This document shows, in pieces, positions 1 through 50,856 of a DNA stretch of 50,856 bases. The notes beneath the pieces are model-generated. The model ran no database searches and was not told the DNA's origin. It worked only from the letters and a program-made list of their open reading frames with translations. The stretch covers positions 1 to 50,856 of IMG/VR virus record IMGVR_UViG_3300028806_000015. One strand, 5' to 3'. Position 1 is the first letter of the stretch. Every line of letters starts with the position of its first letter. Source of the DNA: a virus. The translations under genes and the position numbers were made by a program.

Positions 1-143
1 TAGGGCAAGAGGAGGTTCCATCAATATGAAAAAACAGGCAAAAAGATTGCAAAGTTTAGGGCGCCATGGAGATACAATCCTGGCTCATATCAATCCTATT
101 GAAGCTATGATGTTGAAGAGAATGGGTGGAAGTGGAACTATTA
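1..143. repeat. Terminal redundancy, left copy
   Basis: These 143 bases match positions 50714-50856 with a single difference (T at 17, C at 50730). The matching part lies inside one open reading frame that continues across the join, so the sequence is best read as a circular or circularly permuted genome of about 50,713 bp. The mismatch changes a Ser to a Pro codon and looks like strain variation or an assembly error. A true short terminal repeat of a linear genome is less likely because it would cut a gene. Confidence 0.9.
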
Positions 144-1576
144 ATCCTCATACCAAATTACCTGAATTCGGTTTTATGGATAGTCTTATAGATTTTTCAA
201 AAGGACTCACGCATTTTTTAGGTCCTGTTGGGGATGCGATTGGAAATGGCTTACCTCACCTTTTTGGGGAAGCCGGGATTGATGAGATGGGGTCATCTCC
301 AGAGGCACCTCGTGCCCTTCCTCCTGTCCCAATGACATTGAATGATTGGTATAATAAAGTTCCTTCTCCAACTCTAGATGATTGGAAGAATGTGCCGCAT
401 GGAAGTAGTGTTCAGCCCTTTCAACAAAATACTCAGTATCCTGAACAAAATCAGTCAATGGATCCTTATGGATACAAAAGAGGAGGAATGACGCATCACG
501 AAACAAGTTTAGGGCATACTCTTTCTAGATTAGGTCGTTATGGTGATACAATGATTGCTCACATTCATCCTCATCAAGCACGTATGCTTCAAAGAGCTGG
601 AGGAAGTGGCACGATTAATCCCAGAACTGGATTGAGAGAATATGGACCTCTTCTCGGTTTTTTAGCACCTCTTGTAGGCAGCATAGCTGGTGCTGGGGTA
701 GCGGCTAATATAGGCCTTGGAGTTATGGGCGGACTTGCATCAACAGCGATTGGAGGAGCATTAGGAGGAGCATTGGGGGCTGGTATCACCGGAGGAAATA
801 TTGGTCGTGGAGCTCTTATGGGAGGTCTAGGAGGTCTTGGTTACGGTATGATGGGGCCTGTTATGAATATGGCTGGTGAATTCGGAATGCCAAATCTACA
901 AAATCTCTTGAATGCACCAATTACGGGAGCCGGGGCAAAAGGGCTGGGAGGCGCCCTAGGAGGAATTTTCAAGAGTAATCCCATGTTAGCACCTGCTTTA
1001 ATGATGGCAATGGATAGGCCTCGCAGAGAACCAAGCATAGGAGAGGTAATGGCTCAAATGCAACCTCCCCAAAGTATGAGAAGAGAATTTCCGAGAATCC
1101 GATGGGATCAGGTCGATGAACCTAGAAGATATCAAATGGAAGAGCCCAGACGATATAGAACCGGAGGTTTTATAACGGGTCACACTGGAGGACAGGCAGA
1201 TGAAGTCCTGGATGCGATTCCAGAGAATTCTTATGTTATCTCTGCGGATGTAGTAGCCGATTTAGGAGATGGAAATTCTCTAGCAGGAGCCAAGAAACTT
1301 GCTGAACGTTTTGAAGTATCACGTATTCCGCCTCGTTCTATGAAACATGTAAATCATTTTGCAAGAGGTGCGAGTGTTTCAGCGCGTGTTTCAGATGGTG
1401 AGTATATTGTGCCAGTTCATGCTGTGGTCTCATTGGGCAAAGGCAATCCTAGCATAGGAAGTAAAAAGTTAGATAATCTTATGAAGAATGTCAGACATCA
1501 TAAAGCTACTAAAAATTTCCCTCCCAAGGCAAAATCTATCGACTCTTATTTATCGTTAAAAAAAGTTAAAAGTTAA
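2..1576 (+). CDS. Junction-spanning virion protein, C-terminal part
   Basis: This is the 3' part of a gene that starts at 49653 and crosses the circle join; the joined protein is about 878 residues. The part after the ATG at 26 is 516 residues. A roughly 40-residue module with core GDTxxAHIxPxxAxMLxR and GGSGTINP occurs twice, near residues 13-50 and 168-210 of this part. A Gly/Ala-rich, possibly membrane-active stretch follows (about 215-315), then a C-terminal domain with TGGxADEVLDAIPENSYV and SDGEYIVPVHAVV, a pattern I associate with phage virion proteins. Its place after the gp10-like gene and before three coiled-coil proteins fits an internal or ejection protein; that role is inferred. 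The ATG at 26 is probably an internal Met, not the start. Confidence 0.75.
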   Translation, partial: RARGGSINMKKQAKRLQSLGRHGDTILAHINPIEAMMLKRMGGSGTINPHTKLPEFGFMDSLIDFSKGLTHFLGPVGDAIGNGLPHLFGEAGIDEMGSSPEAPRALPPVPMTLNDWYNKVPSPTLDDWKNVPHGSSVQPFQQNTQYPEQNQSMDPYGYKRGGMTHHETSLGHTLSRLGRYGDTMIAHIHPHQARMLQRAGGSGTINPRTGLREYGPLLGFLAPLVGSIAGAGVAANIGLGVMGGLASTAIGGALGGALGAGITGGNIGRGALMGGLGGLGYGMMGPVMNMAGEFGMPNLQNLLNAPITGAGAKGLGGALGGIFKSNPMLAPALMMAMDRPRREPSIGEVMAQMQPPQSMRREFPRIRWDQVDEPRRYQMEEPRRYRTGGFITGHTGGQADEVLDAIPENSYVISADVVADLGDGNSLAGAKKLAERFEVSRIPPRSMKHVNHFARGASVSARVSDGEYIVPVHAVVSLGKGNPSIGSKKLDNLMKNVRHHKATKNFPPKAKSIDSYLSLKKVKS

Positions 1577-1588
1577 GGGAGCAGTACT

Positions 1589-2518
1589 ATGCCAGTTTCA
1601 GCGAGAAGAACCACCTCAGATATTCCTGAATGGCTTGATTTAGCACTCTATGAACAACAACTTGGTGGTCAAAGATTATCTAGACGTCCTTATCAGAGAT
1701 ATACTCCGAGTCAGCATGCTTATCAGCCTTTTCTTGAAAATCCCTATTTAAGACGTTATTACGATATGCAACATATGGGGATAGGTCAACCTCATATGAG
1801 AAGAGCAGCAGAACACCTAGAACAAGCAGCAGTTCCTTTTTCTAGAACTTATGAACAATATCTAGATCCCTATCTAACTGGTAGATTAGGTGATATTAGA
1901 AGAGAACATGAAAGAGCATGGACAGAAAGAATTCTTCCGTCAATTCAACAGGATCAAATTGCTAGAGGAATATTTCATACCAGAGGACCTAATCAAGCAC
2001 GAGAAAGCGCCCTTCGTAATTTAACGGAATCTCTTCAAAGTCAACAAAACCGATTACTGAGCGAGGCGTATGGACAAGCAGGGAGACTTCATGAAATGGA
2101 AAGCAGAGGATACCAATCTCTAGCCGGTCAAAGAGCCGGTCTTGGACAAGAAACTTCTAGACAACATTATATAGATCTAGCCGGTCAAAGAGAAGCGGGC
2201 GAAGCTCTATATCGACAAAGAATGCATGTGGAAGATTTGAAGCGTCAAGAACATGAACGACAAGTGGGACATGGCCTAGACCAATCTAGGATATATGGAG
2301 CAGGATTACGTGGTGTTCCGGTTCAGCCTTCTCAGACACAAGTAGAATATACACCGCCTGCGTCACATCCTGGTGTTATGGGCCAATTAGGCGGTCTATT
2401 AGCAGGTGCACAATCCCAACCTAGATTTTATAGTGCGAGGGGGGGTAGATTGACATTGCCAAAATCTGGATCTCGCAAGACTTCTATGTATCCTAGACGA
2501 TTTAAATTCCCTCTATAA
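1589..2518 (+). CDS. Putative internal virion (ejection) protein
   Basis: 309 residues, rich in Arg, Gln and Tyr. The middle part (about 90-200) reads YLDPYLTGRLGDI, then an Arg-rich helix, then a TRGPNQARESALRN segment and a long Gln-rich helix. This order (a NPY-like start, DI helix, a small-residue turn, then a helix with repeated Gln) resembles proteins found near tail genes of podoviruses and thought to be DNA-ejection or neck proteins. No signal peptide or catalytic motif is visible. It lies 12 bases after the junction gene and 10 before the next, in one late operon. A RBS-like AAGGGAGC precedes the ATG. Function is inferred from pattern and position. Confidence 0.55.
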   Translation: MPVSARRTTSDIPEWLDLALYEQQLGGQRLSRRPYQRYTPSQHAYQPFLENPYLRRYYDMQHMGIGQPHMRRAAEHLEQAAVPFSRTYEQYLDPYLTGRLGDIRREHERAWTERILPSIQQDQIARGIFHTRGPNQARESALRNLTESLQSQQNRLLSEAYGQAGRLHEMESRGYQSLAGQRAGLGQETSRQHYIDLAGQREAGEALYRQRMHVEDLKRQEHERQVGHGLDQSRIYGAGLRGVPVQPSQTQVEYTPPASHPGVMGQLGGLLAGAQSQPRFYSARGGRLTLPKSGSRKTSMYPRRFKFPL

Positions 2519-2528
2519 GGAGAGACAA

Positions 2529-3665
2529 ATGATTTCTGATGCTTTGAAATATGTTATGAGCCAATCTCCTGCTAAACAAGGCCAACAGGAGGAGGATGTT
2601 TATGCTCCTTTTATGAAGCAAGTAAATCGACACATGCCAATACGTTCTGAGCAACGTGACGACCCTTATAGACGATATATGGCTAAATTTGCTTCTATGA
2701 TGGGACAACCTGTTCCTGCAGGTACTTATGAGAACAGTGTGGCAGGGAATTTGGCGAGATTCAATTCTGGATGGGCACCAGCTTTAGAGGCGTATGATGC
2801 AGAAAAAGCACGTATCGAGCAACAAAATGCGTTAGCTTTTAAATCTGCGCATCAAATGAGGGAATCACAATTACAGCGAGAAATGAAAAGACAAGAGCAT
2901 GAAGATCTAGTTAAACATAGGAATGCCTCTTTAGCTGAGCAAAAACGATATCATGATCTTTTGAAGAAAACACAAGAATCTCAAATTCCTTTTGAGCCTC
3001 CTTCAGAAGAGCTTAAAAGTAATATGATCTCTATTTCAAGTAAGCCACTTGAAACTCAAAAGCATATTTATAAAGATGCCTATGACTATCAAAATAAAAG
3101 ACGTCCAGCTATTGAAGCTGCGATAGACAACTTGGATAGAATGTCTGAAATTATTGCGGGAAATGAGAATTTAACTAAAGGTTTGGGTGGTTTATTAAAG
3201 CAACATAATTCTAAAGGTTTTTGGAGTTCTGCAGCCAATGCCATTGGAATGAATGCATTATCTAAAAAAGATGAAGCTGATATTGATGAATTTTTGCAGA
3301 AAAGAGCAGAGATAAAGAATTTATTAATTGAAGGATTGGCTGGAACAGGAATTAGGCCTTCTGTCTTTATGGAGCAATTAGAATCTGAACGTGTCGGAGG
3401 AAAGAATATTTCAGCAGAAGGCTGGTGGAGAGTGGGCAGCGCTCTCAGAAGAAATCTTGAAATTTTAAAACAAAAGAAAGATGCTCAAGTAAACGCAATT
3501 GAAAGATATAAATCAATTTTAACTCCTCAATATTTGAATAAAACTGGAAAGGACATTCCTTCAAATTATTATTTAGAGAAGTATAAACACAATCCTAAAA
3601 AAGAGTTATCAGATAAAGAATTAAATGCCATGTCTCCAGAACAATTAAAGGCTCTTTTACAATAG
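2529..3665 (+). CDS. Putative internal virion protein, coiled coil
   Basis: 378 residues, mostly helical. A basic, Gln/Glu/Arg-rich coiled coil covers about residues 90-155 and a second helical region covers 180-330, with GLGGLLKQHNSKGFW near 215 and a GTGIRPSVFMEQLESERVGG segment near 270-290. The ATG follows AAGGAGAGAC with good spacing. In P22 three ejection proteins (gp7, gp20, gp16) are encoded in a row at the end of the late region; this gene is the middle of three such candidates here. No enzymatic motif was recognised. Confidence 0.5.
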   Translation: MISDALKYVMSQSPAKQGQQEEDVYAPFMKQVNRHMPIRSEQRDDPYRRYMAKFASMMGQPVPAGTYENSVAGNLARFNSGWAPALEAYDAEKARIEQQNALAFKSAHQMRESQLQREMKRQEHEDLVKHRNASLAEQKRYHDLLKKTQESQIPFEPPSEELKSNMISISSKPLETQKHIYKDAYDYQNKRRPAIEAAIDNLDRMSEIIAGNENLTKGLGGLLKQHNSKGFWSSAANAIGMNALSKKDEADIDEFLQKRAEIKNLLIEGLAGTGIRPSVFMEQLESERVGGKNISAEGWWRVGSALRRNLEILKQKKDAQVNAIERYKSILTPQYLNKTGKDIPSNYYLEKYKHNPKKELSDKELNAMSPEQLKALLQ

Positions 3666-3676
3666 GATCATTAACT

Positions 3677-5599
3677 ATGGATGAAACATATCGTAAGCGT
3701 ATATTAGAGGCTTTGGCTCGTCAGGAATCTGTTAAAGCACCAGAAGGAGAATCTAAAGAAACGCATCCTACGGAATCTAGTGCATATAAGGATCGTATAA
3801 AAGCAATCTTAGCTCAAAAAGAAAAGACGCCTGAATTATCATTAGGTGAGAAAGCTTTAGATATATTATCAGGTATTGGGAGGGGGGCGTTGTCAGCAAT
3901 TCCTGCATCTGGCGCTCTTGATGTTGGGCGTTCTATTAATCCGGAACATTGGAAAAAGCAGAAAGAAGATGTTCAAGAAATCGATGAATATTTAAATGCG
4001 CCAGCTAAAACAACAGCGGGTCGAATTGGGCACAATGCTACCAATTGGGCAGTAGGAGCGGCTCCTTTTATGGGAGGAGCGTCTACATTAAGAGCGGCTG
4101 CAAAAGGGGTTGGAAAATCGGGTTCATTGGGCGCTCTTGCAGGGGCTTACAAAGAAACTGGAATGAACCCTGTTGTGGCTGATTTAATGGCTATGGCATC
4201 CCCTTATGCAATATCTAAGGCGCCTCAAGCAGTTTCGTCTGTGGGTAAGGGCATTGCATTTCCTTTTTCTAAAAAGGTTAGAGAAAAAGTTAGAACGGCT
4301 TCGGCGGAAAAACAACTAGCTTCTATTCTAGCATCAGAATTAGGAGAGAATCCGACAGCAGTTATTAACCTTCCTGAATATTTATCTAAGCTTCACGCAG
4401 GAGAAGATAAAGTAGATATTGGTAGAATTTTAAGGGGACGTACAAAAAGTGCTGTTGAAGAAGCCGAAAAGTTTAGAGAGCATAAAACTGCTCCTAAATT
4501 TAAAGAAGCAACATCATCTACAGAACCTTTCGCTATTAGTGAAACAGAAGAATTTTTGAAACAGGCTAAACATGAGAATATTGGAACTCGAGAAAGAACT
4601 TACAAGAGGAAGATTTCGGATATTGAAAATAAGAATTCTCATGAGAATTTGACTGTTGCAGATATGGAAAAAATTGCTCCAAATGCCACAAAAGAAGAGC
4701 AACAGAGTCTCTTAAACTTTATTGGTGAAAAGGGACTGGAATTGTTACCTATTCAAGCCCAAAAGAAGTTAGAGGCGCTTAATGATGAAATCGCAGCTGC
4801 TATTCATTCTAAGCAATTCTCTGAGGCTCGAGATTTAATGAAAGAAAAAGAAGCGCTTCTCAAAGATGTTAAAAATAATGCCCCTAAGTTAATTGAAGCT
4901 AGGAATGAATATGCTGAACTTTCGAAGCCAATAAGCGACATTACTGAGCATGATATTTTAGGTAAGTTTGTTTCAAAAAAGAAGAATGGGCAATATGAAT
5001 TAATGTTATCAGATATTCCTGATGTGGTTATGGATAAAGTTATTCAAACGCCAGAATATAGTTCTGATTTACTTAAGTTTGCATATGATAATTTATCTTC
5101 TGCTCAATTAACAAAACTTAGAAACTATATTGAAGGAAAGGTTGCTTTCATGATAAAGAACTCAGAGGGCAACATTAAGAAAGAAACTCTTCATAATTTT
5201 ATTCATGAAAATCCTGGTGCTTTTATTTTGAATCCTGGTTTAAAAAAGAAGTTAAGTAACATTTTCTCTGCTAATTCTTTTATTAATAAGATAGAGAAAA
5301 AATTTAGAACTAGTTCTTTCGATGATCTTCAAAAAGATTATCCTCTTAGTTTAATTGAAAGAATGTATCACAAATTTCCTCTTGTTGGCCCTATTTTTAA
5401 AAAAATTACAAAAATCAATCCTGTAGATAAAATGAACATAAGAGAGAAGGTTTTAAAGAATGTTGTTAATGACCCTGCTTATGCTCAAAAGATAAGACAG
5501 GCTGGAAATATTCCTCCTCTTTATGAAAGGATAACTCCTGGAACGTATTCTGCTTTACCTTCTCTATTAAAAAATATTGGCAGGAAGCCTTTAGGATGA
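3677..5599 (+). CDS. Putative large ejection protein
   Basis: 640 residues, last gene of the late transcript. Residues 60-210 are rich in Gly, Ala and hydrophobics (for example GIGRGALSAIPASGALDVG and NWAVGAAPFMGGASTLRAA) and could interact with membrane; residues 250-560 are charged and helical. This layout is like large ejection proteins such as P22 gp16, but there is no clear sequence match and no lytic transglycosylase motif that I can see. Its end overlaps the start of a convergent minus-strand operon by 9 bases. Confidence 0.5.
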   Translation: MDETYRKRILEALARQESVKAPEGESKETHPTESSAYKDRIKAILAQKEKTPELSLGEKALDILSGIGRGALSAIPASGALDVGRSINPEHWKKQKEDVQEIDEYLNAPAKTTAGRIGHNATNWAVGAAPFMGGASTLRAAAKGVGKSGSLGALAGAYKETGMNPVVADLMAMASPYAISKAPQAVSSVGKGIAFPFSKKVREKVRTASAEKQLASILASELGENPTAVINLPEYLSKLHAGEDKVDIGRILRGRTKSAVEEAEKFREHKTAPKFKEATSSTEPFAISETEEFLKQAKHENIGTRERTYKRKISDIENKNSHENLTVADMEKIAPNATKEEQQSLLNFIGEKGLELLPIQAQKKLEALNDEIAAAIHSKQFSEARDLMKEKEALLKDVKNNAPKLIEARNEYAELSKPISDITEHDILGKFVSKKKNGQYELMLSDIPDVVMDKVIQTPEYSSDLLKFAYDNLSSAQLTKLRNYIEGKVAFMIKNSEGNIKKETLHNFIHENPGAFILNPGLKKKLSNIFSANSFINKIEKKFRTSSFDDLQKDYPLSLIERMYHKFPLVGPIFKKITKINPVDKMNIREKVLKNVVNDPAYAQKIRQAGNIPPLYERITPGTYSALPSLLKNIGRKPLG

Positions 5600-5839
5600 T
5601 TTATATCCATACTTTACCCATGATTCTTTTAAGGGAATGTTCTTTTTAGCCGGTTGTTTTCGGGACTTGCTTATATTTTTTAGGGGTTGTTGCTGTTGAG
5701 AAGGCGAAGGGTTGGGAGGATTAACCAAAGGCTCATTACTGATCCTGGTGGTGCTTTTCAAATCCTCTTCCCAATAGACGCTGTTAGAACAAGCGGTTAA
5801 GCTTAGCAATAGCATCCCCCCTAAAAAATATTTAATCAT
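5591..5839 (-). CDS. Small proline-rich lipoprotein
   Basis: 82 residues with a type II signal peptide: basic start, hydrophobic core, and lipobox LTAC with Cys at residue 17. The mature part is rich in Pro, Ser, Gln and Lys. It should be exported and lipid-anchored in a Gram-negative envelope. It could be an outer-membrane spanin (Rz1-like proteins are short proline-rich lipoproteins) or a lysogenic-conversion lipoprotein. There is no adjacent classic Rz, so the spanin idea is tentative. It is the last gene of the minus-strand accessory operon and overlaps the opposite late gene by 9 bases. Confidence 0.7.
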   Translation of the reverse strand: MIKYFLGGMLLLSLTACSNSVYWEEDLKSTTRISNEPLVNPPNPSPSQQQQPLKNISKSRKQPAKKNIPLKESWVKYGYKSS

Positions 5840-5846
5840 TTAAGTA

Positions 5847-6086
5847 TTATTCTTTCTCAATATTGTTTAATTTATTTATTTCTCTTCTTATCCAGACTGA
5901 ATCAAAATAATAAGGAGTAGAATGAGTATAGGGACTATCAATCATTCCGGCATATTCCGATTCTCGAGACATTAGAATATCATTAATTATATCTTTCATC
6001 ATGTTTAAGATACGTTTAGATTGTTCCGATCCATCATATGTAAATTTGGAATCTCTTTCTAAATAAGTATATTTTCTTTCTTCCAT
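5847..6086 (-). CDS. Hypothetical protein
   Basis: 79 residues from the ATG at 6086; a TTG at 6107 in frame lies inside the upstream gene and is a less likely start. The protein is charged, rich in Tyr, Glu and Ile, with no signal peptide or membrane segment. It sits between the lipoprotein gene and a secreted-protein gene with very short spacings, so it is probably co-transcribed with them. Family not recognised. Confidence 0.55.
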   Translation of the reverse strand: MEERKYTYLERDSKFTYDGSEQSKRILNMMKDIINDILMSRESEYAGMIDSPYTHSTPYYFDSVWIRREINKLNNIEKE

Positions 6087-6087
6087 A

Positions 6088-6468
6088 TTATTTTTTATAG
6101 GCTGCAAAAGCAGATGTTTGTTTTGGGTCTGTCTTTAAAACATCTCCAGAACGTTTTTTAGGCTCTACGGTAGGCTTTGTTATTGTCTTTGATGGAAACA
6201 GTCTCCTACACACACCAGGCGCCTGTATTTCAACGGCAGAGGGTCTTCTCTCTGCACTGTTTGTTCTTGTTTTTCTAACTAAACGACAGGATGCTCCAGA
6301 AGGGATATTTTTTATATCTACCGGAATCTTTAAAGGAGATAGATTCGATTTAAATACTTCGAGAGCAGATCGTTTTGGCGTTGGGATTAATTGTTCTGGC
6401 GCTGTGTCTGATGCAAAAACAGAAGAAGTAATGGATAAGCATATAATGGGCAGTAAAAATTTTTTCAT
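6088..6468 (-). CDS. Secreted basic protein with Sec signal peptide
   Basis: 126 residues. The N-terminus has two Lys, a hydrophobic core and a likely cleavage site after VFA (residues 17-19). The mature part is basic and rich in Pro, Thr and Ser, with two Cys (near 61 and 91) that could form a disulfide after export. RBS AGGAAA precedes the ATG. It is one of three consecutive genes with signal peptides in this operon. Family not recognised; an accessory or host-modifying role is inferred only from export and location. Confidence 0.65.
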   Translation of the reverse strand: MKKFLLPIICLSITSSVFASDTAPEQLIPTPKRSALEVFKSNLSPLKIPVDIKNIPSGASCRLVRKTRTNSAERRPSAVEIQAPGVCRRLFPSKTITKPTVEPKKRSGDVLKTDPKQTSAFAAYKK

Positions 6469-6531
6469 TTTAAGTTTTCCTGTATTTAAGTGTTAAATTC
6501 TATATGTTAATTTTATTTTCCTCCTTTATTG

Positions 6532-7074
6532 TTAAGAACCGTGAAAAGTTTGAATAACTTTATCTGTGTCGTGTGTTTTTGGAGCATCCCCAAGGGGTGA
6601 GGTAAGGGAAGGGATTAATACATGATCCGCGGGGCTTTCTTTAGGGCTTGGAAGGGGATGTGCGGTAGTTGCTGATGCAGCTTCTCTTCTTCCAAATTGT
6701 ATTGCGCGCACTAGATAAGCATCTATAGCCTCTCGTACTTTAGTTGCAAAATCTTCTAAAAAGGCATCTGTTGGAACATAAGAACGTAGGGAGACAGAAT
6801 ATCTAAAGTCTTGGAGCATTCTGACTTCTTTTGCTGGTAGAACAAAGGAGAAGGAAGAATCAGCTTCGTCTTCTAAATACATGGAACTGAGAGGTCGCAA
6901 TAGAGCTTCTTTCGCCCCTGCAGTGACAAAAGGGCGAGGAGCATACACCTCAAAAAGAGAAGATAAGGTGTCAACAACAGCACTTTTGGGGGACTGAAGA
7001 GTCTCATCTTGCGCTGCCAAACAAATAGATTGCGTTAACAATAGAACAATAGCGGGAGTTAAAAACTTTGTCAT
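6532..7074 (-). CDS. Secreted protein with Sec signal peptide
   Basis: 180 residues. The first 20 form a Sec signal (basic start, hydrophobic LLLTQ core, cleavage near CLAA). The mature domain, residues about 35-130, looks folded, with mixed hydrophobic and acidic segments including VREAIDAYLVRAIQFGRRE; the tail after 135 is Pro/Ser/His-rich and probably disordered. Its ATG overlaps the stop of the upstream gene (ATGA), which shows translational coupling. Base composition appears somewhat richer in G+C than the flanks. Function unknown. Confidence 0.65.
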   Translation of the reverse strand: MTKFLTPAIVLLLTQSICLAAQDETLQSPKSAVVDTLSSLFEVYAPRPFVTAGAKEALLRPLSSMYLEDEADSSFSFVLPAKEVRMLQDFRYSVSLRSYVPTDAFLEDFATKVREAIDAYLVRAIQFGRREAASATTAHPLPSPKESPADHVLIPSLTSPLGDAPKTHDTDKVIQTFHGS

Positions 7075-7388
7075 TTAGGATCTCCTTCTTCTTGAAAATC
7101 TGTTGAATAAATTGAACCTTGAGTGCTCACAGAATATGCCTCTGAGGCATGCGGAGCATACGACCCAGGGCCATGCGAAGCATATTGTTCTGATTTAGCG
7201 CCGACAGAATGAACATCGTCTTGTGTCTTAGTTACTAATTCTTTTAATACACTATCCATAGGAAGTTGATGAGTTTGTGTAGTGGGAATTTGAGTAACAC
7301 TTGATTGAGGACTGGGAGAGAATGGCTCGAGTAAAGGAGGAGCTGAGGATTCCAATAATAGAGCCACTGTAGGAAAGAACAACAACAT
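7071..7388 (-). CDS. Probable exported protein, Ser/Pro-rich
   Basis: 105 residues. It begins with a short hydrophobic stretch (MLLFFPTVALLLESSAPP) that could be a signal peptide or anchor, though it lacks basic residues. The rest is low in hydrophobics and rich in Ser, Pro, Gln, Tyr and His, likely disordered. GGGAGAA lies upstream of the ATG at good distance. A 72-residue frame overlaps it at 7244-7462 and is judged spurious. It couples with the next gene through a 4-base overlap. Confidence 0.55.
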   Translation of the reverse strand: MLLFFPTVALLLESSAPPLLEPFSPSPQSSVTQIPTTQTHQLPMDSVLKELVTKTQDDVHSVGAKSEQYASHGPGSYAPHASEAYSVSTQGSIYSTDFQEEGDPK

Positions 7389-7454
7389 TTTACAATTCTC
7401 CCATCTCTTTTTAGTATACTCTCATTTAAGAGCTTAAGGTCATTTTTTTCCAAT

Positions 7455-7664
7455 TTATGCAAATCCTGTTTTAGAATAGAAAATTAAAAATTCTCCTGTG
7501 TCTTTGTCATAATAGCAATCTCCGTCATGGGCGACCTTTGATTCTTCTTCTCGCTGAGATGTGTTAATAACTTTCCATAAATAACCTCCTCCTTCAAACA
7601 TCTTTAGATTATCTTGCTCGATAAAGTGATTTATAATTTTCTTTTGTTCTTTAGTTGATATCAT
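7455..7664 (-). CDS. Hypothetical small protein
   Basis: 69 residues, soluble, with a mix of charged and aromatic residues (MFEGGGYLWKVINTS in the middle and DTGEFLIFYSK near the end). AGGAA precedes the ATG. It sits downstream of a long hairpin (7714-7771) and upstream of the secreted-protein genes. Family not recognised. Confidence 0.6.
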   Translation of the reverse strand: MISTKEQKKIINHFIEQDNLKMFEGGGYLWKVINTSQREEESKVAHDGDCYYDKDTGEFLIFYSKTGFA

Positions 7665-7713
7665 TTCCTAATTTTTCCATTTTGTTCCCTGTAAATATTG
7701 TTAATATACATGG

Positions 7714-7771
7714 TTGAGCATAAAAGTTAAATAATGGCGTGATCCTTAACATTATTTAATTCTATGCTCAA
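7714..7771. other. Long two-part inverted repeat in intergenic space
   Basis: TTGAGCATA (7714-7722) pairs perfectly with TATGCTCAA (7763-7771), and inside it TTAAATAATG (7727-7736) pairs perfectly with CATTATTTAA (7750-7759). This makes about 19 base pairs with one internal loop and a 13-base apical loop. It fills most of the gap between two minus-strand genes. There is no U-tract, so it may be an RNA stability or processing element, or a protein-binding site, instead of an ordinary terminator. Confidence 0.6.
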
Positions 7772-7796
7772 TTATATATACTTTTCATTTGTCTCT

Positions 7797-8057
7797 TTAG
7801 ATTTTTTTAACTATGTATTCTATTTCCCCTAACAGTAGATTCAGAGAATCTATTTGGTTTTGCTCTTCTTCCCCCACCCAATGGCATGGCCTTATGTGCT
7901 CCATCATCTTGTCATAAATAAAATTAGAAGCCTCAATAACAGCTAAAATCATTCTAAGATTAGTTACAAAAGGTGGATTGGACAAATGATAAATGATATT
8001 TTTTAGTTCTTTATAAATTTCTGAATAATATTCAGTGTTATATTCTTTATCTACCAT
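7797..8057 (-). CDS. Hypothetical protein
   Basis: 86 residues, acidic and helical, with no export signal. Residues 20-60 look like packed amphipathic helices (NIIYHLSNPPFVTNLRMILA). The gene sits 3 bases after the next upstream gene in the same minus-strand operon. Family not recognised. Confidence 0.55.
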   Translation of the reverse strand: MVDKEYNTEYYSEIYKELKNIIYHLSNPPFVTNLRMILAVIEASNFIYDKMMEHIRPCHWVGEEEQNQIDSLNLLLGEIEYIVKKI

Positions 8058-8060
8058 AAT

Positions 8061-8330
8061 CTAATGCTTTGTCGGTGGAACCCAATTAAATAATCTACGA
8101 ATTGAATTCATGAGATCTGTCTCTGCTAATTTATTTTCATTTAGATGCACTTCTATATCATGTGTTGGAATAATCGCATTATTATAGTGGTTTATTATTT
8201 CATTTTTCTCCTCCTTCAATTCTTTTATTTCTGCCTTAAGCCTTCTTTTGATTTTACTAAGCATATTTAAAATAAATATTAGTGTAAAAAACATTAATAT
8301 TGGCCATATTATTAGAGCTATTGTAATCAT
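8061..8330 (-). CDS. Single-pass membrane protein with coiled coil
   Basis: 89 residues. Residues 3-24 form one strong membrane helix; residues 25-52 are a Lys/Glu-rich heptad-like coiled coil; the C-terminus is polar. One N-terminal anchor followed by a coiled coil is the layout of inner-membrane spanins and of some membrane scaffolds. With the lipoprotein at 5591-5839 it could form a spanin-like pair, but the two are 2.2 kb apart, so this is speculative. Confidence 0.6.
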   Translation of the reverse strand: MITIALIIWPILMFFTLIFILNMLSKIKRRLKAEIKELKEEKNEIINHYNNAIIPTHDIEVHLNENKLAETDLMNSIRRLFNWVPPTKH

Positions 8331-8363
8331 TTCATAAATTTCACTAGTACCAGTAACACAAAA

Positions 8364-8549
8364 TTAGTTGTCTTCATTATCTTGATCTAGCCATTTTTTA
8401 TTTTTTTCGTAACCTAATGGAGGGATTGGCTCGTTAAGAGCGTGCTGGCCTATTCCTATATTTTTACTTAAATAATCCGTTGTAGTGCTATTTAAATTGT
8501 CAAACATTTTTTGTAAAGTATCTGGGTCTATCTTTTTTTTTAAGCTCAT
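8364..8549 (-). CDS. Hypothetical small protein
   Basis: 61 residues, polar, with KKKIDPDTLQKMFDNLNS at the N-terminus and an acidic C-terminus. It overlaps the upstream gene by 4 bases (ATGA coupling), which supports it being translated. Family not recognised. Confidence 0.5.
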   Translation of the reverse strand: MSLKKKIDPDTLQKMFDNLNSTTTDYLSKNIGIGQHALNEPIPPLGYEKNKKWLDQDNEDN

Positions 8550-9031
8550 CCATCTTTTTTCTCCAGAAGAGTAATTGCGTGCTCTTGTTTTATCATTGTG
8601 TAATATTTTCTTATATTAGATAAATCTTTTACGAATTCTTGATTTGAAGGATACCTTGCTTTAATAAAATTAATTAAAGATTCTTCCTGTTCTGTCATCC
8701 ATTGTGGCTTAATGATACTTAATCTAACCAATCTATCAAATTCATTCTTCTCCCATAAGATGTCCAGTAGGTTAAGGATTTTTCCATTGGTGTGATCTTC
8801 CTCTATGAGGCCATTATGGGGATCATCCAACAGCCGTTGCAGTTGGACCTGTAGGAAGCTTGTCATGCTTCTTTTTTGCATTCTGCCCATCAACATGATC
8901 CCATAATGCATTTTAGGATATAATCGAAGGCATATCTGTCTTTGGCCACCTGCGGACTTAATAGGGGTAAAATGTGTGCCCATAAAATCTCTTTGGAGAT
9001 TATTCATTTCTGGATTTACTTTAATATTCAT
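8546..9031 (-). CDS. Possible ribbon-helix-helix-like regulator
   Basis: 161 residues. Residues about 30-70 contain a short beta-like stretch (RQICLRLYPKMH) followed by two helices (GIMLMGRMQKRSMTSFLQV, then QLQRLL). This arrangement resembles Arc/MetJ-type ribbon-helix-helix DNA-binding domains. The C-terminal 90 residues are helical and charged. It lies second in a minus operon opposite the primase-helicase gene, a good position for a regulator. The domain call rests on pattern only. Confidence 0.4.
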   Translation of the reverse strand: MNIKVNPEMNNLQRDFMGTHFTPIKSAGGQRQICLRLYPKMHYGIMLMGRMQKRSMTSFLQVQLQRLLDDPHNGLIEEDHTNGKILNLLDILWEKNEFDRLVRLSIIKPQWMTEQEESLINFIKARYPSNQEFVKDLSNIRKYYTMIKQEHAITLLEKKDG

Positions 9032-9272
9032 CTGATGTTGTAAGAGTATTTTTAAGGCTTTTCTTTAAAGCGTCACCAGGAACTGTGACTATTTTTCCAT
9101 CCCTTTTGTCTCTAACTACTCTTACTTCTCCTGTTGTCTTATCTTTAGCGGTGAGCATCATTCTGGAAACCACCTTCGCGTTCGGCTGGAAAGGCTCTTC
9201 TTTGATCTCTTCAAGAAGTTCTCCTAAAAAGAGGTCACTACACCTCTCTTTCTCCCGCAGAAACTTGTCCAT
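9021..9272 (-). CDS. Hypothetical protein, first gene of minus operon
   Basis: 83 residues from the ATG at 9272. A frame extending to 9506 is open, but its first 78 residues run into the opposite primase gene and have no coding look, so the inner start is chosen; no strong RBS decides it. The protein is charged, with an N-terminal helix and a beta-rich centre (GEVRVVRDKRDGKIVTVPGD). It overlaps the next gene by 11 bases. Family not recognised. Confidence 0.5.
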   Translation of the reverse strand: MDKFLREKERCSDLFLGELLEEIKEEPFQPNAKVVSRMMLTAKDKTTGEVRVVRDKRDGKIVTVPGDALKKSLKNTLTTSDEY

Positions 9273-9358
9273 ATTGTATGTCGCTCTAAAATCTGTCTTC
9301 CATGTTTCTTGTATATAGCAATGTGATAGAAAAAGATATAAAAAAATATCATCACTTT

Positions 9359-9387
9359 TTGAAAATATCGTTTTACGGAATGATAAA
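9359..9387 (+). promoter_or_regulatory. Candidate promoter for the primase-helicase operon
   Basis: TTGAAA (9359-9364) and GATAAA (9382-9387) are separated by 17 bases, close to sigma-70 consensus spacing. They lie 55 bases before the ATG at 9442 in the divergent gap 9273-9441. The match is moderate and AT-rich sequence gives such hits by chance. Confidence 0.3.
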
Positions 9388-9441
9388 TAACTTCGTAGAG
9401 TGGGAATTATATTAATTATTAGCCAAAAAGGGAGATGATGG

Positions 9442-11940
9442 ATGGGTCCAAAAGCACCAAGACTAACAGGAGACGTGAATCCATTTGGTGATTTTGGAAT
9501 AGACATTTATCGGATTGCTGAGGCATTGGGCAAGCCCCAGAAGAGTAAGGATGGATGGATGTGCTGCTGTCCAGCCCACGATGATAAGAACCCTAGCTTA
9601 TCCATTAGGATGCGAGATGGTCGCATTCTTTTGTATTGTTTTGCTGGCTGCAAGTTTACGGATATTATTTATGAGATACGTGAACGAGGATTGCTTGTTA
9701 CGGATTCCTGTAACACCCCTCCCAAATCGTGTTACGGAACTCCTAATTTTAGTTACAACTCTGTTACAAGAAAAAGAGACGACGGTGTTACGGCTACTGT
9801 TACAGGGTCTGTTACAGACTCTTCTTCTCTTGCTTTAAGAGATAATTATCATATTGAATCTAATGAAGAAAATATTTTATTAAAAAACTCTTTGCAAGAA
9901 GATATTTTTTCTGATACCCTCTTATCAAGTAACTCAGTTACTAATATATCAGTAGATAAGTTACTTAATAATACAGTAACTGATATATCTGTTACTGAAG
10001 TAACAAATATCTCTACTACTGATGTAACATATATTCCTACTACTGAAGTAACAGAAATCTCTACTATTTCAGTAACTAATATCCCTAAAAAGAATAACTT
10101 AGTAACAGAAATTACTAATATTAATGAAGTAACTTATATATCTAATATACCAGTAACTGATATTATTAATAGTAATATTACTATAGATTCATCAGATTTT
10201 AAGAAAAACTTAACTACTGTCCCTTATGCTCCAATAAAAAAACAAGTAGTAGAAGATAATTTATCTAAAGAATTATTCAAAAAAGATCAAGAAACATTAG
10301 ATAATATTAAATCTATTTGGGATTATGGTATTAATGTAACTGAAACTCTTGGTGAAATTTATTTAAATACACGAGGTATATTTATTGAAAATATTATAGA
10401 CAAGATAAATTCTTGTATAAGATTTAATAAATCTGTGTTTCATCCTTTTTTAAAGGAAAAAATGCCTTGTTTGCTTTCGAAGATAGTTGACAAAGAGAAT
10501 AATTTTGTAGGAATACAGAATATTTATCTTGATAATCAAGGCAATAGGATATCAAAGGATCAACGTAGTAAGATTACTCGTGGGAAGATCAAGGGGAACT
10601 ATTTTGCGATTGGTGAGTTTCAGGAGAGGATGATCATCTCTGAGGGTGTGGAGGATGCCGTTTTTTTGGCCACCAGATGCCCGGAACGGTCTGTCTTGGC
10701 ATCTCTGGGCACATCCACCTCTATTGCCCTTCCAGAGGTCGTAAAAGAGGTAATAATTGCAGCTGATGCTGATGTGGCTGGTAGGAAGCATGCTAGTCGC
10801 TTAAAGAGATATCTCCAAGATAGCGGAAAATCAGTAAATATAATCTATCCTCCTACATGTAAAGATTTTAATGATTATTACCTTGAAAAAGAAGATATAA
10901 AAATAAAGGAACAAAGAAACAATAAAATATTAGATTTAATAAATAATATTAGATTAGAAATATCTAATACATTTAGTATGTATACTGATTTTAATTTTAT
11001 TACAAAGAATCAAGTAGCAAATTCAGATTTTTTGATAGATTCGATACTTCCAAGAGTTGGTGTGTCAATCCTTCTTGGCCATCCCAAGATTGGGAAAAGT
11101 TGGATAGCTCAAGGCTGGATTACTGATATCCTTTTGGGTAAAAAAGTATTCGAAACTTTCGATACAAACAAAGTAGGGGTTTTATTTTATGCTTTAGAAG
11201 ATAATGCTTCTAGACTAAAGACAAGATTCTCTAAACTAAATCCAGCATTATACTTTGATGAAAATATGTTTGATGTTATTACTCATTGTTCTTCTCTTGA
11301 TCAAGGAGAACTCAACAGGTTGCGAGAATATTTAGAATCTCATCCTCATATTAGATTTATTGTTATAGATCCTTTTGAAAAGATTCGTCCTAATGGCACT
11401 ACAGGTAAGTCAGCTAATGCATATCAAACAGATTATCGAGATATAAGTTTATTGAAAGAAATAGCTGAAGAATTTGAGATATCTATTCTGCTAGTTCATC
11501 ATCTTAAGAAAGAAACAACTGGTGATTCTATTCGAGATGTTAATGGTTCTATTGGAATGACTGCTTCCGTTGATGCAATCTTTATGCTAACTAAAAAAGA
11601 TGAAATATATACCTTCGATAAGAAAGGAAAAGACATAGATGCAGAAACCTTCAGAATGGAATTCGATTACGAGTCTGGAAGATTTTTAATAGCAGAAGAT
11701 CTGCAAGAGGAAAAAGTGAATTTACAAAATAAGATTTTAGAATATATAAAATTATCTCAATCAATTGTTTCTAATGCTTGTTTGTATAGATCTTTGGGCA
11801 AGACTTCTGAAGCAGGTAAAGTTCAAGTTAGGAGAGCTCTAAAATATTTAACAGATAAAAAAGAAATTGATCGAGTAGATAATGGTGTTTATAAAATATC
11901 TGAGAACTCTGTAATAATTAATGATTGGTGGAATAATTAA
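9442..11940 (+). CDS. Primase-helicase (CHC2-like zinc finger, TOPRIM, RecA-like ATPase)
   Basis: 832 residues. Zinc-finger primase start: Cys41-43, His46, Cys66 and Cys70. A primase-type segment (WDYGINVTETLGEIYLNTRG) lies near 290-310. TOPRIM: Glu401 in ISEG and Asp442/Asp444 in AADAD. Helicase: Walker A GHPKIGKS at 546-553, Walker B IVID at 640-643 and LLVHHLKKE near 690, as in RepA/AAA_25 ATPases. It would unwind DNA and lay primers at the phage fork. Residues 85-285 form an unusual low-complexity linker with repeated VTxIS, encoded by the GTTAC/GTAAC array described separately. Clear RBS GGGAG. It heads an operon whose next gene overlaps its stop. Confidence 0.9.
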   Translation: MGPKAPRLTGDVNPFGDFGIDIYRIAEALGKPQKSKDGWMCCCPAHDDKNPSLSIRMRDGRILLYCFAGCKFTDIIYEIRERGLLVTDSCNTPPKSCYGTPNFSYNSVTRKRDDGVTATVTGSVTDSSSLALRDNYHIESNEENILLKNSLQEDIFSDTLLSSNSVTNISVDKLLNNTVTDISVTEVTNISTTDVTYIPTTEVTEISTISVTNIPKKNNLVTEITNINEVTYISNIPVTDIINSNITIDSSDFKKNLTTVPYAPIKKQVVEDNLSKELFKKDQETLDNIKSIWDYGINVTETLGEIYLNTRGIFIENIIDKINSCIRFNKSVFHPFLKEKMPCLLSKIVDKENNFVGIQNIYLDNQGNRISKDQRSKITRGKIKGNYFAIGEFQERMIISEGVEDAVFLATRCPERSVLASLGTSTSIALPEVVKEVIIAADADVAGRKHASRLKRYLQDSGKSVNIIYPPTCKDFNDYYLEKEDIKIKEQRNNKILDLINNIRLEISNTFSMYTDFNFITKNQVANSDFLIDSILPRVGVSILLGHPKIGKSWIAQGWITDILLGKKVFETFDTNKVGVLFYALEDNASRLKTRFSKLNPALYFDENMFDVITHCSSLDQGELNRLREYLESHPHIRFIVIDPFEKIRPNGTTGKSANAYQTDYRDISLLKEIAEEFEISILLVHHLKKETTGDSIRDVNGSIGMTASVDAIFMLTKKDEIYTFDKKGKDIDAETFRMEFDYESGRFLIAEDLQEEKVNLQNKILEYIKLSQSIVSNACLYRSLGKTSEAGKVQVRRALKYLTDKKEIDRVDNGVYKISENSVIINDWWNN
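9697..10157. repeat. Array of GTTAC/GTAAC pentamers
   Basis: Twenty copies of GTTAC or its complement GTAAC lie in 461 bases within the primase-helicase gene, with one more at 10336. About one would be expected by chance. The left part (9697-9815) has seven GTTAC and one GTAAC; from 10000 on all are GTAAC. Copies at 9976, 10000, 10024, 10048 and 10072 are exactly 24 bases apart. On the left the motif falls in different codon frames (GTT-AC, TGT-AAC, TGT-TAC, AGT-TAC), which argues for a DNA-level role such as iterons or priming sites. Confidence 0.75.
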
Positions 11941-12620
11941 TGACAACCTTTGTAAGGTCAATAGATATACCTGATATATATGATACTATAGTCTATAGAT
12001 GGATTAATTATCCAATATTCTTAATGCATAGAAACAATGCAGTAGAAGAAACATATAAGAATTTATATAAGAGAGAATTTCTAATATTCCATAATGAAAA
12101 AATAGAACCATTAGAGTTTGATGGTAAATTATTTTTACCTATTGTTGTAGATCAATTACACTGGCCCGATACATATAGCACGGAGAATTATTCTATAATG
12201 ATAGAAGATTCAAAATATAAGAATGAACATTTTATAAAATATACAAAACAATCAGAACATCTTGCGACCAGAGAATGTATTACGGAGGAAAGAGATTTGC
12301 AAACAAGTAAATTAACCGATCAGATATTTAAAGATTTAGCGAGAGAAATTAAAAGGATTAACTTACTTGCAGAAGAACAAATTATACAAGAATTAAAAGG
12401 ACTCTCAAGTAATTTAGAAAAACAGATTGAAAACGATGTTAAAGACTTTGAGGTATGTTATTTTAGTATCGAAGATGAAACGAGAACTATAGGAGTTAAA
12501 GTAACTCATATTCCAACGCAAATTGCACATACTCAAATAGATCATTCAGAAAATCTAGATCCTGATAAATCTATTCAGATATTAAGAGAAATACTCAACA
12601 GGTTTAAGGAGAAAAAATGA
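11940..12620 (+). CDS. Protein with release-factor-like C-terminal motif
   Basis: 226 residues. The N-terminal 110 residues are not recognised. The C-terminal part (about 175-226) reads IGVKVTHIPTQIAHTQIDH, then a helix IQILREILNRF. This resembles the segment after GGQ in class I peptide release factors (VRVTHxPTGI..., then a Lys-rich helix), but no GGQ is present. The start overlaps the primase stop by one base and the end overlaps the next gene by 4, so the three are co-translated. A ribosome or RNA-binding role would be inference only. Confidence 0.5.
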   Translation: MTTFVRSIDIPDIYDTIVYRWINYPIFLMHRNNAVEETYKNLYKREFLIFHNEKIEPLEFDGKLFLPIVVDQLHWPDTYSTENYSIMIEDSKYKNEHFIKYTKQSEHLATRECITEERDLQTSKLTDQIFKDLAREIKRINLLAEEQIIQELKGLSSNLEKQIENDVKDFEVCYFSIEDETRTIGVKVTHIPTQIAHTQIDHSENLDPDKSIQILREILNRFKEKK

Positions 12621-13015
12621 CATCTTCTAAAAGAAAATTAAAATATATTAAAGAAGAAGACTTACAAATCGATATTTACAAACTGGACGATGATTCCGTC
12701 TTGGCCGGATGTTCAGCCGTGCGTGTTACACATCTTCCTAGTGGCAAGATTAGTTGTGCAGCTGGGAGTTTCGTAATAACCACCAATGGCATTACTATGG
12801 ATGTATCAGAGAATGTAAGGGTTGCTGTAAAGGATCTGGAAAAACAGTTAAAGAAGGAAAACACTAAAAACAAATGGACATGCAAATGTGAACATTGTGA
12901 GGAAATAATAAAATTCGAAGAAGAGATTTCTAATGACTCTTCGTATGATTCAATTGGTGCAAGAACTTTAGCATCTTGTCTTTGTGATCACTGTTTTCAA
13001 AGAAGGATGATATGA
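12617..13015 (+). CDS. Protein with release-factor-like motif and Cys-rich tail
   Basis: 132 residues. Residues 32-60 read CSAVRVTHLPSGKISCAAG, again like the stretch next to GGQ in release factors; the GGQ loop itself is missing. The C-terminal part has CKCEHCEE near 89-96 and CLCDHCFQ near 120-127, a four-Cys pattern likely to bind zinc. It overlaps the preceding gene by 4 bases. The two neighbouring proteins share the motif and may be related by duplication. Function unknown. Confidence 0.5.
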   Translation: MTSSKRKLKYIKEEDLQIDIYKLDDDSVLAGCSAVRVTHLPSGKISCAAGSFVITTNGITMDVSENVRVAVKDLEKQLKKENTKNKWTCKCEHCEEIIKFEEEISNDSSYDSIGARTLASCLCDHCFQRRMI

Positions 13016-13095
13016 AAACTATTATCCCTATAAATTATGAGTTACAATTCGAAAAGGGACTTCTTACTAATCTAAGGATTATTTATTCATCATGA
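13012..13095 (+). CDS. Very short possible ORF
   Basis: 27 codons starting in an ATGA overlap with the upstream stop, which is the coupling used by the preceding pairs. The peptide has no recognisable feature. It may be real or a chance frame. Confidence 0.25.
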   Translation: MKTIIPINYELQFEKGLLTNLRIIYSS

Positions 13096-13407
13096 GACGA
13101 TACGGATTAAGAAAAACTGATCCACAAAGAAAATCATAGTTTTTAGATGAAAGAATGTTTTATAATAGGTAATGGGAATATGTATCTCCGCAATTCTCAA
13201 GAGTAAAAGGGATTTAGATAAATAATTTATTAAGTAGATTTTATATCTTTTTAGTTTCATTTTGGATATAAAAAATCTTTTAAGCGACCTTCTATTAATA
13301 AGATCTTATCTAATCTCTTTTATTCTTTAAATAATTGTAAATTAAGTCCACTACAAACACAGTTGTATAGATTAAACAACATCCTATAAATACATCCAAT
13401 ATTGCGA
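13096..13407. other. Convergent gene-poor stretch with AT-rich hairpin
   Basis: No convincing gene lies here. It separates the plus operon ending near 13095 and the minus operon ending at 13408. GATTTTATATC (13237-13247) can pair with GATATAAAAAATC (13265-13277) with two bulged bases, flanked by T and A runs. This could act as a weak two-way terminator. Nothing else stands out. Confidence 0.4.
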
Positions 13408-14016
13408 TCATGGAAGGCCTTTCGGGTCTGGCTCCATGAAGTAGATAAGGTCTTTAGTTGCATCAGTTAATCTCGTAAAGGTGTACTCAAAGGCTGGTAC
13501 AGACCTTGTGCAATGAACCTCAATCCCTAGAGAGGTCAATGCTTGAGTAAAGGTAGACATTGGTTCCTCTAAGAGCTTCTCGAGCCTCTTTTGGTCTTCT
13601 AAAGGCAATGCACGAGTAACTAATCTTCTAAATCCACTCGTCTCGCAAGAAAGAGATCTTATTTTTAAGATAACGTTTTTATTTTCTTCAAGTTCTTTAA
13701 TAATCTGTGGAATAATTACATCGGGGTTTTCTCTATATTTTCCAGATAGCTCTAATCTATGATACCTCTCCTCTATAATACCCTTAATCCAAGTATAGTA
13801 AGATACTCCAGATGATTTAGACATTGACTTGTCTTCTTCTGATAATATCTCCTCGAATAAAGCATCGAATATTTTCATAAATTCAGAAGTTTTCACGTAG
13901 TCAGTATTCTTCTTTTCTGAACCTTCTGTTTCTATACTTCTCATTTTTTCTATAAACTCTAAAGGAGACTTACTGATTGTCGTGATTGTTTCTTTGTTAG
14001 TATCTTTAATTCTCAT
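13408..14016 (-). CDS. Hypothetical protein
   Basis: 202 residues, helical and charged. A segment with TWIKGIIEERYHRLELSGKY near 78-97 and a later LVTRALPLEDQKRLEKLLEE near 133-152 suggest a soluble, possibly nucleic-acid-associated protein. It is the last gene of the minus-strand recombination operon. Family not recognised. Confidence 0.55.
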   Translation of the reverse strand: MRIKDTNKETITTISKSPLEFIEKMRSIETEGSEKKNTDYVKTSEFMKIFDALFEEILSEEDKSMSKSSGVSYYTWIKGIIEERYHRLELSGKYRENPDVIIPQIIKELEENKNVILKIRSLSCETSGFRRLVTRALPLEDQKRLEKLLEEPMSTFTQALTSLGIEVHCTRSVPAFEYTFTRLTDATKDLIYFMEPDPKGLP

Positions 14017-14043
14017 CTTTAGGATCTTCTTTTATGTTCTTCA

Positions 14044-14280
14044 TTATTTTTCCTTTCTCCATTTAATTCCTGTGGAATCTGCTATCTTTGGAAGTAGTTC
14101 TGATTTACAAGCTGCTTCTAATATTAGAATACCAACAAATATATATATTAGTATGGGAATTAGTATGTTAAGAACAAAATATCCTATATAGTATATTGGT
14201 GCAAATATTGAATAATATAAAACATTAAATACAATGTATCTGGTTTTTGTCTTAAATTCTTCATTATATCTATTTGTCAT
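14044..14280 (-). CDS. Small membrane protein
   Basis: 78 residues with hydrophobic segments at about 15-34 and 36-58 (YIVFNVLYYSIFAPIYYIGY and VLNILIPILIYIFVGILIL), so one or two membrane helices, then a basic tail. It overlaps the start-side gene (RecT-like) by 11 bases. A holin is possible by size and topology, but the location in the recombination operon gives no support. Confidence 0.5.
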   Translation of the reverse strand: MTNRYNEEFKTKTRYIVFNVLYYSIFAPIYYIGYFVLNILIPILIYIFVGILILEAACKSELLPKIADSTGIKWRKEK

Positions 14281-15406
14281 AGTGTTCCAATATCTTATTA
14301 GCAGCAGCTTCCGAGATATACTTCAAAGAATCCGCGTTTAGCCTCTTCAACCACTCTTGTTGCGTGAAGTTTGAGATTCCTTTCTCCTTGATTAATGCAA
14401 TCACCTTGAAATAAGTCTCCGGTGTAACTCCATTATCTGCTGGACCCTCTTCATCAGCGTCGTAATTTGTGCTCTCTGTTTCGTCATCTTCTTGGCGATT
14501 AGTTAGTTTATTTAAAACTATCTCAGGTGTTGTGGCTGCAGAATCAGCGATTACATCCGCTCTAATGGGCGTACAGTCGATTGCTTCTTCCCACGCCATG
14601 ATCCCTGACAGGTTATCCGAGAACTTGTCACGGAGTGCCCAACTACGGGCTCGCATCTGCAACATTCTCTTGGGGTATGAACTCCAGGGGCCCGGTTTCC
14701 CCCACAATCTAGCTGTTATGGCATCTAATTGAGAGAACTCCCGCGTATGCGGATCTTCGCCTTTTCTGTAGACTATACAAATAGCCACAGGCATTGAGAT
14801 GTACTCGAATTGAGGGAAAACAACATCTCTTTTACGTTTTAATGCCTCTTGAATAATTTCTTTTACATCAAATTTATCTATTACATTGTCAAGTACATCT
14901 AAAAGATCATGAGCAACTAATACTTCATGTAAGATTCCGTATGCGGTAAGCTTATCAATGAATGCTCCTTTGTGCTTTATAAAGATTCTCTGTTCAATGG
15001 TCTCTGCTATTTGCTGGAATTCTCTATTGATCCTACAAATAGCAAGCAAACTATCTCCATACACACAAGGTTTCCCATTTACAAAATAAATACTCTTTAG
15101 AGATTCCATAGGGTTTAGCCCAACACTTCGACCGTAAAGCATTCTTCCCAAAACCTCATAAGGCCTTTTAAAGATCTCTTTTGGACAAATCTCGGACATC
15201 TCAGAAAAGAATGTAGCTATTTTAAAATCATTCTCTATATCCCTAAAATCATGTGGATTAACATTCATTCTTTGAGCTGCACCAACAGTTCTCTCTGGCG
15301 GATCTGTTCTGTGTACTAGGTTGTGCATTGGATAGTTAGAAGCCGTATGCGTTGCATCTGTGATTCCCTCTTGGCCAATTACACCGTTTTCTGTAAATTC
15401 TTTCAT
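14270..15406 (-). CDS. recT: RecT-like single-strand annealing protein
   Basis: 378 residues. Diagnostic stretches are YGRSVGLNPMESLKSIYFVN, then GKPCVYGDSLLAI (about 90-125), and LWGKPGPWSSYPKRMLQMRA followed by ARSWALRDKFSDNLSG (about 235-270). This pattern is that of phage RecT-type annealases, which coat single strands and promote strand annealing. The YqaJ-like exonuclease gene lies just upstream in the same operon, the usual partner. The N-terminal 50 and C-terminal 80 residues look flexible. RBS GGAGAA precedes the ATG. Confidence 0.8.
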   Translation of the reverse strand: MKEFTENGVIGQEGITDATHTASNYPMHNLVHRTDPPERTVGAAQRMNVNPHDFRDIENDFKIATFFSEMSEICPKEIFKRPYEVLGRMLYGRSVGLNPMESLKSIYFVNGKPCVYGDSLLAICRINREFQQIAETIEQRIFIKHKGAFIDKLTAYGILHEVLVAHDLLDVLDNVIDKFDVKEIIQEALKRKRDVVFPQFEYISMPVAICIVYRKGEDPHTREFSQLDAITARLWGKPGPWSSYPKRMLQMRARSWALRDKFSDNLSGIMAWEEAIDCTPIRADVIADSAATTPEIVLNKLTNRQEDDETESTNYDADEEGPADNGVTPETYFKVIALIKEKGISNFTQQEWLKRLNADSLKYISEAAANKILEHYDK

Positions 15407-15439
15407 TTTAAATTCTCCTGTGCTGTAAATATTATAATC

Positions 15440-15634
15440 TTATTCATATTTGTTCTTCCTATAATAACGATAACCCAAAGATCCTACGTATCCCCCTGCT
15501 ATAAAATTAATTAAAGATCGCCATAATAATCCAAATTCATTTAAATACTCATTTGTAAGGAGATCAATAGCAATGATACAACTTAGTCCAATAATGATAA
15601 TACCTAATATTAATATAAAGTTGTGATTTTTCAT
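15440..15634 (-). CDS. Small membrane protein, two helices
   Basis: 64 residues. Helix one covers about 6-26 (ILILGIIIIGLSCIIAIDLL), helix two about 40-56 (SLINFIAGGYVGSLGYR), with a basic C-terminus (YRKNK). It overlaps the exonuclease stop by one base, so it is co-translated with it. Size and topology would allow a class II holin, but nothing else supports that. Confidence 0.55.
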   Translation of the reverse strand: MKNHNFILILGIIIIGLSCIIAIDLLTNEYLNEFGLLWRSLINFIAGGYVGSLGYRYYRKNKYE

Positions 15635-16548
15635 TAGAAGATACTCTTGTTATTAAAGGTTAGTCTAATATTGTCCCTCTCAGGAACTGTGTAAGAATTT
15701 ACATGAATGCTTTTTCTCATGCAGATACTTCCATCGGGAAATACCGCCTTAGAAGCATTCTCCATCTCTTTTAGAATATGAGCTTTAGCTGAATCTGCTA
15801 ACGCTTTGTTCTGTGTTACTAGCTTAGTATGTTTAAGATAGTTTTCTTTATGTTTAAGTACATCTTTTGATAAGAAAATTTCTTTTTCCTCGATTGTGGA
15901 ATAATACTTAAGGAGAGAATTTTTGCTATGGGCGTTAGGTATAAAAGTGGGGGGGATTTTTTTCTCGACATGCTGTCTCCAAAATCTAGTGGATTCTTCT
16001 TCTATCTTATCTCGAATTGAACTTATTTTCTCATCATTATGAAAAGTTTTAATAAGAAGTTTATTACCCCCTATTAAAGCTGCAATATCCCAACTATCAA
16101 AACCTGTCACCAATATGTAATGGACAATTTGAATCAGATATTGCTCTGGAATAATTAATCTAGATTCATCTCCCCATAAATGAGCTTGTCTATACCCAAC
16201 GTTTTTAATCTCAAGGCCTTTATCGGTTCCTTTAATTAATCGGTCTGGATGCGCAAATAAGTACGGATACAAAGGGTGATAAATCGTATCACTCTTAGTA
16301 GTCATAAAACCGGTTCTCTTTTCATATCCTTCCGCAATCGCATCCTCAAGGGCATTGCCCCAGTATTTAGGGCCTAATTCTTCCTCAGGGCTTGCGTCTG
16401 CTTCCTCCTCTTGGCCAACTAAAACAGGCGACGTTTTATCAAGATAAATATCATAAGCTGTCCTATAAGGATCTAATCCTAGGATCGCTGCAATGTCCGA
16501 ACCTCCTAATCCATTCTTCCGTCTGATGAGTTGTTCTGTTGTTAACAT
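15634..16548 (-). CDS. YqaJ-like phage exonuclease
   Basis: 304 residues from the ATG at 16548, which has GGAGG at ideal spacing; a GTG/ATG 21 bases upstream is a poorer start. Motifs of the YqaJ/lambda-exonuclease family: RRKNGLGGSDIAAILGLDPY near 8-27, WGNALEDAIAEGYEKRTG near 65-85, HPDRLIKGTDKGLEIKNVGY near 110-130 holding the acidic and Lys catalytic residues, and EQYLIQIVHYILVTGFD near 140-156. It degrades one strand of double-stranded DNA ends to feed the RecT-like annealase downstream. Its 5' end overlaps the upstream gene by 7 bases. Confidence 0.85.
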   Translation of the reverse strand: MLTTEQLIRRKNGLGGSDIAAILGLDPYRTAYDIYLDKTSPVLVGQEEEADASPEEELGPKYWGNALEDAIAEGYEKRTGFMTTKSDTIYHPLYPYLFAHPDRLIKGTDKGLEIKNVGYRQAHLWGDESRLIIPEQYLIQIVHYILVTGFDSWDIAALIGGNKLLIKTFHNDEKISSIRDKIEEESTRFWRQHVEKKIPPTFIPNAHSKNSLLKYYSTIEEKEIFLSKDVLKHKENYLKHTKLVTQNKALADSAKAHILKEMENASKAVFPDGSICMRKSIHVNSYTVPERDNIRLTFNNKSIF

Positions 16549-16961
16549 GAGACATCCTCCGCAAACCACTCGTCATAATCATCATCTAAGCTATTTAAAA
16601 TATTAGTTAGAATAGTCTTTAATTCACTAGGGGTTGCTGAAAAACTATCGAGATATTTTGTACAATCATCTCCCCGGAATTTAATACTGCAGTTACGAAA
16701 TTCTATTTTGTCATGTAGTTCCTTTATCAGAATTACGTATTCTACGGGTCTTTTTTGTTTTTGTTCTATTTCATTGCGTTCTATTTCATTGCGTTCTATT
16801 TCATTGCGTTTGCTTTCTTCTATCTCTTCTAATGTTTTCTCTATAGCTATTATGGATGAAAATATAGGCTTTAATCTATCTTGCTCTTTTGGTGAATAAT
16901 ACACTTCCATTCTCTTAATGATATTTGAAAGGTCTTTTTTAATAATTTCTGCATCTTTCAT
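16542..16961 (-). CDS. Hypothetical helical protein with pentapeptide repeat
   Basis: 139 residues, acidic and helical. A RNEIE unit is repeated three times near residues 50-65, encoded by three exact 15-base tandem units (16766-16810). The repeat keeps heptad-like charge and may lengthen a coiled coil. It overlaps the exonuclease gene. Family not recognised. Confidence 0.55.
   Translation of the reverse strand: MKDAEIIKKDLSNIIKRMEVYYSPKEQDRLKPIFSSIIAIEKTLEEIEESKRNEIERNEIERNEIEQKQKRPVEYVILIKELHDKIEFRNCSIKFRGDDCTKYLDSFSATPSELKTILTNILNSLDDDYDEWFAEDVSC
16766..16810. repeat. Three exact 15-base tandem repeats
   Basis: The unit CTATTTCATTGCGTT occurs three times in a row without mismatch. It lies in a gene and keeps frame, so unit number could change by slippage without breaking the protein. 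Confidence 0.85.
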
Positions 16962-16972
16962 TTTGGTTATTC

Positions 16973-17143
16973 CTATTGTTTATTCTTGTTTACATTTTTT
17001 AATTTTTTGTATTCATCGTCTTTAATAACATCATTTAATAAAGTAACCAGCTTTTCTAATGAGTTGGTGGATTTGTCTACTAAACGAGCGATGTTACTCA
17101 ATTTCTCTGTTAGAAATAATGGTTCTAATTTGGGGTCATACAT
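16973..17143 (-). CDS. Hypothetical small helical protein
   Basis: 56 residues, starting MYDPKLEPLFLTEKLSNIAR and continuing as an amphipathic helix with Leu/Val at regular spacing, ending in a Lys/Asn-rich tail. GGAGAAG lies 7 bases before the ATG. It fits the gap between two minus-strand genes and keeps the operon packed. Family not recognised. Confidence 0.55.
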   Translation of the reverse strand: MYDPKLEPLFLTEKLSNIARLVDKSTNSLEKLVTLLNDVIKDDEYKKLKNVNKNKQ

Positions 17144-17181
17144 AATCTTCTCCTAATGTTGTTTGTCTAATAAATTTTGTT

Positions 17182-17403
17182 TTATCTATCTTCATGGTAT
17201 AAACTCCACTCTTCATAACTTGGACCGTCCTCGTCATCTTCTGAAGTGCCTTCTACATTCAAAAAATCCCATGCGTCCTCTTCATAATGGCTTAAATAAT
17301 TAGCCAGAAATCTATCTAATCTGCTTTCCTCAAGTTCATTAATCTTGAATTCTAATGGGGTGTCTCGAAGCTCTCTGCCCGTATATTTTCTATTCGTTAA
17401 CAT
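17182..17403 (-). CDS. Hypothetical acidic protein
   Basis: 73 residues, strongly acidic (WDFLNVEGTSEDDEDGPSYE near the C-terminus), with a basic N-terminus. GGAG precedes the ATG. Small acidic early phage proteins often bind and block host factors, but nothing here identifies a target. It lies just downstream of the AAACCGAT repeat cluster, which could control it. Confidence 0.55.
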   Translation of the reverse strand: MLTNRKYTGRELRDTPLEFKINELEESRLDRFLANYLSHYEEDAWDFLNVEGTSEDDEDGPSYEEWSLYHEDR

Positions 17404-17524
17404 CTTCTAGTAATCTCCTTGCCCAATGTTTTGCTTGATTTGAATCTTGCTCTGTTCCTATCCCCTGGCTATATAGATATATTAATTTTCTCACACTGCC
17501 GGCTCTGCGGGGTTTCCATCAGGC

Positions 17525-17692
17525 AAACCGATTGTACTTTCCACAAACAAAAATTCAAACTGAATCCGGTTTAGCAGCAATCGCATCCGGTTTGTGAAAA
17601 ATTTAATCGGTTTTTCCCGCAAACCCGCAGAATGCCTTAAGCCAAAACCGATCGCGCTGCTTTCAAATAAAAATCAAAACCGCGTCCGGTTT
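17525..17692. repeat. Cluster of AAACCGAT / ATCCGGTTT repeats
   Basis: Related short motifs occur at 17525 (AAACCGAT), 17564 and 17585 (ATCCGGTTT), 17606 (ATCGGTTT), 17645 (AAACCGAT) and 17677-17692 (AAACCG then CCGGTTT, an inverted pair). The core AAACCG appears in both orientations seven times in 168 bases. The stretch 17404-17691 holds no gene I trust, and it is richer in G+C than its surroundings. It may be an operator array, an origin, or a dispersed palindromic element shared with the host. Confidence 0.65.
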
Positions 17693-18003
17693 CATGATAA
17701 CTCCATTCGGCCTACTAGCTTAGTAACCGTTATAGATTGTCTCCGACACCAACGACATCCCGCCTTCGCGGCCTTGAGAGTCCATTCAAAGCCTTTTTCC
17801 GCATCAACAGGATCACTGGGGCCGACCATTAAGTTCATCGGCTGTAAATAACGTTGAGCTAATAAGTTCATAGCTCCTACGTACTCTTCTTGTGCAGCCT
17901 CTAAAAGTAAAACCATTCCCATCTCGGTGATTTCTGAGATTCTATCCTCACTACCTATGTCTAAATATCGTTCTGCTAACCTGTATTTATCTCTTGGTGT
18001 CAT
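17692..18003 (-). CDS. Sel1-like/TPR-like repeat protein
   Basis: 103 residues. A first helical pair (GMVLLLEAAQEEYVGAMNLL, then AQRYLQP) and a second (DAEKGFEWTLKAAKAG) match the Sel1-like consensus of paired helices with AAxxG and A..LA..Y. Such repeats form protein-binding surfaces. Only about one and a half repeats are present, so it may be truncated; the C-terminus after residue 85 enters the AAACCG-repeat DNA and could be altered by it. It is the first gene of the minus operon, divergent from ssb. Confidence 0.5.
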   Translation of the reverse strand: MTPRDKYRLAERYLDIGSEDRISEITEMGMVLLLEAAQEEYVGAMNLLAQRYLQPMNLMVGPSDPVDAEKGFEWTLKAAKAGCRWCRRQSITVTKLVGRMELS

Positions 18004-18065
18004 TGTGTCGTTCTCCTATTAATGCATGTTATCTACATCTGCATAATGAATTGTTAGTAATCTAG

Positions 18066-18094
18066 AGAAAAGTTTAATGTTAATGCACTTTTCT
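18066..18094. promoter_or_regulatory. Inverted repeat in ssb divergent control region
   Basis: AGAAAAGT (18066-18073) and ACTTTTCT (18087-18094) form a perfect 8-base inverted repeat with a 13-base spacer, between two divergent genes. TTAATGCA occurs on both sides, near 18019 and inside the spacer. This fits an operator for a dimeric regulator; a small hairpin is the alternative. Confidence 0.35.
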
Positions 18095-18158
18095 ACTTGA
18101 TCAAAAGGTTGCATGATGCTAAATCCTTTAATAGATAACGATATATAAAGGAGATTAA

Positions 18159-18593
18159 GTGAATTTAGTAATGATAGAAGGGTTTGTTGGACTTGATCCT
18201 AAATTCATCCCCTGTAAAAATGGGCTCGAATTGGTTAAATTAAGTGTAGCTACTACCGAAAAATGGAAAGATAGAGCCTCCCAAGAGGATCGATCTAAAA
18301 CTGAATGGCACAATGTTACAATTTTTGAATTGGAATGTGTACAATATGTAAAAGAACATGTGCGAAAAGGATCTCTCGTGTATCTGGAAGGACAATTGGT
18401 TACTAATAAATGGCACGACAAAGATGGCGTAAATAAGAAATCAGTAGACATCGTAGTGCTGAAAAAAAATAAACATAAAATATATTTAAAAGAAAAAGGG
18501 GAACAGGTAAATCAAAATAATCAACAAACACAGAATACAGATGAAATTTCTATGTATTCAATGTTTCTAGAAGACGATAGAGTTCCTTTTTAA
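18159..18593 (+). CDS. ssb: Single-stranded DNA-binding protein
   Basis: 144 residues from a GTG start that follows AAAGGAG. The GTG gives MNLVMIEGFVGLDPKF, aligned with the usual SSB N-terminus. OB-fold features include LVKLSVATTEKWKD, WHNVTIFE and GSLVYLEGQLVTNKW. After a Gln/Asn-rich linker the protein ends in DDRVPF, equivalent to the acidic DDDIPF tip that binds partner proteins. It would protect single strands during replication and RecT annealing. It begins the plus-strand operon leading to terminase. Confidence 0.9.
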   Translation: MNLVMIEGFVGLDPKFIPCKNGLELVKLSVATTEKWKDRASQEDRSKTEWHNVTIFELECVQYVKEHVRKGSLVYLEGQLVTNKWHDKDGVNKKSVDIVVLKKNKHKIYLKEKGEQVNQNNQQTQNTDEISMYSMFLEDDRVPF

Positions 18594-18621
18594 AACTCAA
18601 ATTAAATTGATTGGAAATCCA

Positions 18622-19041
18622 ATGCAAAATGAATTAAAAAAAGAAAAATATTCCAGACATCACGGACCCCACCTGTTTCAGAAGGGACATACCCTCTCAA
18701 AAGGTAAGGGAAGACCTCCTGGAAGTAACGATTCTGGAAGAATAGAACTTACCAAAATGTTCTTACAGAGATGTAAGGAAGATTGGCCAAAGCTTATGGA
18801 TCAAATCTTCGAACAAGCCCATAAAGGTAACCAGAGGATGCTGGCAATGATTGTTGAGTTCGCTATGGCTAAGCCTACACACATTACTATAGAAGCAGAA
18901 GCACCAAGGCAGATCGAGACTCTGGACGATGCAGATAATATGTCAACTACAGAGCTGAGAGCGATTATGACGCAATATGTACAGAGTAAAAGGATCGAAG
19001 GATTACCCATAGATCAGAATGGGGAGCTGCTTGTTGGATAA
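18622..19041 (+). CDS. Possible small terminase subunit or DUF5681-like protein
   Basis: 139 residues from the ATG; a TTG at 18607 would add five. The N-terminus is basic with HGPHLFQKGHTLSKGKGRPP, like the KGRPxGS start of DUF5681-type phage proteins. A helical part follows (ELTKMFLQRCKEDWPKLMDQ), then an acidic middle and a helical end. Such proteins often precede the large terminase gene and may be the DNA-recognition subunit. Here the large subunit is 2.6 kb downstream, so the role is uncertain. Confidence 0.45.
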   Translation: MQNELKKEKYSRHHGPHLFQKGHTLSKGKGRPPGSNDSGRIELTKMFLQRCKEDWPKLMDQIFEQAHKGNQRMLAMIVEFAMAKPTHITIEAEAPRQIETLDDADNMSTTELRAIMTQYVQSKRIEGLPIDQNGELLVG

Positions 19042-19273
19042 AGAACTAGTTAGAGCGCCTCAGTGTTCGATTCCGATTGTTCTGGAAGCGAAAGCACGGA
19101 AGCTCTTATGCATTGCATTAGGAGAAGAGGGTGAAGACATGGCCAACACTCACAACATTGGGTGCGTTATGGTTCCAGAGCATGTGAAGCTTCCTGAAGG
19201 AACAAAGGCATTGATCTTAGATAAAATGACTATTTGTGAATATCGTAATGGAGAATGGGAGAGAGAAGAGTGA
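19019..19273 (+). CDS. Hypothetical protein
   Basis: 84 residues; its ATG lies 23 bases before the stop of the preceding gene. The central part looks like a small beta fold (GCVMVPEHVKLPEGTKALIL). No RBS stands out, as it is within coding sequence. Family not recognised. Confidence 0.5.
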   Translation: MGSCLLDKELVRAPQCSIPIVLEAKARKLLCIALGEEGEDMANTHNIGCVMVPEHVKLPEGTKALILDKMTICEYRNGEWEREE

Positions 19274-19506
19274 CAGATGATATGTTTGACATGCCTTTTA
19301 TAGAAAGAAGTCCTTTGTGGAAGACTATTGATCCGGAGCCTGAAGATGAAGAGAAGCTACTTTTTTGGCTCGGGATTGAAAAAGGTGGAATCACAAAGGA
19401 GCAACAGGAAAGATTAGTAGAGATGTCTCCTGGGTTGACACCAGAGGAGTTTCAGGCAGAATATAAAAGAATGGAACAAGAAAATGACTCAAATAACAAA
19501 ATCTAA
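19270..19506 (+). CDS. Hypothetical acidic protein
   Basis: The GTG at 19270 overlaps the previous stop (GTGA) and follows GAGAGAAG, so it is preferred to an ATG at 19255. The product is 78 residues, acidic and helical (EDEEKLLFWLGIEKGGI and TPEEFQAEYKRMEQEN). Family not recognised. Confidence 0.5.
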   Translation: MTDDMFDMPFIERSPLWKTIDPEPEDEEKLLFWLGIEKGGITKEQQERLVEMSPGLTPEEFQAEYKRMEQENDSNNKI

Positions 19507-19699
19507 GTCATTGCGAGAACAGCTAGCAGATCCTTCATCATATGTAAGGCCGGCTGTCTCTTGGGATCCTGATAAACAAGAATGGGTAGAATTATCTGTT
19601 CATCCGTATTATAAAAACTTCACTAAAGACGAACGAAATGAGTTAGAAGATTTTATTGTTACGTACTCTACGAACGCGTATTCTCAAAAAGAGGATTAA
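19484..19699 (+). CDS. Hypothetical protein
   Basis: 71 residues; start overlaps the preceding gene by 23 bases. It includes VSWDPDKQEWVELSVHPYYK near 25-44. The same frame stays open for 47 codons after its TAA stop (see 19721-19843), so the protein may once have been longer. Family not recognised. Confidence 0.5.
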   Translation: MTQITKSKSLREQLADPSSYVRPAVSWDPDKQEWVELSVHPYYKNFTKDERNELEDFIVTYSTNAYSQKED

Positions 19700-19720
19700 T
19701 TTCAAGAGTTTCTGTTAGAT

Positions 19721-19843
19721 GTGATTAATAAAGAGAATCCCAATCATTTTATCGAGAGTCAGTATGATAAAAAGTTGGATAAGTGGGTTTTTAAAGTAGG
19801 TGAATGTATATTCAAGGTTTTTGATTGGAATGATAGAAGATAA
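19721..19843 (+). CDS. Short ORF in frame after a stop
   Basis: 40 codons from a GTG; the frame is open from directly after the TAA at 19697-19699. The peptide (for example YDKKLDKWVFKVGECIFKVF) looks protein-like, with pairs of aromatic and charged residues like WDPDKQEWVELSV in the gene before it. It may be a separate gene, a readthrough extension or a remnant. Confidence 0.35.
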   Translation: MINKENPNHFIESQYDKKLDKWVFKVGECIFKVFDWNDRR

Positions 19844-20006
19844 GACGAAAAAGTTACTGGATCCTCGACGTTTAAAGAGACAGGCAAGAAAGAAGAATTG
19901 GGGTAAAAAAGCAGATGCAAAGATGTTAGATGATATTCTGAAGGAGCTGCATAGGGATATTACGCCTTTGGGAAGATTTTTATTGGCAGAGACAATTTTA
20001 GAGTAA
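19830..20006 (+). CDS. Small basic protein
   Basis: 58 residues from the ATG at 19830; a GTG at 19800 would add ten. The sequence is strongly basic in the first half (LLDPRRLKRQARKKNWGKKA) and helical in the second. It overlaps the previous short ORF by 14 bases. A nucleic-acid-binding role is plausible from charge alone. Confidence 0.45.
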   Translation: MIEDKTKKLLDPRRLKRQARKKNWGKKADAKMLDDILKELHRDITPLGRFLLAETILE

Positions 20007-20018
20007 TGGAGTGTTTTT

Positions 20019-20198
20019 ATGCAAAAGATAATCAAAAATGGTGTCACGGTTGTACTTGAAGAATGTTCCGATGATATAAAGACCATCTCTTTTGAAGATT
20101 CTCCCAAAGAGTTTCAAGAATGGTTTTTAAAAAATCTTCCTGAAATTGAAGAGCAGGTTAATCAGATTCATGAAGCATATTTTTCAACAACGCATTGA
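20019..20198 (+). CDS. Hypothetical small protein
   Basis: 59 residues, acidic, starting MQKIIKNGVTVVLEEC and including FEDSPKEFQEWFLKNLPEIE. GGAGTG lies before the ATG. It is tightly packed with its neighbours. Family not recognised. Confidence 0.5.
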   Translation: MQKIIKNGVTVVLEECSDDIKTISFEDSPKEFQEWFLKNLPEIEEQVNQIHEAYFSTTH

Positions 20199-20242
20199 AG
20201 TATGCTTTGATTACAACTTGATTGATATTATGGAGTTAATAG

Positions 20243-20428
20243 ATGAAGGATAGTAAGTTTATTGATGAAAGGATCAGATTTAGTGAGGATCCTTTTTCAA
20301 CGGATTATAAACAATATATTCTGTCTCCTGTATTTAAACAACATAAGGGAAGAAAAGCTTTAAAAAAGCTGAGTCTGTCGAAGAAAAGATTTGATTATTA
20401 TGTGGATTCTTTGAGTAGAAACAAATAA
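20243..20428 (+). CDS. Hypothetical small basic protein
   Basis: 61 residues with a GGAG RBS. The C-terminal half is basic (KQHKGRKALKKLSLSKKRFD). Its stop codon abuts the first base of tRNA-Gln, so the tRNA is probably processed from the same transcript. Family not recognised. Confidence 0.5.
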   Translation: MKDSKFIDERIRFSEDPFSTDYKQYILSPVFKQHKGRKALKKLSLSKKRFDYYVDSLSRNK

Positions 20429-20502
20429 TGGGGTGTCGTCTAAAGGTAGGACACCTGGCTTTGGACCAGTGAATATAGGTTCGATTCCTGTCGTCCCAAC
20501 CA
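20429..20502 (+). tRNA. tRNA-Gln (anticodon TTG)
   Basis: The 74 bases fold as a cloverleaf: acceptor TGGGGTG with CGTCCCA, D-arm GTCTAAAGGTAGGAC, anticodon arm CCTGG-CTTTGGA-CCAGT, T-arm ATAGG-TTCGATT-CCTGT, and an encoded CCA. The loop gives anticodon TTG, reading CAA. One pair (27-43, C and T) does not match. It starts directly after a stop codon. CAA-rich late genes (portal tail, ejection proteins) could benefit. Confidence 0.9.
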
Positions 20503-20509
20503 GATATAT

Positions 20510-20634
20510 AAGGACATAGCTTAGCGGTAAAGCAACTCGGAATAAGAATTGAGATATTGATTGGCGATGGTAGTAGCACTTATCAAGATTTTTAGGAGAG
20601 GAAGTCATGAGTTCAAATCTCATTGTCCCTACCA
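20510..20634 (+). pseudogene. tRNA-like element with about 49 extra bases
   Basis: The ends look like a tRNA: acceptor AAGGACA pairs with TGTCCCT (six of seven), the D-arm is GCTTAGCGGTAAAGC, the T-arm is ATGAG-TTCAAAT-CTCAT, and A-CCA follows. Between D-arm and T-arm there are about 50 bases more than in a normal tRNA, and no clean anticodon arm can be chosen. It may be an interrupted or degraded tRNA, or one with an intron or aberrant variable arm. Confidence 0.45.
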
Positions 20635-20670
20635 GATAAGAGGATGTTGTCCCTAACAGATAAGAGGATG
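20623..20670. repeat. Tandem 24-base duplication at the tRNA 3' end
   Basis: TTGTCCCTACCAGATAAGAG plus GATG (20623-20646) is followed directly by a second copy (20647-20670) with one change (ACCA to AACA). The repeat includes the 3' acceptor strand and CCA of the tRNA-like element. It looks like a slippage or recombination scar, or the remains of an attachment site. Confidence 0.8.
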
Positions 20671-20672
20671 TA

Positions 20673-21194
20673 ATGAGTAAAGAATTGAAAACTAAGGAAG
20701 AGTTCGAAGAAGTTTTAAAGAATAGAAATATTCAATGGTTCCCTACTGGTCCTTATGACGGAAGAATTAGCGGCCAATTTGAGGGAGTTTTTGCTGACAT
20801 AGATTTTGATATGAAATTTGAACCCTATCTTGATTATGTACTTACAGCTACTTCGCCTGGTTCGGATAATATGTTGGCAATTACGCTTCAAGAGACTAAC
20901 GACTTTCATAACATGGGATTTGATTATCTAAGAAATAGAATAGATTGCTTAAGCAAATGTTTTAAACAGATAGCTGAAATGGTTGTGTGTGATTATTATT
21001 TTGCGGGATTAGGGTTCACAAAAGACGGCAACACACATGAACAAGACTACGGCGATATTTACTGGGAGTCTTATTTTATAAATATGCAGAATGAAGAATT
21101 GTATTCTAAGATATTTAAAAGAATTCAACAGAATTATCCTGTACCTATACGTGGGAAATTTTGGTGTTGTGAGGACGAGAGAGGAAAGGCTTGA
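20673..21194 (+). CDS. Hypothetical protein
   Basis: 173 residues, acidic and aromatic-rich, with DGRISGQFEGVFADIDFDMK near 28-47 and a Cys-containing C-terminus (GKFWCCEDERGK). Probably a compact alpha/beta protein. AGAGGATG precedes the ATG and is supplied by the 24-base repeat. Family not recognised. Confidence 0.6.
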   Translation: MSKELKTKEEFEEVLKNRNIQWFPTGPYDGRISGQFEGVFADIDFDMKFEPYLDYVLTATSPGSDNMLAITLQETNDFHNMGFDYLRNRIDCLSKCFKQIAEMVVCDYYFAGLGFTKDGNTHEQDYGDIYWESYFINMQNEELYSKIFKRIQQNYPVPIRGKFWCCEDERGKA

Positions 21195-21197
21195 TAT

Positions 21198-21584
21198 GTG
21201 ACGAAAAAATTTCTGTATAACTTAGCAAGGAAACATCAATTGGAAGAAAGTTCAAGAGGCATGTGTGCGGAGGAACTTCTGGCGAGAGACGCAAATGTTC
21301 CTGTGGTATCTCTAGAGCAGATTAAAAATTTGCCGAACACTGAAGGAGAACAAGCTTTCATTCGTGACAAAGGTTATGTATGTGAATGGAATGGAAGTAA
21401 ATGGATAAGAGCTAAGTCTTTTGGTCGTGGCGGTATTACTTATCAGGGATGGGTTGAGTCCTTGCCGGCCAGAGATGAAGAAGATGCTCAAAAATATGGA
21501 ATATTTCCTGTTGATGAATTACGTTTAAAAGAAATAGAGAAGAAGCGACAAGATAACAGAAAAAGTTTATCGATCAATGAATGA
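21198..21584 (+). CDS. Hypothetical protein
   Basis: 128 residues from a GTG that follows GAGGAAAGG, three bases after the previous stop. Mixed alpha/beta with GEQAFIRDKGYVCEWNGSKW in the middle, a pattern like short beta-rich domains found in phage fibres or hub proteins, but too short to assign. Last gene before large terminase. Confidence 0.55.
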   Translation: MTKKFLYNLARKHQLEESSRGMCAEELLARDANVPVVSLEQIKNLPNTEGEQAFIRDKGYVCEWNGSKWIRAKSFGRGGITYQGWVESLPARDEEDAQKYGIFPVDELRLKEIEKKRQDNRKSLSINE

Positions 21585-21662
21585 TATGGATATCGTTATT
21601 AATTGAAAAATAAGTAAGTGTGTATTAAATATTAAACAAATGTTCTTAGTCTTAAGGAATTT

Positions 21663-23252
21663 GTGGAAAGAGAATACACAGAAGCAGAAATAGCAATCGT
21701 AGCAGAGGCCCTTGAAGCAAGGCTTGCTGCTGAAGAATCCCTGTACGAGTTCACTAAACAAGCATGGCCGTCTGTTGAGGGGAATATCCCTTTTGTTGGT
21801 GGCTGGCACATGGAGATTATCTGCAAATGCCTTGAATCTCTCTTTAGACGTGAGTTTAAAGACGGCTTGTTCAATGTCCCGCCAGGCACTAGCAAGACAA
21901 CCTTGATAAGCATTATGTTCCCTGTGTGGTGTTGGATTCATGATGTTGAAGAAACGTTCATGTGTGCATCTTATGCCGCTGCTGTGTCTTTGGAACAATC
22001 TTTGAAGTGTAGACGATTATTGGAGTCTGAATGGTTTCAATCAAGGTGGGGTGATAGAGTTAAGCTGGCTTCAGATCAAAGTGCTAAGGGATTCTTCTAC
22101 AACAGTTGTTTTGGGTATAGGATTGCAACCTCTGTTACTGGTGCTACAACTGGGCGACGGGCTGCAATTAAGATTGCAGATGATCCGAATGATGTGAATG
22201 ATGCTTATTCAGAAGTAAAAATACAAGGTGCTGCTAATTGGTGGAACCAGGTATGGCCGAGCAGGTCTAAGGATCCAAAGAAAGACATTCGTATTGTGGT
22301 TCAACAAAGAGTGGGCGAGAGAGATATTTCTGGATTGATTCTGAATTCTGACAATGCAGATTCATGGTTAAAGCTTATCTTGCCAATGGAGTTTGATCCA
22401 TCTAACAAATGCACGATCACATTCCCTAATGGGGAAGTGTGGGAAGATCCAAGAACTGAAGAGGGACAATTGCTTTGCGAAGATCGTATCGGCCCAAGAC
22501 AGATTGCGAGTTTTAAGTCTCATTTGGGGGAGTATGGATATGCCGGTCAATATCAGCAACGACCTAGCCCAATGGCCGGAGGTATTATTAAGAGGCATTG
22601 GTTTATCTTGTGGGATAAATTAACTCCTCCGGACATTGAATATGTGGTGCAGAGTTGGGATACAGCTTATGGGGAAAAGGAATCTAATTGCTATTCTGCA
22701 TGCACTACGTGGGGAATATTCAAAATATCTGGTGACACACGCGGATTAATTTTGTTAAGTTTATGGAGAGGGCGCGTAGGTTTTCCAGAACTAAGGGTAA
22801 TGGCACAACGTCTTTATAGAGATTATAGAGATGACGGGGAAATTACTTTGACTCCTAGCACGAACTTTAGACCGGACTATGTGTTAATAGAAGAGAAGAT
22901 GACGGGAGGACCTTTAATACAAGAATTAACCAGAGCGGGAATTCCGGTCATAGGATTTAATCCAGGAAAATATGGGGACAAATCTAAAAGGGTTCATATG
23001 ATAACGCCTCTGTTAGAAGCAGGCCGTGTGTACGTTCCGGGGAAGCCTCCTTTTTATAAGGAACCACGGAAATTTGCTGAAACTTTGGTAGAAGAGTGCG
23101 TTAAGTTTAACCCTCTTAGCATAACTGATCGCGACCTTGTGGACACCATGACGCAAGCTTTGATTAGACTGAATCGGTCTGGTTGGATTATGCATCCAAG
23201 TGACGATGACAGGTCTGATACAAGCATTAGAATTAAGAAACCGATTTATTAA
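21663..23252 (+). CDS. terL: Terminase large subunit
   Basis: 529 residues from a GTG preceded by AAGGA. It powers DNA packaging into the prohead and cuts the concatemer. The ATPase part has a Walker A-like PPGTSKTT at 73-80 and an acidic Walker B region with Asp173/Asp174 in KIADDPND. The nuclease part has Asp333 (SWDTAYG), Glu410/Glu411 and the C-terminal Asp491/Asp494 (DRDLVDTMTQAL). Length is normal. Headful packaging fits the P22-like gene order and the circular assembly, but the sequence does not prove it. Confidence 0.92.
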   Translation: MEREYTEAEIAIVAEALEARLAAEESLYEFTKQAWPSVEGNIPFVGGWHMEIICKCLESLFRREFKDGLFNVPPGTSKTTLISIMFPVWCWIHDVEETFMCASYAAAVSLEQSLKCRRLLESEWFQSRWGDRVKLASDQSAKGFFYNSCFGYRIATSVTGATTGRRAAIKIADDPNDVNDAYSEVKIQGAANWWNQVWPSRSKDPKKDIRIVVQQRVGERDISGLILNSDNADSWLKLILPMEFDPSNKCTITFPNGEVWEDPRTEEGQLLCEDRIGPRQIASFKSHLGEYGYAGQYQQRPSPMAGGIIKRHWFILWDKLTPPDIEYVVQSWDTAYGEKESNCYSACTTWGIFKISGDTRGLILLSLWRGRVGFPELRVMAQRLYRDYRDDGEITLTPSTNFRPDYVLIEEKMTGGPLIQELTRAGIPVIGFNPGKYGDKSKRVHMITPLLEAGRVYVPGKPPFYKEPRKFAETLVEECVKFNPLSITDRDLVDTMTQALIRLNRSGWIMHPSDDDRSDTSIRIKKPIY

Positions 23253-23267
23253 AGGAGAATTAAATGG

Positions 23268-23744
23268 ATGGAAGATAAAGAACACATAACGTATTGTGTA
23301 AATGAGTATTTAGAAAATAATATAGATGAATTAATTATTAAAATAAAAGAAAGGGAAAAAGAAATGGAAGACAATGGAATTATTCAAGAGCAAGCCGCAC
23401 CCATTAGCACAGGAGAGGCATCTATTACTGATGTTGAGGAGATTTTAGAACAATCTGCATCAGATTCTGAAACACAAGAAGAACAGGCTGCTGAACCCCC
23501 CACTATTCCTGTACATGAGACTTTTACGGTGCAAGACAATCTAAATGGACAGAATTTTCTCTACACGATTGATGTACCTACTTATCATATCAGCAAGATG
23601 CTAGGACAAATGGCTTTCATTTTGAATGCAGTTAATGAGAACTTATCTTCTTTTAATGCGCATATGGATTCTCATGGAAAAACATTTGATGGAATGTGCA
23701 ATAGATTGACGGATATTTACACAGCACTTGATAGAGCGAAGTAA
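23268..23744 (+). CDS. Hypothetical acidic protein
   Basis: 158 residues. The first half is very acidic and Gln-rich (for example QSASDSETQEEQAAEPPTIP), the second half folded (GQNFLYTIDVPTYHISKMLG, then a helical end). AAAGGAG precedes the ATG. Lies directly after terminase; could assist packaging, but this is only positional. Family not recognised. Confidence 0.55.
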   Translation: MEDKEHITYCVNEYLENNIDELIIKIKEREKEMEDNGIIQEQAAPISTGEASITDVEEILEQSASDSETQEEQAAEPPTIPVHETFTVQDNLNGQNFLYTIDVPTYHISKMLGQMAFILNAVNENLSSFNAHMDSHGKTFDGMCNRLTDIYTALDRAK

Positions 23745-23803
23745 TCTAATACTAGATTATGGAATAGTAGACTAAACAATTTAACTACCGGGAGCAAAAT
23801 GAA

Positions 23804-24307
23804 ATGGAATTAGAGACAAAAATAGAGTCAATGCGTGCTTTGTTGGAACTTTTGAATGAGTTAGATAAACCAAATGGGTGTGTTCAGAAATTAGGTTCTG
23901 ATGATTCAGATGACATAAGTAATATATATAAATCGCAAAAAGATATTAATATTAGATTAAGTAGTATAGAAGATAAAATATCAAGGATAGTTGATGTTTT
24001 TGAATTTAATATTCAAGATTTGAAAGATAAAATTGATGTAATATTGAGTCGATCTAATTCTTTAATAAAAATTTCCACTAAACAAAATGTTTTTTTAGAC
24101 TTTGATTCAGCAAAGCAAGAAGTTTTAAATTTCTTTCAAAATCACAATAAGACAGCACAGCCAGCTTATGTAATGCGGAGATTAAACAAAACGATTGATA
24201 AAGACAAGAAGCAAGTTCGGAATGCTATATTGTCTCTTCTTCATGAAGGGAAGTTAAGGAATGTGGCTCGTGGGCATTATGAGATTGTGAGAGAGCAAGA
24301 AGAGTAA
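23804..24307 (+). CDS. Coiled-coil protein with winged-helix-like end
   Basis: 167 residues. Residues 40-95 form a coiled coil (INIRLSSIEDKISRIVDVFE). Residues 100-163 look like a winged helix: QEVLNFFQNHNKTAQPAYVM, then KDKKQVRNAILSLLHEGKLR, then ARGHYEIV as the wing strand. This arrangement suggests a DNA-binding oligomer, perhaps a regulator. It ends the plus operon before the hairpin bank. Confidence 0.5.
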   Translation: MELETKIESMRALLELLNELDKPNGCVQKLGSDDSDDISNIYKSQKDINIRLSSIEDKISRIVDVFEFNIQDLKDKIDVILSRSNSLIKISTKQNVFLDFDSAKQEVLNFFQNHNKTAQPAYVMRRLNKTIDKDKKQVRNAILSLLHEGKLRNVARGHYEIVREQEE

Positions 24308-24444
24308 GACTTAAGGAATATATTGGTTGATTTTTGGTGTTTGTTGAGACAAAATTAGGAGTACTTTACTTTTACCGTTAATCTAGTACAAAATGCTTTT
24401 GATGTGATTAAGACTAAAGATCTTGACACATCAAGAGTTTACAA

Positions 24445-24502
24445 AACAGCCCCTCTTAATATCTCCTAAATATATTTACTACACAAGGGGGACTGTTTTT
24501 CT
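24445..24502 (+). terminator. Candidate intrinsic terminator 1
   Basis: AACAGCCCCTCTT (24445-24457) pairs with AAGGGGGACTGTT (24485-24497) with two mismatches, followed by a T run. It lies 140 bases after the last plus gene. A small perfect hairpin TCTTGA-CACA-TCAAGA (24421-24436) precedes it. Confidence 0.5.
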
Positions 24503-24535
24503 ATTGACTCAATAGTTGATTTGTTTTAGGATTCG

Positions 24536-24588
24536 AGAATACTTAATTGTCCAAAGCTCAATTAAGTTAAGGGTATTCTTGTTTTTTA
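24536..24588 (+). terminator. Candidate intrinsic terminator 2
   Basis: AGAATAC and ACTTAATTG (24536-24549) pair with CAATTAAGT (24559-24567) and GTATTCT (24573-24579), with a bulge between the two right arms, then TTGTTTTTT. The long stem and T-run make it a good terminator for the plus strand. Confidence 0.6.
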
Positions 24589-24612
24589 ATAATGTTCCAA
24601 GAATACTCTATT

Positions 24613-24669
24613 ATAATCCTTACCGTGTATTATTGATTTCTGTTCTATACTTCTCGGTAAGGATTATAT
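24613..24669. other. Perfect 14-base inverted repeat
   Basis: TATAATCCTTACCG (24613-24626) and CGGTAAGGATTATA (24656-24669) are exact inverse copies around a 29-base spacer. No T-run follows on the plus strand, so this is not a classical terminator. It sits 22 bases from the end of ruvC and could stop minus-strand transcription or bind a protein. Confidence 0.7.
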
Positions 24670-24690
24670 TGTTCCGACTATAAAACTGTA

Positions 24691-25167
24691 TCATTTGTTT
24701 TCTTTATAAATATGAGCATGCGTTAGAGCAATTGCTAAAGCATCTGATGCGTCGGTTGTCAGGTCTTCGGGGCACTCCTTGATTAAAAATTTCATTAGAG
24801 TGTAGACCTGATGTTTCTCTGCGTGTCCATACCCTGTTATAGTCTTTTTTACATGAGTAGATGTGTATTCGGTTATAGGAATGTCATTCATGGCGGCAGC
24901 CAGCAAAAAAGGACCTCGAGAAATTGCGAGCAATAAACTTGATGATCCACTTACGTTTATAAACGTTTTCTCTATCGCCATTTGAGAAGGCTTAAATTCT
25001 TCTATAACTTTCATGGTTTCTAAGTAAATATGTTTAAGTCTTTTTTCAATGGTTTCTCTTGGATTGGTCTTTATCAATCCATGAGCAATATAAAGAGGTT
25101 TGGGGGCATTCTCAATGAGCCCCCAACCACTTATAGTTAGAGCTGGATCAATCCCTAAGATCTTCAT
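24691..25167 (-). CDS. ruvC: RuvC-like Holliday junction resolvase
   Basis: 158 residues, the normal RuvC size. Catalytic acids align with E. coli RuvC: Asp7 (ILGIDPAL), Glu66 (MAIEKTF), Asp139 and Asp142 (TTDASDALAIAL). The basic stretch HVKKTITGYGHAEKHQV is also typical. It cuts four-way junctions, so it can clear branched DNA before packaging. Its 5' end overlaps the upstream minus gene by 20 bases. Confidence 0.92.
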   Translation of the reverse strand: MKILGIDPALTISGWGLIENAPKPLYIAHGLIKTNPRETIEKRLKHIYLETMKVIEEFKPSQMAIEKTFINVSGSSSLLLAISRGPFLLAAAMNDIPITEYTSTHVKKTITGYGHAEKHQVYTLMKFLIKECPEDLTTDASDALAIALTHAHIYKENK

Positions 25168-25522
25168 TCATTTTTTCCTCGCGTTGCATTTTCAAAAAAT
25201 CCTCTAATGGAATGCCGAATTTAAATTTTGTTATTAAAAACATTTTTTCGATCTCAGATATTGTTTGTTGGTTTATTGGTGTAACTAAGCCACTGGAATC
25301 TGGATATTTTCTGTGTATTTTTATCTGTTCAAATTCTTCACGTGTCCAAGAAACAAGATCTCTCATAGTTCTTATGCCTATTTCTATTAATTCCATTCTA
25401 GTATATATAGATAAATAAGGAATATTTATAATCCAAGATTCACAATTTATTTCGTTATACATTTGCATGTGGGAACTGAATTTTTTTGCATTCAAGTCGT
25501 ATTCTATGTCTTTTGTTAGCAT
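25148..25522 (-). CDS. RNA polymerase alpha-CTD-like HhH protein
   Basis: 124 residues. Residues 34-110 follow the order of the bacterial alpha-subunit C-terminal domain: IPYLSIYTRMELIEIGIRTM, then RDLVSWTREEFEQI, an insertion, a helix with ISEIEKMF, and FGIPLEDF, matching the LSxGMRLENW-like end of alpha-CTD. It could bind DNA or contact RNA polymerase. It is co-transcribed with ruvC, and divergent from portal. A generic helix-hairpin-helix DNA-binding role is the main alternative. Confidence 0.55.
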   Translation of the reverse strand: MLTKDIEYDLNAKKFSSHMQMYNEINCESWIINIPYLSIYTRMELIEIGIRTMRDLVSWTREEFEQIKIHRKYPDSSGLVTPINQQTISEIEKMFLITKFKFGIPLEDFLKMQREEKMNEDLRD

Positions 25523-25668
25523 TCCACTTCTTTCTTTTTTTTGAGGTTTTATTAATATTACTGACGAATTTTGATGTAATCATATTTTATCAAAAAATAA
25601 TATGTTCAAAAGATGATTTATTAGTTGTAAAGTAGGATGAGTTGTTTCTCAAAAAGTGATGCTTATTC

Positions 25669-28041
25669 GTGGACACATTAAATTCTACTCCTTTTGTAAA
25701 GATAGAAGATCTTCCGGATGGCTCTAGTGTCTATGAAATGGGCGATGATCAGGATGAGAATGTACTTTATCCAAATTTTGGAAAGGTGAATTTTGGAGAG
25801 AATCTAGCTGAAACACTTAATCCTTCTGAACTAGAGCGAATAGGATCGCAACTACTAGAGGATATAGTCCAGGACAAAGAATCTAGAGTTGAATGGGAAC
25901 AGGCTTATCTTAAGGGTATTAAATATTTAGGATTTAAATTAGAAGAATTCAAAGATGTTCCGTTTATTTCTGCTTGTCGTGCTGTTGATACGACTCTTTC
26001 TACCTCTCTTATTCGTTTTTATGCAACTGCGCGCGCAGAATTATTTCCGCAAAAAGGACCTGTCGAATGTGAATTATTAGGATATCCAAATCCAGAGTTG
26101 GAACAACAATCGGATCGTATTAAGAGTTGGATGAATTATTATCTAACTGAAGAAGACAAAGAATATTATTCAGACTCTGAGAGACTATTGATTTATTTGG
26201 GTATAGTTGGATGTGCATTTAGAAAAGTATACGTTGATCCCATTACTCAAAAACCAGTTGCTAGATTTATTGATCCTCAAGATTTCATTGTAAATAATAG
26301 TTGTGTTAGCATTTTAAGCTCTAGTCGTTTAACTCATGTTCTGTCGTTGACGAAGAAAGATATTAAGATGCGTCAAATGACGGGTTTTTATAGAGAGATG
26401 TCTCTGGAAGGTCTTAATGACGAAGATGAAGACGAAAATCTTCAAACGACTAAAACAATCAAGAAATTAGAAGGTATTCAAACAGGAAGTTATGAAAAAC
26501 AATCTATTTTCAAGATATTTGAAGTTCATACAGATCTTGTTATAGAAGATAGAAGTAAAAAAATGGAGGAAGAGCAATTGCCTCTTCCATATATAGTATC
26601 AATTTGTGAATCTACAAGAAAAATATTATCAATTAGAAGAAACTGGGAAGAAGGAGACTCTTTATTTAAAAGAAAGAATTATTTCATACAATATAATTAC
26701 TTACCAGGATTTGGATTGTATGGATTAGGATTATCGCATCTTCTTGGGAGCAATGCAGTTGCTTTAACGAGTGTTTTGAGACAATTAATTGATGCTGGAA
26801 CCTTGAAGAACTTTCCTGGTGGTTTAAAGGTAAAGGGCCTTCGAACTGAGTTCAATGACAAACCCATAGGACCAGGTGAGTTCTGGGATATTGAGACAGG
26901 TGGGTTGCCGATTCAGCAAGCAATTATGCCAATGCCTTATGGAGAGCCGTCTCAGGTTTTAAATGAACTCAGAAAAGAATTAATACAACAAACACAGAAT
27001 CTAGCATTGACTGCAGATACTCAACTCGCAGAAGACAAACAAAATGCAGCAGTTGGAACAACGTTAGCTTTATTAGAGGTTGCAAATTTAGTTCAATCTT
27101 CCATTTTAAGATCACTTCACATCTCATTAAGTCGAGAATTTGGATTACTTTATGAATTGTTTGCACAAAGCTTTCCAGAGAATCCTGTATCGTTTCCGAT
27201 TAAAGGACAGATTAATTCTGTTACACGACAAGATTTTACTCCTAATATTCGTATTATTCCTGTTTCAGATCCTTCTATTAATACTTCTTCTCATAGATTA
27301 ATCAAGGCATCTTCTTTAATTCAAATAGCTGAAAAGGCTCCTCAACTCTATGACATGAGACAAGTTCATTTGCGTGCATGTGAAGCAATGAAGATGGAGA
27401 ATATAGAACAGATTTTACCGCCTCCTCAAGAATCGCCAACAGTTGATCCGATTCATGAAGTTATGAATGCAATGCAAGGAAAGGCGTCAAAGGCAGCTAT
27501 CTGGCAGGACCATCCGTCTCACATTACGGTTCTCTCTGGTGCTGATCCTCAAGGACAGAATCCTCTTATTCAGTCGTTAATCCATGAACATCAAGCGATG
27601 CAATATTATGTTGAAATGCAAATGCATATGGGCATCCAGTTGCCTCCTTTAGATCAGATGCAAGATCCAAATATCCAGAATGAAGTGGCTTTAAGAGCTG
27701 CAATGGCAACACAACAGCAACAACAACTTCAGCAACAACAGTTAGAGCAGATGGCGGCTCAACAGAATCCACAACCTCAAATCGATCAATCAACTCTCAT
27801 GTTGGCGGACATTCAGCAGCAACAAGAGATTGCAAAGACCAAAGCTGAAACAGACTTGATGAAAGAAAAGATGAAGCTAGAGTTGGATAAGTATAAAACT
27901 GATATTCAAAAGTTAATAGCGGATGAAAAGAATGAAACAGACATAGCAATTCAAAATATGAAAATAGAACTAGATCTGATTAAGCACTCACATGAAGTTG
28001 ACAAACAAAATATGTTTCAAAATTCACCAGCGGAGATTTAA
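25669..28041 (+). CDS. Portal protein
   Basis: 790 residues from a GTG; an in-frame stop just upstream excludes an earlier start. Portal features: the N-terminal EWEQAYLKGIKYLGFKLEEF and LIRFYATARAELFPQKGPVE, later LLIYLGIVGCAFRKVYVDP and ARFIDPQDFIV, like large portals of podoviruses. It forms the dodecameric ring for DNA entry. The C-terminal 130 residues are Gln-rich (QQQQQLQQQQLEQM near 682-695) and then a long charged helix, like the coiled barrel that P22 portal extends into the capsid. It begins the structural operon. Confidence 0.88.
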   Translation: MDTLNSTPFVKIEDLPDGSSVYEMGDDQDENVLYPNFGKVNFGENLAETLNPSELERIGSQLLEDIVQDKESRVEWEQAYLKGIKYLGFKLEEFKDVPFISACRAVDTTLSTSLIRFYATARAELFPQKGPVECELLGYPNPELEQQSDRIKSWMNYYLTEEDKEYYSDSERLLIYLGIVGCAFRKVYVDPITQKPVARFIDPQDFIVNNSCVSILSSSRLTHVLSLTKKDIKMRQMTGFYREMSLEGLNDEDEDENLQTTKTIKKLEGIQTGSYEKQSIFKIFEVHTDLVIEDRSKKMEEEQLPLPYIVSICESTRKILSIRRNWEEGDSLFKRKNYFIQYNYLPGFGLYGLGLSHLLGSNAVALTSVLRQLIDAGTLKNFPGGLKVKGLRTEFNDKPIGPGEFWDIETGGLPIQQAIMPMPYGEPSQVLNELRKELIQQTQNLALTADTQLAEDKQNAAVGTTLALLEVANLVQSSILRSLHISLSREFGLLYELFAQSFPENPVSFPIKGQINSVTRQDFTPNIRIIPVSDPSINTSSHRLIKASSLIQIAEKAPQLYDMRQVHLRACEAMKMENIEQILPPPQESPTVDPIHEVMNAMQGKASKAAIWQDHPSHITVLSGADPQGQNPLIQSLIHEHQAMQYYVEMQMHMGIQLPPLDQMQDPNIQNEVALRAAMATQQQQQLQQQQLEQMAAQQNPQPQIDQSTLMLADIQQQQEIAKTKAETDLMKEKMKLELDKYKTDIQKLIADEKNETDIAIQNMKIELDLIKHSHEVDKQNMFQNSPAEI

Positions 28042-28044
28042 GCA

Positions 28045-28299
28045 ATGAGTGAATATATTACAATGGATGGGGATATTGAAATTAGAAGCGAGTATCCGCT
28101 TCATACGTATACCATAGAGCCAAAGACGGCTTGCAACGATGCGCTGGAAAGATACGTAGCTATTAGCTGCAAGATTAAAAGAGAATTAATAAAAGGAAGA
28201 TCTTTGGATGATATTTATCGTGAATTCAGATCTGAAATTTCTGAATTTAGAAAAATTATACCAAGAGAAGATTATTTAAAACTTATAAATACTAATTAA
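28045..28299 (+). CDS. Hypothetical small protein
   Basis: 84 residues, soluble, with RYVAISCKIKRELIKGRSLD near the middle and an acidic helical end. It starts 3 bases after the portal stop, so it is co-transcribed and likely translated. Family not recognised. Confidence 0.55.
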   Translation: MSEYITMDGDIEIRSEYPLHTYTIEPKTACNDALERYVAISCKIKRELIKGRSLDDIYREFRSEISEFRKIIPREDYLKLINTN

Positions 28300-28324
28300 T
28301 TACTTATCAAACAAGGAGACTATA

Positions 28325-29512
28325 ATGTCTGATGCTACTTTATACAAATTTATGAGCGGTTACCATGGTACCGATAATATGAGAGCCAAAGCACAAAAGA
28401 TGCTTGGAGGAGAATTCGCTAATACTAGTATGTCGCCAAGATCGAGCGCCTCAGCACCTTCTAGAACTCCTATGCGTGAATATAAAAGGGGTGGCCACGT
28501 AGAGCATTTTGAAGCTTCTCGTGAACGTCATCATGAGCATCAGGGCATGCCTAAGAAGAGACATCCTCATGGGCATAGAGAACGCTATCCTTCAGAACAT
28601 GAGATTCAAGGAGGTCATCTAACAAATCTTTATATTCCTCATGAAATGCAAATGGAAAGAGATGGACGAGAGTATAGGGTGCCTCATTCGGGATCGCACA
28701 GAAGGCGTCATACACATGGCGGTGAAGCTCTAGCGCATGGGATTTCAGTTCCAAATGCGGCCGTTGGTGGTAGAATGTCAAAAGGGGGATATGCGTATCC
28801 GGAATCAGATAGAGGAAGCTCTTCTTATGGCAGAAATAGAGAAGATTATCCCTCGGATGAAAGGGAAAGTGCTGCTAAAAGAGGTGGGAGTTTGCATTCT
28901 CATCACCCTCATCACAGGCATTATTCAGAAGGTGGATTCGATAAAGAACATGGCAGAGCTTATGATCTGGGTGGTCATCTAAAAAAGGGTGGTCATTCGG
29001 GACATCGTAGGGGACGGTGTTACGCGGATGGTGGCATGGTGGAAGAAGATCCATTCTCCAATATGACTCTGGGAATGCCTGAAGAAAATCTTCCTCAAGA
29101 ACCCATGCATCAAGAGCAAACTCAACAAGGATTCCCCGTTGAAGAGCACCAGGGAATGGGACTGCCCAATCCTTTTGCTAATATGGGCGCTGGTCAAATC
29201 AGAGCCAAGATGGGCTTAGAGCACCCAGAAATGGGCACCCCAATGAGAAGGGGCGGCAGAGCTCATCATCACCATGATGGTCATCATTCAACCAGAACTC
29301 GTAACGAAAGCGGAATGAGTGCTGCTTTGAACTTTGAAACCTTTCCTCATGGGGAAAGAGGGTATGGAGACAAACGTTCTCATGGTGAACATGAAGCTCG
29401 TCGTGGCAGATATGCCATGGGAGGCGTTGGAAAGATGCGTCATGGGCAAATGACTCCCACTGGAAAGCAATTAGGTAAAAGAGGAACAAGAACTTTGAGT
29501 GAAACTTATTAA
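28325..29512 (+). CDS. His/Gly/Arg-rich protein
   Basis: 395 residues, about 40 of them His, with clusters such as AHHHHDGHH near 315 and SHHPHHRHY near 195. KRGG or RRGG motifs recur (residues about 54, 185, 308). There is no hydrophobic core, so it is likely disordered; it may bind metal ions or nucleic acid, or act as an assembly protein. The same RGG-with-His style appears in the virion-region proteins at 48564 and 49653, which suggests a shared role. A good AAGGAG precedes the ATG. Confidence 0.6.
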   Translation: MSDATLYKFMSGYHGTDNMRAKAQKMLGGEFANTSMSPRSSASAPSRTPMREYKRGGHVEHFEASRERHHEHQGMPKKRHPHGHRERYPSEHEIQGGHLTNLYIPHEMQMERDGREYRVPHSGSHRRRHTHGGEALAHGISVPNAAVGGRMSKGGYAYPESDRGSSSYGRNREDYPSDERESAAKRGGSLHSHHPHHRHYSEGGFDKEHGRAYDLGGHLKKGGHSGHRRGRCYADGGMVEEDPFSNMTLGMPEENLPQEPMHQEQTQQGFPVEEHQGMGLPNPFANMGAGQIRAKMGLEHPEMGTPMRRGGRAHHHHDGHHSTRTRNESGMSAALNFETFPHGERGYGDKRSHGEHEARRGRYAMGGVGKMRHGQMTPTGKQLGKRGTRTLSETY

Positions 29513-29596
29513 GTTTTAATATATTAAACTTTGATAAAATGGTTTTAATAAAGTATAAATGTATTAATATCTATATATAAGAAGATAGAGGTTTTT

Positions 29597-29845
29597 TTGT
29601 TACATAAATTTTATGAAGCTATTCGAATTTCTCTTCAAGAAAGAAAAATAGACGTTATAAAGCATTTGAGAATGGGAAACTGTGGGTCATATGAGGATTA
29701 TCGTTTTAATTGTGGGAAGCTAAATGCTTACGATCATTTTACGATTATCCTTGATGATCTTTATGATAGGTTCCAAATGGGAAAATCTCCTGAATTAAAT
29801 AAAAAACATATTCCACAAGAAGAAAGAGAGGAACTGGGTGAGTAA
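29597..29845 (+). CDS. Hypothetical small protein
   Basis: 82 residues from a TTG start with GAGG upstream. Helical start (KFYEAIRISLQERKIDVIKH) and a Cys/Tyr-containing middle. Its stop overlaps the GTG of the next gene, so the two are translationally coupled; it may work with the GroES-like fusion. Family not recognised. Confidence 0.5.
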   Translation: MLHKFYEAIRISLQERKIDVIKHLRMGNCGSYEDYRFNCGKLNAYDHFTIILDDLYDRFQMGKSPELNKKHIPQEEREELGE

Positions 29846-30485
29846 TAAAGCGATAGCTCCAGAAGGATTGAAAATTATTGATCATTCCAAGCAAGAAGAC
29901 ACATCATTCCTTATGGTGCATAATATTCATAATTTCATAGAAGACGAAGATCTTTTGTTTGATTTATTATATCTTGGAATTACTCAGATCAAAGATCTTG
30001 TTTATTTTAGTAGAAGTAATTTAATTGAGCACTATAAGTTTTCTAAGGATCAAGTTGATAAAATTCAAAGTATTTTAAAGTCATACAATCCAAATTTGAT
30101 GTTAGGAATGGATGTTAATAGAATAATGAGAAGAAATATCGTGAGAGAATTAGGTTTTTTTCCGCCTCCGGTTGCGGGATATAAATTTATAGTTCAGCTA
30201 TATATCGAACCCAATACAACGGCAGGAGGGATTTTTATCCCAGATACAATAATGGAATTTAAGAAATTTAATTCTATTTCAGGAAAAGTAATTGCTATGG
30301 GGCCCGATTGTTATGAACATCCACGATTCCGCTCAGGTCCTTGGATAAAACTTGGAGACATCGTATCTATTAATAGAAATGAGGGTACACAGCAATCTTA
30401 TAGAGATATTCAAATAATGATAATAGATGACGATAAATTACTTCTTCCTAGATTAGAAGATCCAACCTATGTAAAGAGGAATTAA
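29838..30485 (+). CDS. Alpha-CTD-like HhH domain fused to a GroES-like co-chaperonin
   Basis: 215 residues, GTG start overlapping the previous gene. Residues 30-95 resemble alpha-CTD helix-hairpin-helix: FDLLYLGITQIKDLVYFSRS, then LIEHYKFSKDQVDKIQSIL, then LMLGMDV. Residues 112-205 match Cpn10/GroES: GYKFIVQLYIEPNTTAGGIF, the mobile loop with AGGIFIPDT, then GKVIAMGPD, KLGDIVSINRNEG and MIIDDDKLLLP. GroES subunits cap GroEL; phage versions such as T4 gp31 help fold capsid protein. Its place between portal and scaffold genes fits that. I know of no family with this fusion, but could not search. Confidence 0.75.
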   Translation: MSNKAIAPEGLKIIDHSKQEDTSFLMVHNIHNFIEDEDLLFDLLYLGITQIKDLVYFSRSNLIEHYKFSKDQVDKIQSILKSYNPNLMLGMDVNRIMRRNIVRELGFFPPPVAGYKFIVQLYIEPNTTAGGIFIPDTIMEFKKFNSISGKVIAMGPDCYEHPRFRSGPWIKLGDIVSINRNEGTQQSYRDIQIMIIDDDKLLLPRLEDPTYVKRN

Positions 30486-30488
30486 TTT

Positions 30489-31442
30489 ATGGAAACTGAT
30501 AATAATTTAGATCAATCAGAAAATAATTTAGAAAACACTTCTTTTCAGATTGTAGATAACCCAGAAGATAACTTCACAAATGAAATAAACGCAGAATATA
30601 AGCATAAAACTCATAGACTTCAGAAAGAAAAATATCGAATTCTTAAGGAAGCTCAAGATTGGCAAGATGCTGCTTATTATTGGAAGTCTGAGGCGGATAA
30701 ATTGCATAGATATGCAACGGATTCGTCTGATGCGGCTTTAGCTCAAGCAGACCAAAATGTCTATCATATTATTGAACAAGCTAGAGAAAATAAACGACGC
30801 GCATTAGAGGAAGGTGACACAGATTTAGCTGTGCAGGCTGATTTTGATCTTAGTACAGCTGTTGCTCGATTGGAGACAATCAAAAATAAGCAGACAGAAA
30901 GAGATTATGAAAAACAGAAGTATCTAAATGCCATTGAAGAAGCTGAAATTGCCAAGCAATATCAATATTCGGCACCTCCTATTGCTCAGTATACTCCTGA
31001 AGTAGATGTTCCTGTTGAAGCAGAATATTTAGTTAAAGCAAATCCTTGGATGAATCCTGCTAGGCCAGAATATGATCCAAATAAGGTTAATACTTTGTAT
31101 CAATTTACAAAGGAATTGGATGAAAATTTATATAGGCAAGGTAGAGGGCATGAATATTTTTCACCAGCTTATATAAGTGAGGTAAATAATTTTATAAGAA
31201 GTAATTTTTCAGACTCTGATAGTAATAGATCAAATTCTAATAACAAATCAAATTACAATAATGTTTCTCCTGTAAGTAGGGGGAATTCGTCATATTCTAA
31301 CTCAAAACCTAAAGAACGTTATGTTTTGACGGAGGATGAAAAGTTCATGGCCCGCAATGCGGGGTTGTCTGAAGAAAGCTGGTTGAAGCACAAAATAGAA
31401 GACATGAAGAAGAGAGGGGATAGAAATACTTATGGCCAATAA
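30489..31442 (+). CDS. Putative scaffolding protein
   Basis: 317 residues, highly charged and helical. A long coiled coil covers about 35-160 (Lys/Glu/Gln-rich); residues 235-285 are Ser/Asn-rich and flexible; the end (YVLTEDEKFMARNAGLSEES, then WLKHKIEDMKKRG) is a helical pair that could bind the capsid protein, as the C-terminus of P22 gp8 does. Scaffold proteins line the prohead and leave before packaging. Position between portal and capsid supports this; sequence alone does not prove it. Confidence 0.6.
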   Translation: METDNNLDQSENNLENTSFQIVDNPEDNFTNEINAEYKHKTHRLQKEKYRILKEAQDWQDAAYYWKSEADKLHRYATDSSDAALAQADQNVYHIIEQARENKRRALEEGDTDLAVQADFDLSTAVARLETIKNKQTERDYEKQKYLNAIEEAEIAKQYQYSAPPIAQYTPEVDVPVEAEYLVKANPWMNPARPEYDPNKVNTLYQFTKELDENLYRQGRGHEYFSPAYISEVNNFIRSNFSDSDSNRSNSNNKSNYNNVSPVSRGNSSYSNSKPKERYVLTEDEKFMARNAGLSEESWLKHKIEDMKKRGDRNTYGQ

Positions 31443-31917
31443 AAGAGAATACATTAAAGATAGATTCCAGGAAACACGAAAGTTTCAAGAAAGATCTGCT
31501 GAGGAAAGAGATGCAATTATTAAATCGCACTTAACTATGACTTCAAAGAATCTTCTAGATATTGATCCAAGTACAATTCCAGTTGATAAAGATTACTGTT
31601 ATATTCGTGAAAGCCTTATGGGGAATCCAGATCATTATTCTTTAGACGAAGCTGCTATGAAAGGCTGGGAACCTGTTACATCGCAACACAGACCTGATTT
31701 AGCCTCCGCTTATAGTGGAGGAGGGCATATGCCGGCTTATATTAGACGCAGAGAGTTGATTTTACATCAAAGAGATAAGAAGTATGGGCAAATCGAAAGA
31801 CAATCTCGTCAAGAGCAAACCAATCAGATGATGAATACTCTACCTGGTCAAGACCACTTTATGGATGATCCTTCTATGCCTATGAAGGTTATTCATAATA
31901 GCAGCAAGTATTCTTAA
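31432..31917 (+). CDS. Putative virion-associated protein
   Basis: 161 residues; starts 11 bases before the scaffold stop. Residues about 45-80 read IPVDKDYCYIRESLMGNPDH, then LDEAAMKGWEPV; the IRESxMGxPD...GWEPV pattern occurs in small proteins near scaffold or capsid genes of other podoviruses. The tail is polar and Met/Gln-rich. Role uncertain. Confidence 0.45.
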   Translation: MANKREYIKDRFQETRKFQERSAEERDAIIKSHLTMTSKNLLDIDPSTIPVDKDYCYIRESLMGNPDHYSLDEAAMKGWEPVTSQHRPDLASAYSGGGHMPAYIRRRELILHQRDKKYGQIERQSRQEQTNQMMNTLPGQDHFMDDPSMPMKVIHNSSKYS

Positions 31918-31933
31918 ATATGGATGGTAAATA

Positions 31934-32068
31934 ATGGAAAGCATAGAAAAAGAAAACAAAGAAGATTTTGAATCAAAAGATAAGAGCATTACAAATAAAA
32001 TAGTAATTATTGATGTGCCTATAAAAGGTAAAAATTTTCAAATGCAGTTTGAGGAAGTAACAGAATAA
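31934..32068 (+). CDS. Hypothetical small protein
   Basis: 44 residues, acidic then beta-like (ITNKIVIIDVPIKGKNFQMQ). It fills the gap between two structural genes and its stop is one base before the next ATG. A weak GGATGG precedes it. Confidence 0.4.
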   Translation: MESIEKENKEDFESKDKSITNKIVIIDVPIKGKNFQMQFEEVTE

Positions 32069-32069
32069 A

Positions 32070-33182
32070 ATGTCTACTTATACAAATATTTTTGGTGGGA
32101 ATCAAGTTAGTCCAGCATTTAGTTCTTATGCTAACATAACATTGTCTGCAAATTTACAGTTGCAATGGCCAACTTCATTTCAGGATACGGCGAATGTTGT
32201 GGCTAGTATTATGGATGTAACGCCAACTGGAGCTGGATTGACTCTTACATTGCCGGCAGTTGCAACTAACCCAAGTCCTCCTGCTGCTCCTGCTGGAATT
32301 GTTTCTGTTGGCACCAATTTTATTATTAATAATCTAGCAACTGCTTATAGTCTCCAACTTAATACAGCTGATAATGCTCCTCTGCTCACAATTGTTCCTG
32401 GAACTGCGTATTATATTTATCTTAGTGATAATACAACGGTTGCTGGAACTTGGAGGAAATTACCTATAGCTTTGGGAGCTTCTGGTCCTATCACTAGTTT
32501 AACTATGACAGGAGATCCGAGTGGATCACTAACCATTACACCTGCTTCTATTACTTCTAGTGGGGGATTTTCGTTTATGTTATCTCCGAATCTGGATGCA
32601 GTTTCTGGGTTAGCAACTTCAGGGCTTGTGGCATACAATAGCGGAACTAAGACATTTTCGGCCGTCACTCTTATTAATGGGGGTAATATTTCCATTACAA
32701 ATCCTCAGGGGATTTCCGGAAATCCAACCATTGGCTTGATAAATCCTTTCGTATCACCTGTTACGATCGGCAATATTGTGTTGTCTGGCCACACCATAAC
32801 AACGACTCCGGCCCACACCAATCTGAATGTAGGCGATGGTTCTCAACAAGTTATCTTTTCTGCTAATTCAATCGATTCTCCTCAAGTTTTAATAGCGGCA
32901 GGGAATGTTAGTTCAAGTGGTGCTCCTAATTATCTAACTTCTAATGTGAGTGGAATAGTTAAACCAGCTATGACGACAGGAACGTATTTAATTAATTATA
33001 CCAGCTTAACAGGAACAGCGGATGTGATAGTGGGATCATGTGCTCCTGTTGGTGGAACCATCTACTCATTTAATCCTGTTACAACATCGGCAATTTATCC
33101 TCAAGCAACTGTCTATACCTACAATATGAGTGTTAGTCCACCTGTTTTGGCTGATGCAGCTTTTACTTTTATGATTTGTTAA
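32070..33182 (+). CDS. Virion structural/fibre-like protein
   Basis: 370 residues, beta-rich and rich in Thr, Ser, Gly and Pro. The N-terminal 130 residues (TYTNIFGGNQVSPAFSSYAN, then DVTPTGAGLTLTLP and TVAGTWRKLPI) match a module seen in podovirus structural proteins. The rest resembles the fibre paralogs at 38578-46006 only in composition. It ends the plus operon and overlaps the KGG gene by 4 bases tail to tail. Could be a head fibre or decoration. Confidence 0.6.
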   Translation: MSTYTNIFGGNQVSPAFSSYANITLSANLQLQWPTSFQDTANVVASIMDVTPTGAGLTLTLPAVATNPSPPAAPAGIVSVGTNFIINNLATAYSLQLNTADNAPLLTIVPGTAYYIYLSDNTTVAGTWRKLPIALGASGPITSLTMTGDPSGSLTITPASITSSGGFSFMLSPNLDAVSGLATSGLVAYNSGTKTFSAVTLINGGNISITNPQGISGNPTIGLINPFVSPVTIGNIVLSGHTITTTPAHTNLNVGDGSQQVIFSANSIDSPQVLIAAGNVSSSGAPNYLTSNVSGIVKPAMTTGTYLINYTSLTGTADVIVGSCAPVGGTIYSFNPVTTSAIYPQATVYTYNMSVSPPVLADAAFTFMIC

Positions 33183-33526
33183 TTATTCTTTACGCAATTG
33201 AGCAGTTTTACTGGCTCCTCCTTTTTTTTTCCCATCGCTACATATCCTTCATGTCCTAATTGAGCAGCTTTAGCGGCTCCTCCTTTTCTTCCTATGGCTA
33301 CATATCCTTCATGTCCTAATTGAGCAGCTCTAGCGGCTCCTCCTTTTCTTCCTATGGCTACATATCCTTCGCGTCCTAATTGGGCGACTCTACTTGCTCC
33401 TCCTTTTTTCCCTAATTCCTTAACTCTTTCAGGCGACATCGCCGCAAATCCACGCTTCTGCTTTAGTACAGCCTGGTTGGGAGCCTCTGCATCCATTGAA
33501 ACTTCGTTTTCTGTCTTTATTGTCAT
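33179..33526 (-). CDS. KGG-repeat protein with apparent C-terminal frameshift
   Basis: 115 residues. After a 30-residue acidic start come MSPERVKELGKKGGASRVAQ and two or three units of about 20 residues with GYVAIGRKGGAA and AQLGHE. KGG motifs are typical of small stress-type proteins (YciG-like). In the last unit a run of nine A shifts the frame: the encoded end is GKKKEEPVKLLN, while one more base, or a -1 shift, would read GKKKGGASKTAQLRKE and then stop at 33183-33185. It is the only minus gene in the structural region. Confidence 0.65.
   Translation of the reverse strand: MTIKTENEVSMDAEAPNQAVLKQKRGFAAMSPERVKELGKKGGASRVAQLGREGYVAIGRKGGAARAAQLGHEGYVAIGRKGGAAKAAQLGHEGYVAMGKKKEEPVKLLNCVKNN
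33196..33435. repeat. 60-base tandem repeats in the KGG gene
   Basis: Sequence recurs at 60-base spacing, for example CCTAATTGAGCAGCT at 33256 and 33316 and CCTAATTGGGCGACT at 33376. The two central units differ at only a few bases; the outer ones have diverged. The unit is a multiple of three, so unit number can change without loss of frame. Confidence 0.8.
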
Positions 33527-33694
33527 AGCTTTTTTTCCTTTTTGCCTATTGCGTTGGTTTTTTTATATACCAGTGTTTGTGCCTATTAGAAAGTTTAATT
33601 TTTCCCAAGTTTTCCCACGCATAAGCGAATTCATTCATTTTTTTATTGATAAATTTTATTGTCTTTTTTTGATTAATGTTGTTTAATATTAACT

Positions 33695-33865
33695 AATGTC
33701 GGGCGAGACATTAAATCGCTGGCTCAGATTTTAATCTGAGTGAGAGTCATACTCATAATATGACACGTCGAGCGAGACGGTCTTAAATCGCGAGGGGAGT
33801 TCAGCTCTCCGGTTCGCGGTATATCCATAAAATATCGAATATTAACATTGTGTTGGCTTTGCCAA
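33695..33865 (+). ncRNA. Candidate structured RNA before the capsid block
   Basis: In the 370-base gap 33527-33896 there are consecutive hairpins: AATGTC-GGGCGA-GACATT (33695-33712), CTCAGATT-TT-AATCTGAG (33723-33740), GTCATA-CTCATAA-TATGAC (33746-33764), CGTC-GAGCGA-GACG (33766-33779), CGCGA plus GGGGAG with CTCTCC and TCGCG (33789-33818), and TTGGC-TTT-GCCAA (33853-33865) before a T-rich stretch. The first and fourth share GTCGRGCGAGAC and are followed by TTAAATCGC, so a unit is duplicated. It may be a 5' leader regulating the capsid operon, or a separate small RNA. Confidence 0.6.
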
Positions 33866-33896
33866 TTAATTTTTTATTATTTTATGGAGATATTCT

Positions 33897-35153
33897 ATGT
33901 CTTATGGCACGAATGCGTCCCAAGGATTACAACCCGTCAGACGAATTGATGGGACCTTATGGAATGGCGCAACTAATGATTATCCTATTCCTAGTGGATA
34001 TGCAACTTCTCTGTTTAATGGAGATCCGTTAACTTTTGTTGGAAATGGGAATGTTGGACTTGCTTATAGTCCGCCCAACACAAGCGTTAATCCTCCAATC
34101 GCGGCTTCGTGGCTTCCAATTATGGGTGTTTTTCAAGGAGTTAAGTATTATGATGTGAATAATAATTATGTCACAGCGGATATGTGGAAAGCTGGAACTG
34201 TAACCGTTAATGGTGGACCAGCTTTTGTAAGTGTTTGTGATGATCCTTGGGTTTTATTTAATATTCAGGTTTCGAATTATAATGCACTTACTTCTGGTGT
34301 TCGTCTTACAGATTTGTTTTTTAACTATAATGTTAGCGTGGGCGGAAGCGGAGTTTCTCCTGGTTTAAATCCATCTCCCCCAACAAATCCTCCTGCGGGT
34401 GATGCTTTTTCACAGAAATCAGGTTTTTATTTAGATTATTCTACCTCAACAACTTCTTCAGCTTCTGTATTTAAGGTTATTTCCTTAACTCCACAACCTG
34501 GAAATATGTTTGCGGTAGCAGAACCTGCTATTAATGGAACATTGGTTGGGCCTGGTGCTTATAATAATGTACTGGTACTTGCAAACAATCATCTTCTAAA
34601 GAATGCAAGTCCAGGACAAGGTAATTTTAGTGGTCCTTTAACTGGTTCATTTACCGTAGCTGGAGTGGGGTCTCCGCCATTAACACCGGCGGTTCCTTTT
34701 CCTGTAAACAATACTGCGTTTCCCGTTGCTGGGCCCACCTCTGGTTTTATTCCTGTTCAGCTTGTTCTTCCTGAAGCTCCTAGTGTTGGATCTGGCATTG
34801 TTTTGGATCCTGTAATTGCGGGACTAATAGATATTCCTTATTCAGGATCTTATTTAGTTAATGCAACTGCACAGATTGAAAATACGACTGGAGGACCTAC
34901 CCAATTCTTTATGTATGCTGTTGTTTATAATCCAACTACAAATGCATACGTTGGTTCTACTTTAATGGATTTCTCCATTACTGGAGGAACAGGAGACAAC
35001 ATGCAGGGAGCTGTAGTAGTTCCTCTTCTATCAGCGGCCAAAATAGGAATTGTGATTTGTACTAATAATGGTGGAACTGGGCAATTTCAAGAATTCAATT
35101 CAGTGACTGGTTCTTATGTGACTTTTGTTCAAGTTTCCAGAATCGCTTATTAA
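33897..35153 (+). CDS. Head decoration-like structural protein
   Basis: 418 residues. The N-terminal 120 residues (GLQPVRRIDGTLWNGATNDY, PIPSGYATSLFNGDPLTFVG, IMGVFQGVKYYD) follow a pattern of proteins encoded just before major capsid genes in many podoviruses. Residues about 300-418 look like a C1q/TNF-type jelly roll: IPYSGSYLVNATAQIENTTG, then AAKIGIVICTNNGG and SYVTFVQVSRIAY. The two are joined by Pro/Gly-rich linkers. It probably sits on the capsid surface as trimers. TGGAGA precedes the ATG; the structured RNA lies upstream. Confidence 0.6.
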   Translation: MSYGTNASQGLQPVRRIDGTLWNGATNDYPIPSGYATSLFNGDPLTFVGNGNVGLAYSPPNTSVNPPIAASWLPIMGVFQGVKYYDVNNNYVTADMWKAGTVTVNGGPAFVSVCDDPWVLFNIQVSNYNALTSGVRLTDLFFNYNVSVGGSGVSPGLNPSPPTNPPAGDAFSQKSGFYLDYSTSTTSSASVFKVISLTPQPGNMFAVAEPAINGTLVGPGAYNNVLVLANNHLLKNASPGQGNFSGPLTGSFTVAGVGSPPLTPAVPFPVNNTAFPVAGPTSGFIPVQLVLPEAPSVGSGIVLDPVIAGLIDIPYSGSYLVNATAQIENTTGGPTQFFMYAVVYNPTTNAYVGSTLMDFSITGGTGDNMQGAVVVPLLSAAKIGIVICTNNGGTGQFQEFNSVTGSYVTFVQVSRIAY

Positions 35154-35166
35154 GGAGTAATAAATA

Positions 35167-36066
35167 ATGGCAATTAATACTGGCGAAATAGCGAATCTAT
35201 TAAGACCTGGACTCGCTGCCGTTTTTGGGGACTATCCAATGTACCCCGCACAATGGTCTGAATTTTATGAAGTATACGAATCCGATAAGGCTGTTGAAAT
35301 CGAAGTCGAAATGAAGATGTTGGGGCTTGCTCAAATTCGAGCTGAAGGCGCTGCAACTGCTATGGACGATATGGGTCAAAGAATTATCACAAACTATGTG
35401 CATAAGTACTTGGCTCTTGGTTTCATTATCACAAGACAGGCTTTGTTGGATAACCTTTATAAAACAAGGTTTCCACTTCAAGCAAAGGCACTTCGAAATT
35501 CTATGGCTCAAACCAAAGAAGTTCTTGGAGCTGCTGTTTTGAATAATGGATTCAATGGGGCATTCCCGATTGGTGACGGGCAGCCCGTTTTCAGCACTTT
35601 GCACCCAATTGATACTGGAGTTTTGAGCAATACATCTGTAGCTGCTCAATTGAGTGAAACCTCACTCGAGACTGCGATTACACAGACTCAACAATTCCGA
35701 AATCAAGCTGGATTGATCGTTATGACGAAACCTCAGAAATTGATTGTGCCTCCACAACTTCAATTTACTGCTTGTCGTTTGCTTGAATCTTCTTTCAGAA
35801 CTCAAACAGCTGATAACGATATAAGCGCGATCTACAATCTGTCTGCAGTCCCTCAAGGGTATAGAACCAATCAATTTTTGACGAGTCCGACCGCATGGTT
35901 CTTGTTCACTGATGCACCTGACGGTTTCAAGCATTATGTTCGTGAAAAAATCGAAACTGATGTCTATACCGATTTTGCAACAGACAACCTTATGGCGAAA
36001 GCAGTTGAGCGGTATTCCTTCGGTGTCTCTAACCCAAGAGCCGCTTACGGAAACATGGGAGCTTAA
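35167..36066 (+). CDS. Major capsid protein (Mu gpT-like HK97 fold)
   Basis: 299 residues. It follows the pattern of Mu gpT-like capsid proteins: an N-terminal helical region, MDDMGQRIITNYVHKYLALG then FIITRQALLDNLY, LIVPPQLQFTACRLLESSFR in the middle, and the end ETDVYTDFATDNLMAKAVER followed by YSFGVSNPRAAYG. It is the shell subunit. The order decoration protein, capsid, then gp4-like adaptor supports this. Codon choice here is less AT-biased than in neighbours, as expected for a highly expressed gene. RBS AAGGAG. Confidence 0.88.
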   Translation: MAINTGEIANLLRPGLAAVFGDYPMYPAQWSEFYEVYESDKAVEIEVEMKMLGLAQIRAEGAATAMDDMGQRIITNYVHKYLALGFIITRQALLDNLYKTRFPLQAKALRNSMAQTKEVLGAAVLNNGFNGAFPIGDGQPVFSTLHPIDTGVLSNTSVAAQLSETSLETAITQTQQFRNQAGLIVMTKPQKLIVPPQLQFTACRLLESSFRTQTADNDISAIYNLSAVPQGYRTNQFLTSPTAWFLFTDAPDGFKHYVREKIETDVYTDFATDNLMAKAVERYSFGVSNPRAAYGNMGA

Positions 36067-36069
36067 TAT

Positions 36070-36759
36070 ATGAGACCCGTTATATATAATTGGCCTGCAG
36101 AAAATCCTCAAGCTTTGATGGTAAATCAAACTGTAACTGCACCTGGAAACATTCCTTTAAATGGACCTTATGGGCTTCAGCCATTTCCAGGATTTTCTAG
36201 GACAGTTACGGTTTCATCGAGCACAGGAGCTTTTCCAGGATTCCAATTTACTATAACGGGCTTATATCAAACGCAACCATTAACTGTTGTCTTTCCAAGT
36301 ACTGCTTTAGTTGGAGGTTCATTCGAAACTACAGCTTATTTTGATGTAGTTACCTCTATTTCTATTGTTTCAACAGGGGGAACTTTTCCTCTTCCTCCGA
36401 CTTTTAGTGCTGGGTGGGGAGTAACGGGACATACTCACTACTTTGTATGGAATACATATACTAATCATCCCTCTTCCTCAACTGCAGTTCAAGTTGTTGT
36501 TAATGGAGGAGGAACAATAGCATATGGTTGTTTTGGATCTTTATTTGATCCATCCTTGGTTTATCCGCCTACTTATCTTGATGGTGAGCCACCTACATTG
36601 CCCAATAGTTATCTTGTGAATGCGGTTTCAACAATGGCGTCTGGGACAACTATATCGGCATTTGGATATGCCAGCCTTTTGAATTATATAGCTATTTTTG
36701 TTGAGGCAGGCCAACCCGGAACGAACTTTACAGCAATATTTTGTCAGCAAGGAATTTAA
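36070..36759 (+). CDS. Beta-rich virion protein
   Basis: 229 residues, rich in Gly, Thr, Pro and aromatic residues, predicted all-beta, with STGGTFPLPPTFSAGWGVTG near 103-122. Starts 3 bases after the capsid gene. May be a minor capsid, decoration or head-fibre protein. Family not recognised. Confidence 0.5.
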   Translation: MRPVIYNWPAENPQALMVNQTVTAPGNIPLNGPYGLQPFPGFSRTVTVSSSTGAFPGFQFTITGLYQTQPLTVVFPSTALVGGSFETTAYFDVVTSISIVSTGGTFPLPPTFSAGWGVTGHTHYFVWNTYTNHPSSSTAVQVVVNGGGTIAYGCFGSLFDPSLVYPPTYLDGEPPTLPNSYLVNAVSTMASGTTISAFGYASLLNYIAIFVEAGQPGTNFTAIFCQQGI

Positions 36760-36761
36760 TA

Positions 36762-36953
36762 ATGAGTAGAGCAAAGAAAATGTGGATTCAAGGTGCGATT
36801 AAAAGCCCAGGAGCGCTTCACAAGCAATTGCATGTGCCAGCTGGCCAAAAAATCCCTGAGGGAAAGCTAGAGAAGGCAGAGAATTCTAAAAATCCTCTTT
36901 TGAGAAAGAGAGCAAATCTCGCTGAAACTTTAAAGGGGTTCCACAAGGGGTAG
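36762..36953 (+). CDS. Small basic virion-region protein
   Basis: 63 residues from the ATG at 36762 with AAGGAATTT upstream; an in-frame TTG at 36741 lies in the preceding gene. The sequence (WIQGAIKSPGALHKQLHVPA, then GQKIPEGKLEKAENSK and LRKRANLAETLK) matches a recurring small basic protein of tailed phages with a IKxPGAL core. Function is not established. Confidence 0.6.
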   Translation: MSRAKKMWIQGAIKSPGALHKQLHVPAGQKIPEGKLEKAENSKNPLLRKRANLAETLKGFHKG

Positions 36954-36991
36954 TCACTTATTGACTTATTTGTTTGGGAAATTATTAAATA

Positions 36992-38158
36992 ATGCCAACT
37001 GCTTCGAATTCTTATAATTTTGAAAATACAATTGTTCAGCAATTCATTGATGATGCATTTGAAAGAATTGGCATTCTTCCTGATTTAATTACGGCCGAAC
37101 AGATTCAATCAGCTCAAAGAAGCGCGAATCTTCTTTTGTCTGAATGGATCAATAAGGGATTAAACCTATGGAGCACTAATATTGAGATGATCAATATGGT
37201 GCAAAATAAGGCTGTTTACGAGCTTCCTATCCCAACTAGTAAGGTTTTAGATGTTTGCAGAAGAACTAGCACGCGTCAATTGAATGGGACGGCTTCTTCC
37301 TATATTCCACCTTCAACAACTCCTAATGGAATCGCTAAAAATGCATTTGATGGGGATCCTACAACTTCTTGTATGCAAACGTTGCCTAATGGAGCTATTC
37401 AATATGATTATGGTCAAAATCCAACAACTCCTCCGACGCCTATTCAGATATGTTTGTCTTTAGTTGGTGTACAATCAAATGAAGACGCCAATTACAAGTT
37501 AGAGTTTGAAACTTCAAATGATGGAACAAATTGGAATTCTGCCCAAGCTCTTTCCGTACCTTATTCTTATCCTCCTAATAATTCTCCTGCTTTCCCTAAG
37601 GGGCAAATAATTTGGTTTAAGTTGTTTAATACAACGGGATATAGATATTTTAGGATTGTTGAGACTGATGGATCAACATTAGATATACAAGAACTTTATT
37701 TTAATAATAATCTTCAAGATATTATCTTAGGTGAAATATCAAGATCTGAATATTTAGCTTATCCTCAAAAAGATCAAACAGGGATTCCAACTACTTATTG
37801 GTTTGATCGTCAAATCAATCCTTTGATTCATTTGTGGCCTGTTCCTTATCAATATTATAATGCGGTTGCTTCTCCTTTGAATGCAACTCCTCAAAATTTG
37901 ACTCTTCTTTTTACAAGAGTTCGAATGTTGGAAGATATTGGTTCCTTCTTGAATCTAGCTGAGGTTCCTCAAAGATTTTATGAACCTTTGGTGGCGGGAA
38001 TCGCGTTCAAGATTGCCGTTAAATATGCGCCAGACAGAATACAAACATTGAAAGCTCTTTATGACGAGGCTTTTGCATTGGCAGCCTCTGAAGACAGTGA
38101 ACGTGTTCCTCTGCGCATTGATGGAAGCTACTTAAGAGAATGGGTGGGGATTAACTAA
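36992..38158 (+). CDS. gp4-like tail adaptor with discoidin-like insertion
   Basis: 388 residues. The N-terminal 90 (FIDDAFERIGILPDLITAEQ, then RSANLLLSEWINKGLNLWST and VYELPIP) match P22 gp4-type adaptors that join portal to tail. Residues about 93-240 look like an F5/8 type C (discoidin) domain: FDGDPTTSCMQTLPNGAIQY, YKLEFETSNDGTNWN, YRYFRIVETDGSTLDIQELY. The adaptor resumes at about 245-388. Insertion of a carbohydrate-binding-type fold here would expose a sugar-binding surface at the neck. It overlaps the next gene by one base. Confidence 0.7.
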   Translation: MPTASNSYNFENTIVQQFIDDAFERIGILPDLITAEQIQSAQRSANLLLSEWINKGLNLWSTNIEMINMVQNKAVYELPIPTSKVLDVCRRTSTRQLNGTASSYIPPSTTPNGIAKNAFDGDPTTSCMQTLPNGAIQYDYGQNPTTPPTPIQICLSLVGVQSNEDANYKLEFETSNDGTNWNSAQALSVPYSYPPNNSPAFPKGQIIWFKLFNTTGYRYFRIVETDGSTLDIQELYFNNNLQDIILGEISRSEYLAYPQKDQTGIPTTYWFDRQINPLIHLWPVPYQYYNAVASPLNATPQNLTLLFTRVRMLEDIGSFLNLAEVPQRFYEPLVAGIAFKIAVKYAPDRIQTLKALYDEAFALAASEDSERVPLRIDGSYLREWVGIN

Positions 38159-38565
38159 TGTCTTATCGTCCTAAAGGTAAAAATGTTTTCATTAATCCGG
38201 AAGATCCGGTCGGTGTTGCTCTTTGTGACAATTCTGATTTTGTTTATCAACATCAACAGCTCAATAAGCAGCTTGAATGGCGTGGGAATGCTCTTATTTG
38301 GACTGGTTTTTTAGCAGCTGGAGATCATTTGGATGTTCCTAATGAACAATTGAGACCTCCTCTCTTAAAGCCAGATCCGGTCCCTTTAACTAATCCACGC
38401 TTCCCTCAAGAAATAACGACGAATTTGGTTAATTGGGCGATTGATTATCCCCCTTATTCAAAGGTAACCACGACGTCAAATTTTTATGTAGTTCCACCGC
38501 CTGCTCTTCCAGAAAACGTACGACTGACGCTTCTGCAAAATGCTCAATGGCAAACTCAACCTTAA
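38158..38565 (+). CDS. Hypothetical virion-region protein
   Basis: 135 residues, rich in Pro, Asn and Gln, without catalytic motifs (GVALCDNSDFVYQHQQLNKQ, later YPPYSKVTTTSNFYVVPPPA). Starts at the adaptor's stop. Could be a head-tail joining protein. Family not recognised. Confidence 0.5.
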   Translation: MSYRPKGKNVFINPEDPVGVALCDNSDFVYQHQQLNKQLEWRGNALIWTGFLAAGDHLDVPNEQLRPPLLKPDPVPLTNPRFPQEITTNLVNWAIDYPPYSKVTTTSNFYVVPPPALPENVRLTLLQNAQWQTQP

Positions 38566-38577
38566 AGGAGATAATAA

Positions 38578-40335
38578 ATGGCAATCACCACTCTACCGAC
38601 TGCTCAGCACCCAACTCATTTAGATAGGCTTGCCGTAGGTCCTTATGGAACGCCCGATGTTCCTAATACTATTTTGCAGCTGACATCAGATGATTCTGCC
38701 TTTCTGTTGCCGAATTTGACTACAGCGCAAGCAACAGCTGCGTTTTTGAATCTTGTATCTGATCCAACAGGTGCAACTACGCAAAATGCTGCTGCTGGTA
38801 TGGAAATATTTGTGACAGATGGAACTGGTGGATCGGGTGGATCCAATTTGTTCAATCATGGGCAGGGAGTCTATTACTGTTCTCAAACATCAGCAGGCCC
38901 TCCTCCTGTATTTACATGGACAAAGTTTGGAACTGGTGGTGTAGGATCTCTTCCAGGGCCTGGCGTCATCGTAACTGATGGTGCTGGAAACCCAAGCGCT
39001 ATTTCAATGTTGGTTACACCTGGAACAAATAATATCGGACTGGGTGTGGGATCTTTATCAGCGGTTACAACAGGAAGTAATAACGTTGGTTTTGGTTTTA
39101 ATGCATTACATACCATTACAACTCAATCGGCTAATATCGCAATCGGTGTTCTTGCTCAGCAAAATGCCACAGGTCAAGGAAACGTTGGAATTGGAGGAGG
39201 AACGCTTCTAGCTGTTAGTGGATCAAGCAATGTTTCCTTAGGAAATAGTTGTTTAACTCAAACCACTCTTGGAAGCTTTAATACAGCAGTTGGATTTCAG
39301 GCATTAAATGCTAACATCGGAATGGCTTTGCCAAGTGCTGTTGGATGGAACAATACAGCTATTGGGTCTAATGCAGGTTTAACGCAAAGTACTAACTCTA
39401 ATTGTACTTTTGTTGGATCTGGCTCAGATGCGATTTCACCAAACTTAACAAATGCAACCGCCATTGGTGCTTCTGCTACTGTTTCTACTTCTAATACACT
39501 GGTTTTGGGAAGTACAGGAGGAACAGGAACCAATGTTGTTGTTGGAAACACAACTAATGACTTTGCGAATCTAGCTATATTTTCTATCTTTTCTACAGTT
39601 AAGGGTTTCTTGCCCCCTCAGATGAGTCAGATGAATCGTACAACTATTAGCGCAATTCCAGGTAATGTGCCTGATGGTTTGCTTGTTTATGATATAACCA
39701 ATCATGCTCCTTATTATTGGAACGCAAATACGCTTGCTTGGGTTCCATGGGGAACTGGTGGAGGCTCTGGAACCGTGACGTCGGTTGGGACAGGAACCGG
39801 CTTGACAGGTGGTCCTATTACCACTAGTGGAACCATCTCTCTAGCTAATACAGCTGTTACTCCTGGCACCTATACTCTTGCCACTGTCACTGTAAACGCT
39901 CAGGGACAGATTACCTCGGCAAGTAATGGATCTGCTGGTTCTGGAACAGTAACCAGTGTTGGAAGTGGAACAGGATTGTCAGGAGGACCTATTACCTCTA
40001 GCGGAACGCTTTCAATTGCTAATACAACTGTAACGGCTGGAAGTTATACGAATGCCAATATCACGGTAAATGCTCAAGGTCAGCTTACAGCGGCAAGCAA
40101 TGGAAGTGGTGGAACAACTCCGACAACTGGTTCAGGAACCCTAACTGCTGGAACATTAACTGTTTCAGCAACTCAAGTAACTGCAAGTTCTAAGATATTT
40201 ACGACAAACACAACATTCGGAACAGGCGTTGTTGGCATTTTGAGTATTTCATCTCAAACTCCAGGAACAGGATTCGTTGTTACTTCGTCTTCTTCTACTG
40301 ATAATAGTTCTTTTGCATGGGTAATAATTGGTTAA
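38578..40335 (+). CDS. Fibre-like protein 1, beta-roll repeats
   Basis: 585 residues, the largest of six fibre paralogs. Residues about 150-325 carry YadA-head-like beta-roll units (NNVGFGFNALHTITTQSANI, NTAVGFQALNAN, ATAIGASATVSTSNTLVLG). A cap module near 340-390 reads FLPPQMSQMNRTTISAIPGN, then LLVYDITNHAPYYWNA. Two repeats of about 55 residues follow (GTGLTGGPITTSGTISLANT, then TVNAQGQITSASNG). It probably forms trimers reaching from the tail to the host surface. RBS AAAGGAG. Confidence 0.65.
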   Translation: MAITTLPTAQHPTHLDRLAVGPYGTPDVPNTILQLTSDDSAFLLPNLTTAQATAAFLNLVSDPTGATTQNAAAGMEIFVTDGTGGSGGSNLFNHGQGVYYCSQTSAGPPPVFTWTKFGTGGVGSLPGPGVIVTDGAGNPSAISMLVTPGTNNIGLGVGSLSAVTTGSNNVGFGFNALHTITTQSANIAIGVLAQQNATGQGNVGIGGGTLLAVSGSSNVSLGNSCLTQTTLGSFNTAVGFQALNANIGMALPSAVGWNNTAIGSNAGLTQSTNSNCTFVGSGSDAISPNLTNATAIGASATVSTSNTLVLGSTGGTGTNVVVGNTTNDFANLAIFSIFSTVKGFLPPQMSQMNRTTISAIPGNVPDGLLVYDITNHAPYYWNANTLAWVPWGTGGGSGTVTSVGTGTGLTGGPITTSGTISLANTAVTPGTYTLATVTVNAQGQITSASNGSAGSGTVTSVGSGTGLSGGPITSSGTLSIANTTVTAGSYTNANITVNAQGQLTAASNGSGGTTPTTGSGTLTAGTLTVSATQVTASSKIFTTNTTFGTGVVGILSISSQTPGTGFVVTSSSSTDNSSFAWVIIG

Positions 40336-40347
40336 AGGAAATAAATA

Positions 40348-41049
40348 ATGTCTGCATATTTAGTCACACAGTTAACTGCCACTCAAATCGCAGCGCTGAC
40401 TCCAACAAATGGAATGGTTATTTATAATACCACGACGAATCAATTCCAGTTCTATCAGAATGGAAGCTTTTTAATAGTTACGGGTGGAATTGTAACCTCA
40501 GTTGCAAGCGGAACTGGTTTGACGGGAGGACCTATTACTTCCAGTGGAACGCTTTCGATAGCCAATACAGCAGTAACACCAGGGAGTTACACCTATACGT
40601 CTTTAACGGTAAATGCGCAGGGCCAGATCACCGCTGCGAGCAATGGAACAGGACCAACTGGAACCGTGACGTCGGTTGCGACAGGAACGGGGCTTACTGG
40701 TGGTCCGATCACTACGAGTGGCACTATTTCTTTAGCAAACACAACAGTGACGCCTGGGACCTATAATCTTGCAACCGTGACAGTGAATGCTCAGGGGCAA
40801 GTGACTGCTGCCAGTAATGGCACTGCTTCAGGATTAACTTATGGTGTTGCAGGACCTTTAGTTGCTGGAACTCTGACGGTTAATACAGCAGATGTTCAAA
40901 CAACTTCATCATATTCAGTTACTTATCAAACTTTTGGAGGCATTCCGGGAGCTTTGAGTGTGAGTTCGTTCGTTGCGGGAACAAGTTTTACTGTTACTTC
41001 AACTTCAAATGCCGATACGAGTACGTTTTATTGGTCAGTTATTAATTAA
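40348..41049 (+). CDS. Fibre-like protein 2
   Basis: 233 residues. N-terminal cap module (QLTATQIAALTPTNGMVIYN, then NQFQFYQNGSF), two GTGLTGGPITSSGTLS-type repeats each ending in TVNAQGQxTAASNG, and a short beta-rich C-terminal domain (SYSVTYQTFGGIPGALSVSS) like the end of protein 1. No beta-roll part. It appears to be a short paralog sharing both ends with its neighbours. Confidence 0.65.
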   Translation: MSAYLVTQLTATQIAALTPTNGMVIYNTTTNQFQFYQNGSFLIVTGGIVTSVASGTGLTGGPITSSGTLSIANTAVTPGSYTYTSLTVNAQGQITAASNGTGPTGTVTSVATGTGLTGGPITTSGTISLANTTVTPGTYNLATVTVNAQGQVTAASNGTASGLTYGVAGPLVAGTLTVNTADVQTTSSYSVTYQTFGGIPGALSVSSFVAGTSFTVTSTSNADTSTFYWSVIN

Positions 41050-41060
41050 GAGGAACTTGA

Positions 41061-42347
41061 ATGTCGTCATATCAAGTAACACGGTTAACAAGTTCTCAGA
41101 TCAGTGGTTACACACCGACTAATGGTCAAATTGTGTACAATACAACGACTAATCAGTTTCAATTCTATCAAAATGGCTCGTGGGACATTATTACTGGTGG
41201 ATTTGTTACATCTGTTGCAACGGGGACTGGCTTGACGGGTGGACCTATAACGTCTACAGGAACAATCTCTATCGCAAATACTGCCGTTTCTGCTGGTTCT
41301 TATAATGTTTCCAATATCACGGTGAACGCACAAGGCCAGATTACGGCAGCAACAGGTTTATCAAGTGCTGGTGTGGTTGTAACGAATGGTTCTGGCGTTC
41401 CTAGTGCTGTTTCAAATTTGATAGATACAGGATCGGGGGGAAATCTTGGTCTTGGATTATTGATTTATCCATCAATTACAACAGGAACCAATAATATAGC
41501 GATAGGGTATCAATCGCAGAATGCAGTGACGACTGGAATTGCTAATACGTCTGTTGGATATCAAAGTTTAGTATTAAATGCGGCAGGGCAAGAAAATTGT
41601 GCTTTTGGAGCCGGAGCTTTAAAAAGCTTAAATGCTGCTGGAAGCAACAACAATGTAGCGGTTGGTTGGGAATCTGGATTTGCGATTACAACTACGAATA
41701 GCGCCAATAACACTTTTGTTGGGTCTCAATCTGGGGGGGCCAGAACATCCTATTCTAGCTGTACGTTAATCGGAGCTCTTGCGGATTGTACTTCTAATGG
41801 TTTGAATCATTCTGTTGCAATTGGCTCAGGTGTAACGGTTGGCGCCTCTAATTCGTGTGTAATTGGTCAGGCAAATTCTACAGGTTTTGTAACGGTTGGA
41901 CTTAATATTGTAACTCCTGTAGGGAATGGTCTTCACATAGGAAATGCGGGTGGGGCTAAAAATCCTGCCTTAGTTATTGATACGTCAACAAGTGCTCTCA
42001 CAACACCTGCAACAACCAATCAAATTCAGATTAATAGTTTCAATGGCACGCCCGCTTTAGCGGCCAACGTGAGTCAATATAGCGGAACTGTTGTTACGGC
42101 TCAGAATACGACTTCTGCTTCAGCAACATGCGGAACCGCTACTTTAAATGGGGCGACTGCTGTCGTTATCTCGACGACTTCTGTTCAAACCACTTCTTTA
42201 ATATTCGTTACTCGAAATGCTGGAACTGGAGCCCCGAATTCAGGGACTGCCGTTGGTGTTGGCAGCATTGTGGCGGGTACAAGTTTTTCTATAGTTTCTA
42301 GCATGTTAGACACAGCAACAGTTAATTGGTTAATTATAAACCCATAA
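41061..42347 (+). CDS. Fibre-like protein 3
   Basis: 428 residues: cap module, one GTGLTGGPITSTGTISIANT repeat, a beta-roll part near 135-275 (NNIAIGYQSQNAVTTGIANT, NNTFVGSQSGG, SVAIGSGVTVGASNSCVIG), then a different beta-rich end (AATTNQIQINSFNGTPALAA-like, residues about 310-428). The alternate C-terminus may bind a different receptor or carry a chaperone domain; this is inferred. Confidence 0.65.
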   Translation: MSSYQVTRLTSSQISGYTPTNGQIVYNTTTNQFQFYQNGSWDIITGGFVTSVATGTGLTGGPITSTGTISIANTAVSAGSYNVSNITVNAQGQITAATGLSSAGVVVTNGSGVPSAVSNLIDTGSGGNLGLGLLIYPSITTGTNNIAIGYQSQNAVTTGIANTSVGYQSLVLNAAGQENCAFGAGALKSLNAAGSNNNVAVGWESGFAITTTNSANNTFVGSQSGGARTSYSSCTLIGALADCTSNGLNHSVAIGSGVTVGASNSCVIGQANSTGFVTVGLNIVTPVGNGLHIGNAGGAKNPALVIDTSTSALTTPATTNQIQINSFNGTPALAANVSQYSGTVVTAQNTTSASATCGTATLNGATAVVISTTSVQTTSLIFVTRNAGTGAPNSGTAVGVGSIVAGTSFSIVSSMLDTATVNWLIINP

Positions 42348-42366
42348 GTACTAAGGAGTATTTAGA

Positions 42367-43800
42367 ATGTCATCTACTTTAACAACTCAGCTAACCTCTA
42401 CACAGATTTCTGCTATTACTCCTGTTAATGGAAGTATTATTTATAATACAACTTCTGGACAGTTTCAGCTCTATCAAGCAGGAAGTCCTCTTATTGTGAC
42501 TAATGGGATTGTATCGCAAATATTGACAGGGGCTGGCCTTAGTGGAGGCCCGATTACCTCTGCCGGGACCATTTCCTTAGCTAATACAGCAGTGACCCCA
42601 GGAAGTTATACTTTAGCTAATCTAACTGTTAACCCACAAGGTCAGATTACGGCAGCCAGCAATGGAAGTGCTGTTACAAGTGTCACGGCTGGAACCGGTT
42701 TGAATGTAGGAGCAGGACCCGGTGGAACAATTACGACCTCTGGCACGATTTCTCTAGCGAATACAGCCGTGACCGCTGGCAGCTACACTAACGCCAATAT
42801 TACGGTTAATGCACAGGGCCAGATCACAGTTGCTTCTAATGGTTCTTCTAGTGGTGGTGTTACAAGTGTCACGGCTGGAACTGGTTTGAATGTAGGAGCA
42901 GGGCCCGGCGGAACAATTACGACCTCTGGCACGATTTCTATGGCCAATACAGCTGTAACTGCGGGGTCTTATACGTCTGCCAACATTACAGTAAATGCTC
43001 AAGGTCAAGTTACCGCTGCGAGCAATGGAACTGCTATTGTCCTGCCAGGCCCCGGTGTCATTGTGACCAATTCTGGAGGTACTCCCAGTGCTGTTAACGT
43101 GAATTTAACTGATGTCAATGGTTCCTTAGCATTAGGAAATAATGCAGGAAATCCAGGTGGGGGCGCTTCATTTAATACCTTTATAGGAGATTCTGTTGGA
43201 ATTTCAGCGACCGGAAATCAAAATACTGGACTTGGATTTCAAGCTTTACATTCCTTAACTTCAGGAACTAATAACGTTGCAGGTGGTTATCAGTGTTTAA
43301 GTACAATTACTACTAACACAGGTAATACTGGATTTGGAGCGTTGGCTTTAACAGCTCTTCAGGGGGGATCTAACAATAATAATACGGCTTTTGGTTTGAA
43401 TGCTTTAAGTACTCTTCAAACAGGAAGTGGAAACATAGGGTTTGGTGTTAATGCAAGCGTAGGTACCACTGCAACCAATTGTATAGCCATTGGTTCTAAT
43501 GCTTCTGTTTCAAGTGGCCTGACAAATGCATCTGCAATTGGGACAAGTGCATCAGTTACTACCAGTAATACGATGGTTTTAGGGGCCATTCCGACATATG
43601 TTGTGATCGGTGCAACTACCAATGATGCTAATAATACGGCTGTTTTGTCAGTCTTTTCAACGACGCAAGGATTTTTGCCTCCCTCGATGACAACCACCCA
43701 GAAGAATGCGATAGCATCCCCTGTGGCTGGATTAATGGTTTATGACAATACTTTAAATGCTATCAGTTATTTCAATGGTACAAGTTGGATATCAGTGTAA
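42367..43800 (+). CDS. Fibre-like protein 4
   Basis: 477 residues: cap module at 1-45, three glycine-rich repeats (two of them, with TAGTGLNVGAGPGGTITTSG, are recent internal duplicates at 42674 and 42857), a beta-roll region at about 255-405, and a C-terminal cap module (FLPPSMTTTQKNAIASPVAG, LMVYDNTLNAISYFNGTSW). A 95-base stretch at 42499-42593 is identical to part of the next fibre gene. Confidence 0.68.
   Translation: MSSTLTTQLTSTQISAITPVNGSIIYNTTSGQFQLYQAGSPLIVTNGIVSQILTGAGLSGGPITSAGTISLANTAVTPGSYTLANLTVNPQGQITAASNGSAVTSVTAGTGLNVGAGPGGTITTSGTISLANTAVTAGSYTNANITVNAQGQITVASNGSSSGGVTSVTAGTGLNVGAGPGGTITTSGTISMANTAVTAGSYTSANITVNAQGQVTAASNGTAIVLPGPGVIVTNSGGTPSAVNVNLTDVNGSLALGNNAGNPGGGASFNTFIGDSVGISATGNQNTGLGFQALHSLTSGTNNVAGGYQCLSTITTNTGNTGFGALALTALQGGSNNNNTAFGLNALSTLQTGSGNIGFGVNASVGTTATNCIAIGSNASVSSGLTNASAIGTSASVTTSNTMVLGAIPTYVVIGATTNDANNTAVLSVFSTTQGFLPPSMTTTQKNAIASPVAGLMVYDNTLNAISYFNGTSWISV
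42499..42593. repeat. 95-base exact repeat, copy 1
   Basis: Identical to 43988-44082 in the next fibre gene. The flanks are much less alike, so the identity looks like recent recombination or gene conversion between paralogs. Confidence 0.85.
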
Positions 43801-43855
43801 TGAATATTTATTATTTAAGTAATAATACATCTTTTTATTAAATGGAGTTATTCTA

Positions 43856-45292
43856 ATGTCCTCTTCCTTAACCACACAATTGACATCTACACAGATTTCA
43901 GCTTTAAGTGCTTCTGATGGATTGATTGTTTATAATTCGACGACGAATCAATTCCAATTTAGGCAGCAGGGAAGTTGGCTGACAATAACTAATGGGATTG
44001 TATCGCAAATATTGACAGGGGCTGGCCTTAGTGGAGGCCCGATTACCTCTGCCGGGACCATTTCCTTAGCTAATACAGCAGTAACACCAGGGAGTTACAC
44101 CTATACGTCTTTAACGGTGAATGCGCAGGGCCAGATCACCAGTGCTTCTAATGGATCTTTTTCTAATGTGACCAATATCGCAACAGGAACCGGTTTGATA
44201 GGTGGTCCTATTACATCTACAGGCGCTATTTCTCTTGCAAATACAGCAGTAACACCAGGAAGCTATACATCTGTAAGCTTGACGGTAGATTCTCAAGGAC
44301 GCGTTGCTGCTGCTAGTAATGGAAGTGGGGGGGGAGTTACTGAAGTTTTTACGGGGACTAACTTAAGTGGTGGTCCAATCACTTCAACGGGTACTATTTT
44401 TATTTCTCCTAGTGGCGTAACTGCGGGCACTTATGCGGTTGCGGATATTACAGTAAATGCCCAAGGACTCATTACAGCTATTTCTCGAAATTTGCCTGGG
44501 CCGGGCGTTATTACAACAAATTCTGTTGGCACTTCAAGTGCTGTTTCCAATTTGGCTTACGGCTCAAGTTCAGCTCTTTTTCTAGGTCTTAACGCCGGTA
44601 CGAATGGAAGCAGTTTAACTGATATGATTGCTATTGGAGATAATGCGTTAACAGATGATGGTGGTGCATCCGCTGGCGTGATTTTTGGGTACAATTCTTC
44701 ACATACTAGTAATCAATCAGGTATTGTTGGTTCCAATTATTCTATGTTTGGAGACAACAATTTGCCCCTGTGTCCATGCAGCTTTGGTTGTACTACATTA
44801 GGTTCAAATATTCTTCCTAATTTTACTGGACCTTCTCTAGCAGATCAGTTTGTTGTTCTTGGCCACAATGCTATGCTTAGTACAACTACTAATGGTACCA
44901 ACTCTCTATTTCATGCTATTGGTACAAACATAACCATAAATACTGCAGGTAGTAATACCTTGTATCCAACTTTAATTGGAACTCAAGCATCTTGTTCAGC
45001 TAACATTACTAATGCTTATGCTATTGGCGCATTTGCATCAGTTACTGTGGGCAATAGAATAGTTCTAGGTGGCACTGGCGCCAATGCAATCTCTGTTGTA
45101 ATTGGTGCTACAGCAAGCACACCTTCTGCTGTTTTGTCTATTGCATCTACCACACAGGGCTTTTTACCTCCTTCCATGACAACCACCCAGAAGAATGCCA
45201 TCAGCAGTCCAGCTCCTGGGTTGATTGTTTATGACAACACTCTAAATAAGCCCTATTTTTACAACGGAAGTTCTTGGGTTCAGTTTACATAA
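43856..45292 (+). CDS. Fibre-like protein 5, mosaic
   Basis: 478 residues: cap module, three glycine-rich repeats, a diverged middle with LTDMIAIGDNALTDDGGASA and a Cys-containing NNLPLCPCSFGCTTLGSN segment, a final beta-roll unit, and a C-terminal cap module (FLPPSMTTTQKNAISSPAPG). The first repeat is identical in DNA to protein 4 (43988-44082) and directly continues into a stretch nearly identical to protein 2 (40567-40631), so the gene is a patchwork. The extra Cys residues are unusual for this set. Confidence 0.68.
   Translation: MSSSLTTQLTSTQISALSASDGLIVYNSTTNQFQFRQQGSWLTITNGIVSQILTGAGLSGGPITSAGTISLANTAVTPGSYTYTSLTVNAQGQITSASNGSFSNVTNIATGTGLIGGPITSTGAISLANTAVTPGSYTSVSLTVDSQGRVAAASNGSGGGVTEVFTGTNLSGGPITSTGTIFISPSGVTAGTYAVADITVNAQGLITAISRNLPGPGVITTNSVGTSSAVSNLAYGSSSALFLGLNAGTNGSSLTDMIAIGDNALTDDGGASAGVIFGYNSSHTSNQSGIVGSNYSMFGDNNLPLCPCSFGCTTLGSNILPNFTGPSLADQFVVLGHNAMLSTTTNGTNSLFHAIGTNITINTAGSNTLYPTLIGTQASCSANITNAYAIGAFASVTVGNRIVLGGTGANAISVVIGATASTPSAVLSIASTTQGFLPPSMTTTQKNAISSPAPGLIVYDNTLNKPYFYNGSSWVQFT
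43988..44082. repeat. 95-base exact repeat, copy 2
   Basis: Exact copy of 42499-42593. It is followed, through 44140, by sequence that matches 40573-40631 of fibre gene 2 with about one difference. Confidence 0.85.
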
Positions 45293-45316
45293 TATTTTTT
45301 TTTTGGGATTATTTTA

Positions 45317-46006
45317 ATGTCTTCTTTAACAACGCAATTAACAGATACTCAGATTTCAGCGTTAGCGCCAACTGATGGAACAATTGTTTATGACACAACG
45401 AATGGCCAATATCAATTGAGACAAAACAACGCATGGGTTGCATTAATTTCTGCTCCTACTGCAAATTTCTTTTTTGGCTCTAACGGTTTACCCGTTACAG
45501 CAATCGGAGAATTTAATTGTGGATTCGGCCTTAATGTTATGACGGGAAATGGGTTTGGAGGTAATGGAAATACTGGAATTGGTTATAATGCCCTACAGGA
45601 AAATTTAAATTCTTACAATACATCTGTAGGTTACACAGCTGGAAGTCTTAGGGTTTCTTATCTTGGATGCACCTTTTTAGGAGCAAACGCAGATTCAACT
45701 GCTAGTGGGCTTAGTTACTCGTCTGCCATTGGATATAATGCATCATTTTCTAAAAACAACATAATGGCTCTTGGGGCTCCAAATGGTTTTACAGGAACCG
45801 TATCAGTTGTGATCGGTGCAACTACCAATGATGCTAATAATACTGCTCAATTAGCAATGTATTCAACAACGCAAGGATTACTTCCGCCCGTTATGACGCA
45901 AGCACAGCGTCTGGCTATAACAAGTCCCGCCGAAGGATTAATGGTTTACGATACAACCAATCATTCTCCTTATTTTTTCAATGGAACCGCTTGGGTTGCT
46001 TTTTAG
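45317..46006 (+). CDS. Fibre-like protein 6, short
   Basis: 229 residues: N-terminal cap module, no glycine-rich repeat, one beta-roll region (NTGIGYNALQENLNSYNTSV, SSAIGYNASFSKNNIMALG), and a C-terminal cap module (LLPPVMTQAQRLAITSPAEG, LMVYDTTNHSPYFFNGTAW). The DNA at 45809-45844 is nearly identical to 43603-43638 of gene 4. It is the minimal form of the family. Confidence 0.65.
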   Translation: MSSLTTQLTDTQISALAPTDGTIVYDTTNGQYQLRQNNAWVALISAPTANFFFGSNGLPVTAIGEFNCGFGLNVMTGNGFGGNGNTGIGYNALQENLNSYNTSVGYTAGSLRVSYLGCTFLGANADSTASGLSYSSAIGYNASFSKNNIMALGAPNGFTGTVSVVIGATTNDANNTAQLAMYSTTQGLLPPVMTQAQRLAITSPAEGLMVYDTTNHSPYFFNGTAWVAF

Positions 46007-46018
46007 GTATTATGTATA

Positions 46019-46675
46019 ATGGCAATCACATACAATTCTTTGGTAGCTCAGATCACTGCATATTTAGATAGAACAGACCCATCGACTCTTAATCAAATCC
46101 CGAATTTTATTAGTCAAGCTGAAGAAAGAATTTGTCGTGAATGTAAAACAATAGGACTAGAAACATATGTTACTGGAAATTTTACAACAGGAGTTAACGT
46201 ACTTCAAAAGCCTGGGCGTTGGCGCGAAAATATTACTCTCAACTTTGGGACTGTTAACACTGCTGTTATCCCTCCTACTACTGATAAAAATTATGTTAAT
46301 CAATTATTTCTCAGATCTTATGAATATATAAGAAATTATTGGCCGGATTCAACAGTTCTGGGACTTCCTTTGTTTTATGCGGATTATGGTTATAATAATA
46401 TTATAGTTGCACCGACTCCTGATCAAGCTTATCCATGGGAGTGGTCTTATTTAGAAAGGCCTCTTCCTTTAAGTATACTTAATCAAACTAATTGGTTAAC
46501 TGATTTTGCACCTGATATTATTCTTTATGGATCTCTTTTAGAAGCTATTCCTTATTTGAAGGACAATGAAACTATTGCTGTGTGGCAGCAATATTATAAG
46601 TCAGCTTTGGATAGTCTTAATTCTCAAGATTCTCAGAGATTTCTTGATAGAGCTAGTAATAGGACACAAGATTAA
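46019..46675 (+). CDS. Tail accessory/adaptor protein
   Basis: 218 residues. The start (ITYNSLVAQITAYLDRTDPS, then QIPNFISQAEERICRECKTI) matches a family of podovirus neck/adaptor proteins that lie before the gp10-like gene. A beta core follows (GRWRENITLNFGTVN), then ERPLPLSILNQTNWLTDFAP and a helical end. Its stop overlaps the next start by one base. It may form a ring beneath the gp4-like adaptor. Confidence 0.65.
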   Translation: MAITYNSLVAQITAYLDRTDPSTLNQIPNFISQAEERICRECKTIGLETYVTGNFTTGVNVLQKPGRWRENITLNFGTVNTAVIPPTTDKNYVNQLFLRSYEYIRNYWPDSTVLGLPLFYADYGYNNIIVAPTPDQAYPWEWSYLERPLPLSILNQTNWLTDFAPDIILYGSLLEAIPYLKDNETIAVWQQYYKSALDSLNSQDSQRFLDRASNRTQD

Positions 46676-48303
46676 TGACTGATGTTCTTCATCCATTACT
46701 AATCCAACCAGGCATTCAGCGAGATGGAACTAATCTTGCTAAATCAACTTGGATTGATGGGCAATGGGTTAGATTTCAAAGAGGATTGCCTCAGAAAATG
46801 GGAGGTTACAAACAGATTTGTGGGTATACAAATTCATTAATCACATCTGTTCCTCGCGGCTTGTTCATAGTTGCCAACAATGAGAATTTTAATATTTATG
46901 TTGGAACAGCATCTACAATAGGTTATTACACTATTGATAATAATGGTAATTTTTTGTCGTATACAGATTTAACAGCTCAAGCTATGGCTGCTAATCCTTT
47001 CATTCCCGATCCAAATAATCTTTGGACATTTGATACGATTGTTAATAGGGCATCAACGCCGCCGGCTCCTATTATTATAATGAGTGTGGCTCCCAATCTT
47101 GCTGGTATTAACCAATCTACTCCTGGTCCTGTTTATTATTACAATCAAAAATTTAATATTATGGAACCATTAGGAATAGGCGCTGTTGGTGTTCCTCTTG
47201 TTGTTACTGATGGTGGGGTCGTTAATTTAGATCCTTATTTGATGATTTATGGATCGAATGGATCTATCCGAATCCAAGATCCCGAAAATCCTAATCAACC
47301 ACTTCCTCCTCTTATCTATCCTGCCAATATAATTTATCAGGGTATTTCAAAGATTGTGACAGCAACTGTTACTCGTGGTGGTAATAGTTCTCCTGCTGGG
47401 TTGTTTTGGAGTTTAAGCAGTCTTATTAGATGCACATTTGTTCCTGCAACAGCTACTCAGCCAATACCTTTTGTTTTTGATGTTATCTCTGATCAAATAT
47501 CTATTCTGTCTAGTAGGTGTATGATTGAATATGATGGATTATTTTATTGGTGCGCTACTAATAGATTCTTGGTTTATACTGGCGTTGTTCAAGAAATGGG
47601 AAATGATTCTTCTATAAACTATTTCTTTAACAATCTAAATTTTGATCAAGCTAACAAAGTCTGGGCAACAAAGGTGCCTCACTATGGAGAGATATGGTGG
47701 CATTGGCCAATGGGAACAGCTACAGAATGTAATAAGGTTTTGATTCTAAATGTGCACGTGAATCAATGGAGTATCAGAGATCATAACTGGTATGACACTT
47801 CATTTAATACGATTGATGGAGTAGCTCAAGGCAGAAGTTGTGGTTTTTATAATCAGATCTTTGAAAGCCCTATTTACGCAGATTCTTATCCGAATCCGGC
47901 TTTTGGGAACAATTATGCGCTTTGGCAACATGAATTTGGCGTTGACCAAAATGTTGACGGTCAATTAACAGCGATAGATTCTTTTGTTGAATCTAATGAC
48001 ATTTCTTGGGTAATTCCGAATGCACAAATACCGCTTCAACCTGTTGATCGGTGGGTTTATTTGTATCGTATTGAATTAGATATGATTCAAGATCAAGCTA
48101 TGACTCTTTTTGTTAATGGTCAAGAATACGCAAGATCACCTGTTGTTTCTATTTCTTATGTATTCCAACCAACAGATGTAAAAATTGATATGCGAGAGCA
48201 ACGACGCTTAATGACACTTCGTTTCGAAAGTAATGCCATTGGTGGTTATTACGAATTTGGAAGAAATCTTTTGAATATAAAGATAGGGGATGCGAGACAA
48301 TGA
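46675..48303 (+). CDS. P22 gp10-like tail hub protein
   Basis: 542 residues. The N-terminus QPGIQRDGTNLAKSTWIDGQ, then WVRFQRGLPQKMGGYKQI, is characteristic of gp10-type packaged-DNA stabilization (tail hub) proteins. Beta-propeller-like repeats follow, with IEYDGLFYWCATNRFLVYTG near 283-302 and WWHWPMG near 342. In P22 this protein closes the tail after packaging and anchors the needle. Length is close to P22 gp10 (about 470) with a longer C-terminal beta domain. Confidence 0.78.
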   Translation: MTDVLHPLLIQPGIQRDGTNLAKSTWIDGQWVRFQRGLPQKMGGYKQICGYTNSLITSVPRGLFIVANNENFNIYVGTASTIGYYTIDNNGNFLSYTDLTAQAMAANPFIPDPNNLWTFDTIVNRASTPPAPIIIMSVAPNLAGINQSTPGPVYYYNQKFNIMEPLGIGAVGVPLVVTDGGVVNLDPYLMIYGSNGSIRIQDPENPNQPLPPLIYPANIIYQGISKIVTATVTRGGNSSPAGLFWSLSSLIRCTFVPATATQPIPFVFDVISDQISILSSRCMIEYDGLFYWCATNRFLVYTGVVQEMGNDSSINYFFNNLNFDQANKVWATKVPHYGEIWWHWPMGTATECNKVLILNVHVNQWSIRDHNWYDTSFNTIDGVAQGRSCGFYNQIFESPIYADSYPNPAFGNNYALWQHEFGVDQNVDGQLTAIDSFVESNDISWVIPNAQIPLQPVDRWVYLYRIELDMIQDQAMTLFVNGQEYARSPVVSISYVFQPTDVKIDMREQRRLMTLRFESNAIGGYYEFGRNLLNIKIGDARQ

Positions 48304-48530
48304 TCATGCCACAATATAGTTCTGCCAAAATATGGGCTGCCTCATTAGTAATAGATTTTCCCAATGATAATGTTCCTATATTAAATAATGAAAAAGATTG
48401 GAGATTGTGGGGAGATTTTCTTGTACAATCAAATAGTTTTACAATAAATAACGCCCCTTTTCCAAAAGGATCTTCTAGTTGGGATCAATGGTCACAGTCG
48501 GTTTATAAAAATATGAACGATTTTAGTTAA
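48300..48530 (+). CDS. Hypothetical small tail-region protein
   Basis: 76 residues, aromatic-rich (NNEKDWRLWGDFLVQSNSFT, SWDQWSQSVYKNM). Overlaps the hub gene stop by 4 bases, which implies coupled translation. Position after gp10 is where P22 has its needle gene, but this protein has no needle-like coiled coil. Family not recognised. Confidence 0.5.
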   Translation: MIMPQYSSAKIWAASLVIDFPNDNVPILNNEKDWRLWGDFLVQSNSFTINNAPFPKGSSSWDQWSQSVYKNMNDFS

Positions 48531-48563
48531 TAACTGATAATATAAAACAAAAGGGGAATTAAA

Positions 48564-49619
48564 ATGCCAGGATTTTCAGATATTTTAGCCGGATTAGCAC
48601 CTGTTGCGGGTGGCTTTTTGGGGAATCTTTTTGGGGGTGAAAAAGGAGCACAAATTGGACAAGGATTAGGGTCTATGGCCGGAAATATGTTTGGGGGGGG
48701 ACAACAGTCCCAACAGGCGCCCCAACCTCAAATGAGTCCACAATTACCCGCTCCTTCTATGGCTCTTCCTCAACAATCTCAGATGCCTCAACAATCTCAG
48801 CCCCAAGGATTTAATTTTGGACAATCTCTTGGAAGAGGAATTGGGGGAATTGCTGATAAATACCTTCCTAAACAATTTCAAGGAATGGGTAGTATGTTGG
48901 GTAATTTGGGAGGATCTATGGCAGATAGATTCGCGCAACCATATATGAACAAATTCGCTAATAATCCTATGTTTCAACAAGCTCAAAATATGTTGCCACA
49001 GGTTTTTTCACAAGGACCTCAAATGTTATCAGGGCTCGGTGGACAATTAGGAAACAGCAGTAATCAATATTTAAGAGGATTAGGAGGAGCCATGAGTGGT
49101 TTAGGTAATGTTATGAGAAATCCATACGCAGGAAAATTTAATAGAGGCGGAGCAATTCCAATGTCTCACGGTGGGATGCATCACCCACATTATGGGGTTG
49201 GCGGAATGATGTTAGGGCATTCTTTGATGGGGCCCGCTGGTGGTCTTTTGGGCGAAATGTTGCCTTTTGCAAGAGGGGGAAGTCCTCTACATGCTCATGA
49301 AGATCAGATGGTTCCTGGACATGGTGGTATGGATCATTGGCCATGGCCTCCTCACATGAGTGGAGGTTATAATCCTACACAAGGAGAATATCATCCTTAT
49401 CATCCTTATGCTGAACATTTTGCTATGGGCGGCTCGCCTCATATGGCAATGGGCGGAGCTCACATGGCGGGTGGTGGAACCGTTCCTAATCTTTCACAGT
49501 TAATGCAGATGGTGATGCAATTGGCTCCTTATGTAGCGAAAGAAGTTGAGCCTTTGGTTGGTGGTAATCGCAGACATGAGGGACATGGAATGATGCCAGA
49601 AATGGGACATGTAAGATAA
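48564..49619 (+). CDS. Gly/Gln/Met/His-rich internal protein candidate
   Basis: 351 residues. The first 40 are Gly/Ala-rich and hydrophobic (GLAPVAGGFLGNLFGGEKGA), followed by a Pro/Gln part (40-80), a Gly/Met helical part, then RGGAIPMSHGGMHHPHYGVG, FARGGSPLHAHED and further His/Gly/Pro-rich stretches. Lacks enzymatic motifs. RGG-with-His segments are shared with proteins at 28325 and 49653. Position suggests an internal or ejection protein. RBS AAGGGGAA. Confidence 0.5.
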   Translation: MPGFSDILAGLAPVAGGFLGNLFGGEKGAQIGQGLGSMAGNMFGGGQQSQQAPQPQMSPQLPAPSMALPQQSQMPQQSQPQGFNFGQSLGRGIGGIADKYLPKQFQGMGSMLGNLGGSMADRFAQPYMNKFANNPMFQQAQNMLPQVFSQGPQMLSGLGGQLGNSSNQYLRGLGGAMSGLGNVMRNPYAGKFNRGGAIPMSHGGMHHPHYGVGGMMLGHSLMGPAGGLLGEMLPFARGGSPLHAHEDQMVPGHGGMDHWPWPPHMSGGYNPTQGEYHPYHPYAEHFAMGGSPHMAMGGAHMAGGGTVPNLSQLMQMVMQLAPYVAKEVEPLVGGNRRHEGHGMMPEMGHVR

Positions 49620-49652
49620 TTTATATTAAGTGATTTTTATAGGATAACGACT

Positions 49653-50856
49653 ATGACTACACGTCTTGATCGATATGGAATGCCATCTTATGAAGATCCT
49701 GAAGGCATGGAATTGCCTCCAGAGTTTAGACATGTACGTCAACCCGTCATGCGAGTTAGGCGATCTCCTCCTACTAGAGATGTGTGGGATATGGGTCATA
49801 GAGAAATCTATGGCAATCCATGGGATGTCTATGAACCCAACGAAAGTCCGTATTTTTCTAATATAAATCCTTTCACATATTGGGTTCCTCCTTCAGGCGA
49901 AGCACCGCCAGGAAGAAGATTATTTGGGCACGGTGTTCCTGCAGCCCTCCCAGTTCCTCCTTCAGGCGAAGCACCGCCAGTATTTGGCATGTTAACGTCC
50001 CTACCTGCGGCAGCCGCCATGGCAAGAGAGTCACATGCTTCTGGGGCTCATCCTAGACGAGAAGATCCGTATTCTTTGGTTTATGGGGAACCTCTTCGTC
50101 GCGTCTTAACTGGCCAGGTTCCTCGTTTGGATGTGGAAGGACATCCTGCTTTTGAAGAAGAACATGTTAGTCCAAGACGAGGTGCTTCTCCCCTCCCTCC
50201 TACAGTTCTTCGCACTTCAGGTGAAGCAGCACCAGGAAGAAGATTATTTGGGCCAGGCGAAGCACCGCCAGGAAGAAGATTATTTGGGCCAGGCGAAGCA
50301 CCGCCAGGAAGAAGATTATTTGGGCACGGTGTTCCTGCAGCCCTCCCAGTTCCTCCTTCAGTCGAAGCACCGCCAGGAAGAAGATTATTTGGGCCAGGCG
50401 AAGCACCGCCAGGAAGAAGATTATTTGGGCCAGGCGAAGCACCGCCAGGAAGAAGATTATTTGGGCACGGTGTTCCTGCAGCCCTACCTGCGGGAGCTAC
50501 AGGATCGTCTGCGGCCCCTGCTGCTGAAATGGGCGAAAGGGGAATACATCAGGCATTAGATCCGTTATTAGATCTGGAACTAATCAGACAAATCGAACTT
50601 ATAGGTGGAGCAGAAGGAATAAGAAGACACGAGCAGGAACTACGTGTGCATGGTATGACGGATGAACAATTCCAAGAAATGCTGAGAGTTGCAAATGCGC
50701 TAGAACCTAGACGTAGGGCAAGAGGAGGTCCCATCAATATGAAAAAACAGGCAAAAAGATTGCAAAGTTTAGGGCGCCATGGAGATACAATCCTGGCTCA
50801 TATCAATCCTATTGAAGCTATGATGTTGAAGAGAATGGGTGGAAGTGGAACTATTA
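49653..50856 (+). CDS. Junction-spanning virion protein, N-terminal part
   Basis: The frame opens at an ATG (49653) and stays open to the end of the window; across the circle join it continues to the stop at 1576, about 878 residues in all. These 401 codons include 39 that are repeated at the window start. The part has an Arg/Pro-rich start (RHVRQPVMRVRRSPP), then repeats of GEAPPGRRLFGP, then a helical stretch (LDLELIRQIELIGGAEGIRR) before ARGGPINMKKQAKRLQ. Because of the join, neither half alone shows the whole gene. Likely an internal or tail-tip protein. Confidence 0.75.
   Translation, partial: MTTRLDRYGMPSYEDPEGMELPPEFRHVRQPVMRVRRSPPTRDVWDMGHREIYGNPWDVYEPNESPYFSNINPFTYWVPPSGEAPPGRRLFGHGVPAALPVPPSGEAPPVFGMLTSLPAAAAMARESHASGAHPRREDPYSLVYGEPLRRVLTGQVPRLDVEGHPAFEEEHVSPRRGASPLPPTVLRTSGEAAPGRRLFGPGEAPPGRRLFGPGEAPPGRRLFGHGVPAALPVPPSVEAPPGRRLFGPGEAPPGRRLFGPGEAPPGRRLFGHGVPAALPAGATGSSAAPAAEMGERGIHQALDPLLDLELIRQIELIGGAEGIRRHEQELRVHGMTDEQFQEMLRVANALEPRRRARGGPINMKKQAKRLQSLGRHGDTILAHINPIEAMMLKRMGGSGTI
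49896..50467. repeat. 36-base tandem repeats coding GEAPPGRRLFGP
   Basis: The unit GGCGAAGCACCGCCAGGAAG plus AAGATTATTTGGG and CCA occurs at 49896, 50220, 50256, 50292, 50361, 50397 and 50433, with a partial copy at 49965. From 50220 they form two blocks of three units, separated by a spacer coding HGVPAALPVPPS. Near-identity of the units points to recent expansion; an assembler may have collapsed or mis-counted them. Confidence 0.9.
50714..50856. repeat. Terminal redundancy, right copy
   Basis: Matches positions 1-143 with one difference at 50730. The final 126 bases are exact. Indicates the ends overlap and the genome closes into a circle. Confidence 0.9.

Follow-up and report, generated by a model that had tools for sequence, protein, structure and literature searches.

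In lambda, the origin iterons lie within the gene of the initiator, and the lambda O protein carries neither a primase nor a helicase. In RSF1010, an iteron-driven replicon with the helicase RepA, the work is divided among separate proteins, RepC binding the iterons and RepB priming, while P4 alpha unites primase, helicase and an origin-binding C-terminal winged helix in one protein whose iterons lie outside the gene. The helicases Rep of SaPI elements and Cch2 of SCCmec use a C-terminal domain to bind iterons that immediately follow their own gene, those of Cch2 being as short as 5 nt (PMC7581432). The pRN1 protein ORF904 joins a prim-pol, an SF3 helicase and a winged helix, and the DNA essential to its origin follows right after the gene as a stem-loop without iterons (PMC4234260). 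The repA gene of PY54 alone constitutes a circular minimal replicon, according to the title of Ziegelin 2005, which is cited in PMC10612081. Here we describe a locus that unites features of these systems in a single reading frame of an uncultured virus. The DNA analysed, hereafter the window, is an entire IMG/VR virus record of 50,856 nucleotides, and its 832-aa primase-helicase gene contains a dense array of the pentamer GTWAC (Table 1). We consider it likely that this array is an iteron array and, most probably, the replication origin of the phage, placed inside the coding sequence of its own initiator and bound by the winged helix of that initiator.

Table 1. Features of the primase-helicase locus and of the AAACCG cluster (window coordinates).
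Feature	Position	Strand	Remarks
832-aa gene	9442..11940	+	Zn ribbon, linker with array, DUF7146 + Toprim primase, AAA_25 helicase, C-terminal winged helix
Zn ribbon (CHC2-like), residues 21-71	9502..9654	+	Pfam Zn_ribbon_DnaG E=3.7e-5, slightly under the curated cut-off
Left block	9697..9815		8 GTWAC, 7 of them GTTAC; spacing 11-24 b; frames 0 and 1
AT-rich stretch	9816..10500		23-25% GC; holds the right block and continues past it
Right block	9929..10157		12 GTWAC, mostly GTAAC; many 24 b apart; frames 0, 1 and 2
DUF7146 + Toprim, residues 287-482	10300..10887	+	
Isolated 21st GTWAC copy	10336..10340	+	
AAA_25 / RepA-DnaB-type helicase core	10987..11517	+	Pfam AAA_25 1.4e-20
C-terminal winged helix (wHTH), candidate GTWAC reader	11695..11898	+	Profile, AlphaFold, Foldseek
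Predicted recognition helix EAGKVQVRRALKYLTD	about 11809-11856	+	
AAACCG/CGGTTT cluster	17525-17692 (168 b)	both	7 copies; extended AAACCGAT / TCCGGTTT; gap between divergent gene groups

The helicase of this protein belongs to the RepA (RSF1010)/DnaB-like AAA_25 family and has a RecA fold. A profile built from 30 sequences over helicase and tail matches RSF1010 RepA (1g8y, E=1.8e-11) together with winged-helix chains, DnaB structures are the top Foldseek matches of the AlphaFold model of the core (pLDDT 88), and the Walker A motif GxPKxGKS is conserved. Behind this core a C-terminal winged helix is predicted, on the strength of a moderate sequence match and a confident structure prediction. 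Against a wHTH profile made from relatives with the window excluded, the window tail reaches 16.7 bits, more than any of 200 shuffles, and the corresponding hhalign run gives a weaker match (probability 45, E=2e-4). AlphaFold models the tail as H-H-H-E-E with a pLDDT above 90, and its Foldseek matches are winged helices.

This architecture resembles each of the described systems in part. It shares with SaPI Rep and Cch2 a helicase with a C-terminal DNA-binding domain, short iterons (in related loci right behind the helicase gene) and residence on a mobile element. Theirs, however, is an AAA+ (non-RecA) helicase rather than the RecA-fold RepA/DnaB type found here, so that the likeness is one of working principle and not of membership, and the window array differs further in being part of the reading frame of a fused primase gene, where it precedes the helicase domain. 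With lambda O and the repA genes of PY54 and N15 the locus is likened by layout, the origin lying in the initiator gene; the lambda iteron sequence is unrelated, and no lambda O-type initiator domain occurs among the Pfam or PHROGs matches of the window protein. RSF1010 offers a related helicase core in an iteron-driven replicon, but here the helicase carries both the wHTH and the primase in the same chain. P4 alpha has the same fusion of primase, helicase and wHTH, with iterons, built from other types of primase and helicase, and pRN1 ORF904 has a comparable fusion with an origin that lacks iterons. The window system thus works like the known ones and is a member of none, having a RepA/DnaB helicase and an array within the frame of a fused Toprim primase. 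Our search of open PMC full text, which leaves subscription journals mostly beyond reach, returned no paper describing a class of AAA_25 helicase, wHTH and iterons, and none on GTTAC/GTAAC repeats with primases.

The array occupies the linker between the Zn ribbon and the Toprim domain. The initial annotation had counted 21 GTWAC pentamers in about 640 bases, 20 of them in 461, where about one is expected, and our recount agrees, with 21 copies at 9697-10340, 20 of these at 9697-10157 (461 b), and 0.94 expected from the window average; the 21st copy probably lies outside the array proper. No other 5- or 6-mer of the window is clustered as strongly as GTAAC/GTTAC. Across the window GTWAC occurs 104 times against 54.5 expected from shuffling, and the raised density at 38.5-45 kb (38578-45292) reflects ordinary Val-Thr dipeptides of the local genes, nearly all in frame. 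The change of strand that had been placed near 9950 holds, with GTTAC in 9 of 11 copies up to 9960 and GTAAC in 8 of the 9 copies at 9976-10153; the claim that every right-hand copy is GTAAC fails at one exception (9991). Divided into halves, the array has eight GTTAC among its first ten copies and eight GTAAC among its last ten. The exact spacing of 24 bases, reported for five copies, was found six times, and a tandem repeat with a 24-b unit is detected at 9975-10082. Three codon frames are used across the array as a whole, with 15 of the 20 copies in frame 0 (VT), four in frame 1 (encoding CN, CY, SY and SN) and one, at 9960, in frame 2 (KL); the left block proper, to which all three had been assigned, uses two. 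The AT-rich stretch that holds the right block and runs on behind it is a possible unwinding element, though not the most AT-rich part of the window.

Were the array a repeat at the protein level, that is, a VTxI or Ser/Thr-rich low-complexity spacer that grew by 12- and 24-base duplications and in which GTWAC merely spells Val-Thr in an AT-rich gene, the predominance of in-frame VT and the 24-b tandem repeat would be natural consequences, and the right block can partly be read in this way. A scan of IMG/VR for three TGTTAC at 12-b spacing, rejected as unspecific, also yielded chiefly VTG repeats from large proteins of repetitive sequence, probably tail fibres, along with HTH/small-terminase-like genes. 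Against this explanation, simulations with the protein held fixed and the codon usage of the phage predict 12.1 copies where 20 are seen, with 0 of 20,000 trials reaching 20, and only 0.53 out-of-frame copies where five are seen. Of the ten right-hand in-frame copies, eight spell valine as GTA, a codon that makes up only 23% of Val codons in the phage (P=2e-4). Moreover, the same GTWAC core forms intergenic arrays beside the helicase genes of relatives, as in L266, where 17 copies in blocks of alternating orientation follow right after the helicase stop, in L273, with 12 copies between genes and one at the ORF end, and in L312 (Rhodospirillaceae), where five GTAAC and then four GTTAC are packed into the 90 b that follow the stop. 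In L241, 13 copies in the coding tail occupy all three frames, and smaller GTWAC arrays are present in L319 (Acidobacteria), L321 (Microvirga) and L340 (Phenylobacterium). Because of the excess at fixed protein, the out-of-frame copies and the intergenic versions in L266, L273 and L312, the repeats appear to be kept at the DNA level and are more than a by-product of a protein repeat, in line with the selection on DNA first proposed; a purely protein-level origin of the array is improbable.

Our survey of other loci revealed what such arrays accompany. Dense short-word arrays were scored in the 700 b following the AAA_25 domain, with other windows of the same loci as controls. Among 79 viral AAA_25 loci from IMG/VR the score exceeded 4 in 40, compared with 9 of 536 control windows, and among 80 AAA_25 loci from named bacterial genomes (GTDB) it exceeded 5 in 15, compared with 5 of 555. 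Once redundancy was removed, scores above 5 were reached at 36 of 97 AAA_25 loci, compared with only 4 of the 676 control windows (windows of the same locus not being fully independent; Fisher P=3e-31). By this score about 60% of AAA_25 loci are without a strong array, and the helicase relatives in Gordonia and Microbacterium phages have none in the tested window. At 80 viral loci chosen by their Zn ribbon we found no comparable arrays, with the exception of one weak downstream cluster (L173), and a link between array and primase was dropped for this reason. The array associates with the helicase and the wHTH, not with the primase.

The arrays of these elements have a characteristic position and polarity. 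Their median start is 227 b past the helicase domain (quartiles 200-255), directly behind the wHTH, and the 52 arrays divide into 20 within the ORF, 17 across its stop and 15 past it. Copies occur on both strands in 52 of 52 arrays scored above 5. In the 44 arrays with at least six copies we counted 108 strand switches against 177 after shuffling, a value as low being reached in 0 of 2,000 shuffles (some of these loci are near-duplicates). The strand change of the window array is typical of this AAA_25 array class, and such a block-wise change would fit the loading of two opposed helicases. The original view of an iteron-like, strand-switching array, as expected for a possibly bidirectional origin, is thus matched by like block arrays in or directly after the AAA_25 helicase genes of many elements. 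In placement the window differs from its relatives, with no array in the 700 b behind the helicase and one in the same gene, 5' of Toprim, instead. Among 159 loci, only L333 and L335, both from Pseudonocardia, have a convincing array on the upstream side of this domain; by analogy, the window array may act from its upstream position as the arrays of relatives would act from behind the helicase. In L333 (Pseudonocardia autotrophica), GGGACA/TGTCCC arrays of opposite orientation flank the helicase domain on both sides, at 4309-4417 and 5346-5432.

Each element has its own iteron word, including GGTGACA, GGTTGCA, GATAACC, CGTTAC, AAGGTTAG, AAAGTTA, GCTAACA, GATAAGA, GCGCATCA and others, and GTAAC is one of the three commonest pentamers in 42 non-redundant words. 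Where recognition helices have a similarity of at least 0.6, iteron similarity averages 0.65 against 0.376 under permutation (P<0.0002; 43 non-redundant elements; a threshold set after the Mantel result and the table had been seen), whereas pairs matched on helicase similarity with lower helix similarity give 0.395. Helix VKQLLFKM pairs with GATAACC twice (L229 and L244), and VRFLL/IRYLL pairs with GCTAACA three times (L245, L364 and L373). A full Mantel test on every pair of elements shows a weak correlation between recognition helix and iteron (r=0.08, P=0.06). The window helix VRRALKYL has weak similarity to the helices of other GTWAC elements (-0.03 to 0.24) and shares with these proteins a basic residue after V/T. 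Such covariation supports, short of proof, the idea that each wHTH may read its own array.

The preferred mechanism is one in which the C-terminal winged helix of the primase-helicase would recognise GTWAC, and the copies, arranged in two mostly opposed blocks by an AT-rich stretch, would recruit several molecules of the protein. The recruited protein could then load RepA/DnaB-type hexamers, and the fused Toprim/Zn-ribbon primase may help to start replication, perhaps bidirectionally. Weighing against the origin reading are the position of the array 5' of Toprim and helicase, the weak likeness of the window helix to those of other GTWAC elements, the weak Mantel correlation, the many AAA_25 loci without a strong array, the 24-b coding repeat and the AAACCG cluster as a competitor. 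More broadly, we see an even chance that the locus represents a class of self-addressed replicons among phages, integrated elements and plasmids, in which a RepA/DnaB-type helicase carries a wHTH whose recognition helix co-evolves with a private iteron word in or after its own gene, here with everything, the primase included, in one reading frame.

The GTWAC copies might instead be a regulatory binding array, used in autoregulation, copy control or partition by the same or another phage protein, with the origin elsewhere, for example at AAACCG/CGGTTT. Binding-site arrays can indeed serve control, and the AAACCG cluster, which could be a rival origin or an operator cluster, sits where cumulative GC skew reaches its deepest local minimum. 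The skew check proposed with the initial annotation makes no choice between 10 kb and 17.6 kb, as skew here tracks gene direction. The AAACCG cluster scores 4.3, where about 1.6% of control windows exceed 4, and the arrays of relatives stay with the helicase-wHTH gene, which makes a regulatory array with a distant origin an unlikely account. Zn ribbons help to read trinucleotides in primases of the DnaG/T7 type. A primase-recognition cluster, also proposed initially after the GTT of T4 primase and making GTTAC/GTAAC primer start sites on the template for the Zn-ribbon/Toprim primase, is very improbable, for although the array adjoins the Zn ribbon and the SCCmec primase CCPol-MP favours initiation within iterons (PMC7581432), the 80 Zn-ribbon loci lack comparable arrays, several array-bearing AAA_25-wHTH helicases (L312, L337, L251 and L241) lack a Pfam primase domain within the same ORF, and the words of relatives are 6-8-mers that vary with the wHTH.

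By terminase and portal, relatives of the phage include Roseobacter phages CRP-901/902, Pelagibacter phages HTVC023P/027P and phage DSL-LC04. Searches of IMG/VR with the whole protein and with single domains returned one related contig only (L001), identical in DNA across the array, and no diverged relative. Elsewhere in the window, a second tRNA family match of 122 b (20510-20631), without an ARAGORN call, directly follows tRNA-Gln (20429-20502) and is perhaps a tRNA with an insert; a 60-b tandem repeat lies at 33196-33411 and a coding 36/141-b tandem repeat at the record end (50218-50466). In other contigs, GTTAC/GTAAC arrays with the frame GNKQGNKxGNK occur in a gene with an HTH at its start and a likeness to small terminase subunits (L021, L023, L056, L059 and L064), and these are possibly packaging sites. 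GTTAC arrays without a credible long gene, with frames reading CYILCY or LPCMLPCM, were seen in L031 (8247-8495), L044 (108-254), L066 (1510-1686) and L076 (906-1169).

Plasmid pATHE01 of Caldicellulosiruptor bescii (L374) offers a convenient system in which to test for an intragenic origin. This 8.3 kb plasmid, which we take to be the native C. bescii plasmid pBAL (PMC3643907) as the sizes agree, has seven annotated genes, one of which encodes an AAA_25-wHTH protein. The tail of this replication gene contains an array at 1738-1910 with 11 copies of TTCACTC/GAGTGAA in frame (IHSIHSIHS); the early copies share one strand and most of the later ones are on the opposite strand.

If the reading of the GTWAC array as an origin addressed by its own helicase is right, then, for many uncultured phages, integrated elements and plasmids that encode AAA_25-wHTH helicases, the origin would become readable from sequence. 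Recognition helices and their DNA words, naturally paired in dozens of elements, would then form a data set for a specificity code of winged helices. In the phage described here, a single reading frame would serve as both enzyme and origin, with codon choice in the service of DNA recognition.
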